Below, one piece after another: positions 1 to 64,000 of a stretch of DNA of 64,000 bases. The stretch covers positions 62,001 through 126,000 of the forward strand of contig NZ_UFSM01000003.1 in NCBI RefSeq assembly GCF_900445235.1, in the 5' to 3' direction. Position numbers and translations under genes: made by a program. The DNA comes from Aminobacter aminovorans (GTDB taxonomy: Bacteria; Pseudomonadota; Alphaproteobacteria; Rhizobiales; Rhizobiaceae). The notes below the pieces were generated by a model. The model was given only the letters and a program-made list of their open reading frames with translations, searched no databases and was not told the DNA's origin. Each line of letters opens with the position of its first letter. Position 1 is the first letter of the stretch.

Positions 1-54
1 AAGCTTGTCTCACGTGACTTACGGGCCCGTTATCAGGACAACGAGGATGTCCAC

Positions 55-462
55 TCAGGCCCCGCTCGGAGTTATCAACACCAGCGAAGGGAAGTAGGTG
101 CGGAAGCGGCCAACATCGCGCGTTAGGACGGCCTGGTCGGCTACTGCCGCGTGTGCGCCGACGAAGAAGTCTGGCAACACGCCAGTCCGTGAGCCGCCAG
201 CACGACGGTACTGCGTAAACACTTTGCCCGCCAGAAACAGCGCTTCACGCGGCATCGGCGCGATCTCAAGCCCCGCTTCCTCGACAAATGCGTCAAGATC
301 TTCGATCCGCTCGTATCTAACCGCAAGCTCGGCATAGACCACGTCGTTAATGACCAGTGGTCCCCGCAAACTCCACGTCTCAAGCTGGCTAATCGACCAG
401 TCTGCCCAATGCGGATCATTCGTGACCAAGTCGAGCAGGACGTTGGTATCGACCAGTGTCAC
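55..462 (-). CDS. vapC: VapC-like PIN-domain toxin
   Basis: A 135-residue PIN-domain protein. Toxins of this family are Mg-dependent ribonucleases that cleave RNA when their antitoxin is lost. The acidic active-site set is visible: D5 in VDTNVLLDL, E45 in YAELAV, D98 in LPDFFVGAHA and D116 in LTRD. The start is GTG, and this GTGA overlaps the stop codon of the antitoxin gene, so the pair should be translationally coupled. It lies just downstream of repC, where toxin-antitoxin pairs often stabilise repABC replicons by post-segregational killing. The family assignment is firm. The RNA target cannot be read from the sequence. Confidence 0.88.
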   Translation of the reverse strand: MTLVDTNVLLDLVTNDPHWADWSISQLETWSLRGPLVINDVVYAELAVRYERIEDLDAFVEEAGLEIAPMPREALFLAGKVFTQYRRAGGSRTGVLPDFFVGAHAAVADQAVLTRDVGRFRTYFPSLVLITPSGA

Positions 463-692
463 CCCTCGCCCCGCGTCAGTGCCATGATAGCATCTGTATC
501 GAGACCGGTTCCAGCATGACCCCGCAATTTCGCGAACCGGCTCGGCGGCTGCTTCTTATCCGCACGCGTGATTACCACGCTACCGTCCGCGGCACGCCGA
601 AAGTCCACCCTGCTGCCGGGTACGATCCCCAGAAGCTCGCGAACCGGCTTTGGAATTGTGACTTGGCCTTTGGCTGTAACTGTTGTCGGCAT
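459..692 (-). CDS. vapB: AbrB/SpoVT-type antitoxin, partner of VapC
   Basis: About 77 residues from the ATG at 692. A longer reading frame extends to 755, but the swapped-hairpin AbrB domain begins right after this ATG (TTVTAKGQVTIPKPVRELLG), so the inner start is preferred. The N-terminal half should bind DNA and autoregulate the operon. The polar C-terminal half (about residues 45-77) would wrap the toxin. It is the first gene of a two-gene operon and overlaps vapC by 4 bases. An inverted repeat immediately upstream is a plausible autoregulatory operator. Confidence 0.85.
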   Translation of the reverse strand: MPTTVTAKGQVTIPKPVRELLGIVPGSRVDFRRAADGSVVITRADKKQPPSRFAKLRGHAGTGLDTDAIMALTRGEG

Positions 693-701
693 GTTCGCCT
701 C

Positions 702-731
702 GGTAATGATTGATTTGCTAGAGGTATTACC
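702..731. promoter_or_regulatory. Inverted repeat upstream of vapB, candidate antitoxin operator
   Basis: GGTAAT at 702-707 and ATTACC at 726-731 form a perfect 6-bp inverted repeat with an 18-bp spacer, ending 10 bp upstream of the chosen vapB ATG. AbrB-type antitoxins usually bind such sites in their own promoter. This is inference from position and symmetry only. Confidence 0.4.
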
Positions 732-795
732 TACCCTGGCATTTTTCAATCCCAAGGCCGACGAGCGACGACGGGCTACCGTCCTGCCGCAACGC

Positions 796-2004
796 TCACC
801 CTGCCTTTGCCTGTGCCCCTCCCCTTCCGCGCAGGAGCGCCATCAGCACCGGCCCGATCGAGAATTCTCCGGCCTGTGCCTTGGCAGTGAGGCTGCGCAG
901 ATAGCCGCCGGGGCTGGAAATGGCCTCGCCCTTCTGCAGCATCGCCGCCACCATGATCGCGGCATCGACAGCCCCCATGGCCTCGCAGGCCTGGTTCCAC
1001 GCATCCGGGCTGACGCCGAGGGCGCCGCGCACCAGATTTGCCGTTTCCACCAGATCGGCCCAGCCCGAAATACCGTTTCGTGCGTAATCGGCAATATCCG
1101 GGCAGGCGCGCAGCACCATGCCAAGCGGATAACCCGTTGGCGGCTGGCTCCTGGTTCCCGGTTTCACCGCAGCGGTTGCGCCTTGGCCTTTTTCGAGGCC
1201 GGGTTCAAGTTCATGAGGGTGTGTATTTGAATTCTGTATGTGGCGCTCGAAATGAGACTCATTGGCGCTTGTTTCTTCAGTTTTTACGTGACTTTCCAGC
1301 GCCTTGCGCACCTCCTGGGCAAGCATCGCCAGTTCCGCGGAAATCGGTTCGAGCTCAAGCCGGCTGGCCGTGCGGGGAATGGCGGCCACGATCTCGCGAT
1401 AGCTCAGATGCAAGCGCTGCCAATCGGCGGCAATGCCCTCCTCGAGGCCGAAGGCGATCATCTTGGCGATGTCACGACGCAGGATGGTGATGCGCTCGCG
1501 AACGAGCAGCAACGCCCGTCGTTCGGCCCTGACAGCTTCGGCCATGCGCTCGAACTCTGCGGCTCGGGCCAAAAGCGGCGTCAGGTCGAAACCAAAGGCC
1601 TGCTCGATCGCGCCATCGAAGCCCTTGCGGGCGTAGCGCTTGCCATTGGGGCTGTCGCGACGCACCACCAGGCCGCAGTCGACCAGCACCGCGAGATGCC
1701 GCCTCAGCGTCGCCGGCGCCATGCCGTGTGCCCTCAGCGCCAGCTGGGCGTTCGACGGAAACACCACCAGCCCCTCCCCTTCCACGAGATCCGTGTCGGG
1801 ATGGAAGCTCAGCAGCGCGTTGAGTACGGCAAGCGCGCGATCGCTGGCGCCCAGCAATTGCTTGGCCTCGCAGACGGCACGAAACACCTGCCATTTGTTG
1901 GAGCTGGCGCCAGGCGCACAGCTGTCCGCCGCCATCTGACCTGCAACCATGGCAAGCGATAGCGACCGCCGCCCAAAGGGCGTCGTCGAAATATGCTCAA
2001 TCAT
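796..2004 (-). CDS. repC: Plasmid replication initiator RepC
   Basis: A 402-residue RepC, the normal length for repABC replicons. RepC is the only protein essential for replication and is thought to act on an origin inside its own gene. The N-terminal winged-helix region (about residues 30-160) contains a typical segment around LLSFHPDTDL, LALRAHGMAPATLRRHL and GLVVRRDSPNGKRYARK. A polar, low-complexity linker (about 240-290) separates it from a conserved C-terminal domain (about 295-390). The ATG follows GAGGTGAACGAGG. It is the last gene of repABC, separated from repB by about 260 bases that carry the antisense RNA. Confidence 0.95.
   Translation of the reverse strand: MIEHISTTPFGRRSLSLAMVAGQMAADSCAPGASSNKWQVFRAVCEAKQLLGASDRALAVLNALLSFHPDTDLVEGEGLVVFPSNAQLALRAHGMAPATLRRHLAVLVDCGLVVRRDSPNGKRYARKGFDGAIEQAFGFDLTPLLARAAEFERMAEAVRAERRALLLVRERITILRRDIAKMIAFGLEEGIAADWQRLHLSYREIVAAIPRTASRLELEPISAELAMLAQEVRKALESHVKTEETSANESHFERHIQNSNTHPHELEPGLEKGQGATAAVKPGTRSQPPTGYPLGMVLRACPDIADYARNGISGWADLVETANLVRGALGVSPDAWNQACEAMGAVDAAIMVAAMLQKGEAISSPGGYLRSLTAKAQAGEFSIGPVLMALLRGRGGAQAKAG
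1205..1295. other. Candidate origin of replication (AT-rich segment within repC)
   Basis: This stretch inside repC is visibly richer in A+T than its surroundings and encodes the poorly conserved polar linker of RepC. In characterised repABC plasmids the origin has been mapped to an AT-rich stretch within the central part of repC. Assignment here rests on composition and position, with no iteron pattern recognised. Confidence 0.4.
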
Positions 2005-2087
2005 CCTCGTTCACCTCTTGTCGAGGCAAGCCGAAGGCATGCCGGAACGCGTCCAGTGGTTGACAAGTCGATCCGAAAATGATTCTC

Positions 2088-2145
2088 TCACAATTGCTAC
2101 ATTGATGAGGGCTTCCGGAATGGCGACGTTTCGGGGGCCTTTTTC
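2088..2145 (+). ncRNA. Antisense counter-transcribed RNA of repABC (incompatibility RNA)
   Basis: The repB-repC gap encodes, on the strand opposite repC, the small RNA typical of repABC replicons. A TTGACA -35 element lies at 2060-2065. The 3' end has a terminator hairpin, GGCTTCCG (2110-2117) pairing with CGGGGGCC (2132-2139) using G-U pairs, then TTTTT at 2140-2144. Its 5' end near 2088 is estimated from promoter spacing. Such RNAs pair with the repC leader, induce a terminator or hide the repC ribosome site, and set copy number and incompatibility. Confidence 0.8.
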
Positions 2146-2263
2146 TTGCCGTTTATCCTTCTTGTTCCGATCCTCTACGCATTGGACCTACGCTTTACGC
2201 TCCACCTTCCCGGAATGGCGCTGCGGTGAAGCAGGCGTCCACGCCGCTGGCTGTGGACCAAAA

Positions 2264-3319
2264 CTAGCCTTGCCCGGCCGAGCCGCCGCGCTTCTGTTCG
2301 AACCTCTCCAAGAGCTTGGGCAATTCCTGACCCAGGAAGTCCTCGAACCCATCGGTCATTCTTTCCAGAAAATCGACCCTGGCCTTGCCCTTGGTAACAG
2401 TCAGATTCGCCACCGCCTTGCCGTTGTCGTCACGGATTTCGCGGGCAGCGCCAACGATCGACTGGCCTTTGCGCTGCAGGCGCATGAACAGCAGGTTGAA
2501 CCGCTCGTCGCTCGCAGCGTCACGGAAGCGCTGGCTGGTGATCTCGTCCTCGGCCTTGACGCGTGCGGCTTCACTCTTCAGCAGATCGGCCAGCGCCATC
2601 CAACGGGGACGACCGATCTTGGGCGCAGCGCCAATGGCGCGCACGATCTGCTCGGGCACTGCATCCGCGACCTGCAGGAAGCGCGTCATCTCGGCCTTGT
2701 GCAGCGATAGCGCGTCCTGGACCACGCCGCGCTCGAAGCCGCGAGCAATCAGTTCGTGCGCGAATAGCGCCCGCTCGATGAAGGAGAGATCACGCCGCTC
2801 GCTGTTTTCCTTGCCCTGTGCAAGCACCAACTCGACATCGGAGAGCGGCCGTATGATCGCCAGAACCGGAACGCCAAGCTTGCCTGCTGCACGCACACGA
2901 CGGTGACCATAGGCGGTCTGATAGCGCCCCGGCTTGTCTGGGTGCGGCCTGAGCAGCACCGGAACCTGCTGACCCGACGCCTCGATGCTGAGGACCAGCG
3001 CGTCGAAATCCGGATCCAGCGCACCATGATCGAGCCGGTCGGCAACGAACGACGCTTCGATCAGGGAAGCATCCACCTGGCTAATGCGTTCGGCGGCATC
3101 AAAGCTTTCCTTGAGCCTGCGCGCTTCCTCGATCTCCTTGGACAGGCCGCCGAGCGACAGCCCCATCGCCTTGACGGCGCCAGATGCGCTACGCGGCCGC
3201 GCCGCTTCCGGCTCGGCTGTCTTGGTCTCTTGCGTCTTTTCAGACGGTGTTGCGGGCGCCATAGACGGTTCGGCCGTGCCGAACAACGCCTTGAGCTGGT
3301 CCTTGCGGTTCAATGCCAT
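2264..3319 (-). CDS. repB: Plasmid partition protein RepB (ParB family)
   Basis: 351 residues from the ATG at 3319, which is preceded by GGGAGG. A GTG at 3334 would add five residues and overlap the repA stop, but has no comparable ribosome site. RepB binds parS and acts with RepA in segregation. Visible elements are a charged N-terminus (ALNRKDQLKALFG), a ParB nuclease-like domain with the box GYRR-type sequence AYGHRRVRAAGKLG and ENSERRDLSFIERA (about residues 100-195), and a following helix-turn-helix region (about 200-260). The gene sits directly behind repA in one operon. Confidence 0.94.
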   Translation of the reverse strand: MALNRKDQLKALFGTAEPSMAPATPSEKTQETKTAEPEAARPRSASGAVKAMGLSLGGLSKEIEEARRLKESFDAAERISQVDASLIEASFVADRLDHGALDPDFDALVLSIEASGQQVPVLLRPHPDKPGRYQTAYGHRRVRAAGKLGVPVLAIIRPLSDVELVLAQGKENSERRDLSFIERALFAHELIARGFERGVVQDALSLHKAEMTRFLQVADAVPEQIVRAIGAAPKIGRPRWMALADLLKSEAARVKAEDEITSQRFRDAASDERFNLLFMRLQRKGQSIVGAAREIRDDNGKAVANLTVTKGKARVDFLERMTDGFEDFLGQELPKLLERFEQKRGGSAGQG

Positions 3320-3330
3320 GCCAGCCTCCC

Positions 3331-4524
3331 TCACGCCGCCCGATTCCAGGCCTTGAGCATCAGGCCCTCGATCTCGCCGTTGACAGCTGTCAACGACTCC
3401 ATGGCGCGATCGTAGGTGGCGCGGCTGAAGCTCTCGCGCGACACTTCGTAAAGCGTCTGCTTGGTCAGGCCGGCATCCGAGAAAGCGGTCGACTTGACCA
3501 GTGGTGCCGTCAGCACGCGATCACCGAACAGCGAGCGCAGAAATCCGACGATCTGCGTCTGTGGCCCGTCATTGGGTTCGTAGCGCGTGATCAGGTAGCG
3601 CATGAAATCGAAGTTCAGCTCGCCGCCAGCCTCGCGCACCACCGACAGAAGGTCGGCAGTCATGAACAGGAACTGGCTCATCGAGGCTACGTCAAGCATC
3701 TGCGGGTGGATGGTCACCAGCACTGATGTTGCCGCGCACAGTGCTGAAAGCGTCAGGAAGCCGAGCTGCGGCGGACAGTCCATGACGACAACGTCGTAAT
3801 TGTCCGCCACGCCGCGCAGCGCTTCCTGCACGCGGGCGAAAAACATCGCCTTGTTGTCGCCCGCCTGGCGCGCCGCCAGCATCTGCGGCGTGGTGTGCTC
3901 GAACTCCTGAAGCTCTAGATTGCCGGGCACGAAGTCGAGCCCGTCGAAATAGGTGCGGCGAATGATGTCGCTGAGCGGCCTGCGCTCCTCGTCGTATCGG
4001 ATCGCGCCATAGAGCGTGTCGTTACCATTGAGGTCGAGTTCGGGCTGATATCCGAACAGCGCCGACATCGAGGCCTGCGGATCGAGATCGATGGCCAATA
4101 CGCGGTAGCCGGCAAGCGCCAGATGCTGCGCCAGGTGGGTACTGGTGGTGGTCTTGCCCGAGCCGCCCTTGAAGTTGGTCACGGCAATCACCTGCATGTG
4201 CTCGCCACGGGCAGCATCGCGGCGCGGCAAGTAATGACGCGCCTTGGTCGGATTCTGCTCGGCAAGATGTCGGCGCAGCCCGTTGATGTCGTCGAGCGCG
4301 TAGTAGCGGCGCCCCCCTGCCCCGGTCTCGGGCTGCGGCCCCTCCCCTGCGATGGAGAGCTGGCGCAGATACCCGTCCGTGACGCCGATCAGGCGTGCCG
4401 CTTCACCACTCGAAAACTTGCGTAGCGCCTTCTTCGAGGTTGGCGAAAACAGCCGGTCGCGCATCGCCTGCAATTGCGCCGACAACATCTCGGCGTCACG
4501 CGCAATAGCACGATCAGTCGCCAT
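3331..4524 (-). CDS. repA: Plasmid partition ATPase RepA (ParA family)
   Basis: 397 residues from the ATG at 4524; a TTG at 4578 in the same frame would add 18 residues and cannot be excluded. RepA is the partition ATPase and also represses its own operon. Visible parts are an N-terminal MerR-like helix-turn-helix (FSSGEAARLIGVTDGYLRQLS, about residues 37-57), a deviant Walker A motif NFKGGSGKTTTSTHL, an A' region VVVMDCPPQLGFLTLSA, and the usual RepA C-terminus. One parS palindrome lies inside the 3' end of the gene and a second lies upstream. RepA is first in the repABC operon. Confidence 0.95.
   Translation of the reverse strand: MATDRAIARDAEMLSAQLQAMRDRLFSPTSKKALRKFSSGEAARLIGVTDGYLRQLSIAGEGPQPETGAGGRRYYALDDINGLRRHLAEQNPTKARHYLPRRDAARGEHMQVIAVTNFKGGSGKTTTSTHLAQHLALAGYRVLAIDLDPQASMSALFGYQPELDLNGNDTLYGAIRYDEERRPLSDIIRRTYFDGLDFVPGNLELQEFEHTTPQMLAARQAGDNKAMFFARVQEALRGVADNYDVVVMDCPPQLGFLTLSALCAATSVLVTIHPQMLDVASMSQFLFMTADLLSVVREAGGELNFDFMRYLITRYEPNDGPQTQIVGFLRSLFGDRVLTAPLVKSTAFSDAGLTKQTLYEVSRESFSRATYDRAMESLTAVNGEIEGLMLKAWNRAA
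3379..3394. promoter_or_regulatory. parS partition site 1 (within the repA 3' end)
   Basis: The perfect 16-bp palindrome GTTGACAGCTGTCAAC fits the published repABC parS pattern GTTNNNNGCNNNNAAC. It lies inside the coding sequence near the end of repA. An identical copy is present at 4882-4897. RepB is the expected ligand. Confidence 0.85.
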
Positions 4525-4881
4525 GACCTCGGCCTCTTCGCTCGCGTTTTCCGCCCGTGCTAGAAATGCCCCAACCAAGTCTCTAGTCCTCTCTCGCCGT
4601 TCAGCGCACGCATCAGCGATGCGCCGTCAGGCTTCGTTAAGATTTATGCGCCGATTCGCTGCAGAATCCGAATCCGGGTTACGCCTTCGCACATTTTAAC
4701 GTGCCGGAGCGTGGATAACGGTTTGCTGAAGCGGTTACGCTGGACGTATCGAATTACGACCAATTACCGTAACAAGGGTGCTGGAGAGGGCGAGTCGAGT
4801 CAACTTGTTTATAGTTAACGGAAATTAACCATTGTGACGGAGCCGAAACAGCGCTTCTGCAAAAACGTTTCGGCCTCGGCC
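4525..4881. promoter_or_regulatory. repABC leader and promoter region
   Basis: About 350 bases upstream of repA with no convincing gene. It is AT-richer than its surroundings. It holds a hairpin, CGCATC (4609-4614) and GATGCG (4618-4623), in the presumed leader, and a pseudo-palindrome GTTAACGGAAATTAAC at 4814-4829, which differs from the parS consensus only at the centre. A TTGACT lies on the minus strand at 4798-4803 but no good -10 partner was found, so the promoter is not placed precisely. The pseudo-palindrome could be a RepA/RepB operator. Confidence 0.45.
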
Positions 4882-4897
4882 GTTGACAGCTGTCAAC
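4882..4897. promoter_or_regulatory. parS partition site 2 (upstream of repA)
   Basis: A second perfect copy of GTTGACAGCTGTCAAC. It overlaps the stop codon (4893-4895) of the small WGR gene. Two identical 16-mers 1.5 kb apart flanking repA support a genuine centromere-like arrangement. Confidence 0.88.
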
Positions 4898-5138
4898 CGA
4901 CAGATCTGTAGCCGCGCTGGATTTTGGAAGCCGCCAAGCGACGCAGAGCGCCCTGTGCCTGGGCAACATCGGCGAAGAGATCGAGGCGCCTCCTGCCCAG
5001 CGTACCAATGCGACCCCATTCCCTTACCAGCACCGCGTCACCGAACAGAGACCTTTCCACTGACAGGCAATAGAACCGCGCCATGTTTCGGCTCGGATCG
5101 CGACGCTGGAGATGTAGGATGAAGCTCGGCTTTTGCAT
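4893..5138 (-). CDS. Small WGR-domain protein
   Basis: 81 residues from the ATG at 5138; a GTG at 5168 in frame would give 91. Almost the whole protein is a WGR domain: FYCLSVERSLFGDAVLVREW followed by GRIGTLGRRRLDLF and a helical tail ending KIQRGYR. WGR domains occur in poly(ADP-ribose) polymerases and in short bacterial proteins and are thought to bind nucleic acid. The domain call is secure, the function is unknown. Its stop codon lies inside a parS site and the gene is next to repABC on the same strand, which invites a role in replicon maintenance, but nothing in the sequence proves this. Confidence 0.75.
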   Translation of the reverse strand: MQKPSFILHLQRRDPSRNMARFYCLSVERSLFGDAVLVREWGRIGTLGRRRLDLFADVAQAQGALRRLAASKIQRGYRSVG

Positions 5139-5232
5139 GGACGGCAGAATCGCGCGCGGCGATTCCACCGTCCAATGAAACTCCTGAATCGATCAGCCGT
5201 CGTCGATTCAGTACACTGATGGACCAGACCTG

Positions 5233-8200
5233 TCAGGCCGCCTGCCCCACTGGCGCAACCTGGGCAAAGGCGGCAAGCAGTTCCGACTTGCGCTTTTCGT
5301 AGCGCTCGACGGCCGCCAGCTTGACATGACCATAGCCGCGCACGGTTTCGGCCAAGGCGGCAAGTTCGGTTGCGGCTGACAGGTTCAAAACCGACAGGCG
5401 GACAACAAGCTCCTCGATGAGCGCGAAGTAGTCTGCGACCAACTTGCGTTCCATCTTCCGCTCGGCCGTTCGGCCGAACGGATCGAAGCGGGTGCCGCGC
5501 AGGCCCTTGAGGCGAGCCAGCACAGCAAAGACCGGTTCGATCCAGCGGCTGCCGATGGCAACCTTGGCAGGATGGCCGGTGCGCGGATCGGTGCGGGTCA
5601 ACATCGGCGGCGCAAGATTGTACTGCAGCGTGAAATCGCCCTCGAACTGCTCGGCCAGCTTTTGCCGGAAAGCCGGGTCGCGATGCAGCCGCGCCACTTC
5701 GTACTCGTCTTTGTAGGACATCAGCTTGAATGCGGCCCTGGCAACGACAGTAGCAAATGCTGTCTGCCCCGGATTGACCCTCGCCTCGGCCTGACGTGCC
5801 TTGTCGACCAGGGCACGGTAGCGTTCGGCATATCTGGCGTCCTGGTACCCGGTCAGAAACGCCACGCGTTGCCCGACAATCTCATCAAGCGACCTGGCCT
5901 CTGGCGCCGATGCTGCAACGCCCCCGGCCTGCCTGTTGACGAAATCCATGTCATCGGCCGAGCGCCGTCCCCAGGCAAAGGCGGCACGGTTCATGGCAAC
6001 GCCGGCGCCATTGAGATCGATGGCCCTTTCGATCGCCTTGCGACCGATCGGCACGAGGCCCTTCTGCCAGGCATGGCCGAGCAGGAACATGTTGGCGGCG
6101 ATCGCATCGCCGAACAGCGCGGTTGCCAGCTTGATCGCGGGCAGGGTGGCAAGCGCGCCCTCGCCACCGGCATTGCGCAGCCGCCGCAGCGTGGCGCCTT
6201 CGCGGAAGTCGATGGTGGTGTCCTTGACGAAGGAGGCGGTCGGGGCGAAGTGGTCGTCGACCACTGCACTGGTGCGGCCCTTGCCGAAGGTGGCGATGGC
6301 ATTCGGCGATGCCGCGACCACCAGATCGAAGCCGAGCACCAGATCGGCCTCGCCGGGGCCGATGCGGGCTGCATTGAGTGTCTCTGAGTGTCGCGCGAGG
6401 CGAATGTGTGAAACGACGGCGCCGTTTTTCTGGGCAAGCCCCGTCTGGTCAAGCGTCACCAGCGACAGGCCGTCGAGATGGGCTGCCTGTGACAGGATGG
6501 CGCTGACGGTGATGACGCCGGTACCGCCGATGCCGGTGAGCAGCACGCTGTAGGGCTCGTTGCCCAGCATGGGCAGGCTTGGTTCTGCCAGGCTAGCATC
6601 GACATCGCCGGCAGCCTTGGCGTGCGGCTTGCGCAGGCGCCCGCCTTCGACGGTGACGAAGCTCGGGCAAAAGCCCTTGGTGCAGCTGAGGTCCGTGTTG
6701 CAGCTCGACTGGTTGATGGCGCGCTTGCGGCCGAACTCGGTCTCGCGCGGCTCGATGGAGATGCAGTTCGAGACCGCAGAGCAATCGCCGCAGCCTTCGC
6801 AGACCAGCTCGTTGATGAAGGCCCGCTTGGGCGAGACGGGGTAGGTGCCGCGCTTGCGCCGGCGGCGCTTCTCGGCGGCGCAGACCTGATCGTAGACCAG
6901 CACCGTGACACCTTCGACCTCGCGCAGCTCTCGCTGCACCTCGTCGAGTTCATCGCGATGACGCACATTGACCGAGCGCGGCAACAGACCGGCCAGCAGC
7001 TGCGGCCGTTCGGATACGACGACGACCTGCCTGGCGCCTTCGGCGAGCACCTGGTCGACGATAGACGGCACAGACAATTCGCCGTCATGGCGCTGACCGC
7101 CGGTCATGGCGACCGCGTCATTATAGAGGATCTTGTAGGTCGCGTTGACCTTGGCGGCGATGCCGGCGCGGATGGCCAACAGGCCGGAGTGGAAATAGGT
7201 GCCGTCACCCATATTGACGAAGATGTGCTTCTCGTCGGTGAAAGGCGACAGGCCGATCCACGATCCACCTTCGCCGCCCATCTGGGTGAAGGTCGAGGTG
7301 TCGCGCTCCATGCCGATCACCATCATATGGCAGCCGATTCCGGTGGAGGCGCGGCTGCCCTTGGGCAGTACCGTCGACGTGGAATGCGGGCAGCCGGAGC
7401 AGAAGTAGGGCTCGCGGTTGAGCAGGGCTGGCTCGGCAGGGGAGGGGGCCCCAACCGTTGACAGCTGTACGGTGCGCGCGGCGAGCCCGGCATCATCTGT
7501 GCCCAGCCACTGCAGGACGGAACGCGCCACCGACAGGGCACCGATCTCGCCTATCGAGGGCAAGAGAGGAGAGCCGTCCGGCCCGGTCTTGCCGAAGACT
7601 TGCGGCCGGCGGTCAGCCGGCTGGTTGAACAGCAGCGACTTGATCTGCTCCTCGATGACCGGACGCTTTTCTTCGACGACGAGGATCTGCTCCAGCCCGT
7701 CGGCAAATTCACGCAGGCCTTCCGGCTCCAGCGGCCAAACCATGCCGACCTTGTAGAGGCGGATACCAAGCTCGGCAGCGCGGCCCTCGTCGATGCCGAG
7801 CAGTGCCAGTGCTCCCTTGAGGTCGAGCCAGGATTTGCCGGTCGACACGATGCCGAGTCGTGCAGCAGGGGAGGGCCAGACCTGACGGTCTAGGCGATTG
7901 GCACGGGCGAAGGCGAGCACCGCGGCGAGCTTGGTCTCGAGCCGGCGCTCCATCGCCTGCTGTCCGTCGGGCCAGCGCATCGACAGGCCGTCGGCGGGGA
8001 GAGGCAGCTCTGGCGTGACGATCTCCAGCCTGCTCGGATCGAGGTCGACGGTTGCCGAGCACTCGACGATCTCGGTCTGGCATTTGAAGCCGACCCAGGC
8101 ACCGGAATATCGGCTCATCGCCCAGCCAAGCAGACCGTAGTCGATATATTCACTGATGCCGGCCGGCGACACCAGCGGCACCATGGCCGAGATCAGATTG

Positions 8201-8718
8201 TGTTCGCTCTGGTGCGGTAAGGTGGACGACACCGCACCATGGTCGTCGCCGACGAGCAACAGTACGCCGCCATGCTTGCTGGTGCCGACGGCGTTGGCGT
8301 GGCGGATGACATCCATGGTGCGATCGACACCCGGGCCCTTGCCGTACCACATCGAAAAGACGCCATCATAGCGTGCACCGGGAAACATGCCGGTTTGCTG
8401 CGTGCCCCACACGGCGGTCGCCGCCATGTCCTCGTTGAGGCCGGGCTGGAAGACGATATGGCTTTCCTTGAGATATTTCCGGGCGCTGCCCATCTCGCGA
8501 TCGAAGCCGGCCAGTGGCGAACCGCGATAGCCCGAGACGTAACCTGCAGTGTTGAGGCCCGCGGCAAGGTCGCGCTGGCGCTGGACCATCGGCAGGCGCA
8601 CCAGTGCCTGCGTGCCCGAAACCAGGATGCGGCCGCGTTCGAGCGTATAGCGTTCGTCTAGCGCCGAGGGCATGTCGACCGGGCGGGCGCCATTTTCAGG
8701 AGAAGTCACAGCTGTCAT
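5233..8718 (-). CDS. Fused indolepyruvate ferredoxin oxidoreductase family protein
   Basis: 1161 residues from the ATG at 8718, nine bases after the preceding gene; the frame stays open to 8919 but that extension looks non-coding. These enzymes oxidatively decarboxylate aryl or branched 2-oxoacids to acyl-CoA using thiamine diphosphate and iron-sulfur clusters. Seen in order: an N-terminal pyruvate-oxidoreductase-like domain (GYRGSPLAGFD), a TPP-binding region (YFCSGCPHSTST, GDGTYFHSG), a cysteine-rich ferredoxin-like segment (CEGCGDCSAVSNC), and a gamma-type domain (GIGGTGVITVSAILSQAA). The fused form of about 1160 residues is typical of aerobic proteobacteria. It is second in an operon with an FAD 2-hydroxyacid dehydrogenase, so a hydroxyacid-to-oxoacid-to-acyl-CoA sequence is likely. 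The true substrate is not visible. Confidence 0.88.
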   Translation of the reverse strand: MTAVTSPENGARPVDMPSALDERYTLERGRILVSGTQALVRLPMVQRQRDLAAGLNTAGYVSGYRGSPLAGFDREMGSARKYLKESHIVFQPGLNEDMAATAVWGTQQTGMFPGARYDGVFSMWYGKGPGVDRTMDVIRHANAVGTSKHGGVLLLVGDDHGAVSSTLPHQSEHNLISAMVPLVSPAGISEYIDYGLLGWAMSRYSGAWVGFKCQTEIVECSATVDLDPSRLEIVTPELPLPADGLSMRWPDGQQAMERRLETKLAAVLAFARANRLDRQVWPSPAARLGIVSTGKSWLDLKGALALLGIDEGRAAELGIRLYKVGMVWPLEPEGLREFADGLEQILVVEEKRPVIEEQIKSLLFNQPADRRPQVFGKTGPDGSPLLPSIGEIGALSVARSVLQWLGTDDAGLAARTVQLSTVGAPSPAEPALLNREPYFCSGCPHSTSTVLPKGSRASTGIGCHMMVIGMERDTSTFTQMGGEGGSWIGLSPFTDEKHIFVNMGDGTYFHSGLLAIRAGIAAKVNATYKILYNDAVAMTGGQRHDGELSVPSIVDQVLAEGARQVVVVSERPQLLAGLLPRSVNVRHRDELDEVQRELREVEGVTVLVYDQVCAAEKRRRRKRGTYPVSPKRAFINELVCEGCGDCSAVSNCISIEPRETEFGRKRAINQSSCNTDLSCTKGFCPSFVTVEGGRLRKPHAKAAGDVDASLAEPSLPMLGNEPYSVLLTGIGGTGVITVSAILSQAAHLDGLSLVTLDQTGLAQKNGAVVSHIRLARHSETLNAARIGPGEADLVLGFDLVVAASPNAIATFGKGRTSAVVDDHFAPTASFVKDTTIDFREGATLRRLRNAGGEGALATLPAIKLATALFGDAIAANMFLLGHAWQKGLVPIGRKAIERAIDLNGAGVAMNRAAFAWGRRSADDMDFVNRQAGGVAASAPEARSLDEIVGQRVAFLTGYQDARYAERYRALVDKARQAEARVNPGQTAFATVVARAAFKLMSYKDEYEVARLHRDPAFRQKLAEQFEGDFTLQYNLAPPMLTRTDPRTGHPAKVAIGSRWIEPVFAVLARLKGLRGTRFDPFGRTAERKMERKLVADYFALIEELVVRLSVLNLSAATELAALAETVRGYGHVKLAAVERYEKRKSELLAAFAQVAPVGQAA
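7457..7472. promoter_or_regulatory. Partial parS-like match inside the oxidoreductase gene
   Basis: GTTGACAGCTGTACGG matches the first 12 bases of the two perfect parS sites exactly, then diverges, losing the AAC arm. It lies 2.6 kb from the nearest perfect site. It could be a decayed or weak RepB site, or chance within a coding region. Confidence 0.25.
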
Positions 8719-8726
8719 TGCGGCAC

Positions 8727-10130
8727 TCAGACTTTGGACAGGGCAGGGGGCATGTCGAAGATACGACCCGGATTGAGAATGTTGTTGGGGTCGAGCGCGG
8801 CCTTCAGCCGCCGCATCGCCGAAATTTCGCCCGGACTGCGCGTCAGATGCAGATAGGCCTTCTTGTCGAGGCCGATGCCATGCTCGGCCGAGATCGAGCC
8901 ACCGCTTTTCGCAACGCAATCGAACACCGCACTGGCGACATCGTCGGGCCTGTCAGTTCGGACGACGTAATGCAGGTTGCCGTCGCCGAGATGGCCGAAG
9001 ACATAGTCCTGTGCGCCCGGGTCGACCTGGCCTTGGGCCGCTCTCGCCATGTCGAGGAAGGCGCCCATCTCAGGCAGCGGCAGGCTGACATCAAGGCTGA
9101 GCATTGCCTCTTCGGCAAACAGAAAGCGGTTGACGTCGTCCCGCAGGGTCCACAGCGCACGGAACTCTCGTTCGGACTGCGAGACCACGACGTCCTCGAC
9201 CAGCCCGTGCTCGATTGCCTGCGACAGCGTTTCGACTAAGGCCTCCTCGTCGGCTTGCGGCGTCATGCCCTGGATGTCGGCCAGCACATAGACCGGCGAC
9301 GACAGGGCGACAGGCGCCGTCAAGCCGAGGGCGGCAACCATGTCGCCCATCAGCGGCGCCAGGATGACCTCGAAGCCGGACAGCAGGTTGCCGAGGCGGG
9401 CGCGCAGGAATTTGAGCAGGCCGAAGGCCGCTTCGAGTGATGGCAATGAACAGAAGGCCGCGGATTGCGTCACGGGCCTGGGGTGAAGCCTGAGGCAGGC
9501 ACGCGTGACGACGCCGAGCGTGCCTTCGCAGCCGATGAAAAGCTGGCTGAGGTCATAGCCGGAATTGTCCTTGGCGAGCCCTTTCAGCGAGGACAGCACG
9601 CTGCCGTCGGCGAGCACGGCCTCAAGCCCCAGCACCTGGGCGCGGAAACTGCCATAGCGCAAAACGCGGATGCCGCCGGCATTGGTGGCGACGTTGCCGC
9701 CAATGGTGGCGGTGCCGCGCGCACCGATGTCGACGCCGAAAACGAGATCCGCTGCATCCGCTTTTTCCTGCACGAGTTGCAACGGCACGCCGGCATCGGC
9801 GACAATGGTTGCCGCCGTCGGCTCGACCTCCTGCAAGGCGGTCATGCGCTCGAGCGACAGCACCGCCTCGCCCGCCAGCACCCTCGCCCCGCCCGAGAGT
9901 CCCGTGCGGCCGCCTTGGACGACCAGCGGCTGACACGCGTCGTTGCAGGCCTTCAGGATCTCGGCAACCTCGTCGGTGCTGCGCGGGCGCAGCACCAGTT
10001 CCGGCCGGGCGCCCGGCTCGCCGGCAAGATCGTCGCTGTAGCGTGGATCGATGGCGTCGCCAGCCAGGATCGCAGCCTTGTCGAGCCGGGCCTGGAGGAT
10101 GGACAGAACCTGATTGCTCTTGGGTGTCAT
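8727..10130 (-). CDS. FAD-linked D-2-hydroxyacid dehydrogenase (D-lactate/2-hydroxyglutarate type)
   Basis: 467 residues. Members of this vanillyl-alcohol-oxidase superfamily oxidise D-2-hydroxyacids to 2-oxoacids. The N-terminal PCMH FAD domain (about residues 40-215) shows VVQGGRTGLSGGA, GTATIGGNVATNAGGIRVLRYG and IGCEGTLGVVT. The C-terminal FAD-oxidase domain ends with the metal and substrate motifs FGHLGDGNLHY, SISAEHGIG and ALDPNNILNPGR. It is transcribed first in an operon with the indolepyruvate-type oxidoreductase (8-base gap), which would consume its 2-oxoacid product. It diverges from a FadR-type regulator across an AT-rich operator-like region. The substrate could be an aryl-lactate, lactate or 2-hydroxyglutarate. 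Confidence 0.85.
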   Translation of the reverse strand: MTPKSNQVLSILQARLDKAAILAGDAIDPRYSDDLAGEPGARPELVLRPRSTDEVAEILKACNDACQPLVVQGGRTGLSGGARVLAGEAVLSLERMTALQEVEPTAATIVADAGVPLQLVQEKADAADLVFGVDIGARGTATIGGNVATNAGGIRVLRYGSFRAQVLGLEAVLADGSVLSSLKGLAKDNSGYDLSQLFIGCEGTLGVVTRACLRLHPRPVTQSAAFCSLPSLEAAFGLLKFLRARLGNLLSGFEVILAPLMGDMVAALGLTAPVALSSPVYVLADIQGMTPQADEEALVETLSQAIEHGLVEDVVVSQSEREFRALWTLRDDVNRFLFAEEAMLSLDVSLPLPEMGAFLDMARAAQGQVDPGAQDYVFGHLGDGNLHYVVRTDRPDDVASAVFDCVAKSGGSISAEHGIGLDKKAYLHLTRSPGEISAMRRLKAALDPNNILNPGRIFDMPPALSKV

Positions 10131-10194
10131 GGCGCCTGGATGGCCCGGAGGAAGCCATGTCCGGGCGCTGTCTCGGTCAAGCTTATTTCGCTTG

Positions 10195-10217
10195 CAATAT
10201 TTGTCAAACCTATATTG
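10195..10217. promoter_or_regulatory. Operator-like inverted repeat between the dehydrogenase and the FadR-type regulator
   Basis: CAATAT (10195-10200) and ATATTG (10212-10217) form a perfect 6-bp inverted repeat with an 11-bp spacer in the divergent intergenic region. Related CAATAT-containing sequences recur upstream of the second FadR-type gene and the amino-acid transporter. A FadR/GntR protein is the likely ligand; this is inference. Confidence 0.5.
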
Positions 10218-10270
10218 TTTACCCTTATCGAAACGGAGGCGGCCGCCAAGGCAGCACCGACGGAGGGCGA

Positions 10271-11020
10271 ATGCCGATCGAATATCAGGACGTGGTGCGC
10301 ACAGGCGTTGCCCGGCAGGTCGCAGACAAGATTCGAGCGGCCATTCTCGACGGCCGTCTGCAGATCGACGAGCGCCTGCCGACCGAAGAAGACCTCGCCA
10401 AGAGCTTCGGCATATCGCGCCCGACAGTGCGGGAGGCGCTGAAGCGGCTGGCAGCGCAGAACCTCATCCGTTCGCAGCGTGGGCCGACCGGCGGCACCTT
10501 CGTCAGCCGCCCCGATCCGGAGGGCCTGTCATCGGCAATCACAGGAGCCGCAACGTTGCTTGTCGGCGTCGGCGCCTTCGACATCGACGAGATCATCGGC
10601 GCGCGGCTGGAAACGGAAGCAATCTGCTGCCGGCTTGCCTGTGAGCGCCGCAGCGACGCCGCCCTTGCCGCTATGCGCACCGAGATCGCGCTGCAGCGTT
10701 CCAAGCTGCTCAGCGACGAGGACTTTTGCGCTTCCGACGTGCGCTTCCACCGCGCCGTGGTGCAGGCGGCTGGCAACGGCCCGCTCAGCCTGATGATGTA
10801 CACAGTGGTCGAGGCGTTCATGCCGATCACCAACATGATCGTCTCGCATGTGCGCGAACGCAGCACGGTCGCCGATTTCCATGAAAAGCTTGCCGGCGCC
10901 ATCGAGGCGCGTAGCGCAAGTGATGCCACCGCCGTGCTGTCGGAACTGCTGGCCTATGTTCGTGACAGCTATGCGCTCAGCCTAACGCGGCGCGCCGAAC
11001 GCGAAGCCAAACGCGGCTGA
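10271..11020 (+). CDS. GntR-family transcriptional regulator, FadR subfamily
   Basis: 249 residues from the ATG at 10271, which follows CGGAGGG; the frame is open far upstream but that part is antisense to the dehydrogenase. The N-terminal winged helix (about residues 10-75) has LPTEEDLAKSFGISRPTVRE and a basic wing SQRGPTGGTFV. An all-helical FCD ligand domain follows (about 95-225), with the typical metal-ligand-like D and H residues in FCASDVRFHRAV. Such regulators respond to organic acids or acyl-CoAs. It is closely similar to the second FadR-type protein at 14582-15340, and likely controls the flanking divergent operons. Confidence 0.88.
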   Translation: MPIEYQDVVRTGVARQVADKIRAAILDGRLQIDERLPTEEDLAKSFGISRPTVREALKRLAAQNLIRSQRGPTGGTFVSRPDPEGLSSAITGAATLLVGVGAFDIDEIIGARLETEAICCRLACERRSDAALAAMRTEIALQRSKLLSDEDFCASDVRFHRAVVQAAGNGPLSLMMYTVVEAFMPITNMIVSHVRERSTVADFHEKLAGAIEARSASDATAVLSELLAYVRDSYALSLTRRAEREAKRG

Positions 11021-11055
11021 GCCGGAGATTACCCCATGACTTCCTGGAGACTTTC

Positions 11056-12048
11056 ATGAGCGAGATTTTTACGGCGTTGATGCTGGAAGATGTCGACGGC
11101 AAGCCGCGTGCCGGCTTCCGCGAGATCACCAAAGCCGACCTGCCCGACAACGACGTGCTGGTCGAGGTAGCCTATTCGAGCCTAAACTACAAGGACGGCC
11201 TCGCCATTTCGGGCAAGGGTCGCATTGCGCGCCGCCTGCCGATGGTCGCGGGCATAGACATCGCCGGCACCGTCGTCGAGTCACGCTCGCCGGCATGGAA
11301 GGCGGGCGACAAGGTCGTGGCCAATGGCTGGGGCATGTCGGAGACGGAATGGGGCGCCTACACGCGCTTCCAACGGCTGAAACCGGAATGGCTGATCCGC
11401 CTGCCTGATGCCTTCACCATGGAACAGGCGATGGCGATCGGCACGGCCGGCTACACCGCCGCCCTCTGCGTCGACGCGCTCGAGGACTGGGGCAAGATCC
11501 AGCCCGGCAAGGGTGAGGTGCTCGTGACGGGTGCCGCCGGCGGCGTCGGCTCGACTGCTGTCAGCTTGCTGTCCTCGAAGGGTTATGCCGTCGTTGCCTC
11601 TACCGGCCGCGCCGAAACACATGATTATCTCCGCTCGCTCGGCGCGACGTCCTTCCTCGACCGCGCCGAGTTGGCCAGCGAGGTCAGGCCGCTGCAGAAA
11701 GAGCGCTGGACAGGTGCTGTCGATTCCGTCGGTTCGACGACGCTTGCCAATGCGCTGGCGCAGACCGTCTATGGCTGTGCTGTCGCTGCCTGTGGCCTGG
11801 CCGGCGGTCACGATCTGCCCGCTACGGTCATGCCGCATATCTTGCGCAGCGTGACGCTGATCGGCGTCGATTCCGTTTTCGCGCCACAGGCCAAGCGCGA
11901 ACGGGCCTGGCGCACGCTCGCCGACAATCTCGACCGCACCAAGCTTGCGGCAATGACCGAGACCCACAAGATGAGCGAACTGCCTGACCTCGCCAAGCGC
12001 ATCGTCGCCGGCCAGATCCGCGGCCGCGTCGTCATCGAAATCGCGTAA
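11056..12048 (+). CDS. acuI: Acrylyl-CoA reductase (AcuI/YhdH-type medium-chain reductase)
   Basis: 330 residues, the expected length. AcuI/YhdH enzymes reduce acrylyl-CoA and related 2-enoyl-CoAs with NADPH and lack zinc. Visible are the family signature YSSLNYKDGLAISGKG near the N-terminus, PMVAGIDIAGTV, GTAGYTAALCVDAL, and the Rossmann motif VLVTGAAGGVGSTAV (about residues 155-170). It lies 35 bases downstream of the FadR-type regulator and 14 bases upstream of a crotonase, forming a three-gene operon. Together with the nearby acyl-CoA ligase this suggests activation and reduction of an unsaturated side chain. Exact substrate unknown. Confidence 0.85.
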   Translation: MSEIFTALMLEDVDGKPRAGFREITKADLPDNDVLVEVAYSSLNYKDGLAISGKGRIARRLPMVAGIDIAGTVVESRSPAWKAGDKVVANGWGMSETEWGAYTRFQRLKPEWLIRLPDAFTMEQAMAIGTAGYTAALCVDALEDWGKIQPGKGEVLVTGAAGGVGSTAVSLLSSKGYAVVASTGRAETHDYLRSLGATSFLDRAELASEVRPLQKERWTGAVDSVGSTTLANALAQTVYGCAVAACGLAGGHDLPATVMPHILRSVTLIGVDSVFAPQAKRERAWRTLADNLDRTKLAAMTETHKMSELPDLAKRIVAGQIRGRVVIEIA

Positions 12049-12062
12049 GGGGAGGGGAGATC

Positions 12063-12872
12063 ATGGGCAGCGACGTCGTATTGTGGGAGAAGGACGCCGA
12101 GGACGCGTTCGTCACTCTCACACTCAACCGCCCCGACAAGATGAACGCCATGAACCAGGAGCTCGGTGACGCGCTCGAGGCGGCGATTGTGCGGGCGGTC
12201 AAGGATCCCGAGATCCGCGCCGTCATCATCACCGGCGCCGGGCGCGCCTTCACCGCCGGTTTCGATCTCGGCGGCGAAGACTTCGAGATGGACGCCGAAG
12301 CCTGGCGCGAGGACATCGGCGCGAATATGCGCCGCATGAAGCTCATCCGCGAGGCGCCGATCCCGATCATCGCCGCCGTCAACGGCTATGCGCTGGCAGG
12401 TGGGCTGGAGCTGATGATGTGCTGCGACATGACGATCGCCGCCGAGGACGCAATGCTGGGCGAGCCGGAAGTGCGCCACGTCTCGGCACCGCCGACGCTG
12501 ATGCTGCCGTGGACGGTGCCGATGATCCATGCCCGCCACCTGATGTATACCGGCGACCTGATCGACGGCCGTGAGGCGGCGCGCATCCATCTCGTCAACA
12601 AGGCGGTGCCACGCGCCCAACTGAAGGCGGAAGCCGAGAAGCTGGCGCGTAAATGCGCCCGCATGCCGGGTGCCGCGATCAAATTCGCCAAGGCAGCGCT
12701 CAATCACCAGCAGCAGACAGCCGGTCTTGAGAGCTCCTGGACTTACAATCGCGAAACCACCGCGATCCTGCATGCCTCGGAAGAGGGCCGCCACTGGATG
12801 CGGCTGCTCAAGGACCATTCGCTGAAGGAATTTCTCGACATCCGCGAGAAGCCGTTCCGCGACTTGGATTAA
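12063..12872 (+). CDS. Enoyl-CoA hydratase/isomerase (crotonase) family protein
   Basis: 269 residues. Crotonase-fold enzymes act on acyl-CoA thioesters. The N-terminal LTLNRPDKMNAMN, oxyanion-hole regions GAGRAFTAGFDLGG and NGYALAGGLELMMCCD, and the first catalytic glutamate in LGEPEVRH are all present. By eye, the position of the second catalytic glutamate of classical hydratases appears to be a histidine (in MIHARHLMYTGDL), so the reaction may not be simple hydration. It is the last gene of the regulator-acuI-crotonase operon and converges on the acyl-CoA ligase with a 12-base gap. Confidence 0.82.
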   Translation: MGSDVVLWEKDAEDAFVTLTLNRPDKMNAMNQELGDALEAAIVRAVKDPEIRAVIITGAGRAFTAGFDLGGEDFEMDAEAWREDIGANMRRMKLIREAPIPIIAAVNGYALAGGLELMMCCDMTIAAEDAMLGEPEVRHVSAPPTLMLPWTVPMIHARHLMYTGDLIDGREAARIHLVNKAVPRAQLKAEAEKLARKCARMPGAAIKFAKAALNHQQQTAGLESSWTYNRETTAILHASEEGRHWMRLLKDHSLKEFLDIREKPFRDLD

Positions 12873-12884
12873 GCCTGTGAGGGG

Positions 12885-14582
12885 TCAGGCGCCTACCGGC
12901 GCCCGACCACCACCTGACTGCAGCGCTTCGAACAGTTCGGCGTGATTGCGCAGATAGCGCGACTGCACGATCTGGCCCTTGTCCGACAGTTCGCCCTTGG
13001 CACGTTCGGCTGGAGCAGTTGCCAGATCGAAGCGGGCTATCACCGTCGATCCAGAGGGATTGGCCGCATTCCAGCCGGCGATGAGTGCGCCGATTTCGTC
13101 CGGACGAGCCTTACCCGTCACTGATGGGAAGACCAACGCCACGAGACGATCGCGGTTCTCGCCCGAAATGACGATGTCGTCGGCCAGCGGCGCACATCGC
13201 GCCAGAAGGCCGGCACGCAGAGGCCCTGTGCGCACCTTGACCCCACTCGACAACTTGAAATCCTCGGCGAGACGGCCATCGAACCCGAAAACGGCAACAC
13301 CGTCTGAGCGCCGGCGCAGCACGGCTGCATCGCCGGTGCGGTAGAAGCCGTGCTCGTCCATCGGCAGTTCGACGCTGCGGCCGTCAATGAGATAGCAGGG
13401 TGCTATATTGGGCCCCGCGACCCGACATTCGCTGCGGCCGTCGACATCGACCAGCGCCACGGAATGGCCGGGCAGCGGATGACCGAGCTCGCCGGGACGC
13501 TCCAGCGGCGCCGGTGACAGCGTGATCGTCGAGGCAGCCTCCGTCGCGCCATAGCCGGAGAGGATCTGGAAATCGCCATGGCTGTCGCGAAATGCCGTGA
13601 GACGGCGCCAGAGTTCGGCATCGATACCCGCACCGGCAAAGAAGATGGCGCGCAGTTTTCGTGTCAGCGCACCAGCGGCTAGGTCATCTTTTTCCAGTCG
13701 GTCGAGCAGGAGCTTCAGCCCGAGCGGAACGGCGATGTGCATGGTGGGGCCGACATCGGCCATGAGCTTTACCGTTGCCTCGATCGTCGAGGGGCTTGGT
13801 GCAGCGTCGACATGCATCGCACCGCCGTTCCAGATCACCTTGAAGATGTTGTCGAGCCCACCGAAGACATGGTGCCACGGCAACCAGTCGACGAGTACCG
13901 GCGGCGTGTCGGCGACGAACGGCCACATCGCGGCGATGGCAGCCTGGTTGGACGAGATCATGCCACGCGTGACCGGCACGCCTTTCGGTGCTCCTGTGCT
14001 GCCGGAGGTGAAGAAGATTGCCGCCCAGTCGTTGGGCCTCACCGGCTCGTCTGCTCCGGGTACGGTCACCTCAGTGCTGTCGCGCGCGAGCTCGTCGAGT
14101 GAAATGGCCTTCATGCCCCGGATGGCAGGATGGCCGGATGGCGCCACGAGCAGCCTGGGTCCGGCGTTTTCGAGAAACGATCGTGTCGCCTCGCTTTCGA
14201 CGCCGTCGCGGAACGGAAATGGCGGCAGTGCAGCATGGACAAACCCACCGGAAAAGCAGGCAAGCTTGAGCACCAGCGCATCGATGCCGGCCGGAGCCAA
14301 TGTCGCCACGCAATCGCCCTTGCGCAGGCCGTAGCGGCCCGACAGCATCTGCCGCACGGCACGTGCGCGGGCAAGTGCCTCGCCATAGCTGATCGACCGC
14401 CTGGCGCCGTCCCGAGGCTCGGACAAAAGGGGCGTGTCCGGCTGAACTTCCGCCCATCTGGCAAGCCGCTCCAGAATATCAGGCAGATTGTCGGGTAGGG
14501 GGATCGAACTGCGATAGACGCGGCGCCCGTCGGAAAGCTGCTCTTCGACCAGCTTCTGCCCGGGCGCCAGGAGCCGGCCCAT
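12885..14582 (-). CDS. Feruloyl-CoA-synthase-like acyl-CoA ligase
   Basis: 565 residues, an ANL-superfamily ligase that should activate a carboxylic acid to its CoA thioester with ATP. The P-loop FTSGSTGAPKG lies at residues 191-201, WLPWHHVFGG and SGYGATEA follow, and the late motif LAEDFKLSSGVKVRTGPLR is characteristic of the feruloyl-CoA synthase branch. The start codon overlaps the stop of the upstream FadR-type gene by one base (TGATG), giving a regulator-ligase operon. A hydroxycinnamate or related aromatic acid is the favoured substrate, by family resemblance. Confidence 0.83.
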   Translation of the reverse strand: MGRLLAPGQKLVEEQLSDGRRVYRSSIPLPDNLPDILERLARWAEVQPDTPLLSEPRDGARRSISYGEALARARAVRQMLSGRYGLRKGDCVATLAPAGIDALVLKLACFSGGFVHAALPPFPFRDGVESEATRSFLENAGPRLLVAPSGHPAIRGMKAISLDELARDSTEVTVPGADEPVRPNDWAAIFFTSGSTGAPKGVPVTRGMISSNQAAIAAMWPFVADTPPVLVDWLPWHHVFGGLDNIFKVIWNGGAMHVDAAPSPSTIEATVKLMADVGPTMHIAVPLGLKLLLDRLEKDDLAAGALTRKLRAIFFAGAGIDAELWRRLTAFRDSHGDFQILSGYGATEAASTITLSPAPLERPGELGHPLPGHSVALVDVDGRSECRVAGPNIAPCYLIDGRSVELPMDEHGFYRTGDAAVLRRRSDGVAVFGFDGRLAEDFKLSSGVKVRTGPLRAGLLARCAPLADDIVISGENRDRLVALVFPSVTGKARPDEIGALIAGWNAANPSGSTVIARFDLATAPAERAKGELSDKGQIVQSRYLRNHAELFEALQSGGGRAPVGA

Positions 14583-15340
14583 CAGGCTTCCTGCCGCTGG
14601 GCGGCATCACCCTGGCGTGCCGACAGCGCCTTTTCGTAGACGCTTGATTGGTAGGCGATGAGTTCCTCGAAGGCCGCCGTGGCGGCCGAGCCATCACGGG
14701 CGCGCAGCGCCTCCAGTATGTCGGCGTGCAGCGACACGACGCGGCCACGCTCGCGGAAGCGGAAGGAGATCATGTTGGTCGCCGGGATCAGCGAATCGTT
14801 GACGACCAACATGATGAAGCGCAACTCGTTGTTGCCGGTAGCCTGGGCGATGGCGTGGTGGAAGGCGACGTCGAGCCGACAAAACTCCTCATCGGAAATG
14901 TCGTCGCGCTCGAAGGCCTCAAGCGTCGCCTCGATCGTTTCGAGATCTTCTGTTGTGGCGCGTTCGGCCGCGAGCTGGACACAGGTACGGCCGAGCAATA
15001 GACGCGCCTCGACGATCTCGCTGAGCCCGAAGACGCCGAGCCCGACGAACCAGGTCGTCATCTCCTGCAGCATCTGGCTCGCCGCGGTGAGCGACGGCGC
15101 ATTGACGAAGACGCCGCCATTGGGGCCGCGCTTCGAACGCACCAGCTTCTTCGCCGCGAGTATCTTGAGCGCCTCGCGCACCGTTGGTTGCGAGACGCCG
15201 AAGCGTTGCGCGATCTCGGCTTCGGAAGGCAGCCGCGCCTCGACGCTGAGGGTACCCTGCACGATCTCCTGCTGCAGTGATGTCGCGATCTGATGTGCCA
15301 GGCTCTTGGTCGCCTGGACTGCCTGCTTGGCGTCCTCCAT
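14582..15340 (-). CDS. GntR-family transcriptional regulator, FadR subfamily (paralogue)
   Basis: 252 residues. The winged helix (about residues 10-80) includes LPSEAEIAQRFGVSQPTVRE and SKRGPNGGVFV, nearly colinear with the regulator at 10271-11020. The FCD domain follows, with FCRLDVAFHHAIAQATGNNE. The two proteins are clearly paralogues and may bind related operators. The gene precedes the feruloyl-CoA-synthase-like ligase in an operon and diverges from a polyamine-type ABC transporter operon, either of which it may control. Confidence 0.88.
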   Translation of the reverse strand: MEDAKQAVQATKSLAHQIATSLQQEIVQGTLSVEARLPSEAEIAQRFGVSQPTVREALKILAAKKLVRSKRGPNGGVFVNAPSLTAASQMLQEMTTWFVGLGVFGLSEIVEARLLLGRTCVQLAAERATTEDLETIEATLEAFERDDISDEEFCRLDVAFHHAIAQATGNNELRFIMLVVNDSLIPATNMISFRFRERGRVVSLHADILEALRARDGSAATAAFEELIAYQSSVYEKALSARQGDAAQRQEA

Positions 15341-15379
15341 GCCCTTATGCTCTCCCTCGTTGGCCGCTTCTTATTATTT

Positions 15380-15401
15380 CAATATTACAATATCTAAATT
15401 G
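15380..15401. promoter_or_regulatory. AT-rich operator-like element in the divergent regulator/transporter region
   Basis: CAATAT at 15380-15385, a second CAATAT at 15388-15393, and AAATTG at 15396-15401 sit in an AT-rich block between the divergent FadR-type gene and the solute-binding-protein gene. CAATAT N10 AAATTG resembles the CAATAT N11 ATATTG element near the first FadR-type gene. A TTGAC follows at about 15401. Confidence 0.45.
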
Positions 15402-15511
15402 TTGACCGCCTGATCCAAAAATGCAAGCCTTCGATCCAACAGGGCTGCGCTTTCGACCCGCGACGCAAGCCACCATAAGAACTTCAGTGGGAACATGGGA
15501 GATAATTTCCG

Positions 15512-16546
15512 ATGAAGCTGACCAGGCGTGAATTCGCCGTCGGTATGACGACGGCTATTGCCTCGATGACCCTGCCGCGGCTTGCCGCAGCGCAATCGCC
15601 ACTGGTCGTTCCGACCTATGGCGGGCTATGGGCCAAGTTCTGGGAAGAGAAGCTCTTGCCCGGCCTCACGACCGCTACTGGCATCCAGCCGCAACTCGAC
15701 GTCGGGCTCGGCAAGGATTTCGTCGCCAAGATCCGCGCCGGTGGCGGCCGTTCGCCCTACAGCATCTTCATGGGCAACGAAAACATCGCCGCCGTACTGC
15801 GTGCCGAGGGTTTCTTCGAGCCCTTCGACCTCGCCAAGGTGCCGAACGCGGCGAAGGCCTTCCCGCAGTTCGTCAACAAGGACGCCAAGGGCATCCGCGC
15901 CATCGTCTCGCCGATCGGGCTTGCCTATCGCACCGACATGGTGAAGACAGCCCCCACCTCCTGGCACGACCTCTGGGATAACCCCGAATTCAAAGGCAAG
16001 ACCGGGCTCTATCAGATCGGCAACACCGGTGCGGTCCTGTTCCTGCGACTGGTCGCCGAGTTGTTCGGCAGCGGGCCGGACGATTTCGACACCGCATTCA
16101 CCAAGATCAAGGAACTGCTGCCCTTCACACAGGCGTCATGGAGCGGCGAGGTTGCAACCGCCTTGATCCGCGGCGACGCCATCATCGCGCCGGTCGACTG
16201 GACCGAGATCATGACGCTGCAGGACAAGGGTGCGCCGGTTGCCATCGTCGCCCCCAAGGAAGGCGTTCTTGCCTTCGAGCAGTCGTTCAACCTGGTCGCG
16301 ACGGGGGCAGAGAAGGACGCAGCTCACGCCTACCTGAACTATATCCTCGACGCCAAGGTTCAGCAGGACATGGCCAAGGCCTTCTACACCTCGCCGAGCA
16401 ACAGCGAGTCGTCAATCGACGACACGATGAAGGCACGCACCCCGATCGTCGGCCCGCGCATGGCCGAGATCAAGAGCTATGACTGGGACAGCTACGTCGA
16501 TAAGGCGGCCGATATTGCCGACCGCTGGAACCGGGAGATGGCGTAA
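15512..16546 (+). CDS. ABC transporter substrate-binding protein, polyamine/PotD-like
   Basis: 344 residues. The N-terminus MKLTRREFAVGMTTAIASM with a following AAAQS site resembles a Tat signal (TRREF), so the protein is expected to be exported to the periplasm. The mature part, opening VVPTYGGLWAKFWEE, belongs to the family-1 solute-binding group close to PotD/PotF-like proteins. It leads an SBP-ATPase-permease-permease operon. The ligand is unknown. The neighbouring acyl-CoA ligase and regulator make an aromatic or organic acid or amine possible. Confidence 0.85.
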   Translation: MKLTRREFAVGMTTAIASMTLPRLAAAQSPLVVPTYGGLWAKFWEEKLLPGLTTATGIQPQLDVGLGKDFVAKIRAGGGRSPYSIFMGNENIAAVLRAEGFFEPFDLAKVPNAAKAFPQFVNKDAKGIRAIVSPIGLAYRTDMVKTAPTSWHDLWDNPEFKGKTGLYQIGNTGAVLFLRLVAELFGSGPDDFDTAFTKIKELLPFTQASWSGEVATALIRGDAIIAPVDWTEIMTLQDKGAPVAIVAPKEGVLAFEQSFNLVATGAEKDAAHAYLNYILDAKVQQDMAKAFYTSPSNSESSIDDTMKARTPIVGPRMAEIKSYDWDSYVDKAADIADRWNREMA

Positions 16547-16576
16547 CGCCACCCCGCGATCAGATCGACGTAATGG

Positions 16577-16600
16577 CCGGGAGGGGCCCCCACCTCCCGG
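16577..16600 (+). other. Intercistronic stem-loop between binding-protein and ATPase genes
   Basis: CCGGGAGG (16577-16584) and CCTCCCGG (16593-16600) form a perfect 8-bp stem with an 8-base loop and no U-run. Such structures behind binding-protein genes usually protect the upstream message or attenuate downstream transcription, so that the binding protein is made in excess. Confidence 0.55.
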
Positions 16601-16624
16601 TCGCGAACCGCGCGAGGACATCGG

Positions 16625-17719
16625 ATGACCGCACTGACCATCGACCGTATCAACAAGCGGTATGGCAACCTGCACATCCTGAAGGATATATCGATCCCGA
16701 TTGGCCAGGGCGAGTTCGTCTCGCTGCTCGGCCCCAGCGGCTGCGGCAAGACAACGACCTTGCGCTGCATCGCCGGTTTCGAACGCCCCGACGATGGCCG
16801 CATCCTGTTCGGCAACCGCGACGTGACACGCGCGCTGCCGGAGCAGCGCGACATCGGCATGGTGTTCCAGTCCTACGCGCTTTTTCCGCACATGACGGTG
16901 GCAGAGAATTTGAGCTTCGGCCTCGAGGTCCGCAAGATCTCCATGCCTGATCGCCAGCGACGCATCGCCGACGTTCTTGCCATGGTCCGCCTCGAAGGTT
17001 ACGACAAACGCTATCCGCGCGAACTCTCCGGTGGCCAGCAGCAGCGCGTGGCACTGGCCCGCGCGCTGGTCATCGAGCCGTCGGTGCTTTTGCTCGACGA
17101 GCCGCTGGCCAATCTCGACGCCACCTTGCGCGACGAGATGCGCTTCTTCATTCGCGACCTGCAGCAGCGCGTCGGCATTACCAGCATCTATGTCACACAC
17201 GACCAGGCCGAGGCGATGGTGATGTCGGACAAGATCGTGGTGATGAGCGCCGGCACGATCTCGCAGTTCGGCTCGCCGCGCGAGATCTACGAGCGGCCCG
17301 CGTCGCAATCGGTTGCCGGCTTCATCGGACGGTCGAACACCATCGCGGGCAAGATCGCCGAAGCGCTCGGCCAGGACAGCTACAAGGTCGACACGCCTTG
17401 CGGCAGCATCGGCACGACGGGCCCGGCGGGGCTCGCCAAAGGGGCTGAGGTCAAGATCATGATCCGGCCGGAGAATATCGATACGCAGAGAAAGGGAGCA
17501 GGCCGCCCGACGTCGGCAGGGCCGGCCGGCGCACATGGAAACGTGCTTACCGGCTCGGTGGTAAACTCGGTCTATCAGGGCAGCGCCAACCAGTTGGCCG
17601 TCAAGCTGGCCAGCGGCGACCGCGTGATCGTCGACGTCAATGGCCGCAACCCGCTCGACATAGGCGAGCAGGTCGCCTTGCGCTTTGCCGCGCGCGACAC
17701 CTGGGTCCTGGCATCATGA
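16625..17719 (+). CDS. ABC transporter ATP-binding protein, PotA-like
   Basis: 364 residues. Walker [11 protein letters not shown]-loop [12 protein letters not shown], signature [15 protein letters not shown], Walker B VLLLDEPLANLD and the H-loop histidine in YVTHDQAEAM are all intact. A C-terminal TOBE-type region (about residues 245-364) matches importers of the polyamine/iron/sulfate group. The stop codon overlaps the start of the next permease gene (ATGA). It should energise import of the ligand of the adjacent binding protein. Confidence 0.9.
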   Translation: MTALTIDRINKRYGNLHILKDISIPIGQGEFVSLLGPSGCGKTTTLRCIAGFERPDDGRILFGNRDVTRALPEQRDIGMVFQSYALFPHMTVAENLSFGLEVRKISMPDRQRRIADVLAMVRLEGYDKRYPRELSGGQQQRVALARALVIEPSVLLLDEPLANLDATLRDEMRFFIRDLQQRVGITSIYVTHDQAEAMVMSDKIVVMSAGTISQFGSPREIYERPASQSVAGFIGRSNTIAGKIAEALGQDSYKVDTPCGSIGTTGPAGLAKGAEVKIMIRPENIDTQRKGAGRPTSAGPAGAHGNVLTGSVVNSVYQGSANQLAVKLASGDRVIVDVNGRNPLDIGEQVALRFAARDTWVLAS

Positions 17720-18603
17720 GTGCAACCGAGGCGGCTCCACGCCTGGAAAGCCGGGGCAATCGCGGCAGTGCCACCTGGATGGTGGTGCCGGCACTGGTAC
17801 TGCTCATCGGCTTCTTTGCGCTGCCCTATCTGACGATCATCACCATGAGCCTGCGCGAGGCATCGACCCGCGCCGTCTATGGCGATGGCTTCACACTGGC
17901 GCACTACACGACGGCGCTCGGCGATTTCTACATCTGGGGCATCCTCGGACGCACCTTGCTGATAGGTGCAACCGTCACCGTCATCTCGCTGCTGCTCGGC
18001 TATCCCGTCGCCTATCACCTTGCCAAGTCGCGCTCGCGCTGGACAAGCCTGCTCTATATTTTCGTGCTGTCGCCGCTGCTCGTCGGTCTGGTCGTCAGGA
18101 CCTTTGCCTGGATGATCATCCTGTCCAACAACGGCGTTGCCAACCAGGCGCTCAAGGCAGCCGGACTGATCGATTTTCCGCTTCAGCTGATGAACAATTC
18201 TCTCGGCGTCACCATCGCGCTGACGCATGTGTTCCTGCCCTTCATCATCCTGCCTTTGCTCGGCAACCTGCAGGCGATCAGCCCCGACCTTGCCATGGCC
18301 TCGCGCTCGCTCGGCGCCTCGCGGATGCGGACCTTCTGGAAGGTCACGCTGCCACTCAGCATGCCCGGCATTCAGGCCGGGACGATCCTGGTGTTCGTGC
18401 TGTCGATCAGTGCCTATGTCACACCCGCCATGCTCGGCGGCACTGGCGGCCGCACAATGTCGGTGCTGGTGGTGCAATATCTCGTCGACAACTTCCGCTG
18501 GCCGGCAGGTGCGGCACTGGCCATCATCATGGCGGCGGTGGCGGTCATCTTTGTCGGGGTTTATCTCAGGCTCACGGCGCGCGCGATGCGGAGGCTGCCA
18601 TGA
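17716..18603 (+). CDS. ABC transporter permease, PotB-like
   Basis: 295 residues with about six hydrophobic segments beginning at ATWMVVPALVLLIGFFALPY. The cytoplasmic EAA-like loop is visible around LAMASRSLGASRMRTFWKVTLPL. It overlaps both flanking genes by four bases, showing tight coupling with the ATPase and the second permease. It forms half of the membrane channel of the polyamine-type importer. Confidence 0.88.
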   Translation: MSATEAAPRLESRGNRGSATWMVVPALVLLIGFFALPYLTIITMSLREASTRAVYGDGFTLAHYTTALGDFYIWGILGRTLLIGATVTVISLLLGYPVAYHLAKSRSRWTSLLYIFVLSPLLVGLVVRTFAWMIILSNNGVANQALKAAGLIDFPLQLMNNSLGVTIALTHVFLPFIILPLLGNLQAISPDLAMASRSLGASRMRTFWKVTLPLSMPGIQAGTILVFVLSISAYVTPAMLGGTGGRTMSVLVVQYLVDNFRWPAGAALAIIMAAVAVIFVGVYLRLTARAMRRLP

Positions 18604-19415
18604 CAGGTTCGTCGAGCGGCGTCGAAAAGACCATCTGGGACCGTCTGTTCACAGTTCTGGTGGCGGCGATCTATATTTTCCTGATGTTCCCGATCGTGCT
18701 GGTTGTACTGTTGTCGTTCAACTCGGGCGAGTTCCTGGCGTTTCCGCTCGAGGGCTTTTCACTGCGCTGGTTCGAAGCGCTGTTTTCGAACAAACGCTTC
18801 CTCGACGCCACGCTCTATTCGATCCAGATCGCTGCCACGTCGACCATCGTCAATGGCGTGATCGGCACGCTGGCGGCCATCTACGTTGCACGTCACGCGA
18901 CCGCCTTCCGCGACTACATCCGTCTGGTCATGACCGCGCCATTGCTAGTGCCGGAAATCCTGACGGCGATCGCGCTGCTGTTCTACTTCTACGAGATCAG
19001 GATCGGCACCGAATATTCGATCGGCATCCAGATCGGCCACATCGTCGTCACCTTCCCCTATGTCTTCCTCAACGTGTCCTCGGCGCTGTTCAACTTCGAC
19101 CGTTCGCAGGAAGAGGCCGCGCGCAGTCTCGGCGCCGGTGGCTGGATGACATTCCGGCGGGTGACGCTGCCGGCGATCAAGCCCGGCATCATTACCGGCT
19201 GCCTGTTTGCCTTCGTCATCTCCTTCGACATCTTCAACATTTCGCTGCTTTTGAAGTCGCTCGGCAAGAATACGCTGCCGCTCGAACTGTTCGACTATCT
19301 GCGCTTCAATTTCGATCCGACCGCCGCAGCGATCGCCTCGCTCAGCATCTTCATGACTTTTGCCGCGATCCTGATCATAGACCGGACCGTGGGGCTGCGC
19401 TCGCTCCGTTTCTGA
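18600..19415 (+). CDS. ABC transporter permease, PotC-like
   Basis: 271 residues from the ATG at 18600. About six membrane segments are apparent, starting with LFTVLVAAIYIFLMFPIVLVV, and the EAA-like loop reads EEAARSLGAGGWMTFRRVTLP. This second permease completes the operon that starts at 15512. No clear terminator follows. Confidence 0.88.
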   Translation: MTGSSSGVEKTIWDRLFTVLVAAIYIFLMFPIVLVVLLSFNSGEFLAFPLEGFSLRWFEALFSNKRFLDATLYSIQIAATSTIVNGVIGTLAAIYVARHATAFRDYIRLVMTAPLLVPEILTAIALLFYFYEIRIGTEYSIGIQIGHIVVTFPYVFLNVSSALFNFDRSQEEAARSLGAGGWMTFRRVTLPAIKPGIITGCLFAFVISFDIFNISLLLKSLGKNTLPLELFDYLRFNFDPTAAAIASLSIFMTFAAILIIDRTVGLRSLRF

Positions 19416-19523
19416 TGATGATCAGGTGAGGCATGAAGCCACTGCCAACGGGGCCTTTTGCCCGCGCGATTTCTGTAGCGGGCGGAGGCTGCTCGCTTGA
19501 CAATTCGGCAGCCATAAAAATAC

Positions 19524-19543
19524 ATTTCAATATCAGAATTTGG
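19524..19543. promoter_or_regulatory. AT-rich motif upstream of the amino-acid transporter
   Basis: ATTTCAATATCAGAATTTGG shares the string ATTTCAATAT with the block upstream of the second FadR-type gene (15376-15385). It lies about 115-135 bases upstream of the amino-acid-type binding protein and may mark common control. Support is by motif similarity only. Confidence 0.35.
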
Positions 19544-19657
19544 TTCTGACGTGACAGCCGCCGGCAAGAAGCGCGCTCCATAGAGGGGAGGGCGGTCACG
19601 GGGACGAAGCCAGGGGCAGTCGCCGCCGGCCATCTCAGCATCATGAGGAGGATCAAA

Positions 19658-20524
19658 GTGCATCATTTTTCGCTTCTGCGCGGCGCAACATTCGCCGCGA
19701 CCGCTGCAACGGCCCTGGTTGCCTTTGCCGGTACGCTGGCCGCTGCCGAACTGCCGAAGTCGGCCGAGGTCAAGGACACCGGCAAGCTGATTATCGCCAA
19801 CACGCTCGAATACGCGCCGTTCGAATTCATCGACGAAAACGGCAAGCAGGTCGGCATCAATATCGAGTTGGCCCAGGAAACAGCCAAGCTGCTGGGCGCC
19901 GAGCTGGAGGTCACCCGTATTCCGTTTCCCTCGATGGTGCCCGGACTTGCCGCCGGTCGCTTCAAGGTGGCGTGGGAAACCTTCGCCGCCACCGACGAGC
20001 GGCTGAAGCAGGTCGACTTCGTGATGTTCATCAAGTCGGGCATCGTCGCCTCGACGACCGCCGACAAGGCCTCGCAGTTCCAGGGCGAGAACAATCTCTG
20101 CGGCAAGCGGGTCGGCGTCATCGGCGGCGCGGTGTCGGACTTCATCGCCGACCGGTTGAGCACCGAGTGCAAGGAAAAGGGTCTGCCCGAGATTGCCAAG
20201 AGCATCTTCCCCGAGGGCAAGGACATCATCCAGGCCGCGCTCTCCGATCGTATCGACGCCCGCCTCGACGATGCCACAGCATCTGGCTATTTCGAGGTGA
20301 CCAGCAAGGGCCAGATGGTGGTCGTCCCAGGGCTTTACGACGTCGCACCGCTCGGCATCGCCATCCCGAAGGGCGACAAGGAAACGGCCGACATGCTGGC
20401 CGCCGGCGTCAACGAGTTGATCAAGAACGGCACCTACAAGACGATCATGACCAAGTACGGCATGACCAGCGCCATGATCGACGAAGCCTATGTTGTCGAC
20501 AGCGCCGACAAGATCCGCAAATAA
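19658..20524 (+). CDS. ABC transporter substrate-binding protein, polar amino acid family
   Basis: 288 residues. GTG at 19658 is the preferred start because AGGAGG lies six bases before it; an in-frame ATG at 19643 lacks a ribosome site. A signal peptide (LLRGATFAATAATALVAFAG, cleaved near AAAE) leads a family-3 solute-binding fold: LIIANTLEYAPFEFIDENGK, GINIELAQETAKLLG and FKVAWETFAATDER. It heads an SBP-permease-ATPase operon. The ligand is probably an amino acid or a related compound. Confidence 0.87.
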   Translation: MHHFSLLRGATFAATAATALVAFAGTLAAAELPKSAEVKDTGKLIIANTLEYAPFEFIDENGKQVGINIELAQETAKLLGAELEVTRIPFPSMVPGLAAGRFKVAWETFAATDERLKQVDFVMFIKSGIVASTTADKASQFQGENNLCGKRVGVIGGAVSDFIADRLSTECKEKGLPEIAKSIFPEGKDIIQAALSDRIDARLDDATASGYFEVTSKGQMVVVPGLYDVAPLGIAIPKGDKETADMLAAGVNELIKNGTYKTIMTKYGMTSAMIDEAYVVDSADKIRK

Positions 20525-20531
20525 TCGACAA

Positions 20532-20561
20532 GGCCGGCGAGGGGACGCCCCCTTGCCGGCC
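20532..20561 (+). other. Intercistronic stem-loop between binding-protein and permease genes
   Basis: GGCCGGCGAGGGG (20532-20544) pairs with CCCCTTGCCGGCC (20549-20561) around a four-base loop, a 13-bp stem with one G-U pair. No U-run follows. It probably stabilises the binding-protein message. Confidence 0.6.
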
Positions 20562-20588
20562 CTCAGGACTTCTGGGAGGGCGGCTAAG

Positions 20589-21509
20589 ATGGACCGGGCC
20601 GATACGAATACGCCGCCGGAGGCGCTGACGGTCGTACCGCTGCGCCACTATGGCCTGTGGGTCGGCACCGCGATCACGCTGGTCATACTCGGGCTGATCC
20701 TCAAGGCGCTCGCCACCAACCCGGCTTTCGACTGGCCGACTGTCGGCAAGTACCTGTTCCACCCGTCGATCCTGCGCGGGCTCGGCCAGACGCTGGTGCT
20801 GACGGTCACCATCATGGCGCTGGCGATCATCATCGGCACCATCGTTGCCATCATGCGGTTATCGCCGAGCCGCATCCTCAATGCCTTTGCCAGCGCCTAT
20901 ATCTGGTTCTTCCGCGGTGCGCCGGCGCTGATCCAGCTGATCTTCTGGTTCAACCTGTCGCTGATCGTGCGCGAGTTCTCGCTGACGCTGCCGTTCGTCG
21001 GCACGCTGTTCACGGTCAAGACCAACGACTTCATGACCCCGTTCGTCGCAGCGGTGATCGCGCTGTCACTGCATGAAGCGGGCTACATGGCCGAGATCGT
21101 TCGCGCCGGCATCAACTCGGTGGCATCGGGCCAGACCGAGGCAGCCGGCAGCCTGGGCATGAACCATCGGTTGATCCTGCGCCGCATCACGCTGCCCCAG
21201 GCGATGCGCTTCATCGTGCCGCCGACAGGTAACGAAACGATCAACCTGTTGAAGACGACATCGCTGGTCACCATCATCGCCGTCAACGACCTGCTCTATG
21301 CCGCACAAAGCATCTATGCGCGTACCTTCGAGACGATCCCGCTGCTGATCGTCGTGGCCTTCTGGTACCTGTTCGTCGTCACCATCCTGTCGATCGGCCA
21401 GCACTATATCGAGCAGTATTACGGCAGGAGCGACCTGCAGCCGGGCGTGTCATTGGGCACCACGTTGAAACGCGCCTTCAGGTTCGGACGGGTGGCACAG
21501 CCAGCATGA
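20589..21509 (+). CDS. Amino-acid ABC transporter permease (HisM/GlnP type)
   Basis: 306 residues from the ATG at 20589; the frame is open upstream but the ORF logic and spacing favour this start. The first hydrophobic segment is [20 protein letters not shown]. The typical HisM/GlnP features follow: [38 protein letters not shown] and the EAA loop [22 protein letters not shown]. It is the only permease in the operon, so it probably works as a homodimer. Its stop overlaps the ATPase start. Confidence 0.88.
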
Positions 21510-22309
21510 CATCGAAAGCAGAAAACCAGGCCCGCTTCGGCGTCCCCGACAACTCGATGGTGTTCGCGCGCGGCGTGCGCAAATCCTTCGGCGCGGTCGA
21601 GGTGCTGAAAGGCATCGACCTCAACGTGCCGACCGGCTCGGTCGCCTGTGTCATTGGCCCGTCGGGCTCGGGCAAGAGCACCTTTCTGCGCTGCATCAAC
21701 CACCTGGAAGAGGTCAGCGGCGGCGTGCTCCTGGTCGATGGCGAATTCGTCGGCTACGACCTGCGCCAAGGCAAGCTCTACGAGGTCAACAACAAGCTTT
21801 TGTGCCAGCGCCGCGCCGACATCGGCATGGTGTTCCAGTCGTTCAACCTGTTCTCGCATATGACCGCGCTGGAAAACCTGATCGAGGCTCCGATGATGGT
21901 GAAGGGCCTGTCAAAAGCCGAAGCCAAGGACAAGGCCCGCGCGCTGCTCGAGCGCGTAGGGCTGTCGGCCAAGGCAGACGCCTATCCGCGCCAGCTTTCC
22001 GGCGGACAGCAGCAGCGCGTGGCGATCGCCCGTGCGCTGGCGATGAACCCCAAGGTTCTGCTGTTCGACGAGCCAACCTCGGCGCTCGACCCTGAGCTTG
22101 TCGGCGAGGTGCTGGTGGTCATGCGCGATCTTGCCGAGAGCGGCATGACGATGGTCGTCGTCACCCACGAGATTGGCTTTGCCCGCGAAGTCGGCGACCA
22201 GTTGATCTTCATGGATCGCGGCGTTGTTGAGGAGCGCGGCGAACCACGCGAGATGATCGCCAATCCGCAATCGCCGCGAACGCGGGAGTTCTTGTCTCAC
22301 GTGCTGTGA
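21506..22309 (+). CDS. Amino-acid ABC transporter ATP-binding protein (GlnQ/HisP type)
   Basis: 267 residues. Walker [11 protein letters not shown]-loop [12 protein letters not shown], signature [15 protein letters not shown], Walker [16 protein letters not shown] and H-loop [13 protein letters not shown] are intact. It ends the amino-acid importer operon and is followed about 70 bases later by a strong terminator. Confidence 0.92.
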
Positions 22310-22376
22310 GGAGCGCAAGGGCTGGCCATATGCGTGGCGCTGATACCCAACGTCGCAGGGGTCGGGGGCTAGGCAG

Positions 22377-22406
22377 AAAAAAAGCGGCTCGAAAGCCGCT
22401 TTTTTG
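22377..22406 (+). terminator. Rho-independent terminator, probably bidirectional
   Basis: AGCGGCT (22383-22389), a CGAA tetraloop, and AGCCGCT (22394-22400), flanked by an A-run on the left and a T-run on the right. It should stop both the ABC operon and the convergent small membrane protein gene. Confidence 0.88.
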
Positions 22407-22423
22407 TTGCCGTACACAGCCGG

Positions 22424-22591
22424 CTAAAAAACTGCCAGGTATTTGAGCAGCGAAATGACACCGATGATGATCACGACTATCTGCGCAATCTGCCGCATCT
22501 TTGCGTCGATAGGCAGTCGCTGCACCAGATAAAGCACGAGCACGATTACAAGGAATGTGATCAGAATACTGATGAGCACTGATGAGGCCAT
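22424..22591 (-). CDS. Small two-helix membrane protein
   Basis: A 55-residue protein read directly from the sequence: ATG at 22591 after TAGGAG, stop TAG at 22424-22426. It has two hydrophobic helices (about residues 5-23 and 35-50) joined by a short polar turn, QRLPIDAKMRQ. Short proteins with this layout, including the Thivi_2564-type family, occur widely in Rhizobiales; function is unknown. It is bounded by the bidirectional terminator at its 3' end, which supports it as a genuine gene. Confidence 0.65.
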   Translation of the reverse strand: MASSVLISILITFLVIVLVLYLVQRLPIDAKMRQIAQIVVIIIGVISLLKYLAVF

Positions 22592-22645
22592 ATGGTTCTC
22601 CTAGGGGCGTTGAATGAACGCCTGGTTCGGGCGGCGAAGTGCCGA

Positions 22646-23002
22646 TCAATACCAACCGTTACGCTGGTCGCCTGAGCCTTTTGCAATGGCAAAGCCGATC
22701 ATCACTCCGACCAGCCCCGCCAAGCCGACCACGATACCGGTTGCAGCCGGATTCTCTCGAGCGGTCTCCGAGACCGACTGGGCCTGTGTACGAAGCTGCT
22801 GAGCCGCCCGCGACGCCCGGGTCGACGCCTCTTCGATGGCGTCATTCGCCACATCGCGCGCTTCGGAGGCGAGCTCTGCGCTCCGTTCGGAAAGGGATTT
22901 GTTGATTTTGGCAATCTCCTTGCGCAGCTCGGAGATCTGCTTTTCGACTGACTTTTGAACGCTTTCGACGCTCGTGACTTCAGTCTTAGGTGTGTCAGCC
23001 AT
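22646..23002 (-). CDS. DUF883/ElaB-YqjD-like membrane-anchored protein
   Basis: 118 residues from the ATG at 23002, which follows AGAAGG; the upstream extension to 23077 is not supported. A long charged, heptad-like helix (about residues 10-85) rich in Glu, Lys, Ser and Ala is followed by a single C-terminal membrane segment TGIVVGLAGLVGVMIGFAIA. This is the layout of the ElaB/YqjD/DUF883 family, inner-membrane proteins of which some bind ribosomes in stationary phase. Function here is not established. Confidence 0.75.
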   Translation of the reverse strand: MADTPKTEVTSVESVQKSVEKQISELRKEIAKINKSLSERSAELASEARDVANDAIEEASTRASRAAQQLRTQAQSVSETARENPAATGIVVGLAGLVGVMIGFAIAKGSGDQRNGWY

Positions 23003-23261
23003 GATTTTTCCTTCTGCAACCAGATGGGGAACGGCGCAGACGGCAATTCGTTCCGTCAGTATCTCCTTTCCTCTCATTCAGACCGAGGATCAGGCAGCCA
23101 CCTCGGCGAGGCCTGGTGTCGACTCCTCTCTGGCACGGCGCAAACAGGCCGTAGCCGGTCATCCTTTTGCACGATCGATCGACAAGCTACAGGCTCTCAA
23201 ATAGGCGCCAGCAGAGACAGGGCGGTTCGTCATGCCCTGTCTTGTCTTTCAAAATAGCCGA
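23003..23261. other. Intergenic stretch between the DUF883 gene and ftsK
   Basis: About 260 bases with only short reading frames. No promoter, hairpin or RNA gene was recognised with confidence. Confidence 0.4.
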
Positions 23262-25739
23262 TCAGTCCTGCTCGTCGTTCGTCTGCGCGTGGTCGCGGCG
23301 GCCGGCCATGATCTCGCGCTTGCCGACATGGTTGGGCGCACCGACGAGGCCTTCCTTTTCCATGCGCTCGACCAAGGAAGCGGCACGGTTGTAGCCGATA
23401 CCAAGTCGGCGCTGGATATAGGAGGTCGAGCACTTCTTGTCGCGCTGCACCACCTTGACCGCCTCGTCATAGATCGAGTCACCGTCCTCGGCGGCGACGG
23501 CCCCCTTGTCGAAGACTGGCGTGTCCTCGGCTTCCGGTACCTCGTCGTCCTCGTCGGCGGTGACCGTCTCGAGATATTCGGGACGTCCCTGCGCCTTGAG
23601 ATGGGTGACGACGTGCTCGACCTCTGCGTCCGAAACAAACGGACCGTGGACACGGGAGATGCGGCCGCCGCCGGCCATGTGCAGCATGTCGCCCTGGCCG
23701 AGCAGTTGTTCGGCGCCTTGCTCACCCAGAATGGTGCGGCTGTCGATCTTCGACGTCACCTGGAACGAGATGCGGGTCGGGAAATTGGCCTTGATCGTGC
23801 CGGTGATGACGTCGACCGACGGGCGCTGCGTTGCCATGATCAGGTGGATGCCGGCGGCACGCGCCATCTGCGCAAGGCGCTGGATAGCACCCTCGATCTC
23901 CTTGCCGGCGACCATCATCAGGTCGGCCATCTCGTCGACGATGACGACGATGTAGGGCATCGGCGCGAGGTCGATCTCCTGCTCCTCGAAAAGCGGCACG
24001 CCGGTGCCTTTCTCGAAGCCGGTCTGCACCTGCATCACCACCGTCTCGCCCTTGTCGCGGGCAATCGCGGCGCGTTCGTTGTAGCCGTCGATATTGCGCA
24101 CGCCGAGCCGCGCCATCTTGCGGTAGCGGTCTTCCATCTCGCGCACCGCCCATTTGAGTGCGGTGACCGCCTTCTTCGGATCGGTGACGACGGGGGTCAG
24201 AAGATGCGGGATGCCGTCATAGATCGAAAGCTCGAGCATCTTCGGATCGACCATGATCAGGCGGCACTCTTCCGGCTTCAGCCTGTAGAGCAAGGACAGG
24301 ATCATGGTGTTGATGGCGACCGACTTGCCCGAGCCGGTGGTGCCGGCGACGAGCAAATGCGGCATCTTGGCGAGTTCGGCGATGACCGGTTCACCGCCGA
24401 TGGTCTTGCCCAGGCAGAGAGCCAGCTTGCAGGCAGTATTGCGGAAGCCGTCCGACTCGATCAGCTCGCGGAAATAGACCGTCTCGCGCGTCTCGTTGGG
24501 CAGCTCGATGCCAATGACGTTGCGGCCGGGGATAACGGCGACACGCGCCGAAATCGCCGACATCGAACGAGCGATGTCGTCGGCAAGGCCAATGACACGC
24601 GAGGATTTGACGCCCGGCGCCGGCTCGAATTCGTAGAGCGTCACGACAGGGCCCGGGCGAACATGGATGATCTCGCCGCGCACGCCGAAATCCTCAAGCA
24701 CGCTTTCCAGGAGGTCGGCATTCTGTTCCAGTCGCTCCTGCGACATGTAGAACCCCTGGCCTGCCGGCGGCAGCTGCAACAGCTCCTCGGAGGGCAATTC
24801 GTAGGCATCGCCAGTGGTCGCAGGCACGATCCTGCCCATCAGGGGCAAGGGCGACACCGGACGCGCAGGGGTCATTGGCTCGACGACACTGGCTGGCTCG
24901 GGCGCCGCTCCGACCGCTGGGGCCGGATGATGCAGCCCGGCAGTCGCAGCAACTTCAAGTTTCGCTTCGTTGGAGTTGGCGGGCGCGGCTGGCGCCGCGT
25001 TTACCTGATGCGGCGGAATGCACTCGATGACCCGGAACAGCGCCGTAATTTCTGCCGCCGGAATCTCGGCCTGCCTGGCGACGACGGGTGCCGCCGGCGC
25101 AACGCGGACCGCGACAGGCGCGGGGCGGGCGGCAACCACCGCGGCTGCCGGCGAAGGACCGTCCGAGGTGTTTGGCGCCATCAACTCAAAAAATGCATGG
25201 TCTGAAAGATAGGACCACCGGGCCTTCTTTGGCTGGGCCGCTGGAGCCTCACTGACACCTGCTGGCTTGGTTGCCGACTGTGCCGGCGGGGAGACGGGCG
25301 GCATGGCTGCTACGGCTTGCGTCAGGGGCGAGGCCGCCTGCTGGGCCGGCGCGGCGATCCTGCTGGCGATTTGCGCCTGCAAGGCCTCCACGACCTGGGC
25401 TCCCGTCGTCACGGTAACCGGCCGGGACGGAACACGATCGATGACGGGCGCGGCGGCTACCGCATGCTCGTTCACCTGCGGCTGAACCGCCGCGACATTC
25501 GTCTGGGCTTCATGATGGGCGGCTTCCGCCGCTTCGTATGCCTGGCGCTTCGCGGCGTCATAATCGGGCGTGCGGGTGAAGCGCACATTGGGCGCCAGGT
25601 AGAAATAATCCTGCCAGCCGGGGCCATCGGCCGGCGAGGGCACATGTGTCCGGTCACCCTTGCTCTCCGCACGATCCGGGCGGTCATCATGCGAGGCTTG
25701 GTTCGAAAAATTCACTCGAGGCAAACGCGTGCTTCCCAT
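23262..25739 (-). CDS. FtsK/SpoIIIE-type DNA translocase lacking the N-terminal membrane domain
   Basis: About 825 residues from the ATG at 25739; the frame is open to 25853. FtsK pumps DNA and activates XerCD recombination at dif. The motor is complete: Walker [15 protein letters not shown] (near residue 466), the FtsK signature [20 protein letters not shown], Walker [15 protein letters not shown], and [12 protein letters not shown]. The C-terminal gamma winged helix ([24 protein letters not shown]) is present. The N-terminal 330 residues are Ala/Pro/Glu-rich linker with no membrane segments, unlike the four-helix anchor of canonical FtsK. It is probably a second, soluble copy. Confidence 0.88.
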
Positions 25740-25988
25740 ACTCAAGACTCGCTGATGAAACGTCCCCCGAGCAATAGGAAGCGAGTGGTTAACAGTTCCT
25801 TCCAGCTTTCTGCTTTGTGATCCGGAAGGGCCAATTCGCAACACCGGAACCAAGTCATTCTGCGTTTGTTAGACGAGTGTACGACTACAGCCGACACCAA
25901 CGGATGATTGTGGAGTTCGCACGCCGGGTGTTTGCAAGCCCTTGTTCCGCTGTGCTAACTTTACGTCATGCGGTAAGGAGATGCGGAC

Positions 25989-27752
25989 TTGTACCGCTTT
26001 TGGAATTGGTTTGCGTATCCGAAGGCTGGGGGCAAAAGAGGCGGAGGGCCCAGGCCCTCGAACCTCTCCATGGACCGCGATGCCCGCCTTGCAAGCTTCC
26101 TCGCAAACACCACCGATCTTGTTTCATTCTATGACCACGATTTCCGGCTGACCGACTGCTCGGTCAGGCTGAAGAGCATTCGCGGAAATGCCATGACCGC
26201 AGGTGCCATGGCCTGGGAGATTTACCCAAACTTTGGCGAGAACGAGCTTCGCGCAGCAATGCAGCTTGCTGCGCGCGATGGTTCATCGACGCAAATCAAG
26301 CTCAAGGCGCTGTCAGGTCAGCCAACGGGAGCGATCTTTTGCTTTGGAATGGCTGATGGCGTCGGCATCATCGAGACTGCTGAAACTGCGCAGGACGGCC
26401 GCGCGGCCACCGAGGAAGCGGATCGCGTGAAGTTGCTGCAGCATCAGGCGACGCACGACGCGCTGACCGGATTGCAGAACCGCCGCCGCTTCAGCGAGCG
26501 CCTGGACGAGGTCCTGGCGGAAAGCGGCGATTCCCGGGACAAGTCGGCCCTGCTGCAGATCGACCTCGACGATTTCAAATCGGTCAATGACACGCTTGGC
26601 CACGGCACCGGCGACACCTTGCTGCAGCTTGCAGCAAACAGGATCCGCGGCGCGCTGCAGGACGGCGACGCTGCCTACAGATACGCCGGCGACGAGTTCG
26701 CGGTCATCCAGGCGGGCAAGCAACAGCCCATGGCGGCCGAACGGCTGGCGCAGGCGATTGTCGATGCCTTCAAGGCGCCCTTCGTCATCAACGACATACC
26801 GCTTTTCGTCGGCGCCAGCGTCGGCATTGCTTTCGGCCCCCAGCACGGGGTCGAGAGCGAAGAACTGATGAAAGCGGCCGACATCGCCCTTTACGCGGCC
26901 AAGCGCGACGGCCGCGGCTGCGCACGCACGTTCAACCGCTCGATGATGCTGCTGCTGGAGCAGCGGGAGAATCTGCGGCGAAGCCTGCGCATGGCCCTGG
27001 AGCGACAGGAGCTCTACCTTGAATACCAGCCGCTCATTCGCCCGCCATCGACAGTGATCGGCTTCGAGGCGCTGCTGAGATGGCATCATCCCGAGGTTGG
27101 CCTCATTCCGCCGAACGTGTTCATACCGATTGCCGAAGCCGACGGCTTGATGGACGACATCGGCCGCTGGGTGCTCGAGGAAGCCTGCCGACAGGCAATG
27201 ACCTGGCCACCCTCGCTGAACGTCGCGGTAAACCTGTCACCGGCGCAGTTCCTGAGCGGCTCGCTCACCGACACCGTGGCCCAGATCATCGACAAGGTCG
27301 GCATCCGCGCCGACCGCGTCGAGCTCGAGATCACCGAAACGGTGCTTCTGGAGCAGACAGTCGACAATCTCGACACGCTTAATACGCTCAATGTCCTGGG
27401 CATCCGGATTTCGCTCGACGACTTCGGCACGCACTACTCGTCGCTGAGCTATCTCAAGAATTTCCCCTTCGATACGCTGAAGATCGACCAGTATTTCATC
27501 AAGGACCTGGTTGCCGACCGCAAGAGCCAGGCGATCGTCCGATCCGTCATGAGCCTGGCACACGGCCTGGGCATCAGCGTCACCGCGGAGGGGGTCGAAA
27601 CAGCCGGCCAGGCAAACTGGCTGATCGAAGAGGGCTGTGATTGCTTGCAGGGCAACTTCCTTGGGCGACCGATGGGGGCGGACGCGACGGGTGAGTTTGC
27701 GGACCGCCCGCTGGCGGAAGAAAAAGCGCCGCAAGCACAAGATCGATCATGA
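25989..27752 (+). CDS. GGDEF-EAL protein (c-di-GMP cyclase/phosphodiesterase)
   Basis: 587 residues from a TTG at 25989, eight bases after AAGGAG; an ATG at 25981 is in another frame. An N-terminal PAS-like region (about 25-130) precedes a GGDEF domain (about 150-310) with HDALTGLQNRRRF and a variant AGDEF site starting at residue 233. The EAL domain (about 330-575) has EAL at 360-362 in EALLRWHHPE, ITETVLLE, DDFGTHYSSLSYLK and GVETAGQ, so it looks catalytically competent. AGDEF sites are active in some proteins. No membrane segment is evident. It leads the colinear signalling cluster running to 32889. Confidence 0.9.
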   Translation: MYRFWNWFAYPKAGGKRGGGPRPSNLSMDRDARLASFLANTTDLVSFYDHDFRLTDCSVRLKSIRGNAMTAGAMAWEIYPNFGENELRAAMQLAARDGSSTQIKLKALSGQPTGAIFCFGMADGVGIIETAETAQDGRAATEEADRVKLLQHQATHDALTGLQNRRRFSERLDEVLAESGDSRDKSALLQIDLDDFKSVNDTLGHGTGDTLLQLAANRIRGALQDGDAAYRYAGDEFAVIQAGKQQPMAAERLAQAIVDAFKAPFVINDIPLFVGASVGIAFGPQHGVESEELMKAADIALYAAKRDGRGCARTFNRSMMLLLEQRENLRRSLRMALERQELYLEYQPLIRPPSTVIGFEALLRWHHPEVGLIPPNVFIPIAEADGLMDDIGRWVLEEACRQAMTWPPSLNVAVNLSPAQFLSGSLTDTVAQIIDKVGIRADRVELEITETVLLEQTVDNLDTLNTLNVLGIRISLDDFGTHYSSLSYLKNFPFDTLKIDQYFIKDLVADRKSQAIVRSVMSLAHGLGISVTAEGVETAGQANWLIEEGCDCLQGNFLGRPMGADATGEFADRPLAEEKAPQAQDRS

Positions 27753-27900
27753 CGTCAGGCAACACCCTGCAAGCTTGCCTCGACGGGGCAAGCGAACAAG
27801 GCCATACATACGGATAGTGTCAGGGCCGACCGACTTCCGGCCGGACACCTCAAACAAGCCGCGCGGCGCTGCTGCTCGGCCAGAACGGCAAGAGGGTGAC

Positions 27901-28416
27901 ATGCCTACCAAAGATGCGAATGCGGAACCAAGTTTTCGCACAATGATCCAGGTCGACATGGAGATCGCATCTTTCCTTTCGAATTGGGCGCATTGCGACT
28001 ACATTTCGAGTTATCTGGCGCGTACGATCAGCCATAACAGGCCCGACTCCGTTCTGTTTTCAAATCTCTTTTCATCCGCATTGAATGAATTGCTGGAGGT
28101 CACTTTCAGGACACGCCACTCTGGGGGAGCGCTCGAATGCAGGCTGTCTCGCCTCGGCGAGACCGACCGGATCGAGTTGACGTTTGCCTGCAGCCGGGAA
28201 GAGCACGCCTTCCTGGAGTCTGCGGTTGCGCGGGTCCAGGGAGCCGATCGGCAGGCGCGCTACCTGAGCTCGCTTTCAGGCGATGTCGCACCCAGCCGCG
28301 ACATGATGCTTCTCGAACTGACCGTCAACTACAACGCCACGCTTCGGCTTGAAGAGGTTGATGCCGATACGGTCACGATCGTCGTCGACCTTCCGCTCGG
28401 GGGCCTGGCAAATTGA
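27901..28416 (+). CDS. GHKL-like regulatory protein with degenerate ATP site
   Basis: 171 residues from the ATG at 27901. It resembles the 185-residue protein at 31974-32531 in size and order of motifs. The N-box-like sequence SSALNELLEVTFRTRHSGG (about residues 60-80) recalls the NEL-x-EN motif of GHKL ATPases, but no GxGLG lid is visible, where the sequence instead reads PSRDMMLLELTVNYN. It may therefore bind a partner without phosphorylating it. Its stop overlaps the TTG start of the STAS-methyltransferase gene, so the two are coupled. Function is inferred from the cluster. Confidence 0.55.
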   Translation: MPTKDANAEPSFRTMIQVDMEIASFLSNWAHCDYISSYLARTISHNRPDSVLFSNLFSSALNELLEVTFRTRHSGGALECRLSRLGETDRIELTFACSREEHAFLESAVARVQGADRQARYLSSLSGDVAPSRDMMLLELTVNYNATLRLEEVDADTVTIVVDLPLGGLAN

Positions 28417-29603
28417 CTGCACACCCGGCCCCATCCAGCATCTCAGGGCGCTTCAAGGCGCATTTTGACCTGAACAACCAGGAATTTTCGATTGCCGGCT
28501 CGGTGCGCCCGCAAACGATCGACGAGCTTGCGCCGAGCCTGGCGCTGCTGAAGGAGTCGATCGAAAGCGTCCGCGGCGTGCTTTACATCAACGTCAGACG
28601 CCTCGCGCAGATGAACAACACTGCGTTTCATGCCTTTTCCCGTGTCATCATCGACGCATGCCGGGTCAGGCCGGACCTGAGGTTCATCGTTATCACCTCA
28701 AGCGTCGTCGGGTGGACGACACGCAAGTTCGGTCGGCTCAGCAAGATCGAGCCCGGCATCACCGTCGAGGAATATGACAGCGAGTTCTATCCCGGGCAGA
28801 GCTTCCTCGAAGAGGGTGGGTTCATCCCCATCCTGCGCACCCAGACCAAGATGACCTGGCGGCACGAGCGCTCGATCCTGCCGCGCCACGGCATGCGTCC
28901 GGGCATCGTCATGGCCGATATCTGCTGCGGCATCGGCGATTTCGCCGTGCTGGTCCAGAAGGAGTTCGAGCCGTCGCGGATCGTCGCCCTCGATCACTCC
29001 AAATCGAGCCTGGCCTATGCGAGGAACGTCGCCAGCGAGTTCGCCATCACAGGCATAGAGTATACCTATGGCGACGCCTCCGAGATGCTGCTCGATGACG
29101 ACCAGTTCGATCTCGTCACCTGCCGGCACTCGCTGCAGATCTTCAATCGTCCGGCGCAGATCCTCAAGGAGCTGTTCCGGATCTGCAAACCGGGAGGCCG
29201 GGTCTACATCACCAATGAGAAGAACTCTCATTGTCTGGGTGAGCCACGCGCCGAAAGCATCCGCTGGACCTACAACGAGGTGGCAAAGCTGTTCGAACAC
29301 TTCGACATGGATGTCGAGCTCGGCCCCAAAAGCCGGCGCTACCTGGCCGATGCCGGCTTTGACGACATCCGCGTCGAACAGTTCATGGTGACCAATCTCG
29401 ACGGCGACCCAAAGGACTTTGCCGACATGATCGCGGCATGGGAAGAGGTCTATGCCGGTGACATGGCGGTCAAGCGCGGCGATTCCGGCGAGTTCATCAA
29501 GCAGTTCAGGCAAGGTTTCAAGGATCACATCTCGGCTGCCCTCCACCCGAAGGGATACGCAGGCTGGCCCATCTGGGCTGCCTCGGGGCAGAAGCCGCTA
29601 TGA
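28413..29603 (+). CDS. STAS-like domain fused to a SAM-dependent methyltransferase
   Basis: 396 residues from a TTG that overlaps the previous stop (TTGA). Residues about 15-120 form a STAS-like domain colinear with the stand-alone STAS protein at 32551: YINVRRLAQMNNTAF aligns with [14 protein letters not shown]. At the usual phosphorylation position the serine is replaced by Asn69, with Thr70 next to it. Residues about 150-390 are a class I methyltransferase: motif I MADICCGIGDFAVLV, an acidic post-II region IVALDHSKSSLAYAR, and FDLVTCRHSLQIFNRPAQILKELFRICKPGGRVYI split across two motifs. The C-terminal half is UbiE-like. The methyl acceptor is unknown. The stop overlaps the phosphatase start (ATGA). 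Confidence 0.75.
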   Translation: MTAHPAPSSISGRFKAHFDLNNQEFSIAGSVRPQTIDELAPSLALLKESIESVRGVLYINVRRLAQMNNTAFHAFSRVIIDACRVRPDLRFIVITSSVVGWTTRKFGRLSKIEPGITVEEYDSEFYPGQSFLEEGGFIPILRTQTKMTWRHERSILPRHGMRPGIVMADICCGIGDFAVLVQKEFEPSRIVALDHSKSSLAYARNVASEFAITGIEYTYGDASEMLLDDDQFDLVTCRHSLQIFNRPAQILKELFRICKPGGRVYITNEKNSHCLGEPRAESIRWTYNEVAKLFEHFDMDVELGPKSRRYLADAGFDDIRVEQFMVTNLDGDPKDFADMIAAWEEVYAGDMAVKRGDSGEFIKQFRQGFKDHISAALHPKGYAGWPIWAASGQKPL

Positions 29604-31969
29604 GCACGGATATGCAGGACACCCCACGTTTCGGACTGCATTCCTTCCGCGCGAAGTTCGTGCTGGTTGTGGGCGGAGCCGTCCTGTTCGACCTTTTGAT
29701 GAGCGGTGGCCTGGCGCTGTGGAACGTGCAGCGGCTGTCGAAAGACGCAACCTCCGAGGTTGGCGCTGGCCTGACGACGGCAAACCAGGAGTATATCCGC
29801 TCCTATGCCGAGTCGACGGCGTCGCGGGTCGACCTGTTGCTCGACCGGGTCCATGCCGACGTCAAGACACTGGCCGGCGTGATTCAAGGTCAGATCGACG
29901 ACCCCGACCGACAAAAACAGGTCGGCGCCACGCTGGCGAACCAGGCAGCGGCCTCTGTTCAGGTGGTCTACGACACCAAGGGACAGTGGGCGCAGAACCT
30001 GCCCGGCGCACCGTCCGTGGTCAGTGTCTGGGGCTATCTGCTTGGCCCCGACCACAAGCCGCTGCCGGCCGTCCAGGAAGAGATCGAAAACAGCGCGGTG
30101 CTTGACCTCGTCGCACCGAGCCTGCTGACCAGCGGTTCGTCAAAGCTGCAGATGTATTACATCGGCCCGAAGGAGCGGCCAATCTTCAGGACGGCGCCCT
30201 ATACGGACCAGGCCCAGACTTTCGATCGCCTCTATCCCGGCCATAACAGTTCGGAGTTCTGGGAGTTCTTCTTCCCCGGCATCTATGGCTCGTGGCAGCA
30301 ATGGGCACGCGATCCGGCGTCGCGTTTCATCCCGGACAACGACATCACCCAGACCGCCCCCTACACCGACGCGATTACCGGCAAGCTGATCGTCAGCTTC
30401 TTCCATCCGCTATGGACGCGCGACCGCACGGGCGTCGCAGGTGCCGCCGGCGCCGATATCACCCTCGACCAGCTCGCCGAGATCGTCGAGAACGTCAAGA
30501 TCGCCGATACAGGATTCGGCTTCCTGACGATGCCGAACGGCAACGTGGTGGCCATCAATGCGAAGAGCGAAGCGACGATCGGCCTGGTTTCTTCGAATCA
30601 AAAGGGTACGGACGGGGTCACCGGCCTCGAACGCTCGCTGCGCTCCAGCACCCAGCCGGCCATCGCGACGCTCGACCTCAACAGCGGCAATGACGGCGTC
30701 ATCCAGCATGTCCTGCTGCAGGAGGACGGCGAAAACGTTCCCTACATCGTCGTCCTCAAGGGGCTGAAGCCAACCAATCTCTGGAGCACCGGCCCCATCG
30801 AAAAACAGGCGATGTCGGTTGGCATCGTCGTGCCCGAGCGCGAGATCTATGCTGCCTTGTTTGCGGCGCAGGACAGCATTTCGAAGGCGACGAACCGGAT
30901 CCTGCTCTATCAGCTCCTGGCTATCATCGTTTCGCTGATGATCGTTTTTGCCGCGGTGTTTGGCCTGTCCAAGCGCATCACGGCAGGTCTGAGTGCACTT
31001 GCTGCTGGTGCCCGCCGGCTCCAGGCAAAAGACTATTCCGTCCGCGTCAACATCCCGTCCAAGGACGAGGTCGGCGAGGTCGGCGTGGCTTTCAACCGCA
31101 TGGCCGAGCAGATCAGCTTCCACACCGAGAACCTTGAACAGCTGGTCGATGAACGCACCAGGGATCTCGAAGACGCCAACGTCGAAATCTCTTCGCTCAA
31201 CGAAAAGCTGCGCAGCGAAAACGTGCGATTGGGCGCCGAACTCGATGTCGCGCGCCAGATACAGATGATGGTGCTGCCCAAGCCGCGCGAACTGGCGCTG
31301 ATCCCGGGCATCGAGATCGCCGCCTACATGCGGCCGGCAGATGAAGTCGGCGGCGACTATTACGATGTCCTGCAGGATGGGCATCGCCTCAAGATCGGCA
31401 TTGGCGACGTCACCGGACACGGCCTTGAAAGCGGCGTGCTGATGCTGATGGTGCAATCAGTCGCGCGCGCGCTCCAGGAGACTGGCGAAGACAATCCCCG
31501 GCAGTTCCTCGACCGGCTGAACCGCGCCATCTTCAAGAACCTGGAGCGCACCAATTCCGACAAGCACCTGTCGCTCGCGTTCCTTGACTATGAAGACGAG
31601 CGTCTCGTTCTGTCAGGCCAGCATGAAGAGGTTCTGGTTGTCCGCGCCGGGGGTAACGTCGAACGGATCGACACGCTCGACCTTGGCCTGCCGGTCGGTC
31701 TCGAGCGCGACATCTCGCCTTTCGTCGCGACCCGCAACATCCCGTTCAGCAGCGGCGACGTCATCGTGCTTCACACCGACGGCGTGACGGAGGCGGAAGG
31801 ATCAGGCGGCAAGCTGTTTGGTCTCGACCGGCTCAGCGAAAGCGCACGGTCGCGCTATGGCGGCAGCGCCGAAGAGATCAAGACGGGAATTGTCGACGAC
31901 CTGATGGCATATATCGGCACACGGAAGATACACGACGATATTACACTCGTCGTCATGAGGCACAGGTGA
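29600..31969 (+). CDS. Membrane SpoIIE/PP2C phosphatase with extracytoplasmic sensor and HAMP domain
   Basis: 789 residues. A first membrane helix (about 14-36, FVLVVGGAVLFDLLMSGGLAL) and a second (about 432-455, LLAIIVSLMIVFAAVFG) flank a large dCache-like sensor. A HAMP segment and coiled coil follow, then a SpoIIE/PP2C domain (about 560-789) with the metal-binding aspartates in DEVGGDYYDV, GDVTGHG, LHTDGVTEAEG and HDDITLVV. This is the SiaA/RsbU architecture: an external signal controls dephosphorylation of a STAS antagonist. Two GHKL-like genes and two STAS domains lie in the same operon, four bases separating it from the next gene. Confidence 0.88.
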   Translation: MSTDMQDTPRFGLHSFRAKFVLVVGGAVLFDLLMSGGLALWNVQRLSKDATSEVGAGLTTANQEYIRSYAESTASRVDLLLDRVHADVKTLAGVIQGQIDDPDRQKQVGATLANQAAASVQVVYDTKGQWAQNLPGAPSVVSVWGYLLGPDHKPLPAVQEEIENSAVLDLVAPSLLTSGSSKLQMYYIGPKERPIFRTAPYTDQAQTFDRLYPGHNSSEFWEFFFPGIYGSWQQWARDPASRFIPDNDITQTAPYTDAITGKLIVSFFHPLWTRDRTGVAGAAGADITLDQLAEIVENVKIADTGFGFLTMPNGNVVAINAKSEATIGLVSSNQKGTDGVTGLERSLRSSTQPAIATLDLNSGNDGVIQHVLLQEDGENVPYIVVLKGLKPTNLWSTGPIEKQAMSVGIVVPEREIYAALFAAQDSISKATNRILLYQLLAIIVSLMIVFAAVFGLSKRITAGLSALAAGARRLQAKDYSVRVNIPSKDEVGEVGVAFNRMAEQISFHTENLEQLVDERTRDLEDANVEISSLNEKLRSENVRLGAELDVARQIQMMVLPKPRELALIPGIEIAAYMRPADEVGGDYYDVLQDGHRLKIGIGDVTGHGLESGVLMLMVQSVARALQETGEDNPRQFLDRLNRAIFKNLERTNSDKHLSLAFLDYEDERLVLSGQHEEVLVVRAGGNVERIDTLDLGLPVGLERDISPFVATRNIPFSSGDVIVLHTDGVTEAEGSGGKLFGLDRLSESARSRYGGSAEEIKTGIVDDLMAYIGTRKIHDDITLVVMRHR

Positions 31970-31973
31970 GCAC

Positions 31974-32531
31974 ATGACAACTATGTATGGACCGGCCGAC
32001 ATTGCGATGGGCATGCGCGACAACATCAGCCGCGTCAGATTGTTTGACGGGCCGTTGGACCTGAAATGGCACCACTGCGCAACGACTTCGGACTTCATCG
32101 CCGATCTTTTCGCGCTGCCCTTCCACGCGTCACGAAACGACTACAAGGAAGTGCGCCACAGCATCGGATACCTGGTCAACGAGCTGATCGAGAACGCGGT
32201 GAAGTTTCGTGAGCCGGGCGAGATCATCGTCGAAGCATCGATGGATTCCGATAATTTCAAGGTGAAGGTTTCGAACATCGTTGCCGACAAGACCGCGGTG
32301 ACGTTTCAGAAGCTTCTCTCCCAGATTACCATAGGCGATCCGGGCGACCTGTTGATCCAGCAGATCGAGGCAAATGCCGCCGATCCCGATGCTACGGGCT
32401 CAGGGCTTGGATTGCTGACGTTGATGAGCGACTATGGCGCCCGACTGGCATGGATCTTCAGCCCGGTTGAATCCAGCAACCGGGTTCACGTCGAAACCTA
32501 CGCCACGATCCCGATCTCGCAGGCTCACTAA
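31974..32531 (+). CDS. GHKL-type ATP-binding regulator (slr1658-like; candidate STAS kinase)
   Basis: 185 residues. The N-box [14 protein letters not shown] (about residues 62-76) and a lid sequence [16 protein letters not shown] (about 139-154) mark a histidine-kinase-like ATPase fold related to anti-sigma-factor kinases and the slr1658-type regulators. Unlike the protein at 27901, both ATP-site motifs are present. In partner-switch systems such a protein phosphorylates the STAS protein and the PP2C enzyme reverses it. It is 4 bases behind the phosphatase gene and 19 before the STAS gene. Confidence 0.7.
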
Positions 32532-32550
32532 GGAAAGAACGAAGGCGCCC

Positions 32551-32889
32551 ATGGAAGTAAGAACCGATGACTATCGCGTCTGGACCGAAAACAGCGATGT
32601 CTATTTCGATGGCTCCATGCGGCTTTCCGGCTCGGAAGCTTACGCGCCGGTACTGGCGGTGATGACGGCAATTCTCGCCGAAAAGCCTGAAACCATGACG
32701 CTCAACCTGACCGACCTCGAGTTTCTCAACTCATCCGGTATCAACCTTCTGGCAAAGTTTACCATCGAGGTGCGCAAGCACCCCGACGTGCAGCTCATCG
32801 TGCGCGGCAGTTCCGAGATACCCTGGCAGTCCAAGTCGCTGCCAAATCTGAAAAAGCTGCATCCGGCGCTGGTCCTGCAGATCGACTGA
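32551..32889 (+). CDS. STAS-like antagonist protein (slr1659-like)
   Basis: 112 residues from the ATG at 32551. The core [21 protein letters not shown] matches the SpoIIAA-type switch helix; Ser61 in NSSG occupies the position usually phosphorylated. It is the last gene of the cluster and is followed by a strong terminator. It should be the substrate of the GHKL protein at 31974 and the PP2C enzyme at 29600. Its downstream partner, possibly the GGDEF-EAL protein or the methyltransferase, cannot be read from the sequence. Confidence 0.75.
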
Positions 32890-32928
32890 ATCTCCGAGCA
32901 GCATGTAACGTCCGCAAAGCCGGACAGC

Positions 32929-32964
32929 AAAAAAGCCGCGGCATCGATGCCGCGGCTTTCTTTT
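32929..32964. terminator. Bidirectional rho-independent terminator
   Basis: AAAGCCGCGGCAT and ATGCCGCGGCTTT (32932-32944 and 32947-32959) form a 13-bp perfect stem with A/T tracts on both sides. It separates the signalling cluster from the convergent esterase gene. Confidence 0.9.
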
Positions 32965-32981
32965 CAAGACACGCCATCCGC

Positions 32982-35177
32982 TCAGTTGATGGCTGCGATG
33001 TTGCCCAGGCGGATGAACAGCGTTTCACCCGAGGAATCGTCGACGCCATCATTGTCGGTGACGACGAAGGCTTCGCCTGACGCATCGATGGCAAAGCCCT
33101 CGACCTTGTCGACGACGTAGCCGTTGGTGGCCGCCTTGAGATCGGGCACGAGATCCCGCACCAGGATCTTTGCCACCACCGGCAGCTCGCCGCCCAGCTT
33201 GACCGGCTTGAAGCCATCGAGCGCCACCGAATAAAGGCGCTTGTTGACGGCATCCTGACCGACCAGGTTGTCTCGTTCGACGACGAAGAGCTTGCCGTCA
33301 TGGGCAGTGATTTCCGACAGGCCGACCCAGCCCTTGTCGGTCGCATCAAGAGCATAGCGTACCGCCGACCATTCCTTGTCCTTGGGCTTGTAGGCAAGAA
33401 GCTTGACCTGGCCCTTGGGATCGTCGGCCCATTCACGCTGGATTGCCATGACCAGAGTGAGGTCGTCGCCTTCGCCGACCGTGGTGATGCCCTCCAGGCC
33501 GAAACGGGTCTCATGCGCCAGCAGCTCCGCCGGGAACGCGATCTCGTCCTTGATCTCGCCCTTGGCGTTAACGTTGAAAATGGCGTGCGGGGTCAGCTTG
33601 TCGGTGCGGCCTTCGGAGGCGAGCCAGAAGCCACCCTTGCCGTCGGGTGCCAGGCCTTCGAGATCGAGCTTCTGCGCCGGCTTGCCATCACGTGTGACGA
33701 TGGTCTTTGCGGTGATCAGGGCAGGGGTCTTGGTGGTGTCGAGGGTGAAGATCGCCGGCGCCGAGCGGTAGACCGAGTCCGACACCGCATAAAGCTTCCC
33801 GGCTTCCTTGGGATCGGCGGCGAGGCCCGAGAGAGCGCCCCAGCCGAGCGGCGTGCCGTCGTCATTGGAAGCTGCCACGATCTGCGGATAGACGGCTGCA
33901 CCTTCGCCGAGTTCATAGACCATGACATGCGAACGGGCGAGGCCGTCCTCGACGAGGTCCGTCTCGTTGGCGGTGACCAGCAGGTTGCGCTGCGGGATGG
34001 CAACGAGGCCCTCCGGTCCGATACCCGAGGGCAGGAGCTGGACGAATTCAGGCTCCTTGCCGGTGTCCTTGTAGACGCCGATCAGCGACGCGCGTTCGGC
34101 GGCAACGAAGATGTATTTCTGATCGCCGAACTGGGCGAACTCCAGGCCTTCCGGCTCGATGCCCTTCTTGTTGCGGGCATCGGGATAGTGGCCGGCGGCG
34201 GCCGCCTGGTATTCGAAGGCGGGTCCGGACTCGTAGAGCACTTCGCCTGATTTGGAGAAGATGGTGAAGCCGCGCGCACCGCCCTTGTAGTCGCCTTCAT
34301 TGGCAACGACGAGACGATCATTGTCGAGCCATTTCACCGCATCGGGTTCGCGAGGTGCGTTCTCGACCTTGCCGGTGAAGCTGAGCGCGCCGTCCTTCTT
34401 GGTGTCGACGTTCTCGAGTGTCACGTCACCAGCCGAAAAATGCGCGACGATCTTCCCCGAGGCGGCTTCGACGATGGCGATGTGGTTGTTTTCCTGCAGC
34501 GTGACGGCGATCTCGCCGGCTTCGTTGAAGGCGACGAACTCCGGCTCCGGATCTTCCGGCGAAACCGCTGCGATGCCGGTCAGGTCGACCGTCCTGATCG
34601 AAGCGCAGTCCACCCAACCGTCCTTAAGAGACACGATCTTGAGGTTGCCGGCGGGCAGTTGCGGCAGGGCGCCTTCGTTCAGCTCTTCGTCGCGCTCGTT
34701 TTCGATGGCAATGGCGAGGAACTTTCCATCCTTGCTCAGCGCCACGGAGTCGGGCTGGCCGCCGAGATCGCAGGAGGCCTCGATCGCCTTGGAGGCGAGG
34801 TCGATGATGGTCAGATTGCCCGAGGGCTCTTGCTTGTTCTTCGAGGTGTTGACGCCGGCGAAGACCTTGCCGCCCAGCACCGTGACGGAGGTCGGCTCGC
34901 CTTCGATCTTGACGATGCCGGCGGCCTTCGGTGCCTTGGCGTCGGTGATGTCGATGAAGCCGACTGCGCCGAGCGGGCTGTCGGAATAGACCAGCGTCAT
35001 GCCATCTTCGGACGCGGCGATGATTTCAGACGACGTCAGGGTTGCGGCGTCTACGCCAGCCGGCAGATTGGTCGCGACCGGAAAGGTGGCGATCCGGTTG
35101 AAAGCCTGGTCGGCATAAGCAGGGAAGACTGCGGACGCCGCCAGCGCGGACGTCAAAAGCAGGAGCTTGCGTGACAT
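32982..35177 (-). CDS. Secreted esterase-like/phytase-family beta-propeller protein
   Basis: 731 residues with a Sec signal peptide (LLLLTSALAASAVFPAYA, cleaved after AYA). The N-terminal half (about 25-400) is a repeat-rich propeller of the kind found in choice-of-anchor-I/LVIVD proteins (FIDITDAKAPKAAGIVKIEG, NLTIIDLASKAI). The C-terminal half (about 405-725) resembles the 'esterase-like activity of phytase' family (GWGALSGLAADPKEAGKLYA, DLEGLAPDGKGGFWLASEGR, RFGLEGITT, VDKVEGFAID). It probably hydrolyses phosphoesters in the periplasm. A triple Pho box lies about 63 bases upstream of the start, strong support for phosphate-starvation control. Catalytic activity itself is inferred. Confidence 0.82.
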   Translation of the reverse strand: MSRKLLLLTSALAASAVFPAYADQAFNRIATFPVATNLPAGVDAATLTSSEIIAASEDGMTLVYSDSPLGAVGFIDITDAKAPKAAGIVKIEGEPTSVTVLGGKVFAGVNTSKNKQEPSGNLTIIDLASKAIEASCDLGGQPDSVALSKDGKFLAIAIENERDEELNEGALPQLPAGNLKIVSLKDGWVDCASIRTVDLTGIAAVSPEDPEPEFVAFNEAGEIAVTLQENNHIAIVEAASGKIVAHFSAGDVTLENVDTKKDGALSFTGKVENAPREPDAVKWLDNDRLVVANEGDYKGGARGFTIFSKSGEVLYESGPAFEYQAAAAGHYPDARNKKGIEPEGLEFAQFGDQKYIFVAAERASLIGVYKDTGKEPEFVQLLPSGIGPEGLVAIPQRNLLVTANETDLVEDGLARSHVMVYELGEGAAVYPQIVAASNDDGTPLGWGALSGLAADPKEAGKLYAVSDSVYRSAPAIFTLDTTKTPALITAKTIVTRDGKPAQKLDLEGLAPDGKGGFWLASEGRTDKLTPHAIFNVNAKGEIKDEIAFPAELLAHETRFGLEGITTVGEGDDLTLVMAIQREWADDPKGQVKLLAYKPKDKEWSAVRYALDATDKGWVGLSEITAHDGKLFVVERDNLVGQDAVNKRLYSVALDGFKPVKLGGELPVVAKILVRDLVPDLKAATNGYVVDKVEGFAIDASGEAFVVTDNDGVDDSSGETLFIRLGNIAAIN

Positions 35178-35239
35178 GGGAAACCTCTTTGCCTGAACGG
35201 AATTGCGGTCTTCGTTTGGGGCAATGAGATTTCAGCGCG

Positions 35240-35268
35240 ATGACAACAGGATGATGGTTTCATGACAA
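35240..35268 (-). promoter_or_regulatory. Triple Pho box upstream of the phytase-like esterase
   Basis: On the minus strand, TTGTCAT, CCATCAT and TTGTCAT follow each other with four-base spacers, an exact 11-bp period (plus-strand starts at 35240, 35251 and 35262). This matches the PhoB consensus CTGTCAT-N4-CTGTCAT. Orientation points to the esterase gene. Confidence 0.75.
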
Positions 35269-35312
35269 GGAACAACGAGCGCCCATGTCGATGACGCAAG
35301 TAACGCCGGCTG

Positions 35313-35347
35313 AAAAAAACCTCCCGGGCGACGATCGCCGCCCGGGA
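35313..35347 (-). terminator. Rho-independent terminator, minus strand
   Basis: TCCCGGGCG and CGCCCGGGA (35322-35330 and 35339-35347) with an 8-base loop, followed on the minus strand by GG and seven Ts. It ends whatever is transcribed from the remnant region to its right. Confidence 0.82.
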
Positions 35348-35359
35348 CGCCTTGCTGGG

Positions 35360-35587
35360 TCAGGACGGTGTCGACCACTGGCCGCCCTTGTAGAGGCGCG
35401 TGGCGTTGGTCGATGTGAGGTCGATCTCGGTGGACATGGAGCGGGCCGAGCTGAACATCGTCGAGGTCCTGCTGGAACCACACCATCACCGTGCCGACAG
35501 GGGTCAGCGTGACCGAACCCTGAACCATGCCCTGCGATAGCCCATTGGTATCGCTGCAAAGTCGCACTTCAAGGTAGAACCCACCGC
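35360..35587 (-). pseudogene. Possible frameshifted gene remnant ahead of the terminator
   Basis: Two overlapping minus-strand frames look protein-like. One has no start codon (a TAG precedes it) and contains GGFYLEVRLCSDTNGL and GSVTLTPVGTVMVWFQQDLD. The other continues about where the first loses coherence, with a possible ATG preceded by CAGGAC, and ends STNATRLYKGGQWSTPS at the stop 35360-35362. The terminator directly downstream supports former or actual expression. I do not recognise the protein. It could instead be one small intact gene of about 32 codons. Confidence 0.3.
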
Positions 35588-35659
35588 GCTACAACCAATT
35601 GCCGCGTAATCTATCTTATGGAACTCGTCATTACGCTGCGACCGGAAACTTCTTGTGCG

Positions 35660-37177
35660 TCACTCCGGAAGACCAGCCCTGCGAAAACCTTCGACGAAAT
35701 GCGCAAGCGTGGCAGCGTCGCGGAACGGCTCAGTCGCAACCCAGTGGCGGGTGGTGTATTCGGGGTTGCCGACAAGAAACAGTTCGGCTTCCGCACGTGC
35801 GTCGTCGAGCCTGCCCAGTTGGGCGAGGCTTGCCGCCAGGAAACGACGCGAGCTCGTGCGATAGGTCTCGTCCCTGAGCAGCGTCTCGACGGCCGCTTCG
35901 TAGTCCCGGGCGGCATACTGCGCCTGGCCAAGCGTCAGATAGTACCAGCTTGCCGGAAACGGGTTCAGCCGAAACGCCTTACGGATGTGATCGAGGCCTT
36001 CGTCGATCCGGCCAGCAAGGATCGCGATGTCGGAAAGTGCCGCCCAGGTGTCGGCTTCATTCGGGTCGAGCTTGATCGCCCTGGCGAACTCCGCATCGGC
36101 CTCGGCGAAGCTTTTGTGGTAGGCAAGCAGATATGCCAGCACCCAGCAGCAGCCGGCGTCGCCGGGATCGAGCGCCACAGCCTTGCGCGCAAGGTCGAGC
36201 GCGACCTTGCGGGTGGGTTCTGCCGGTCCGCCGCTGTGCACCCATCCCATCCAGTGGTTCATGGCAAGCCAGCGATGGGCCTCGGCATAGTCAGGATCGA
36301 GCGAAATCGCCCGCGTCAGCATCAGATGCGCTTCACGCGCCGCTTGCGGTGAATCGTCCATCAGCTTGCGGGCGCGGACGCACAGGTCGTAAGCCTCAAG
36401 GCTTTTGGGCCGGATCCGCGGCGGCGGGGTGCGCAGCCGGCCAAGCAACGCCTCGACGATCTTGCCGGTGACTTCGTCCTGAACGGCAAAGATATCGGCC
36501 AGGCCGCGATCGAAACGCTCCGCCCAGAGATGATCGCCGTTCACCGCATCGACTAGCTGGGCATTGATACGCACCCGCCCCGCGGCGCGCCGGGCACTGC
36601 CTTCAAGCAGGTAGCGCACGCCGAGTTCGCTTGCGATCATGCGCACGTCCATCGCCCTCCCCTTGTATGCAAAGGACGAGTTGCGCGCGATGACGAACAG
36701 GCCGGGAACCCTGGAGAGATCGGTGATCAGGTCCTCGGTCAAGCCATCGGCGAACGACTCCTGCTCTGGATCTGTGCTGACGTTGACAAAGGGCAGCACG
36801 GCAATCGACGGCTTGTCGGGTAGCGGCAAAGGTTTTCGCCTGGCTTCGCCTAGCTGTTCGACCAACCCCGTGAAACGGTAGCCGACGCGCGGAACCGTGG
36901 AGATCCATTCACCGCCGTCGGCCGTGAGACCAAGCCATTTTCTGAGCTGTGCGATCTGAACGGTGAGGTTGCCTTCCTCGACCAAGGTGTCCGGCCAGGC
37001 CGCATCCATCAGTTCGGCCTTGCCGAGGATCTCGCCCGATCGCCCGACCAGTGCTGCGAGCAACTTCAGCCCGCGGTGGCTTATGGCAACGGGTTCATCG
37101 TTCCGGAGCAATGTTCCAGCGTCCGGATCAAGCACGAACGGACCAAAGGCGAAACGCGCTCCCTGCATGCCGCGCAT
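35660..37177 (-). CDS. Winged-helix regulator with TolB-like/TPR region (CadC-like)
   Basis: 505 residues. The N-terminal OmpR/PhoB-type winged helix (about 8-108) shows LLRNDEPVAISHRGLKLLAALV, AELMDAAWPDTLVEEGNLTVQI split in two motifs, and VPRVGYRFTG. No receiver domain is present. A segment typical of adenylate-cyclase-like/FlgO proteins follows (PSIAVLPFVNVSTDPEQESF, FADGLTEDLITDLSRV), then TPR-like helices to the end. No membrane helix is evident, unlike CadC. It diverges from a DUF1127 gene. Regulated genes and signal are unknown. Confidence 0.83.
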   Translation of the reverse strand: MRGMQGARFAFGPFVLDPDAGTLLRNDEPVAISHRGLKLLAALVGRSGEILGKAELMDAAWPDTLVEEGNLTVQIAQLRKWLGLTADGGEWISTVPRVGYRFTGLVEQLGEARRKPLPLPDKPSIAVLPFVNVSTDPEQESFADGLTEDLITDLSRVPGLFVIARNSSFAYKGRAMDVRMIASELGVRYLLEGSARRAAGRVRINAQLVDAVNGDHLWAERFDRGLADIFAVQDEVTGKIVEALLGRLRTPPPRIRPKSLEAYDLCVRARKLMDDSPQAAREAHLMLTRAISLDPDYAEAHRWLAMNHWMGWVHSGGPAEPTRKVALDLARKAVALDPGDAGCCWVLAYLLAYHKSFAEADAEFARAIKLDPNEADTWAALSDIAILAGRIDEGLDHIRKAFRLNPFPASWYYLTLGQAQYAARDYEAAVETLLRDETYRTSSRRFLAASLAQLGRLDDARAEAELFLVGNPEYTTRHWVATEPFRDAATLAHFVEGFRRAGLPE

Positions 37178-37303
37178 CTATAGCCGGTTTGGAAGTTTTT
37201 GGAACTATTTGGCGGCGCTTAAGGACGAACGCCGTTCGTCTGCTGCAGAAGTCCTCCTCATCAGGTTGAAGGTCCAGCACCTCAAGCCGAAAGGAGGCAG
37301 CCC

Positions 37304-37510
37304 ATGAACGACACTGATATGGTTATGCCGCCGCCACCTGAGACAGGAGGGGTGTCCCTGCTGGGCATCTTGGCAAACTGGCGTTGGCGGATACGCTTCC
37401 GCTGGGAACTCGAGCAGAAATGGAGATCCGATCCCCATCTGATCGACGATGTCGGCCTGACGACGCGACAGGTCGAGACGGAACTCACCAAACATTTCTG
37501 GCAAGCATGA
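37304..37510 (+). CDS. DUF1127 (YjiS-like) small protein
   Basis: 68 residues preceded by AAGGAGG. The C-terminal two thirds match DUF1127: WRWRIRFRWELEQKWRSDPH, then LIDDVGLTTRQVETELTKHFW. Short arginine-rich DUF1127 proteins in alphaproteobacteria have been linked to RNA binding and to phosphate and carbon metabolism. Its function here is unknown. Confidence 0.82.
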   Translation: MNDTDMVMPPPPETGGVSLLGILANWRWRIRFRWELEQKWRSDPHLIDDVGLTTRQVETELTKHFWQA

Positions 37511-37611
37511 GGCAAAGCTGCAATGACACCTGACGTCCAGCTTCTTCGTGCCGCTACGGTTCGCCGGCGCGCCTACGAGCCGGAGGCGGGCTGCCCTGTC
37601 TCGAGGTCCGC

Positions 37612-38799
37612 ATGACCGCCGAAAGCAAGAGATTGGAGCGAGAGATCCCGTGGGCCGCGATGGCGGGTGTGATTGCCACCGTCACGGTGTTTGCCGTGGC
37701 ACAGGGGCTGACCTATCCGCTGCTGAGTTTCATGCTCGAGCGACAAGGCACGACGCCGGGCCTGATCGGCCTCTCGGCGGCGATGACGCCGCTTGGCTTC
37801 ATTGTGTCTTCGCCTGCGATTCCGGCATTGACGCGGCGCGTCGGTGCTGCACGTCTTGCCGTCCTCTGTTCGATGCTGGCAGCCGCCACCCTGGTGGCGA
37901 TCGCCCTGACGCAGGACGTGTGGGCCTGGATGCCACTGCGTTTCCTGCTCGGCTTCTTCGCCAATCCGCTTTACGTGATCAGCGAAACCTGGCTGCTGGC
38001 GATCACGCCAGCATCCCGGAGAGGTCGCATCATGGGCCTTTATTCGGCGATCGTTTCCGGCGGCTTCGCCATCGGTCCGCTATCGCTCGGCCTGGTTGGT
38101 ACCCAGGGCTGGCCGCCTTTTCTGGTCGGCATCGTGGCATTCCTTGCCTGCGGTCTGATCGTGCTTGCGGTCGTACAACGCATGCCGAGGATGCCCCATG
38201 ACGGCGAGGCGACGTCGATCGGCGGCTTCTTCGCGCTTGCGCCTATGCTGTTGTTTGCGGTTTTCACCGCCGCCGCCTTCGAGCAGACCTTGATCTCCCT
38301 GTTTGCGGTCTATGGCGCAGCACTCGGCAGCGCCGAAGGCAGGATCGCTTCGCTCATCACCTGCTTCATCGCAGGCAACGCCTTGTTGCAGATCCTGCTC
38401 GGGCGCATGGCCGAGCAACTCGGCTCAAGGCGAACCATGCTGTTCTGTGTCCTGGCTTCACTGGCTGGCTGCCTGCTTTTGCCGCTGGTTTTCGACGCAT
38501 GGCCGATCTGGCCGCTTGTTTTCCTCTGGGGCGCAGCGTCCTTCGGGATCTACACCATGGCACTGATTCAGCTCGGCGAGCGTTTCTCCGGCCAGACCTT
38601 GATCGCCGGCAATGCGGGCTTCGCGCTTGCATGGGGCATCGGCGGCATCGTGGGCTCGCCTGCGACGGGCCTGGCGATACAACTGATCGGACATCAGGGA
38701 CTGCCATTGGCGCTAGGCTTGGTATGCGCGGCGCTGGCAATGTGTCTGCTGGCGGAACGCCGACATGGTCGCACAGGCATCGACGGCGCCCCGGAGTAG
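37612..38799 (+). CDS. MFS transporter, probable efflux
   Basis: 395 residues with about twelve hydrophobic segments. The N-terminal half shows the loop SPAIPALTRRVGAARLAVLCS and ASRRGRIMGLYSAIVSGGFAIG across two motifs, typical of major-facilitator drug/sugar exporters. The C-terminal half repeats the pattern (LGRMAEQLGSRRTMLFCVLA). Substrate unknown. It is preceded by the DUF1127 gene and followed 64 bases later by a small kinase gene on the same strand. Confidence 0.85.
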   Translation: MTAESKRLEREIPWAAMAGVIATVTVFAVAQGLTYPLLSFMLERQGTTPGLIGLSAAMTPLGFIVSSPAIPALTRRVGAARLAVLCSMLAAATLVAIALTQDVWAWMPLRFLLGFFANPLYVISETWLLAITPASRRGRIMGLYSAIVSGGFAIGPLSLGLVGTQGWPPFLVGIVAFLACGLIVLAVVQRMPRMPHDGEATSIGGFFALAPMLLFAVFTAAAFEQTLISLFAVYGAALGSAEGRIASLITCFIAGNALLQILLGRMAEQLGSRRTMLFCVLASLAGCLLLPLVFDAWPIWPLVFLWGAASFGIYTMALIQLGERFSGQTLIAGNAGFALAWGIGGIVGSPATGLAIQLIGHQGLPLALGLVCAALAMCLLAERRHGRTGIDGAPE

Positions 38800-38863
38800 A
38801 GCGGTCATATGCCTGACATATCACGGCAACAAAACGGCGCCGAAAGACGAGACGAGGCATGAC

Positions 38864-39406
38864 ATGGCGCAGATCATTTTCCTGCATGGGGCATCCAGCA
38901 GCGGAAAATCCACCATCGCTAGAGAACTGCAAGCCCGCATCGAAAAGCCGTTCTGGCACATTTCGATCGACCACCTGCGCGACTCCGGCGTTCTCCCCCT
39001 CAGCCGCTTCCGCAGCGGGGAATTCGTCTGGACCGAATCCAGGAAGGCTTTTTTCGACGGCTTCCACGCGTCGCTTGCCGCCTATGCCGACGCCGGCAAC
39101 AACCTGATCCTTGAACACATACTGGATACACCAGGGTGGCTTGAGACGCTTTCTGGCTCTTTGGCGCAACATGACGTGTTCTTCGTCGCCGTTCACTGTC
39201 CGCTGGAACTGCTGATCGAACGCGAAAGCGAGCGCGGCGACCGGCTGATAGGAAGTGCCAAACGCGACTACGAGACAATCCATCTCGGCAAGACCTACGA
39301 CCTGGAACTGGACACGACGGATGGCGTTGATGCCAATGTCGCAACAGTGCTCGACGGTTGGCGTCAGACCGAACGCAGTTCCAGCTTCAGCCGGTTCCGG
39401 CTCTGA
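38864..39406 (+). CDS. Chloramphenicol-phosphotransferase-like P-loop kinase
   Basis: 180 residues from the ATG at 38864. The Walker A motif GASSSGKST is at the N-terminus, and the CPT-type order follows: WHISIDHLRDSG, LILEHILDTPGW, VHCPLELLIERESERGDR. Homologues phosphorylate small hydroxylated molecules, including chloramphenicol in one producer strain, but most are of unknown substrate. The neighbouring exporter gene could act on the same compound. Resistance should not be assumed. Confidence 0.78.
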   Translation: MAQIIFLHGASSSGKSTIARELQARIEKPFWHISIDHLRDSGVLPLSRFRSGEFVWTESRKAFFDGFHASLAAYADAGNNLILEHILDTPGWLETLSGSLAQHDVFFVAVHCPLELLIERESERGDRLIGSAKRDYETIHLGKTYDLELDTTDGVDANVATVLDGWRQTERSSSFSRFRL

Positions 39407-39413
39407 CCGACGG

Positions 39414-40148
39414 TCACGCCTTCAGAAAGCTGTCGGCCAGGCGCGTCTCGCCAAACCAGTTGATGCGGTTGATGGTAATGTAGCCGGCATCGATGGTGCT
39501 GTTCTCGTCACCCTCGACACTCGTCCGCTCACGGCCTCGGGGCACGACGAGCACGGTGCGGTCACCGTCCTGTTCGACGATTTCCGAACGCCGGGCGATC
39601 TTGTCGCGGCCGATCTTTGGCTGACGGATTTCGGCCGGCAGCGATGACGGCAGGTTGATGCTGAGCCAATGGCCCTCCAGCACCCATTCCGCCCGCTTGC
39701 GCCACAGGTCGGCGATCAGGCCGCCGAGCCAGGTATCGTCGCCGGGCCGAATGTCAGGCGACTTGACCTGGGAGAAACCGATTGCCGGAACGCGCCAGAA
39801 GCTGGCTTCACGGGCAATGCCGAGCGTACCCGAATAAGCTAGATCCTCGGCAACGTTGCGGCCGTCATTAATGCCGCCGAGAACGAGGTCGGGCTTGTCG
39901 TCGCCGGCAAGCAGCCAGGTCATGGCAGTGACGACGCAGTCCGCCGGCCGGCCGGAGCAGGAATACCAGCGTTCGGCGGTGCGGCGCATGGTGATCGGTT
40001 CGGCCATGGTGAGGGAAGGCCCGGCGGCCGTGTGCTTGCGCTCGGGCGCGACGACCCAGACATCGTCGCTGATGGTTTGCGCTGCCGCCACCAGACGGGC
40101 CAGGCCCGGCGCAGCGATGCCGTCGTCGTTGCAGATCAGGATTTTCAT
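39414..40148 (-). CDS. surE: SurE-family 5'/3'-nucleotidase
   Basis: 244 residues from the ATG at 40148. SurE enzymes are metal-dependent phosphatases of nucleoside monophosphates and other phosphoesters. The N-terminal metal site ILICNDDGIAAPGLARL and the conserved GGINDGRNVAEDLAYSGTLG, split in two, are present; INLP and GYITINR-type strands follow. It is the last gene of the Pho-box-controlled importer operon, nine bases after the metallohydrolase gene, suggesting that it dephosphorylates the imported compound. Confidence 0.87.
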   Translation of the reverse strand: MKILICNDDGIAAPGLARLVAAAQTISDDVWVVAPERKHTAAGPSLTMAEPITMRRTAERWYSCSGRPADCVVTAMTWLLAGDDKPDLVLGGINDGRNVAEDLAYSGTLGIAREASFWRVPAIGFSQVKSPDIRPGDDTWLGGLIADLWRKRAEWVLEGHWLSINLPSSLPAEIRQPKIGRDKIARRSEIVEQDGDRTVLVVPRGRERTSVEGDENSTIDAGYITINRINWFGETRLADSFLKA

Positions 40149-40156
40149 GGCGGACC

Positions 40157-41317
40157 TCAAGAAGCGAGAGTGTAGCTGTCGCCGGTGCGCAGGTCGACGC
40201 GCAGCGAGGGTATGTGCGGCACAAGCTCGGCAAGCATGTCGGGCGGACAGGAATGGCCAAGCGCCAGCGGCCGGCCGGCACCTTCCCAGATAGCGAGATT
40301 TCCTGACAGCGTCGGATGCGTCGGCATGCGGATCCAGCCGGCACGGCCAGCCGCATGCAACGCCTCGCCCGGCGAACCCGCAGGCAGATGGCCGGTGAGC
40401 AGGATGGGATAGCCGGCAACGTCGGCCAGCGGCAGAAGCATGGCTGACGGCCCGGCCTTGCCCATGCCGTCATCGGCGAGAAGCGGGCAGGCCGGCAAGG
40501 CGTCGCCGTCATGCCAGTCGGCGGCATCAGTCAGCCTCCGCTGCAACAGTGGCACCACCGCCGGATAGAGAGCCGACCTCGCCTCGATCTGAGCCGCGAG
40601 CGAGGCCCGCATGCTGGCGTGGATGGCGAAGGGTCCATCGAGTATGGCCATGAGCTCGAGCGAGCGGCCGGAAAGCGGCGTCGGCAGCAGGCAGCCACCG
40701 GGACGGGCAGCGACCCACTCGGCGATTGCCTGCGCGCGGGCTGCACCGCCGACCGGATCAGCGCCATAGGACGCATCGAACACCAGGAGATCGCAAGGCG
40801 GCATGGCGTCCATGACGAACACGCTGCTGTCCGGAACCACGTCGGCGGAATAGACAATCTTGCGGCTGCCGTCGTCGACCGTGAACCAGACTCCGCCGAC
40901 GACATGGCCGGAACGGCCTGTCGCTATGCTCAGCCCATCAATGGTCAGGCTGTCGCCCGGCTCGAAGAGTTCTATCCGGTCCTTAAGAAGCGGAAAGCGC
41001 CTGAAGTCGTCCGGATCAGCATAGGCGCGCAGCGTTGCTGGGGCTTCATCGAGCGTCTCGGAAGTCATCAGGATGCGACCGCCATAGCCTTGCGAAAGCA
41101 GCCAGCTCAGCGCGCCGACATGGTCTTCATGGGCATGGGAAATCAGCACCGCGTCCAGCTCGTTGATACCGCCAGCAAGCACCGGGTAGTAGTCCGGGCC
41201 GGAAGCGCCGACCTTGATGCCGGCATCGAGCAGGATGCGCCGGCCGCCGCCTGAAATGGCAACGCTGGTGCGCCCCTTCTCACCAAAGCCTCCGCAGAGG
41301 TCGATATGCATGCTCAT
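40157..41317 (-). CDS. Metallo-beta-lactamase-fold hydrolase
   Basis: 386 residues from the ATG at 41317, which overlaps the stop of the ATPase gene (ATGA). The zinc motif HAHEDH lies at residues 61-66, with further ligand candidates H133-like (GRSGHVVGG) and D (YSADVVPDS). The overall layout recalls CPSF-type MBL nucleases and phosphodiesterases. In this operon it sits between an Fbp/AfuA-type ABC importer and SurE, so cleavage of a phosphodiester before SurE removes phosphate is an attractive guess, not a demonstrated role. Confidence 0.78.
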   Translation of the reverse strand: MSMHIDLCGGFGEKGRTSVAISGGGRRILLDAGIKVGASGPDYYPVLAGGINELDAVLISHAHEDHVGALSWLLSQGYGGRILMTSETLDEAPATLRAYADPDDFRRFPLLKDRIELFEPGDSLTIDGLSIATGRSGHVVGGVWFTVDDGSRKIVYSADVVPDSSVFVMDAMPPCDLLVFDASYGADPVGGAARAQAIAEWVAARPGGCLLPTPLSGRSLELMAILDGPFAIHASMRASLAAQIEARSALYPAVVPLLQRRLTDAADWHDGDALPACPLLADDGMGKAGPSAMLLPLADVAGYPILLTGHLPAGSPGEALHAAGRAGWIRMPTHPTLSGNLAIWEGAGRPLALGHSCPPDMLAELVPHIPSLRVDLRTGDSYTLAS

Positions 41318-42390
41318 GCCGCAGCACCGGGGATCAGCCAACCGGAGGCGATGCGGACGCGCGCCCTGGCACCGGCCTCGAAGGGGTTGGGATCGGGCTG
41401 CTCGAAGTGCAGCAAAACTGAAGGGTCCGCATCTGGCGCCAACTCGATGCGCGCCACGCCACCCTTGTAGACGGCGCGCCTGACCGTGCCGTCGATGCCC
41501 GGCTCGCTCGAGGTGGCTGCCGAGATTTCCGGTGCGCGGCAGCATATCTTGGCGCCGGCGCGTGGCGCTTCATCAGGACGGCAGCGGACGACAACCTCCT
41601 GGCCGAGCACGCTGACCTTGATATGGCCGCCTTCGGCCGGGCTCAGCACCTGAGCTGGAATGACGATGCCTTCGGAGATGAAGGAGGCGACCATCTCGTT
41701 GGCCGGCTCACGATAGAGATCCCGGGGTGCTGCGAGCTGGGCCAGGCGGCCGTTGTCCATGACAGCGATGCGGTCGGCCAGCGCCATGGCCTCGGCCTGG
41801 TCGTGGGTGATGTAGACGATCGTCGTGCCGGTGCGTTTGTGGAAGGCAGCGAATTCGTCCTCCATGGCAGCACGCAGGTGGACGTCGAGATTGGCCAGCG
41901 GTTCGTCGAACAGCACCAGCGAAGGTGCAGCGACCAGGCAGCGGGCGAGCGCAACGCGCTGGCGTTGGCCGCCGGACAGATTGGCCGGACGGCGATCGCC
42001 AAAACCTTTGAGGTCGACCAGCGCCATGGCGTCCTCGACCCTGCGCTTGCGGGTCTCGGCATCGACTTTGGCGACCTTGAGCGAGTAGCCGATGTTTTCG
42101 GCAACTGTCATGTGCGGCCACAGCGCATAGTTCTGGAAGACGATGCCGACGCGCCGCTTCTCCGGCGGAACGCAGCCCTCGGCGGTGGAAACGACCTCGC
42201 TGCCGATGCGGATGTCGCCTGAGGTGACGTTCTCGAACCCGGCGACGAGGCGGAGCAAGGTGGTCTTGCCGCAACCCGATGGCCCCAGAACGGCGAGGAA
42301 CTCCCCGTCCCTGACATCGATGGAGACGTCCTTGACGGCATCGAAATCGCCGAAGGTCTTGGTAACGCCGTTGATGGTCAGTCCCGCCAT
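41314..42390 (-). CDS. ABC transporter ATP-binding protein, Fbp/AfuC type
   Basis: 358 residues from the ATG at 42390. Walker [13 protein letters not shown]-loop VFQNYALWPHMT, signature LSGGQRQRVALARCL, Walker B LVLFDEPLANLD and H-loop YITHDQAEAMAL are intact, followed by a C-terminal TOBE-type domain. Fbp-like ATPases serve iron, phosphonate and hexose-phosphate importers. It overlaps both neighbours. The Pho box upstream of the operon argues for a phosphorus-containing ligand rather than iron. Confidence 0.88.
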   Translation of the reverse strand: MAGLTINGVTKTFGDFDAVKDVSIDVRDGEFLAVLGPSGCGKTTLLRLVAGFENVTSGDIRIGSEVVSTAEGCVPPEKRRVGIVFQNYALWPHMTVAENIGYSLKVAKVDAETRKRRVEDAMALVDLKGFGDRRPANLSGGQRQRVALARCLVAAPSLVLFDEPLANLDVHLRAAMEDEFAAFHKRTGTTIVYITHDQAEAMALADRIAVMDNGRLAQLAAPRDLYREPANEMVASFISEGIVIPAQVLSPAEGGHIKVSVLGQEVVVRCRPDEAPRAGAKICCRAPEISAATSSEPGIDGTVRRAVYKGGVARIELAPDADPSVLLHFEQPDPNPFEAGARARVRIASGWLIPGAAA

Positions 42391-44081
42391 GGGAGCACTC
42401 CGCTGGGTAGGTGGGCGGCAAGCTGGTTTGCCAGCAGCATCAGGACGAAGGTTATCGCCACGGTGATCGCCGAAATTGCCGACGCGTAGTTGGAATCGCC
42501 GCCTTGCTCGAAGGAAAACATCAAGACGCCAATGGTCTCGGAACCGGACGACCACAGCAGCGCCGAAACCGTGAGCTCGCTGAGCGCTGTCATGAAGATG
42601 AGCAGCCCGCCGGCAAGTGCTGCCGGGGCGACGAGGGGAAAGATGATGGTGCGCATGCGGGTAAACAGACTCGCTCCGGCGACCCGCGCCGCTTCTTCGA
42701 GCGCTCTGTCGATCTGGTGGTAGCCAGCGATCGTTGGCCGCAACGCCAGCACCAGGAAACGGGCGAGATAGGCGTAGAGAATGATCCAGACGGTGTTGTA
42801 GATCTGGACGCCGGTGAACGGGATCGGCTTGAGGAACATCAGCAGGGACGCGATCGCCAGCACCACGCCCGGCAGGGCGTAGGGCAGCTCGACCGCTAGG
42901 TTCAGGTACTTGACCCACTTCTTGCCACTCCAGGCGACGAGATAGGCGACAGGGATGGCGACCAGCACGGCGAAGGCCGCAGCTGAAAAGGACAACACGA
43001 AGCTGTTGAGGAAGGCCCGCCGGGCCGCGCCATATTCGAACAGCACAAAGCGGTAGTTGTCGAGCGTGGCAGTGGCAGCGTTGAGCGGAATGCCGTAACC
43101 GGGCACCAGCGAACTCAGCAACAAGCCGAACAGCGGCAGGATCAGGATCAGTATGATCAGGCACCACATCATGACCTGCACCGGGATCCGCCACTTGCCG
43201 AGTTCGTAGGGCTCGGCAGCGAGCGACGTCGAACTGATGCGGTAGTCGCGGCGCCGGCTCATCACTTCCTGGGCAAGGATGCCCGCCATGGCGATCAGGC
43301 CAATCAACACCGACAGGAAAGCCGCGTCACCAAGCACGGCAGGGCCGCCGCCGGCGAGCCTCTGGTAGATCAGCGTCGGCAGCACGAGATAATTGGCGGG
43401 AATGCCGAGGAAGGCAGGAATGCCGAAATTGCCGACGCAGGAGACAAAGGCGAGCGCGGCCGCAGCAACGACCGACGGGGTCATCAACGGCAAGACGATG
43501 GTGTGCAGCACAGTGAACCATCCAGCACCACTGGCGCGAGCAGCCTCGACCAGTTCACGCGGCAGCTTCCTCAGCCCGGCGCGCACGAGCAGGAAGACCA
43601 GCGGCCCATATTGCACGCCAAGCAGCAGGATGATGCCCTCGGGCGAATAGAGCGGATTGCGGCTGCCGAGCGGCGGCGCGATACCCAGCATCTTGAGCAG
43701 CGGGCTTGCCGGTCCGAACAGTTGCAGCCAGGCAAGTGCGGTCACCTGCGGCGCGATCATCAGCGGCATGACGTAGCAGAGCACGAAGGCGCTGCGGCCG
43801 CGCACGTCGGTGAGGGTCACAAGCAGCGCGACCGACGTGCCGAGGATCACGGCGAGCGCGGTGCCGAAGAAGCCGACAACGAGCGTATTGCCCGTGGCGA
43901 CCCAGGTCGTCGCGTTGGTCAAGCCTGAGCTGATCGCTGCGGTGGACAAGGTGCCGCCCGGCGCAAAGATCTCCTGGATCAGGCGCAGCATTGGCAGGAT
44001 CGACAGCAGCACGATGAGTGCGGCGACCACCATCGTCATGGCCCATTCCTGGCCGCGACCCTGATTCAGCCTGACAGACAT
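42378..44081 (-). CDS. ABC transporter permease, fused two-domain Fbp/AfuB type
   Basis: 567 residues from the ATG at 44081. About twelve membrane segments in two homologous halves, each with an EAA-like loop: ELVEAARASGAGWFTVLHTIVLPL split over two motifs in the first half and RALEEAARVAGASLFTRMRTIIFP in the second. Fused permeases of this length are typical of FbpB/AfuB systems, which therefore need one permease gene. It is separated from the binding-protein gene by a perfect hairpin and overlaps the ATPase gene. Confidence 0.87.
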   Translation of the reverse strand: MSVRLNQGRGQEWAMTMVVAALIVLLSILPMLRLIQEIFAPGGTLSTAAISSGLTNATTWVATGNTLVVGFFGTALAVILGTSVALLVTLTDVRGRSAFVLCYVMPLMIAPQVTALAWLQLFGPASPLLKMLGIAPPLGSRNPLYSPEGIILLLGVQYGPLVFLLVRAGLRKLPRELVEAARASGAGWFTVLHTIVLPLMTPSVVAAAALAFVSCVGNFGIPAFLGIPANYLVLPTLIYQRLAGGGPAVLGDAAFLSVLIGLIAMAGILAQEVMSRRRDYRISSTSLAAEPYELGKWRIPVQVMMWCLIILILILPLFGLLLSSLVPGYGIPLNAATATLDNYRFVLFEYGAARRAFLNSFVLSFSAAAFAVLVAIPVAYLVAWSGKKWVKYLNLAVELPYALPGVVLAIASLLMFLKPIPFTGVQIYNTVWIILYAYLARFLVLALRPTIAGYHQIDRALEEAARVAGASLFTRMRTIIFPLVAPAALAGGLLIFMTALSELTVSALLWSSGSETIGVLMFSFEQGGDSNYASAISAITVAITFVLMLLANQLAAHLPSGVLPWRD

Positions 44082-44165
44082 TTTTTCGGTTCCGGAAAAC
44101 AGGGCGGCTCTCCCTTGCAAGGGTGCCGCGCGATACTGGCACATCAGCCAGTTCAAATCTGGAGA

Positions 44166-44194
44166 AACCCGGAAGGCCGAGGGCCTTCCGGGTT
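44166..44194 (-). other. Intercistronic stem-loop behind the binding-protein gene
   Basis: AACCCGGAAGGCC (44166-44178), a GAG loop, and GGCCTTCCGGGTT (44182-44194), a perfect 13-bp stem. No U-run follows on the minus strand. It lies between binding protein and permease, as in the other importer operons of this window. Confidence 0.7.
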
Positions 44195-44200
44195 GAACAA

Positions 44201-45187
44201 TCAGCCGCCGAACAGGCCGGAGAACTTGGCCTTGTCGGCTTCGATCTTCTCGACGATCGCCTTGACATTGAAGTTCATGACCTTGACCTCGACGCCTTCT
44301 GGCAGCCAGGCAGGCCGACCGACGGAGGGCTTGGCCGGCAGGTAACCCTGATCGAGCGCCAGCCTCTGGCCGTCATCGGAGAGAATGAAGTCGACGAACT
44401 GCTTGGCGGCCGCGACGTTCTTTGCCGTCGAAAGGATGGCCACCGGTTCGGTGACGGCGGGCACGCCCTCGGACGGGAAAACGAACTCGACCGGCGAGCC
44501 CTTGGCCTTGGCATTCATCGCCATGAAGTCGACCAGGATGCCGTAAGGCTTCTCGCCGCTCGCAACTGACTTCAGCACGGCACCATTGCCACGAACCGAA
44601 ATGGTGTTGTTGGCCTTGAGCTTGTCGAAATAGTCCCAGCCATAGTCGGCATTGCCGGTGAAGCCGGAGAGCAGGTAAGCGGCGGCGCCGGAGTAGAGCG
44701 GGCTCGGCATGACGATGCCGTTGGCATAGGCAGGCTTGGCCAGATCGGCCCAATGCTCGGGCTTTTCGGCGGCGGCGGTGTTGTAGGCGATGCCTGTCGT
44801 GATCAGCTTGGAACCGAAGTACGTCTTGTCGGCGTCATAAGAATCCGCTGCAAAGCCGTCAAGCTTGGCCTCGGCATAAGGCATCAGACGGGCGTCCTTC
44901 TTCAGCAGCTCCATCGAGACAGCATCGGCGATCAGCAGGACGTCCGGCTGCGGGCTGTTTGCGGCAAACTCGGCGGCGAGCTTGGCGAGGATATCGCTGG
45001 TGCCCGAGCGGTAGACCTGCACGTCGACGTCGGGATGTACCTTCTTGAAGGCCTCGACGGTCTTGGTCGCATCGGCTTCCGGCTGCGAGGTATAAAGGGT
45101 CAACGTTTCAGCGCTGGCAGCTCCGGCAAAGAGCACCACGGCCAGGGCGAGCTGGCTTGCGGCCAGCCTGGCGAATGTCGTTTTCAT
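44201..45187 (-). CDS. ABC transporter substrate-binding protein, Fbp/AfuA type
   Basis: 328 residues from the ATG at 45187. A Sec signal peptide (LAASQLALAVVLFAGAASA) precedes the mature start ETLTLYTSQPEADA. The conserved VYRSGTSDILAKL segment fits the family-1 group that includes ferric-, phosphonate- and hexose-phosphate-binding proteins (FbpA, PhnS, AfuA). It leads an operon with permease, ATPase, metallohydrolase and SurE, behind a triple Pho box. A phosphorylated organic ligand is therefore the best guess; the ligand is not proven. Confidence 0.83.
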   Translation of the reverse strand: MKTTFARLAASQLALAVVLFAGAASAETLTLYTSQPEADATKTVEAFKKVHPDVDVQVYRSGTSDILAKLAAEFAANSPQPDVLLIADAVSMELLKKDARLMPYAEAKLDGFAADSYDADKTYFGSKLITTGIAYNTAAAEKPEHWADLAKPAYANGIVMPSPLYSGAAAYLLSGFTGNADYGWDYFDKLKANNTISVRGNGAVLKSVASGEKPYGILVDFMAMNAKAKGSPVEFVFPSEGVPAVTEPVAILSTAKNVAAAKQFVDFILSDDGQRLALDQGYLPAKPSVGRPAWLPEGVEVKVMNFNVKAIVEKIEADKAKFSGLFGG

Positions 45188-45261
45188 GAAACCTCCTGTT
45201 GTGTCCACACATGGCAAGTCGGCTTCAGATCCGCGTGCCACGACCTCCCTACACAGCGCGT

Positions 45262-45290
45262 TTGACACTTGGGTGACGGAACGCTGACAC
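45262..45290 (-). promoter_or_regulatory. Triple Pho box upstream of the AfuA-type importer operon
   Basis: On the minus strand GTGTCAG, CCGTCAC and GTGTCAA are spaced by four bases each, an exact 11-bp period (plus-strand TGAC cores at 45263, 45274 and 45285). This fits the PhoB repeat CTGTCAT-N4. It lies 75 bases upstream of the binding-protein start and is oriented toward it. Confidence 0.65.
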
Positions 45291-45303
45291 ATTTATGATA
45301 TGA

Positions 45304-45331
45304 TCATTTGTTGCATGTCAAATACAAATGA
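45304..45331. promoter_or_regulatory. Inverted repeat, candidate SorC operator
   Basis: TCATTTGT (45304-45311) and ACAAATGA (45324-45331) form a perfect 8-bp inverted repeat with a 12-bp spacer in the region between the divergent importer operon and the SorC regulator. It lies next to the Pho box, so the promoter may have dual control. Confidence 0.6.
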
Positions 45332-45456
45332 ACATACTGCATTGCGAAATTTCTGACGTAAAAGGCGTCTCCGGCTGGACATCCAGCCCTTGCGCGAGAC
45401 AGCAGAAACGCCATTGTTCAGAATCGTCATGGCGCTGCGGGAGAGACTGGACGGGG

Positions 45457-46422
45457 ATGCGCACGAAGCAGGAAATGCCGGTCGAGCCAGGTGCCGCCAT
45501 GGTCTCGTCCGATCTCACGGTGAAGACCGCTTGGCTCTATTATGTCGAAGGCCTGACCCAGGAGCAGATTGCCGACAAGCTGAAGGTGAGCCGGGTCAAG
45601 GTGATGCGCACGCTCGCCGCCTGCACGACCGACGGCGTGGTGGTGACGACAATCAACGCCCAGACCGCCAGGCAGGTCGAACTCGAGCGAGCTTTGGAAA
45701 AGCGGTGGGGCCTCGATGCCGCAATCGTCGTGCCGACCCCCTCCGACGACGAACATCTGGAACGGGCGATCGGCCACTCGGTGGCGCTTTATCTCGACCA
45801 GCAGATGCAGGACGGCATGACGCTGGCGATTGGCGGCGGGGCCACATTGCATTCCAGCATCGGCTTCCTCAGCCGCAGGCACCTCAAGGGTGCGAGCGTC
45901 GTTGCTCTCGTCGGCAGCCTGCCGCACTCGCAGTGGATCAACCCGTCGACGGTGGCTGCCAGGGTGGCCGAGGCCTTCGACGTCGACAGCTATCAGATCA
46001 CCGCGCCTGTCATCACCCACAGCCCAGAACTGCGGGACCTGTTGTGGGCCCAGCCGGAATTGCTTGACGTACGCAAGCGCGCGGCCAAAGCCGATGTCGC
46101 CCTGCTGACCGTTGGTGAGATGTCGGCCAACGCCACCATCTTCAGACACGGCATCGTGCCGCAATCCTTCGTCGCCCCGCTCAAGGCCAAGGGCGCTGTC
46201 GCCAACATGTTGTGTTACTTCATCGACGCCGACGGCAGGATGGTCGACCACGAGGTCAATGACAGGGTCATGGCGATCGATCTCGAGGCCGTCAGCGCCG
46301 TGCCGAACCTGGTCCTTGCCGCCGGCGGCAAGCGCAAGATCCCGGCCATTCGCGCCGCCCTTGCCGCCGTCAACGCCAATGTGCTGATCACCGACAGCGA
46401 CAGCGCAGCAGCGCTGACCTAG
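45457..46422 (+). CDS. SorC/DeoR-type sugar-binding transcriptional regulator
   Basis: 321 residues from the ATG at 45457; in-frame ATGs at 45475 and 45502 are alternatives. The N-terminal helix-turn-helix (VEGLTQEQIADKLKVSRVKV) is followed by a SorC effector domain (about residues 75-320) with DGMTLAIGGGATLHS and ATIFRHGIVPQSF. SorC regulators usually sense phosphorylated sugars. The gene diverges from the AfuA-type importer, with a shared inverted repeat between them, so it probably controls that operon. Confidence 0.85.
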   Translation: MRTKQEMPVEPGAAMVSSDLTVKTAWLYYVEGLTQEQIADKLKVSRVKVMRTLAACTTDGVVVTTINAQTARQVELERALEKRWGLDAAIVVPTPSDDEHLERAIGHSVALYLDQQMQDGMTLAIGGGATLHSSIGFLSRRHLKGASVVALVGSLPHSQWINPSTVAARVAEAFDVDSYQITAPVITHSPELRDLLWAQPELLDVRKRAAKADVALLTVGEMSANATIFRHGIVPQSFVAPLKAKGAVANMLCYFIDADGRMVDHEVNDRVMAIDLEAVSAVPNLVLAAGGKRKIPAIRAALAAVNANVLITDSDSAAALT

Positions 46423-46441
46423 CTGTCCTGCGGGCAGCGGC

Positions 46442-46810
46442 TTAGAGCAGCCCTCTTTCGCGCAGAAAATCCTCGATGCCGACATGGGTCATGGCCTCGA
46501 ATTCGGCGATGGCCTCGGCCATCTTCCGGCGCTGCGCGGCGAGCAAGGTGAAGACCTGGCGCATTTCACCGGAGACGCCGAACCGGCCCCAGCGCTCGGC
46601 GATATGGCTGGGAAGGCCGATATCGGCACAGAAGGCTTCGAGGCTGCCGTAGCCGAGTTCCGTGACAAAAGCCCTCGCCGCCTCGGGCGACATGCGCTCT
46701 TCGACGGCGTGGTCATGCAGCCGCTGCGCGATAAGCCTGACGTCGGAAGGCGACGCCCTCATGACCTTGCTGACCAGGGAACGGACATTCTCCGGGTTGA
46801 AATCAGGCAT
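46442..46810 (-). CDS. Conserved-looking helical protein of unknown function
   Basis: 122 residues from the ATG at 46810 behind GGAGGTCCC; longer frames to 46906 lack a ribosome site. It is predicted all helical. GYGSLEAFCADIGLPSHIAERW with a GVSGEMRQVF continuation looks like a helix-turn-helix, followed by a charged helix QRRKMAEAIAEFEAM. I do not recognise the family. It lies between two SorC regulators and could be a small DNA-binding protein. Confidence 0.6.
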   Translation of the reverse strand: MPDFNPENVRSLVSKVMRASPSDVRLIAQRLHDHAVEERMSPEAARAFVTELGYGSLEAFCADIGLPSHIAERWGRFGVSGEMRQVFTLLAAQRRKMAEAIAEFEAMTHVGIEDFLRERGLL

Positions 46811-46926
46811 GGGACCTCCAATGGTGGCAAAGCTATCCGGTTCGTCCGGCGGCTCGTCGAGCAAGCCGCCATTCGCGATCATGCAGGTCACGCCGGTGGA
46901 TGACAAGCACGGCAGGCATTTGTAGC

Positions 46927-47940
46927 TCAGGGCGCTTCGATCATCCGCCTTGCGCTGTGTTCATCGGTGATCAGCACCGTCGGCTTGACCAGCTTCATCG
47001 CGCCGAGCAGCGCGTCGATCTTGTCTGAGCCACCCGAAGTCAGGATGCGTAACGGCGCACGCAGGATGCGGTCGACATCGACCGACATGCCGAGCTGGTT
47101 GATGGGATGGTCGACAAGCTTGCCGGCGCGGTCGAAGAAATGGAACAGAAGATCGCCGACCGCGCCCTTGGCAGCCAGCTTCTCGCGCTCGGCCTCGGTG
47201 AGGAAGCCGCCGCGATAAAAGGTCGAGGCCGAGGCAATGTCGCCGACGCTGACCAGCACCGCATCAAGCGAATCCGCGAGTGCAAAGACCTCGGACAGTC
47301 CGCAGCGCTCGATGAGCGCACGCTTGGTCTCGACGCTGTCGACCACGGCTGGGGCCGGAATGAGATAGCCGTCACCCTGGAAGGCCTGGGCAAAACGCCA
47401 GGCGAATTCGGCCGGGTTGGTGCGGCGTGCGACGCCAACGCCGCCGAGCAGCGAGATGACGCGGAAATCATTGAGTGGCTTGCCGCTGATGTAGGGCAAG
47501 GTGCCAGTGAGCGTGCGGCCCCAGCCGACGCCGACGGACATGCCCGACTTCATCGCCTCGGACAGATACGCGCCGGTTGCCGCTCCAATCGTCGGGATCG
47601 GATCCGAGCCCTCCCCCGAGAGCGGTGCGACGATGGCCCGCTGCACGCCGAACTTCTGCTCCAGCGCCCGCTCCTGGCGGACGATCTCGGACAGGTCACC
47701 TTCGATGGCAATCTTGATCTCGTTGCGCAGGCGCGCCTCGGCGAGCATGCGCACGACGGTGACGCGTCCGACGCCGAGCACCTCGGCGATGTCGTTCTGG
47801 GTCATCTGTTCGATGAAGTACATCCAGGCGGCGCGGACGCGCAGGCGGTCAGCCCGGCTGTCGGTCGGGGAACCCTCGACATCCTGAGGTGTCTCGGCGG
47901 CACGCGATTTTCCACCCGACCCTTTGACACCCTTGCTCAC
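46927..47940 (-). CDS. SorC-family sugar-binding transcriptional regulator (PTS locus)
   Basis: 337 residues. The N-terminal helix-turn-helix (FIEQMTQNDIAEVLGVGRVTVVRML in two halves, about residues 42-66) precedes a SorC ligand domain with GVGWGRTLTGTLPYI, and STFYRGGFLTEAE, which usually binds a sugar phosphate. It is about 30% like the SorC protein at 45457 by eye. As the regulator nearest the glucitol-type PTS genes it is the likely sensor of the PTS product. Its own promoter faces a divergent unknown gene. Confidence 0.85.
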   Translation of the reverse strand: MSKGVKGSGGKSRAAETPQDVEGSPTDSRADRLRVRAAWMYFIEQMTQNDIAEVLGVGRVTVVRMLAEARLRNEIKIAIEGDLSEIVRQERALEQKFGVQRAIVAPLSGEGSDPIPTIGAATGAYLSEAMKSGMSVGVGWGRTLTGTLPYISGKPLNDFRVISLLGGVGVARRTNPAEFAWRFAQAFQGDGYLIPAPAVVDSVETKRALIERCGLSEVFALADSLDAVLVSVGDIASASTFYRGGFLTEAEREKLAAKGAVGDLLFHFFDRAGKLVDHPINQLGMSVDVDRILRAPLRILTSGGSDKIDALLGAMKLVKPTVLITDEHSARRMIEAP

Positions 47941-48017
47941 GCCATTCCCCCCGTTTCATTTCACATCACTTTTCAAGGAACCGAGGCAAGGTCAAGCGGC
48001 GAGGTGTCGCGATTGAA

Positions 48018-48032
48018 TTGCACCCCGTGCAA
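48018..48032. promoter_or_regulatory. Inverted repeat between the SorC gene and a divergent gene
   Basis: TTGCAC, CCC, GTGCAA form a perfect 6-bp inverted repeat. It lies about 62 bases upstream of the gene at 48094 and about 78 bases from the SorC start, so a SorC operator is possible. Confidence 0.4.
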
Positions 48033-48093
48033 AAGAGTGCTGCAATGCCTCGAGTCTGCGGCTTCGTCATGTAACCGCAGCGGCAGCCAGGGA

Positions 48094-48876
48094 ATGCATG
48101 AGATGCTGAGAAGTCTTTCGGAAGATGTTGTCGTCAACATCAAGGATCGCCTCCGCGACATGCGCCATCTTGTCCGCTCCAGCCGCCACGACAATCCCGG
48201 CGGACCACGCCGGCCACAGATGGCCGAGCCGTTTGCGCCCCCGGCCGAGATCGAGCGCCTGCTGGGCCGTGCGGCAAGCGTGGTCGACGACACGCTGACC
48301 GTCGCCGAAACGGTTTCGCGCACGCTGCTGCCGATGGTGCGCACCGGTGACAGCGCCCGGCTGCATGGCTTCGACACCTATTTCGCAACCGGGCGCTCGG
48401 CCCCGGTCGAGGGCGAGCGCTTGTTCCGCCGCGATCTTTATGCAGCTTTCAAGGCCATGCCACGAAAGGCAGCCGGCGATGGATTGCCGCTTCACGAAGC
48501 AGGTTTCAGCCAGGCGCATCTGGCCGTCCGCAAGAAGCATGGCGGTTTGCTCACCGCCATGCACATGGCGAGCCCGGAGAGCCGGCTTGAAGCCGTCGCT
48601 GCCGTTGCCGCCGCAACGTTTGTCGAACTGCTTGCCTGCCAGCCCCTGTCTGGCGACGAGGCAATGGCACCTGCTCTCGTGCCGCTTGCGCCGATGGTTC
48701 TTGCCTCTGCCATCTTGACGCTGTCGCCGTCAGGCATGAGTGACGCCGACCTGCTGGAGGCCACCGGTCTGGCGGCGGACGCCCGCCGCGAGCGCATCCT
48801 GCGCGCACTCGACAGCGCCGAACCCATCAAGGAGCTTGGCGCCGTCTTCCGGGTGCTGCTCGCACATCTGCCCTGA
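48094..48876 (+). CDS. Protein of unknown function beside the PTS genes
   Basis: 260 residues from the ATG at 48094 (48103 is an alternative). It is helical, Ala- and Leu-rich, with a central segment RSAPVEGERLFRRDLYAAFKAM and KKHGGLLTAMHMASPESRL split in two motifs, and no signal peptide or clear membrane anchor. I do not recognise a family. It diverges from the SorC regulator and converges with the HPr-EI fusion gene with a 5-base gap, so it may belong functionally to the sugar-alcohol locus. Confidence 0.6.
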   Translation: MHEMLRSLSEDVVVNIKDRLRDMRHLVRSSRHDNPGGPRRPQMAEPFAPPAEIERLLGRAASVVDDTLTVAETVSRTLLPMVRTGDSARLHGFDTYFATGRSAPVEGERLFRRDLYAAFKAMPRKAAGDGLPLHEAGFSQAHLAVRKKHGGLLTAMHMASPESRLEAVAAVAAATFVELLACQPLSGDEAMAPALVPLAPMVLASAILTLSPSGMSDADLLEATGLAADARRERILRALDSAEPIKELGAVFRVLLAHLP

Positions 48877-48881
48877 TCCGG

Positions 48882-50864
48882 CTAGCCGCCGAGCTCGGCT
48901 ATCCGCTTCTTGGCGCGCTGGATCGAGGCCGGGCTCATCGACAGCTCGGTCAAGCCCATGCGCAGGAATTCCGGGATCAGGTCCGGCCGCCCGGCCGCCT
49001 CGCCGCACATGCCGACCATGATGCCCGCCGCTGCCCCTGCCCTTGCCGTCATCTCGATCGCCGACATGACAGCGACATTGGTCACGTCGTTGAGCTTGGC
49101 GACAGTCGGGTTCAGCCGGTCGGCGGCCATGATGTACTGGGTCAGGTCATTGGTACCGATGGAGAAGAAGGCGACTTCTTTCGCCAGCGCCGGCGCAATC
49201 AGAACCGCAGCCGGCGTCTCGATCATGACGCCAAGCTGAAATTCGCCGAAGGCTACCTTCTCCGCCGCAAGTTCGGCCTTGCAGGTTTCGATCAGCGCGC
49301 GCGTGGCGCGCACTTCCGCCACGTCGGCGACCATCGGCAGCATCACCTTGACGTTGCCATGGACGGCTGCGCGCAACAGCGCTCGCAGCTGCGGCTTGAA
49401 GATGTCGGGCCGGTCAAGGCACATGCGAATGCCGCGCCAGCCGAGGAACGGGTTCTCCTCCGGAGGAAACTCGATGCCGGAGATCGGCTTGTCGCCACCG
49501 ATGTCGAGCGTGCGCACGATAACAGGATGAGGCGCGAAGGCCTTGGCCAGCGCCGCGTAGGTCTCGGCCTGCATATCCTCGGATGGCAGGTGCATATGGC
49601 GCATGAACAGAAGCTCGGTACGGAACAGGCCGACGCCCATGGCCCCCGCCTCGCGAGCAGCGTCTATCTCTTCCAGCGAGCCGATATTGGCAGCCACTTC
49701 GATGACCGTGCCGTCGGCGCGACGCGGGGTGGTATCGCGGAACGCCTTCAGCGCCTCGCGTTCGCGGGCCGCCTCGTCGATGCGGGCGCGGAAACGGTCG
49801 AGCACCGCACCATCGGGGTCGCCGACGACATGACCACGATGGCCATCGAGCGCGATCTCGCGTGCCTTGGCGAGTTCATGCACCTGCGCGCCCATGCCGA
49901 GCACGGCAGGAATGCCATGGGCGCGGGCGATGATGGCGATGTGGGATGTAGCTCCGCCATGGCCGCAGACGATGCCGCCAATGCGCTTGAGCGGTGCGCG
50001 TGCCAGGTCCCATGCGCCGATGTCCTCGGCGATCAGGATCGCCCCCTTGGGAATGTCGTCGAGGCTGATGTCGGCCTGGCCGAGCAGCGCCAGGCAGATC
50101 TGGCGGCCGACCGCCTGCACGTCATCGGCGCGGGCGTTGAGATAGGGGTCGTCGACCTGACCGAACTGCGCGGCAATCTTGGCGGCGGCCCCGATAACCG
50201 AGGTGACCGCGTCGCTGCCGGTGTTGATGGTGGCGACAACTTCGTCGCGCAGTTCGTCGTCAGCGGCTATGTCGCGCAGCGCGGCGATGATGCCACGGTC
50301 GTTCGCCGACAGCGTGGCCGATGCCAGCGAGGCGTTCATGCGCGCCTGCACGGCTTCGACGGCCTCCGCGAAGCGAGCCAGTTCAGCGTTGATGTCGCCG
50401 GACGAAAGCGTCCGGCGTTCCGGCTTGATCTCCGGAGGGAAGTGAGCGAAGGCGGCACCGACGGCATATCCCTCGCTGGCGGCAACACCCTTCAATGCAC
50501 CTGATACCTCTTCCTCGAATGCTGCCGGCTTGGTTGGCTCGACCTTCAGGGTCACGCCAGCGGCAGAGGCAGCATCCGGCTCAGCCGGTGCCTGCTCCTC
50601 TGTGAGGCCAGCGAGCGGGTTTTCGAGATAGCCGACCAGTGCTTCCACAGCCTCTATCTCGTCAGCACCCCTTGTGCGGATCGTGACCTCGTCGTTTTCC
50701 TTGACGGCAAGCAGCATCAGCTTGACCGCGCTCTTGGCGCTGGCCGACTTGCCATCCTTGATGATCTCAACCTCGCTCTCGAAGCTCTTGGCGAGCTTGA
50801 CGAAGCGGGTCGCGGGCCGGGCATGCAGCCCTTCATGCACTCTGACGATCGTCGAGCGTTCCAT
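48882..50864 (-). CDS. HPr-Enzyme I fusion (multiphosphoryl-type PTS protein)
   Basis: 660 residues. Residues 1-90 are an HPr domain with the active-site His14 in HEGLHARPATRF. After a linker, an Enzyme I (about 125-660) shows the phosphorylation site GGATSHIAIIARAHG with His308, and the PEP-binding core VGLFRTELLFM, RTLDIGGDKPI and CGEAAGRPDL. It should take phosphate from PEP and pass it to EIIA. Such HPr-EI fusions commonly serve one dedicated sugar PTS. It is the last gene of the GutM-SrlA-SrlE-SrlB operon. The EI seems complete. Confidence 0.92.
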   Translation of the reverse strand: MERSTIVRVHEGLHARPATRFVKLAKSFESEVEIIKDGKSASAKSAVKLMLLAVKENDEVTIRTRGADEIEAVEALVGYLENPLAGLTEEQAPAEPDAASAAGVTLKVEPTKPAAFEEEVSGALKGVAASEGYAVGAAFAHFPPEIKPERRTLSSGDINAELARFAEAVEAVQARMNASLASATLSANDRGIIAALRDIAADDELRDEVVATINTGSDAVTSVIGAAAKIAAQFGQVDDPYLNARADDVQAVGRQICLALLGQADISLDDIPKGAILIAEDIGAWDLARAPLKRIGGIVCGHGGATSHIAIIARAHGIPAVLGMGAQVHELAKAREIALDGHRGHVVGDPDGAVLDRFRARIDEAAREREALKAFRDTTPRRADGTVIEVAANIGSLEEIDAAREAGAMGVGLFRTELLFMRHMHLPSEDMQAETYAALAKAFAPHPVIVRTLDIGGDKPISGIEFPPEENPFLGWRGIRMCLDRPDIFKPQLRALLRAAVHGNVKVMLPMVADVAEVRATRALIETCKAELAAEKVAFGEFQLGVMIETPAAVLIAPALAKEVAFFSIGTNDLTQYIMAADRLNPTVAKLNDVTNVAVMSAIEMTARAGAAAGIMVGMCGEAAGRPDLIPEFLRMGLTELSMSPASIQRAKKRIAELGG

Positions 50865-50913
50865 AGGCAGGTCTCTTGTTCCAGTTCAGTATGACGGGCG
50901 TGGCACGCGGCGA

Positions 50914-51294
50914 TCAGCGGCCGATGGTAATGGCAGCGCCGGTCTTGAGGGCAGCGACCAGCACTCCGCCTTCGACCGCCGAGGCGCAGATTTCGCCTGG
51001 CCGCTCGGCAGCGGCAGCGCCGTTGAAATTGATGACCACGTGGCCGATCTCGCGCACCTTGTTCCAGGCGCTGTCACCCATGGCGGTGATGGTGCCCTGG
51101 AGTTCGCCAATGGCTATTGACGCGCCGACGGCGGGCGCCGCGTCGCTTGGCCCGACTTCGGCTTTGTGCAGCACCGACACCTCGGCCAGTTCCGGCGGAG
51201 CGCCGTCAGCGAACAGGATCAGCACGCCGCCTTCGGCCAGCTCTGCCACTTCCGGTCCGATTGCCGTGATGTGCGTCTTGAGATGAACCGACAT
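50914..51294 (-). CDS. srlB: Glucitol/sorbitol PTS EIIA component (SrlB)
   Basis: 126 residues from the ATG at 51294. It is a GutA-type EIIA, with the phospho-accepting His43 in EVSVLHKAEVG, aligned with His43 of the E. coli protein, and the downstream AMGDSAWNKVREIGHVVINF, split in two. It receives phosphate from the HPr-EI fusion and passes it to SrlE. It lies between srlE and the HPr-EI gene on the minus strand. Confidence 0.88.
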   Translation of the reverse strand: MSVHLKTHITAIGPEVAELAEGGVLILFADGAPPELAEVSVLHKAEVGPSDAAPAVGASIAIGELQGTITAMGDSAWNKVREIGHVVINFNGAAAAERPGEICASAVEGGVLVAALKTGAAITIGR

Positions 51295-51375
51295 GATCGA
51301 AGCCTTTCTATGGAATCCAGGCCGATATGCCTGCCTGGACGATGTTCGGTGCCGGCCTGAACCGGCGATTGAAGA

Positions 51376-51404
51376 TGCCCGGCGGCAGCATGTGCCGCCG
51401 GGCA
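51376..51404 (-). other. Intercistronic stem-loop between srlE and srlB
   Basis: TGCCCGGCGGCA (51376-51387) and TGCCGCCGGGCA (51393-51404) form a perfect 12-bp stem with a 5-base loop and no U-run. It may adjust the ratio of the membrane and soluble PTS components. Confidence 0.65.
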
Positions 51405-51411
51405 AGGGGTA

Positions 51412-52419
51412 TCAGAACACGACCAGGCTGACCGCCCAGGCGATGAGCACCGACACCGGGCCCATAATCTGGCGGCTGATCAGAACGGCGGGAACGCCGA
51501 TCTCGATGGTCTTCGGCTTGGCCTCGCCGAGGGCCAGGCCGACCGGGACGAAGTCGCAGCCGACCTGGGTGTTGTAGGCAAACAGCGCCGGCAGTGCCAT
51601 CGCCGGCGAGATCGTGCCGTTGGCGATCTGCGGGCCGATGATCGCCACGCCGATGACCTGGGCGATGACCGCACCTGGCCCCAGAATTGGTGACAGGAAC
51701 GGCAGGCCGCAGATGGCCGAGATGACCAGCAGGCCGACGATGTTGTTGGCCAGCGGTCCCATCGGTTGGGCAAGCACGTCGCCGATGCCGGTGTACAGGA
51801 TCAGGCCGATCAGCATCGTCACGAACGCCATGAACGGCAGCACGTTGCGGACGACCTGGTCGATGGTACGGCGGCCGGCATTGAAGAAGATGTTGACGAC
51901 GCGGCCCATGACGCGGCCTACGCTGGCGATCAGGTTGATGAACCCGCCATCATTGGTCGGCACGGGGGCTGCCTTGGCCGCCGTCGCGAACGAGGTGTTG
52001 TTCGCGTTGGAGGCAGAACCTGCCGATGTCACTGCTTCCGAACCGTCGGCCATGGTGATGTCGCTTTCCTTGACGCCCGACACGTAGATGTCCTCGGTGA
52101 TGAACTGGGCGAGCGGACCCGCCTGCCCCACCGGGGTGAGGTTGACGGTAGGAATGCGCTTGCGCGGATAGACCCCGCAGCGCGCGGTGCCGCCACAGTC
52201 GACGACCACCACCGCCATCTCGCCTTCGACCGGCGGCGACTTGAAGCCGTCGACGGCTTCGGCGCCGGTCATCTCGGCGATGCGCGCAGCGACCGGGTGA
52301 ATGCCGCCACCGGTGACGGAGACGACCTTGTTGCGTTCCGGCGTCGGCTGGACGACCAGGGGACCGCCCCAGCCGCTTTTGCCGCGGGAAATCTTGACTG
52401 CCTTGTAAGACTTGGCCAT
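51412..52419 (-). CDS. srlE: Glucitol/sorbitol PTS EIIB-C component (SrlE)
   Basis: 335 residues. The N-terminal EIIB (about 1-150) contains VVVDCGGTARCGVYPRKRIP, with Cys75 and Cys81 as candidates for the phosphocysteine, and ITEDIYVSGVKESDI. The C-terminal part (about 190-335) has membrane segments such as VLPFMAFVTMLIGLILYTGI and NTQVGCDFVPVGLALGEAKP, typical of GutE. With SrlA it forms the glucitol permease that phosphorylates its substrate on entry. Confidence 0.92.
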   Translation of the reverse strand: MAKSYKAVKISRGKSGWGGPLVVQPTPERNKVVSVTGGGIHPVAARIAEMTGAEAVDGFKSPPVEGEMAVVVVDCGGTARCGVYPRKRIPTVNLTPVGQAGPLAQFITEDIYVSGVKESDITMADGSEAVTSAGSASNANNTSFATAAKAAPVPTNDGGFINLIASVGRVMGRVVNIFFNAGRRTIDQVVRNVLPFMAFVTMLIGLILYTGIGDVLAQPMGPLANNIVGLLVISAICGLPFLSPILGPGAVIAQVIGVAIIGPQIANGTISPAMALPALFAYNTQVGCDFVPVGLALGEAKPKTIEIGVPAVLISRQIMGPVSVLIAWAVSLVVF

Positions 52420-52435
52420 GTGCCCCTCCCCGCCC

Positions 52436-53194
52436 TTACAGCTCGACGCCCTGGCGGCGTGCCATGATTGCGGTGATGCGCTCGGTCAGCATGCCCTTGA
52501 GCAGGATGACGACGAGGCCGACGATGGCGTACCAGATGGCGACCTGGATGTGATAGCCGCCGGGAACAGCGCCCTTCTTCTCAAGCTCGAGCAGAGCCAC
52601 GAGGATGCCGCCCCAGACGAAGTATTCGCCCGGATTGATGTGCGGGAACAGGCCGAGAGGTGGATGCACATAGGACACCGCCGCATCGTAGAAGGCGGGC
52701 TTGTGCTTTTCTTCAAGGAATGAGCCGAAGGTGTAGGCCATCGGATTGGTCAGGAAGAATACCGAGATCAACGGCAGAACCGTATATCGGGTCAGCGCGA
52801 TGCGGCCGGCGCCGCGAGCGATGCCATGCACCCTCTCCTCGCCGACCAGTTCGGTCAGCGCGTAGAAGGCCGTCATCAGCACGACGAGCGTCGGGATGAT
52901 GCCGGTGACGAAGCCGGCGAAGACCTCGCCGCCCTTCTGGAAGATGCCGATGAAGTATTTGCCGATGCTGGTGAGCCAGCCGAGCTGCTCCTCCTGGGCA
53001 ACGGTGTTGAGCTTTTCCTTGAACTGCTCAACGGTCAGGTCGCCGCTCGCCTGGGCGAGCACGACGAGATCATTGGTTGCTCCCTTGACGGCGAGCTTGC
53101 CGTGAATTGCAGCATCCGTGGCCATCGAACCCGCGACGTGCAGGTTCTGGACGGCCATATCGGCGTGCTGCGCCAACATAGATAGGACTGACAT
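52436..53194 (-). CDS. srlA: Glucitol/sorbitol PTS EIIC2 component (SrlA), N-terminally extended
   Basis: 252 residues behind GGAGGAGAA. The core from about residue 75 (GKYFIGIFQKGGEVFAGFVT, NPMAYTFGSFLEEKHKPAFY, HPPLGLFPHINPGEYFVWG) is clearly SrlA with about four membrane segments. E. coli SrlA is about 187 residues; here an additional 70-75 polar N-terminal residues precede the core. SrlA and SrlE together form the membrane channel. It is the second gene of the operon after gutM. Confidence 0.9.
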   Translation of the reverse strand: MSVLSMLAQHADMAVQNLHVAGSMATDAAIHGKLAVKGATNDLVVLAQASGDLTVEQFKEKLNTVAQEEQLGWLTSIGKYFIGIFQKGGEVFAGFVTGIIPTLVVLMTAFYALTELVGEERVHGIARGAGRIALTRYTVLPLISVFFLTNPMAYTFGSFLEEKHKPAFYDAAVSYVHPPLGLFPHINPGEYFVWGGILVALLELEKKGAVPGGYHIQVAIWYAIVGLVVILLKGMLTERITAIMARRQGVEL

Positions 53195-53246
53195 TTCTCC
53201 TCCTTGATATCCTCACCCAAGAGATCGCGCCCGAAGGTGCAGTTCC

Positions 53247-53681
53247 CTACGTACCCACTGGCTTGAGGCCGGCGAGGCCGGGCCCCTTTGGCTCGAGCCG
53301 CGTACGATCGACCTGCTCGACCGCCTTCTTCACGGCTTCCGCCACACCGGCTTCCCCCTCTCCCAGTACAGCGGGATTGGACCGGAGCTGATCGAGGGAA
53401 ATTCCCTCCAGATTTTCATGACGCTTGAACTTGGCGAAGACCGAACGCCCGGTCATGGTCAGCACGCGCTGGACTTTGAGGTCCGGCGTGACCACGATCA
53501 GCGCGATCGTCCCCTTGCCGAGGCGGCCGCGACAATTGCCGGCGCCGACATAGCCATCCTGGTACTTGGCCGTGATGCCCTTGAAGACATCGGCGTAGTG
53601 CCGCATCTGGATCCACACGCCAAGCGACTGTAGCGCCCAGACGACGCCCAGAAGCAGCAGTCCCCACTGCCAGATTGCCAT
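53247..53681 (-). CDS. gutM: GutM/SrlM-type glucitol operon activator
   Basis: 144 residues with GAGGAGGAG before the ATG. A membrane helix opens the protein (WQWGLLLLGVVWALQSLGVW). The conserved GutM core MRHYADVFKGITAKYQDGYVG, split in two motifs, then GKGTIALIVVTPDLKV and MTGRSVFAKFKRHENLEGI follow. E. coli SrlM is a transcriptional activator of about 119 residues. It heads the glucitol-type PTS operon. Confidence 0.85.
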   Translation of the reverse strand: MAIWQWGLLLLGVVWALQSLGVWIQMRHYADVFKGITAKYQDGYVGAGNCRGRLGKGTIALIVVTPDLKVQRVLTMTGRSVFAKFKRHENLEGISLDQLRSNPAVLGEGEAGVAEAVKKAVEQVDRTRLEPKGPGLAGLKPVGT

Positions 53682-53747
53682 AAGGCTCCTCCTCCCGAAG
53701 TCCTCCGGAGCGGCGATATGCTGAGCCGCTCACATATCAATCAAAGA

Positions 53748-53767
53748 ACATTTGTCTTTACGAATGT
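53748..53767. promoter_or_regulatory. Operator-like inverted repeat upstream of the glucitol PTS operon
   Basis: ACATTTGTCTTTACGAATGT is an imperfect palindrome (ACATTnGTn4ACnAATGT) 67 bases upstream of gutM. The half-site ATTTGT recurs in the SorC site at 45304-45311, which supports binding by a SorC-type regulator. Confidence 0.5.
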
Positions 53768-53875
53768 CAATATGTATAACTTTTGGGCACCTCCGCATGG
53801 TGGTTTCGATCCACAGCGGCATTTGGCATTTTGCCTGCCGATGGTATCTTCGGGCAGGGCAGGAGCACTGCGACG

Positions 53876-54514
53876 ATGGACCTGATCTTCAAGAACGAGC
53901 TGGCGCTAGTGCCCGACCTCCGCCACAGGCTCAGGCAGCTGCGCTGGTTCCGCACGACCTTCCGCAACAGTGCGCGTGCCATCACCGCCCGCTATGGCAT
54001 CCGCTTCGACATCGACGAGAAGAGACTGACGCGCATCTTCCTCGACTGGGTCGAGATCGTAAACGCCCAAAAATCATATGCACAACTCGACCGCGCCGAC
54101 TTCATCGTCTACGCCGCCGGCCTCGCGCTCAAGGAACTGATCAAGCAAGCTCCAGTGCAAGTCGACAATGCGCGGCCTCAGGATGCGTCGACACCGGCGC
54201 ATGCCATTCCCGAAATCGTAAGGTTCTGGCCGGAGGGTTTCGTCTACACGAACTTCTGCGTCTGCTCGATTGCCGTGCTGTTCGAACAGGAGTTCGGCGA
54301 AGCCCCTGCCCTCGACGCCTGCGCCGACGACCTCAGGACCTGGTGGTCCTATAAGGAGAACACGGCGGAGATGCCGAGCTATGCTGTCGCCTATCTCGAC
54401 CGCTTCCTTGGCGCCGAGCCCAACTGGCTCGCCCCCGACCTGCCCGAAGAGCGCAGCGCCATTCAGCGCGCGCTTCAGGCGTCACTGCGGCGCGAGGCGA
54501 TCGACCAGGACTAG
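53876..54514 (+). CDS. Unknown protein beside the glucitol PTS
   Basis: 212 residues from the ATG at 53876; the frame extends to 53783. No signal peptide or membrane helix. It has a basic N-terminal helix LRHRLRQLRWFRTTFRNSAR, a central acidic segment and a Trp-containing DLRTWWSYKE. I do not recognise a family. The divergent spacing from gutM across the operator-like repeat suggests that it may respond to the same regulator. Confidence 0.6.
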   Translation: MDLIFKNELALVPDLRHRLRQLRWFRTTFRNSARAITARYGIRFDIDEKRLTRIFLDWVEIVNAQKSYAQLDRADFIVYAAGLALKELIKQAPVQVDNARPQDASTPAHAIPEIVRFWPEGFVYTNFCVCSIAVLFEQEFGEAPALDACADDLRTWWSYKENTAEMPSYAVAYLDRFLGAEPNWLAPDLPEERSAIQRALQASLRREAIDQD

Positions 54515-54610
54515 ATCTTAAACCATCCGCGGCTGTGGCGCGGCATGGCCGCAGCAGCCTCATTTCGACAAACCATGGCCTGAGCGCCGCATATCTTCCT
54601 GGAGTTCGAC

Positions 54611-55279
54611 TTGCCCAACGACAGCCTGGTGATTTTCGATTGCGACGGGGTTCTGGTCGACAGCGAACCGCTGGCCGCCCTTGCCTATGTGCGCGCCTAT
54701 GCCAAGAACGGGCTCAAGATCGAGGCAGAGGTGATTTCGCATTGCGTCGGCATGAAGCAGGCCGACATCATCGCCAAGATCCACCAGCTCACCGGCCATT
54801 TGCTGCCCGACGACGCCACCGACGATATCTGGGGTGAGACCAGGGCTCTGTTCACCGAACAGCTGGCATCGACACTCGACATCGCAGCGTTCCTGTCCAG
54901 GCTGGCTGTCGCCCGCTGCGTCGCTTCGTCCTCATCGGTCGAGCGCATCAACCACAGCCTCGAGGTCACCGGCCTCGCGCATTATTTCGGTCCCTCGATC
55001 TTCAGCTCGTCGATGGTCAAGAACGGCAAACCGGCGCCCGACATTTTTCTCTATGCCGCAGAGAAGATGGGCTTCTCGGCCGAACGTTCGGTCGTCATCG
55101 AGGACTCGCGCTACGGCGTTCAGGGCGCGGTAGCAGCCGGCATGACGGCGATCGGCTATGTCGGCGGCGGCCACACCCATGACGGCCATGGTCCTGAGCT
55201 CATGGCCGCGGGTGCATCTGCAGTCTGCAGCAGCTGGGACGAGGTTTCAGCCGAGTTGCGCAAGCGCGGGTTCGTCTGA
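54611..55279 (+). CDS. HAD-superfamily phosphatase (beta-phosphoglucomutase-like subgroup)
   Basis: 222 residues from a TTG at 54611, seven bases after GGAG. HAD motif I FDCDGVLVDSEP, motif II with Ser in CVASSSSVERI, motif III Lys in MVKNGKPAPD and motif IV IEDSRYGVQGA are all present, with a C1 helical cap. Such enzymes act on sugar phosphates. Its position next to a sugar-alcohol PTS makes the imported phosphorylated product a candidate substrate. Confidence 0.83.
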   Translation: MPNDSLVIFDCDGVLVDSEPLAALAYVRAYAKNGLKIEAEVISHCVGMKQADIIAKIHQLTGHLLPDDATDDIWGETRALFTEQLASTLDIAAFLSRLAVARCVASSSSVERINHSLEVTGLAHYFGPSIFSSSMVKNGKPAPDIFLYAAEKMGFSAERSVVIEDSRYGVQGAVAAGMTAIGYVGGGHTHDGHGPELMAAGASAVCSSWDEVSAELRKRGFV

Positions 55280-55297
55280 CGACGACCGCACCCGTCG

Positions 55298-56437
55298 CTA
55301 TCTCATGCGACCGTAGTCGCGCATCACAGCGACCAGTTGGTCATGCGGCATGGCCTGGATGCGGAAGCGATCGAAGGGCGTGCCACCGGCATCCTCGGCT
55401 GCCAGCATGGCATTGACGACGGCTTCCTCCACGCTGTCGACGGTGGCCGCATAGACCGGATCCAGCTTCTCGTCATTGACGATCTCCAGGCTCAGCTTTG
55501 CCGGCGCATGATGCGCCATGGGCTGCGGGTTGGCGGTCGAGAAGGCCAGGAAGATGTCGCCGGAGTTGTTGCCGCCGGGCGTGCCGCCACGGCCGATGCC
55601 AATAGCGGCGCGCCGCGCCAGGCGCTGCAACTGATGTGGCGCCATCGGCAGGTCGGTGGCGACGACGACGATGATCGACCCGCGTTCGGCGAGCTGGCTC
55701 TGTGGCGTGCCGTCGCGCATGTGTTCGCCGACGGGTACGCCCCTGATCGTCAGCCAGTCGCGCTGGCCATGATTGGCCTGGACCAGGGTGCCGATCCTGT
55801 GCTCGCGGCCGCCGAATTCGATGATGCGCGACGACGTGCCTGTCCCACCCTTGAAGCCGTAGGTGACCATGCCGGTGCCGCCGCCACAGTTGCCTTCCTG
55901 GACCGACCCCGATGACAGGCTGTCGAGGGCGACCCTGACGTCCGCCTCGGTTAGTGGCAGGCCGTTGATGTCGTTCAGCACGCCATCGTAGGTCTCGGCA
56001 ATGACAGGCATGATCCAGAGGAAGTTGTCCGTGTCATAGGTCGAGGCATAGCGCTCCAGCATCCATTTCACGGTCGCGTGATGGGCCATGCCGACGGCAT
56101 GGGTATTGGTGATGACTACGGGACCGAGGAAGTAGCCGCCATCCTCGATCCAGTGGGTGCCGGTCATCTCGCCGTTGCCGTTGAAGCGGTGGACACCGGC
56201 ATAAACCGGCATTGGCGTCGGCGAAGCCGCGTGCGGCAGGATCGCGGTCACGCCAGTGCGCACCGGGCGCTTGCGGCCGGGCCTCGGGGCATCCTCGAGT
56301 ATCGTCTTGAACCCGACGCCGATGCCGTCGACGTCGGTGATGGCGTTGAGCGGGCCTGTCCGGCCTGGAAACGGCAGGCCAAGGTCGCGGGCTCGGGCCT
56401 TGGCAGTGGGGGATTTCATTCTGGTCATGGGGGTCAT
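55298..56437 (-). CDS. P1-family (DmpA) aminopeptidase
   Basis: 379 residues from the ATG at 56437, overlapping the upstream permease stop (ATGA). DmpA-type enzymes self-cleave before a serine to expose the N-terminal nucleophile; here GGNNSGDIFLAFSTAN gives Ser292 as the likely nucleophile. The N-terminal GRTGPLNAITDVDGIGVG and central GVGTGFKGGTGT-type loop (seen as NCGGGTGMVTYGFKGGTG) are typical. Substrates include D-amino-acid esters and small amides. It shares an operon with a polyamine-type importer, perhaps releasing amines or amino acids from its ligand. Confidence 0.85.
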   Translation of the reverse strand: MTPMTRMKSPTAKARARDLGLPFPGRTGPLNAITDVDGIGVGFKTILEDAPRPGRKRPVRTGVTAILPHAASPTPMPVYAGVHRFNGNGEMTGTHWIEDGGYFLGPVVITNTHAVGMAHHATVKWMLERYASTYDTDNFLWIMPVIAETYDGVLNDINGLPLTEADVRVALDSLSSGSVQEGNCGGGTGMVTYGFKGGTGTSSRIIEFGGREHRIGTLVQANHGQRDWLTIRGVPVGEHMRDGTPQSQLAERGSIIVVVATDLPMAPHQLQRLARRAAIGIGRGGTPGGNNSGDIFLAFSTANPQPMAHHAPAKLSLEIVNDEKLDPVYAATVDSVEEAVVNAMLAAEDAGGTPFDRFRIQAMPHDQLVAVMRDYGRMR

Positions 56438-57264
56438 TTCTGCCGAGAGCGCAGGTAGAGGCCAAGCGAGGCCACGACGAAGGAAAAGGTGAGCATCATC
56501 ACAGCTATGGCGTTGATCTCGGGCTTGATGCCTCGTCGCAGCATGGCAAAGATGAACATCGGCAGCGTCGTTACGTCGACGCCCGCGATGAAGTAGGTGA
56601 TCACGAGGTCATCCATCGAGATGATGAAGGCGAGCAGCGCGCCGCCGATGATGCCTGGCAGCAATTGTGGGAACACCACCTTGCGGAATGTAACCCACTC
56701 GTTGGCGCCGAGATCGGCGGAGGCGTTTTCGAGCGTGCGGTCCATGCCGGCAAGACGCGCCGACACGACGATGAAGACATAGGAGATCAGGAAGGTGCAC
56801 TGGCCGATGATGATCGTTTTCAGTCCGAGCGTGATCCCTGAATTGACGAAGAAGATCAGTAAGGCGATGCCGAGCACGATGTCGGGCATCAGCATCGGCA
56901 TGAACATCACAGTGCGATAGAAGCGCTTGCCGAAGAAGGCGAAACGATAGAGCGCAATGGCGATGGCGGTCCCGAACACGGTGGCGATCAAAGTGGTGGA
57001 CGTTGCGATGATCAGGCTGTTCCAGACCGCCTGGACGAGTTGGTCAGTTGATTCGATGTAAAGGGCATTCTCCGAGATCGTCGTCTTGAAGCCCAGGACC
57101 TGAGCGTACCACTCGGTGGTGAAGCCGCTCCACGTCATCATGTTCACGGGATTGGAGTTGAACGAATAGACGGCGATCAGCACCAGGGGGATGTAGATAA
57201 ACGCGAAAAACAGCGCGGTGTAGGCAACCAGGCTACCGCGGAAGAGAAAGCGGGTAATCTTCAT
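56434..57264 (-). CDS. ABC transporter permease, PotC-like
   Basis: 276 residues from the ATG at 57264. About six membrane segments, the first YTALFFAFIYIPLVLIAVYS, and an EAA-like loop ENASADLGANEWVTFRKVVFPQ. It is the third gene of the ATPase-permease-permease-peptidase operon and overlaps the peptidase start. Confidence 0.88.
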   Translation of the reverse strand: MKITRFLFRGSLVAYTALFFAFIYIPLVLIAVYSFNSNPVNMMTWSGFTTEWYAQVLGFKTTISENALYIESTDQLVQAVWNSLIIATSTTLIATVFGTAIAIALYRFAFFGKRFYRTVMFMPMLMPDIVLGIALLIFFVNSGITLGLKTIIIGQCTFLISYVFIVVSARLAGMDRTLENASADLGANEWVTFRKVVFPQLLPGIIGGALLAFIISMDDLVITYFIAGVDVTTLPMFIFAMLRRGIKPEINAIAVMMLTFSFVVASLGLYLRSRQK

Positions 57265-57274
57265 CTTCAGCCCC

Positions 57275-58180
57275 TCAATTTGTGGCGTCAGCGCCGCGGC
57301 GACCGGACGCGACGACATAGATGAAGAGCAGCACCAGCATCACGCTCATCACCATCATCGCCAGGGCCGACCCGAAGGGCCAGTTGCGGGCAGACAGGAA
57401 CTGCTGCTCGATGAGATTTCCCAGCATCATCACCTTGGCGCCACCGAGAACCGCGGGAACGACGAAGTTCCCAAGCGCCGGGATGAAGACGATGATGGCG
57501 CCACCGGCAATACCAGGAGCGGTCAGGGGCAAGATGATGCGGACGAAAGTTCGGATCGGCCCCGCGCCGAGATCGAGCGACGCGCGCACCAGCGTCCAGT
57601 CGAGTTTTTCGACGCTGGCATAGATGGGCATGAACATGAACGGGATGAAGACGTAGACCATTCCGAGCACGATCGCACCGTCGGTGTAGATAAGCTCGAG
57701 CGGCCGGGTGATGAGGCCCGTCGCAAGCAACGCTTCGTTGACGATTCCGGTCTGGCGCAGGATCAACACCCAGATGAACAGCCGCACGATCAGGCTGGTG
57801 AAGAACGGCAGCGTGATGAGGAAAAGGCAGAAATTCCTCCAGCGCTCCGAAAGCCGCGCAATGCAGAAGGCTGCGGGATAACAGACGACCAGGGTGGCGA
57901 CGACGGTAAGGGCCGCGATCTTGAGCGAGCGCAGGAAGATCGAGAGGTAGACCGGGTCGAAGACCTCGAAGGCCGGATCGGCGAAACCGAGGATGCGGCC
58001 ATAATTATGCGGATAGAAGGTCCACTCCACCCCGCCATAGAGGCCGGGGGCGAGGAAGCTGGTGACGATCATGATCGCCAGCGGGCCCAGGAAAAAGACC
58101 GCGAAGAACAGCGTCACCGGGGCAAGCAACAGTGCCAGTTGAACGCGGCGGCGACCGGCGAGAGACATCTCAGATGCCAT
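57275..58180 (-). CDS. ABC transporter permease, PotB-like
   Basis: 301 residues from the ATG at 58180, overlapping the ATPase gene end by 11 bases; the ATG at 58168 is an alternative. Six membrane segments are apparent, starting LLLAPVTLFFAVFFLGPLAI. The coupling loop reads VRASLDLGAGPIRTFVRIILP. It pairs with the PotC-like permease. Confidence 0.87.
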   Translation of the reverse strand: MASEMSLAGRRRVQLALLLAPVTLFFAVFFLGPLAIMIVTSFLAPGLYGGVEWTFYPHNYGRILGFADPAFEVFDPVYLSIFLRSLKIAALTVVATLVVCYPAAFCIARLSERWRNFCLFLITLPFFTSLIVRLFIWVLILRQTGIVNEALLATGLITRPLELIYTDGAIVLGMVYVFIPFMFMPIYASVEKLDWTLVRASLDLGAGPIRTFVRIILPLTAPGIAGGAIIVFIPALGNFVVPAVLGGAKVMMLGNLIEQQFLSARNWPFGSALAMMVMSVMLVLLFIYVVASGRRGADATN

Positions 58181-59264
58181 CGGCGTCGCACCTGATGAGA
58201 TGAACCGCGGAAGGATCGTAAGACAGCCGCGCCTTGCGAAGCTGCTCGACCTCGCCGATGAAACTGCGCCGGCCGGCGGGAATTTCAGCAACGACCTTGC
58301 GGCCCTCGACCGTGTGGCCGAACAGCTCGAATGAGGATCCGACGAAGACGATCTGCTCGACCTCGACGTCGAGGAAAGGATAATCCCGGCCCTCCCCCGA
58401 AATGAAGAACTGTTCTGGGCGGATCAACGCCTTGGCCTTGCCTGACACTTTCCCAAGCGACGGCAGGTGGCGGATCGCGAGGCCGTCGCCGGTCAGCAAC
58501 CAACCATTGTCCAACTGGCCTTCGAAGAGATTGCTGGCGCCGACGAAGGTGGCGACGAAACTGTTTGCCGGGCGATCATAGATGTTGCGCGGGGTGTCGA
58601 GTTGCTGAATGCGGCCGCCGGAAAGAACAGCGACCCGATCCGACATGGTCAGCGCTTCCTGCTGGTCGTGCGTGACGAAGATGAACGAGATGCCGAGCTC
58701 GCTCTGCAGCGTCTTCAGCTCGATCTGCATCGACTGGCGAAGGTTCTTGTCCAGTGCCGACAGCGGCTCATCGAGAAGCAGCAGTTTTGGCCGGGCGATG
58801 ATGGCGCGGGCGAGCGCCACGCGCTGCTGCTGGCCACCGGAAAGCTGGCGTGGCCGCCGGCCTTCCATGCCGGCGAGGCCGACCATGTCGAGTGCAGCGG
58901 CGACCTGCTTGTGGCGCTCGGAATTGGCGACGCCCGCAACCTCAAGCGCGTAGCCGGTGTTCTCGCCGACTGTCATGTGCGGAAACAGCGCATAACTCTG
59001 GAAGACGGTGTTGACGGGCCGGCGATAGGGCGGCCGTGTCGTCATGTCCACGCCGTCGATCAGGATGCGTCCGGCATCGAGTTCGACGAAGCCACTGATC
59101 GCCTGAAGCAAGGTCGTCTTGCCACAGCCCGAGGGACCGAGAAGCGTCAGGAACTCGTTGCGATCGACATCGAGGTCGATCTTGTCGAGCGCGGTCACGC
59201 TTTGACCTTCCGGCGTGGGGAAGGTCTTTGCCGCTCCCTCTAGCCGGACAATGGAATCTCGCAT
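58170..59264 (-). CDS. ABC transporter ATP-binding protein, PotA-like
   Basis: 364 residues. Walker [13 protein letters not shown]-loop [12 protein letters not shown], signature [15 protein letters not shown], Walker [13 protein letters not shown] and H-loop [12 protein letters not shown] are intact. A TOBE-type domain follows. It leads the minus-strand operon and diverges from the binding-protein gene across an inverted repeat. Confidence 0.9.
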
Positions 59265-59281
59265 CTGCCGTTCCCCGAATT

Positions 59282-59295
59282 GTTATTCAAATAAC
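59282..59295. promoter_or_regulatory. Inverted repeat in the divergent PotABCD-type promoter region
   Basis: GTTATT, CA, AATAAC is a perfect 6-bp inverted repeat between the divergent ATPase and binding-protein genes. The RpiR-type regulator downstream of the binding-protein gene is a plausible ligand. Confidence 0.5.
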
Positions 59296-59417
59296 TCTTG
59301 TGCGATTGAGAGATTTGGATACCATTTGGTCATCCAAGTCAACGGCCACCAGAAGCCGTAGCCGGAGCACTCGAAGGCCGGCCTGCAATGGGCAGACAAC
59401 CAACAGAGGAGAATTCG

Positions 59418-60500
59418 ATGAGGATCACGAACCATGCCCTCGCGGGCACCGGGCCGACCAGGCGGGGCCTGTTGGCGCAAGTTGCCGCGGTCTCGATCGC
59501 GGCTGTCATCACTACAATCGCGCCGGCCAGCGCTGCCGAACTCAACATCTACAACTGGGGCGAATACATCAATCCGGCGGTGCTGAAGAAGTTCGAGGAC
59601 GAGACCCAGATCAAGGTCAACCTGTCGACCTACTCGTCAAACGAGGAAATGCTGGCAAAGATCCAGGGCGGCGCCACCGGCTACGACATCGTCTTTCCAT
59701 CGGTGCACATGCAAGACATCATGGCCAAGCTCGACCTGCTCGAGAAGACCGACATCAACACTTATGAAGGGTTCAAGAACATCGATCCGGCGTTCATGCG
59801 CGCCAAGAGCGACCCGAAGGGCGAGTACTGCCTGCCCTATGCATTCGGCTCGGTGGGCATCTTCTACAACCGTAAGATCCTCGGCAAGGACATCACCGGC
59901 TGGAAGGACCTGATCGCCACTGTCGAGGCCAAGGGCCTGAAGTTCACCCTGCTCGACGACATGCGCGAGGTGCTTGCCGTTGGCCTCATCCTCAACGGCC
60001 ACAAGGTCAATTCGACCGATCCCGACGAGCTTCAGCAGGCCGCCGATACCATCATCGCGATGAAGCCTGATGTCGCTGCCTTCACCTATGACACGCGCCC
60101 CATGGTGCAATCGGGCGACGTCGCGGCGGGACATTTCTTCGTCGGCGCGATGGTGGACGTTTTCGGCAACACTGCCGACCTCGGCTATGTGATCCCGGAA
60201 GAAGGCGCGACCATGTACCAGGAGGACATCTGCATCCTGAAGTCCGCGCCCAACAAGGAAAACGCGCTTAAATTCATGCAGTTCTACACCCGCCCGGAGG
60301 TCGCCGCGCTCAACGTTTCGCAACAGACAAACGGCACCGCGAACGTCCCGGCGCGGCAATTGACCCCCGACAACATCAAGAATAGCAAGGAGATCAATCC
60401 TTCACCCGAAACGATGCAGCGGCTGCAGATTTTCGAGGATCTCGGACCTGGCCTGCGTCAGCTTGACAGGGTCTGGACCAAGGTGAAGACAGCGCAATAG
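59418..60500 (+). CDS. ABC transporter substrate-binding protein, PotD-like
   Basis: 360 residues from the ATG at 59418, after AGAGGAG. The N-terminus carries a twin-arginine-like TRRGLLAQVAAVSIAAV signal and an ASA cleavage site. The mature protein opens ELNIYNWGEYINPAVLKKFE, the hallmark of PotD/PotF polyamine-binding proteins. It likely serves the divergent PotABC genes. The ligand is probably a polyamine or a related amine. Confidence 0.88.
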   Translation: MRITNHALAGTGPTRRGLLAQVAAVSIAAVITTIAPASAAELNIYNWGEYINPAVLKKFEDETQIKVNLSTYSSNEEMLAKIQGGATGYDIVFPSVHMQDIMAKLDLLEKTDINTYEGFKNIDPAFMRAKSDPKGEYCLPYAFGSVGIFYNRKILGKDITGWKDLIATVEAKGLKFTLLDDMREVLAVGLILNGHKVNSTDPDELQQAADTIIAMKPDVAAFTYDTRPMVQSGDVAAGHFFVGAMVDVFGNTADLGYVIPEEGATMYQEDICILKSAPNKENALKFMQFYTRPEVAALNVSQQTNGTANVPARQLTPDNIKNSKEINPSPETMQRLQIFEDLGPGLRQLDRVWTKVKTAQ

Positions 60501-60531
60501 CTGCCCCGCAAGGCGGTTGGCCGGAGAGGAC

Positions 60532-61386
60532 ATGGCGCAGCGAATCCTGAAGCTCGTGCAAGGCGAGGAGCTGAGACGGTCGAAATCCGACAAGCTGATC
60601 GCCAACTATATCGAGCGCAACCTGGCGGAAATTCCGTTCGAGACGGCGCGATCCATCGCTACCCGTCTCGAACTGTCACCGATGACCGTCGGACGCTACC
60701 TCCGCCGCATGGGCTTCGACGGTCTCGACCAGCTGAAGCATGAGCTGCGGCGCGGCAGCTCCAATCCTGCCTGGCAGGTCAAGGGGCCGGTCGACCGTTT
60801 CAGGGAAGACATTCGCGAGGGCAAGCTGCTCGCCGGCCTCATCCAGCAGCAGATCGACAATCTCGGACGGATCTATGAACTGACAGCTGCTCCAGAGTGG
60901 CAGCAGACGATCGACGCGCTGGTTTCGGCAAGCGAAGTCTATGTCGCGGCCTACCAGAATGTTCGCGGCATCGCCCAGTATTTCGCCAGCCAGCTGTCCT
61001 ACACGCGGCCACGCGTGCAGTTCGTCGACGGGCTCAACGGCACCTATTCCGAACTTCTCGACGGTTCGGTCGAAGGCCGTGTGCTGTTCCTGCACGACGT
61101 CAGGCGCTTTGCCGCCAAGGCTCGCCCGCTTGCGATGGAGGCACGTCGCATGGGGGTAAAGGTCGTGCTGTTGACCGATGAGTTCTGCCCGTGGGGACCG
61201 GAGGTTTCCGATATATGCCTCGTCGTGCCCGGATCGCACGGCCCGCTTTGGGACGGCTCGGCAACGATCATCGCGGTGATGGACCTGATGCTGAGCAACA
61301 TCATCGTGCTGCTTGGCGATGAGGTCGGCGAACGCGTCGACCTGCTGACGCGGTTGCAGAATACTTTTGGCGACTTTGAAAGCTGA
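60532..61386 (+). CDS. RpiR/MurR-family transcriptional regulator
   Basis: 284 residues from the ATG at 60532 after GGAGAGGAC. The N-terminal RpiR helix-turn-helix (about residues 20-75; ETARSIATRLELSPMTVGRYLRRMG in two halves) precedes a SIS domain (about 120-260; AAYQNVRGIAQYFASQLSYT, VLFLHDVRRFAAKARPLA). SIS domains bind sugar phosphates or related metabolites. It is co-directional with the PotD-like gene, 31 bases behind it, and probably regulates this transport locus. Confidence 0.84.
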   Translation: MAQRILKLVQGEELRRSKSDKLIANYIERNLAEIPFETARSIATRLELSPMTVGRYLRRMGFDGLDQLKHELRRGSSNPAWQVKGPVDRFREDIREGKLLAGLIQQQIDNLGRIYELTAAPEWQQTIDALVSASEVYVAAYQNVRGIAQYFASQLSYTRPRVQFVDGLNGTYSELLDGSVEGRVLFLHDVRRFAAKARPLAMEARRMGVKVVLLTDEFCPWGPEVSDICLVVPGSHGPLWDGSATIIAVMDLMLSNIIVLLGDEVGERVDLLTRLQNTFGDFES

Positions 61387-61403
61387 TCCGGCGAGCCGGA
61401 ACG

Positions 61404-61438
61404 CAAAATCCCCGCGCCGGCAGCACGGGGACTTTGCA
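61404..61438. terminator. Convergent terminator hairpin
   Basis: TCCCCG (61409-61414) and CGGGGA (61426-61431) with an 11-base loop, an A-tract to the left and a short T-tract to the right. It lies between the convergent RpiR and acetoin-type E2 genes. U-runs are short, so strength is uncertain. Confidence 0.5.
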
Positions 61439-61444
61439 ACTGCG

Positions 61445-62809
61445 CTAGGCGCGCACCATTTCCAGCAGGATTTTCAGCACCTGCTCACGCCGCTCGACCT
61501 GCGGCATGTGGCCGGTGGCCGGGAAGACATGCAGCGCAACCTCGCCAGGGAGCCCCTGCGACTGGCTTGCCGGGATGATCCGGTCGTTGGCGCCGACGAT
61601 GACACGAACCGGAATGCGCAAGGCCGCCAGAAGCCCTCTGATGTCGAAGGTCTGGGTGCCGTCGGCGAAGAAGCGGTCCGATATCTCGGCCTGCGATGTC
61701 CGCAGCTCGATATCGGTTGCCTGCGCCAGCGTTGCGTTGACGAAAGGCTTCGACAGAACCTGCTCGTCTGATACCAGCTGGCGAAGCCATGGCATCAGGC
61801 TTGCCTCGCTCCTTGCCCGCACGAAACCCTGCAGGAAGGCGCCGTTGATCTCGGGGCCGAGGCCTGCAGGTGCGATCAGCGCCAGTGCACGGACGTCGGC
61901 ATGGCCACGCGCCGCAACAGTCGCCGCCACGGCCGCACCGAAGGAATGACCGACCAGCAGCAGCGGACCGACATCAAGCGCCGTCAGCGTTGCCTCGACA
62001 TCGCAGGCGATAGCGTCGAGATCGGCAGGAGTCTGGCGCGGCGATGCGCCATGTCCGGGAAGATCGAGCGCCAAAAGCGGCGCGTCGACGGGACCGGCGG
62101 CCAGCATAGGCCGCCAGCTGTTGAGGTCGGCACCAAAGCCATGGATCAGAACGATCGGTCGCCCTTCACCTTGTCGTAGCCAGGCGAAGTTGAGCGGTGC
62201 CGCGCCAGCGGACCGCTGTGGCGCCGACCGCGGCTGGGAGGATGCCGGCGGCCTGGAAACAGTGGGAGCGGGCTTGGCCGGAGCAGGTGCTTCCAGCTTC
62301 GGCAAAGCGATTGCTGTCTCGACGTCCTTGCGCATGACGCGGCCCCGTGGGCCCGATCCAACGATGGCATCGAGCTTCAAGCCAGCTTCCGCCGCGAGGC
62401 GGCGGGCCAACGGCGTGGCGCGGGTGCCATTCGACAGCGCATTGGAGGCGGGCTTCGCCGGCGAGACATCAGCCAGAGCGGATGGAGCTGCCGGGACCGG
62501 CACAGCAGGTACGACTTCCGGCGCGGCCTTGGCCTCGACAGGCGCGTCCTTTACCGGCTTGCCGGCTTCACCTTCGGCATAGATCCAGGCAACGGCTTCG
62601 CCGACGGGGATGTCAACGCCTTCCTTACCCGAGATTTCGCGGATGATACCGGAGGCCGGCGCATCGATTTCCATCGCCGCCTTGTCGGTTTCGATCTCGA
62701 ACAGCAGGTCGCCTTTCTTGACCATAGCGCCTTCGTCGACGTACCAGCGCGAAATGCGTCCGGTCGCCATGTCCATGTCGACCTTGGGCAGGATTACTTC
62801 GACCGGCAT
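61445..62809 (-). CDS. acoC: Acetoin-dehydrogenase-type dihydrolipoamide acyltransferase with alpha/beta-hydrolase domain (AcoC)
   Basis: 454 residues. The N-terminal lipoyl domain (about 1-80) has the lipoylated-lysine motif EIETDKAAMEI. A Pro/Ala-rich linker contains an E1/E3-binding domain ATPLARRLAAEAGLKL with GSGPRGRVMRKDVE. The C-terminal part is not the usual chloramphenicol-acetyltransferase-like catalytic domain but an alpha/beta hydrolase (PIVLIHGFGADLNSW, GHSFGAAVAATVAARG). This is the AcoC architecture seen in acetoin dehydrogenase complexes. It is the third gene of the E1alpha-E1beta-E2 operon. Confidence 0.87.
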   Translation of the reverse strand: MPVEVILPKVDMDMATGRISRWYVDEGAMVKKGDLLFEIETDKAAMEIDAPASGIIREISGKEGVDIPVGEAVAWIYAEGEAGKPVKDAPVEAKAAPEVVPAVPVPAAPSALADVSPAKPASNALSNGTRATPLARRLAAEAGLKLDAIVGSGPRGRVMRKDVETAIALPKLEAPAPAKPAPTVSRPPASSQPRSAPQRSAGAAPLNFAWLRQGEGRPIVLIHGFGADLNSWRPMLAAGPVDAPLLALDLPGHGASPRQTPADLDAIACDVEATLTALDVGPLLLVGHSFGAAVAATVAARGHADVRALALIAPAGLGPEINGAFLQGFVRARSEASLMPWLRQLVSDEQVLSKPFVNATLAQATDIELRTSQAEISDRFFADGTQTFDIRGLLAALRIPVRVIVGANDRIIPASQSQGLPGEVALHVFPATGHMPQVERREQVLKILLEMVRA

Positions 62810-62812
62810 GGC

Positions 62813-63811
62813 CTAGCGGCTCCCAGTGGCGAGGCTGCGCGCGGCGGCCAGGATGTCAGGCACCTGCGGCACGGTCGCCTTTTCCAGTTCCGGATTATAA
62901 GGGATCGGCGTCTCGGCACCGCCGAGGCGTACGATCGGCGCATCGAGGAAGTCGAAGGCCTCGCTCTCGGCGATCATGGCGCTGACTTCGGCACCAACGC
63001 CGAGCGTCTTCACGCCTTCATAGACGCAGAGCAGACGCGACGTCTTCTTGACGCTCTCGATGACGGTTTCCTTATCCATCGGCCTGATGGTGCGCAGGTC
63101 GACGACCTCGACGTCGATGCCTTCGGCCTCGAGCGTCTTGGCAGCTTCCAGCGCCTTGTGCACCATGATCGAGGTGGCGACGATGGTGAGGTCGCGGCCC
63201 TCGCGGCGGATTTCGGCCTTGCCGATCGGCACGGTGTAATAGCCTTCGGGAACCGGGCCCTTGGTCTTGTAGAGCAGCTTGTGCTCGAAGATCATCACCG
63301 GATCCGGATCGGCAACGGCCGCGAGCAGCATGCCCTTGGCGTCATAAGGCGTCGCCGGCTGGATGACCTTCAGGCCAGGCACATGGCCGAGCCAAGCTTC
63401 CAGGCTCTGGCTATGCTGGGCCGCAGCGCCCGTCCCGGAGCCAGCCGGGAAGCGCATGACCACGGGCACGGAAACCGCACCGCCGAGCATGTAGCGCATC
63501 TTGGCGGCCTGGTTGACGATCTGCTCCATGGCGAGCGTGGCGAAGTCGGAGAACTGGAACTCGAAGATCGGGCGCAATCCCGTCATGGCGGCACCCACGG
63601 CAACGCCGGCGCCACCAAGTTCGGAAATCGGCGTATCGATGACGCGATCGGCGCCGAAGCGCTCGACCAGGTCGCCGGTCACCTGGAAGGCACCGCCATA
63701 GACGCCGATGTCCTCGCCCATGAGGAAGACGCGCTCGTCCGTTTCCAGGGCAATCGCCATGGCTTCCTGGATCGCCTGGGCATAGCTCAGCTCACGCACG
63801 GCCTGATCCAT
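62813..63811 (-). CDS. acoB: TPP-dependent acetoin/2-oxoacid dehydrogenase E1 beta subunit
   Basis: 332 residues. It carries the E1-beta hallmarks [54 protein letters not shown] split over two motifs, [16 protein letters not shown] and PADPYDAKG-like [10 protein letters not shown]. Start overlaps the E1alpha stop (TAATG). With E1alpha it would decarboxylate acetoin or a 2-oxoacid and pass the acyl group to the lipoyl E2. Confidence 0.9.
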
Positions 63812-64000
63812 TACACAGTCTCCGTGTAGACGTAGCGTTCGAGATTGCGGATCTCGGGCGACGGGCTTGCCTTGGCGAACTCGATGCCGTCGGCGATTTC
63901 CTTGGCGACCGCCTCGCGGATGGCCTCGATGCCGGCCTTGTCGATGATGCCGAATTCCATCAGTTCATTCTCGTAGCGGACGATCGGATCGCGGTTGGTC
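63811..64000 (-). CDS. acoA: E1 alpha subunit of the acetoin-dehydrogenase-type complex (truncated by window edge)
   Basis: The minus strand from 64000 down to the TAA at 63811-63813 encodes 62 residues of an E1-alpha C-terminus: [20 protein letters not shown], then [11 protein letters not shown] and a final [19 protein letters not shown]-type sequence is typical of TPP-dependent dehydrogenase alpha subunits. The rest lies outside the window. Its stop codon overlaps the acoB start. Confidence 0.85.

Follow-up and report, generated by a model that had tools for sequence, protein, structure and literature searches.

The window, a 64,000-nucleotide stretch of the Aminobacter aminovorans contig NZ_UFSM01000003.1, carries six collinear genes on its plus strand between positions 25989 and 32889, which we refer to as g1 to g6 (Table 1). 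All six had been proposed in a preliminary description of this DNA and were confirmed by an ORF check. The start of g1 may be a TTG at 25989 (587 aa), with AAGGAG upstream, or an ATG at 26070 (560 aa); g2 most likely starts at the ATG at 27901 (171 aa) rather than at the ORF start, 27637, and g6 most likely at the ATG at 32551 (112 aa). A gap of 148 bp separates g1 from g2, 4-bp overlaps join g2 to g3 and g3 to g4, and the remaining gaps measure 4 bp (g4-g5) and 19 bp (g5-g6). The hairpin 3' of g6 has a folding energy of -22.8 kcal/mol (z -3.21, folding of the strand) and is not among the picks of a consensus terminator scan; the consensus promoter and terminator scan gave no more matches than in shuffled sequences.

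Table 1. Features of the six-gene locus and of its 3' flank
Feature	Description	Position	Strand	Basis
g1	putative bgrR orthologue, GGDEF and EAL domains	25989..27752	+	Pfam PF00990/PF00563
g2	putative bgrS orthologue, 171-aa protein of SiaB/SpoIIAB fold that lacks kinase motifs	27901..28416	+	
g3	putative bgrT orthologue, STAS (~14-122) and UbiE-like SAM methyltransferase (~140-396), TTG start	28413..29603	+	
g3 phosphosite region	Asn-Asn-Thr-Ala of the STAS domain, residues 68-71	28614..28625	+	register from hhalign
g3 motif I	SAM-binding DICCGIGD, residues 169-176	28917..28940	+	
g4	putative bgrU orthologue, membrane dCache-HAMP-PP2C (SpoIIE) phosphatase, 789 aa	29600..31969	+	
g5	putative bgrW orthologue, slr1658-superfamily GHKL kinase	31974..32531	+	NF047703
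g6	putative bgrV orthologue, stand-alone STAS protein, phosphosite region NSSG	32551..32889	+	NF047705
Hairpin	terminator-like, U-rich tail, 3' of g6	~32932-32965	+	fold energy

Conservation of the locus and its relation to bgrRSTUWV

A search for this gene order across genomes, as the preliminary description had proposed, found the linkage conserved: order and orientation are kept in 79 of the 80 loci retained from 231 confirmed ones. In the exception, L064, a g1 relative runs on the other strand, and the g4 gene of L040 is broken into two ORFs. The arrangement is not a product of chance. Within the family, g3 occurs in 22 of 199 genomes, and slr1658 proteins above the model cut-off occur in the same 22. 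These genomes show two locus arrangements, the g1-type (15) and the c7-type (7), and none has both. Among the 101 loci with a distinct g3, g1 stands first and is co-directional with g2-g6 in 91; ten c7-type loci keep g2-g6 with no g1 relative within the 5.5-20 kb examined, two of the ten being cut short by contig ends.

The same six genes stand in the same order on pSymB of S. meliloti 1021 (L089), with 48-78% pairwise identity (59, 48, 78, 73, 62 and 63% for g1 to g6). We take this pSymB locus to be the bgr operon, an assignment made by gene types and not by locus tag. In excerpts of PMC8457831 and PMC7647112, from which the gene types come, BgrRSTUWV is a partner-switching system of S. meliloti (Baena et al. 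2019, 10.1111/1462-2920.14624, as cited there): how far the STAS protein BgrV is phosphorylated depends on the phosphatase BgrU and the kinase BgrW, and BgrV in turn controls the diguanylate cyclase BgrR. The S. meliloti phenotype involves c-di-GMP and is linked to BgsA, a synthase of mixed-linkage beta-glucan. The diguanylate cyclase, PP2C, kinase and STAS roles match those of our locus. Since all six genes match, we read g1-g6 as the orthologue of rhizobial bgrRSTUWV, and thus as an already described system and not a novel one resembling Sia. The assignment of S to g2 and of T to g3 follows gene order. The preliminary description had seen a new combination by comparison with Sia, a view that, on our reading, the presence of the whole set in S. 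meliloti does not bear out. An anonymous cluster is thereby tied to a system studied in a model legume symbiont, where predictions can be tested. No text on the function of BgrS or BgrT was found among the matches listed for literature on the switch, on slr1658/slr1659 and on STAS with methyltransferases, and a term look-up in PMC9495663, PMC7902896 and the STAS review PMC8256260 returned no mention of bgr.

The two species differ in that S. meliloti couples the system to BgsA, whereas the A. aminovorans genome has no BgsA match at E 1e-60. BgsA orthologues (67-86% identity) were found in 8 of the 199 family genomes, that is in 8 of the 22 bgr-bearing ones, all among the 15 with a g1-type locus. 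With no BgsA found in A. aminovorans, the c-di-GMP branch there probably acts on a process other than the synthesis of mixed-linkage beta-glucan, and its physiological target probably differs from that in S. meliloti. BgsA is a downstream target and not part of the operon.

A predicted partner switch and its relation to SiaABCD

Pfam finds GGDEF (E 2e-43) and EAL (E 8e-72) domains in g1. Its GGDEF motif reads AGDEF, and the diguanylate cyclase consensus motif is present in 97 of 97 aligned copies and the EAL catalytic residues in 96-97, five loci being counted twice in this set; the N-terminus looks PAS-like by eye only, with no Pfam PAS match there. In g4, a dCache domain (30 bits, below the Pfam cut-off of 45) is followed by HAMP and a SpoIIE-type PP2C domain, whose metal-binding Asp residues are kept wherever the alignment covers them. 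Both g5 (184 bits, slr1658 superfamily) and g6 (145.5 bits, slr1659 superfamily) exceed the cut-off of 100 bits and so belong to their superfamilies. The GHKL motifs of g5 comprise an N-box of ten residues and a G2 box reading SGLGL, with the N-box N74 in all 100 loci and GLGL in 97; the NSSG of g6 is likewise present in 100 of 100. A PDB sequence search with the g5 alignment gave insignificant matches (best E 0.19). As far as these residues tell, the catalytic residues of g4 and g5 and the phosphosite of g6 are intact. A narrow regular expression had suggested that the c7-type phosphatase has no active site; in the seven of ten sequences that were aligned, however, the Asp residues are present, which removes the ground for that idea.

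The preliminary description had recognized partner-switch logic and had compared it with the SiaABCD switch of Pseudomonas. The phosphatase, GHKL kinase, STAS protein and GGDEF-EAL protein were all found, and the working principle is similar, but membership fails: SiaA (143 of 700 bits), SiaB-family (23 of 85), SiaD (108 of 290; all NCBIfam) and SiaC (12.6 of 24.5; Pfam) all score far below the curated model cut-offs, which rule it out. It is thus highly improbable that g1-g6 is a SiaABCD member with extra genes, even though the logic is the same, the closest fold to g2 is that of SiaB and g4 owes its SiaA score to a match from residue 433 on. In Pseudomonas aeruginosa SiaC is a DUF1987 protein, whereas g6 is of the slr1659 STAS family; moreover, the GGDEF-EAL protein g1 takes the place of SiaD, and the set adds a pseudokinase and a STAS-methyltransferase. 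A further likeness is that of g5 and g6 to the slr1658/slr1659 pair. At L134 (genome G626), arranged GGDEF-slr1658-slr1659-PP2C, the same kinase and STAS protein accompany a PP2C phosphatase and a diguanylate cyclase, but no g2 or g3 relative was found and a periplasmic-binding-protein gene stands in the row. In contrast to the SpoIIAB/SpoIIAA/SpoIIE and RsbW/RsbV/RsbU switches, which act on sigma factors, g1-g6 includes no sigma factor and the proposed targets are enzymes.

A kinase-fold protein and a STAS-methyltransferase

The second GHKL-like protein of the preliminary description, g2, is indeed present and has a kinase-type fold, but its ATP-site motifs are lost: the N-box Asn is missing in 101 of 101 copies, and GxGLG/GLGL occurs in none. 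The protein has no Pfam match and, at 40 bits against the cut-off of 100, falls outside the slr1658 superfamily (NCBIfam). Fold comparison places it closest to SiaB, in a fold common to slr1658-type kinases; this comparison alone was telling, the PDB sequence search with the g2 alignment having given insignificant matches (best E 1.3). We infer, with less certainty, that g2 has an anti-sigma-kinase fold and should not be a kinase. E63, aligned with the presumed catalytic base Glu, is kept in all 101 copies, so that some nucleotide function is conceivable.

The STAS domain of g3 is of slr1659 type but scores 36 bits, below the NF047705 cut-off (100), and does not have NSSG. It aligns with g6 in hhalign (96.7%, E 4e-10), its Asn-Asn-Thr-Ala standing where g6 has Asn-Ser-Ser-Gly. 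Among 101 distinct copies (loci with g3 <350 aa and duplicates dropped), residue 69 is Asn in 96, Ser in 3 and Met in 2, and residue 70 is Thr in 59, Ala in 31, Val in 4, Ile in 4, Leu in 2 and Met in 1. The window's copy has Thr; the 42 others include all 9 distinct c7-type copies. With Thr in these 59, phosphorylation of g3 is conceivable for some species.

The methyltransferase noted in the preliminary description is borne out by a UbiE-like domain (E 2e-17), in which D169, G173, G175 and the motif II residue D194 are invariant in all 101 copies. Identity to the window's copy is 69-79% for this domain versus 39-54% for the STAS domain in six distant copies, and 81-86% versus 68-81% in three nearer ones; to judge by these alignments, the methyltransferase is under stronger constraint than its STAS domain. 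It passes the broad Pfam Ubie_methyltran model (62.7 against 20.1) and other general methyltransferase models but is below the cut-offs of the UbiE/MenG quinone methyltransferase models NF001244 (64 of 216 bits) and TIGR01934 (62 of 158 bits). The nearest structures, 3mgg (function unknown), UbiG, GtmA, LahSB and phosphoethanolamine methyltransferases, are too spread for a substrate to be named; by fold class, it is probably a small molecule. No stand-alone relatives of the domain were found: with at most 4 candidates scored per genome, 4 of 385 genomes of the class match at E 1e-20, and all of these matches include the STAS domain and span essentially the whole protein.

Models of the six-gene system

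We consider it probable that g1-g6 is an Aminobacter-type bgrRSTUWV in which BgrU, BgrW and BgrV switch BgrR, while BgrS holds the STAS domain of BgrT and methylation is a second output, this latter half being the less certain. An extracytoplasmic ligand of the g4 dCache domain would change the PP2C activity of g4, and the balance of g6 and g6-P would then set the activity of g1. The g2/g3 pair may be a second, decayed slr1658/slr1659 pair, in which g2 probably holds the g3 STAS domain by plain binding, so that the methyltransferase fused to it is silenced or localised. Depending on its phosphorylation state, the active switch g5/g6 probably shifts g2-g3 binding through competition, and methylation would then be the second output. 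If so, a partner switch would act on a methyltransferase through binding alone, and c-di-GMP directed to glucan synthesis, the output accepted so far, may be one branch only.

Distance partial correlations were computed over 88 g1-type loci (L040, L041, L046, L064 and L134 left out) and are weak evidence, since the known kinase-substrate pair g5-g6 scores just 0.02 (0.33 over 100 loci including c7-type). The g2-g3 STAS pair scores 0.49 (5-95% 0.03-0.59) and, in a thinned set of 36, 0.60 (0.24-0.72), with no correlation between g2 and g6 (-0.15; 0.08). The g3 STAS domain and g5 score 0.39 (thinned 0.35), a value that would suit the g3 STAS domain being an extra substrate or decoy of BgrW, with g2 merely an assembly factor, as would the Thr in the window's copy and 58 others. 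We regard this as unlikely, because g2-g3 STAS is the stronger pair and the phosphosite is not conserved, residue 70 being Ala, Val, Ile, Leu or Met in 42 of 101 copies. The g4 PP2C domain and g6 score 0.35 (thinned 0.17, -0.04 to 0.34), g1 and g6 0.53, and the g3 methyltransferase and the sensor 0.62, which is unexplained.

BgrS and BgrT might instead be accessory factors that regulate the c-di-GMP branch from within. BgrT would then act upstream of or on BgrR, either as a scaffold or through methylation of a Bgr protein, and c-di-GMP would be the sole output. The leading, co-directional position of g1 at most loci and the restriction of BgsA to g1-type loci would fit, and it is BgrR that the excerpts of PMC8457831 and PMC7647112 name as the controlled target. 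This too we hold to be improbable, since g2-g6 persist at the c7-type loci described above and conservation is higher in the methyltransferase than in the STAS domain attached to it.

A variant of the preferred model, which we put forward tentatively and rate at somewhat below even chances, has two nested switches, BgrU/W/V acting on BgrR and a binding-only BgrS/BgrT switch, with the methyltransferase as the shared output and c-di-GMP as a lineage-specific branch. Competition for BgrS or the BgrT STAS domain, by either the kinase or the stand-alone STAS protein, would turn the methyltransferase on or off, and c-di-GMP control would be missing in the sister lineage with divergent PP2C. The two outputs look separable, since the c7-type loci of that lineage carry the methyltransferase module but have no GGDEF-EAL gene next to it; these BgrR-less loci are a natural experiment separating the two. 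The STAS-tethered methyltransferase and its pseudokinase partner are kept in both locus arrangements.

The window cluster belongs to the Bgr system

The six plus-strand genes, g1 to g6, are bordered by an FtsK-type translocase gene on the minus strand and a convergent phytase-like gene. Overlaps of 4 bp join g2 to g3 and g3 to g4; the intergenic gaps are 4 bp (g4-g5), 19 bp (g5-g6) and 148 bp (g1-g2), and fold computation places a hairpin with a U-rich tail 3' of g6. In Aminobacter sp. NyZ550, too, an FtsK-type gene is annotated next to the cluster, on a plasmid of 578 kb.

Features of the cluster and its borders in the window
Feature	Position	Strand	Content
FtsK-type DNA translocase	23262-25853	-	Pfam; borders the cluster
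g1		+	GGDEF-EAL (Pfam/NCBIfam)
g2	27901-28416 (start most likely ATG 27901)	+	no Pfam domain
g3		+	STAS + methyltransferase (Pfam/NCBIfam)
g4		+	dCache-HAMP-PP2C (Pfam/NCBIfam)
g5		+	GHKL protein, slr1658 superfamily (Pfam/NCBIfam)
g6	start most likely ATG 32551	+	STAS protein, slr1659 superfamily
Phytase-like gene	32982-35177	convergent with cluster	Pfam

Baena et al. are said to have described in 2019 bgrRSTUWV, an operon of six genes that begins with SMb20447 and reportedly also occurs in some non-producers. On megaplasmid pSymB of Sinorhizobium meliloti 1021 (L089), six genes stand in an order identical to that of g1-g6, with pairwise identities to the window, from g1 to g6, of 59, 48, 78, 73, 62 and 63%. 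Since gene types and order are those of the pSymB locus and the described operon, g1 to g6 are, judged by these two features, bgrR, bgrS, bgrT, bgrU, bgrW and bgrV, with order as the sole basis for S and T. The cluster is already known, and the window is a further member of the Bgr system, in which, according to excerpts of two papers, BgrU, BgrW and BgrV set BgrR in S. meliloti (PMC8457831 and PMC7647112, both citing Baena et al. 2019).

The preliminary description had compared the cluster with the Pseudomonas SiaABCD switch. The likeness of the partner-switch mechanism holds, but membership does not: the window proteins score well under the cut-off of every Sia family model. In genome G626, from another family of the same phylum, locus L134 (4488-9140) has the order GGDEF-slr1658-slr1659-PP2C and includes a gene for a periplasmic binding protein; its kinase exceeds the cut-off of the cyanobacterial slr1658 model (253 bits, cut-off 200), and no relative of g2 or g3 was found there. 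Several g2 orthologues (P0123, P0127, L090) are publicly named "ubiquinone biosynthesis methyltransferase UbiE". This name is a propagated misannotation, since Pfam finds no methyltransferase domain in the g2 protein, which has a SiaB-like fold.

The gene order is conserved and the locus has two forms

In the species-genome collection 231 g3 relatives were confirmed, and the best 80 were retained for a gene-order check. All six genes were present, ordered and co-directional in 79 of these 80, one of which (L040) has g4 split into two overlapping ORFs. The sole exception, L064, carries its g1 relative on the opposite strand; it is a second copy of the cluster, lacking a co-directional g1, in an Ensifer aridi strain that also has L051. 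The window g3 is 98% identical to that of Aminobacter ciceronei (L009), to which the window genome is close, and the cluster is borne on plasmids of 519-578 kb in all six Aminobacter plasmid records found.

In an even draw from the family, g3 occurred in 22/199 genomes, exactly those with an slr1658 protein above the curated cut-off. Such a protein occurred in 7/398 genomes of a phylum draw (six from the same family) and in none of 14 control genomes. A class draw gave g3 in 4/385 genomes, namely the window genome and three from one other genus, whose g3 copies have a Rhodospirillales MAG protein (P0244) as nearest named relative.

The loci fetched from all 22 g3-bearing family genomes take two mutually exclusive forms (ARRANGEMENTS). 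The GGDEF-EAL gene g1 precedes g2 in 15, including the window; in the other seven it is replaced by c7, a divergently transcribed cytosolic SpoIIE phosphatase of about 300-350 aa (PF07228 in those scanned). Genes g2-g6 are in one piece in five of these seven; G515 is split across two contigs and in G473 the contig breaks off within g4. With the three genomes of the other genus, which are likewise c7-type, there are ten c7-type loci; the 5.5-20 kb fetched around each of them showed no g1 relative, and an alignment of seven of the ten c7 proteins shows the metal-site Asp residues retained. In an unrooted tree of 101 distinct g3 sequences, a single branch separates the forms (1 change, SH-aLRT 100; 92 g1-form rows against 9 c7-form rows, L064 counting as g1 form only by its label), and 91 of the 101 loci have a co-directional g1. 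At L097:13556-14896 a cyclic-nucleotide-binding PP2C gene has the divergent c7 gene and an AAA/Clp-type ATPase gene as neighbors; just past another c7-type cluster, the opposite strand encodes a separate methyltransferase (L092:14761-16719), which has a MethyTransf_Reg domain.

Methylation as a possible second output

Sequence motifs indicate that the active switch g4/g5/g6 is intact; by comparison, motifs are lost in g2, the phosphosite is relaxed in g3, and the g3 methyltransferase is under strong constraint. We infer that g2 would restrain g3 by way of the g3 STAS domain, that the active switch would shift this binding, and that methylation may be a second output, more widely shared than control of BgrR. 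The g2/g3 half of the Bgr system appears unexplored in the literature searched.

Partial correlations of pairwise protein distances, some with wide intervals, were computed over 88 g1-type loci and a thinned set of 36. Over the 88, g1 paired with g6 (0.53) and g5 (0.49), and for the g4 phosphatase domain and g6 the value was 0.35, falling to 0.17 in the thinned set; the g1-g6 and g4-g6 values fit what is published on BgrV-BgrR and BgrU-BgrV. The g3 STAS domain paired with g2 (0.49; 0.60 thinned), and g2 did not pair with g6 (-0.15; 0.08 thinned). These values are at most suggestive of a predicted g2-g3 STAS pairing. Against it stand the fall of the g4-g6 value and the width of some intervals; in addition, the known g5-g6 pair scored just 0.02 over the 88 loci (0.33 over 100 loci including the c7-type), the neighbors g1 and g2 scored 0.29, and g3 STAS with g5 0.39. 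The g3 methyltransferase and the g4 extracytoplasmic sensor gave an unexpectedly high 0.62, which also counts against the pairing and possibly reflects a stretch exchanged by recombination.

The link to the BgsA glucan

The pSymB ORF at L144:23651-25642 was recognized as BgsA by its match to residues published with their positions: R599, RTGD 605-608, H615, Y633, G635 and R656. At E 1e-60, 68/199 family genomes had a BgsA match; close relatives (67-86% identity) occurred in eight, and beyond these identity was 42% or less. Because the window genome had no match at E 1e-60, its BgrR probably serves a purpose other than BgsA glucan. All eight genomes with close relatives bear bgr (8/22 against 0/177, Fisher p 6e-9), and all have the g1 form (8/15 against 0/7, one-sided p 0.02), both values being without phylogenetic correction.
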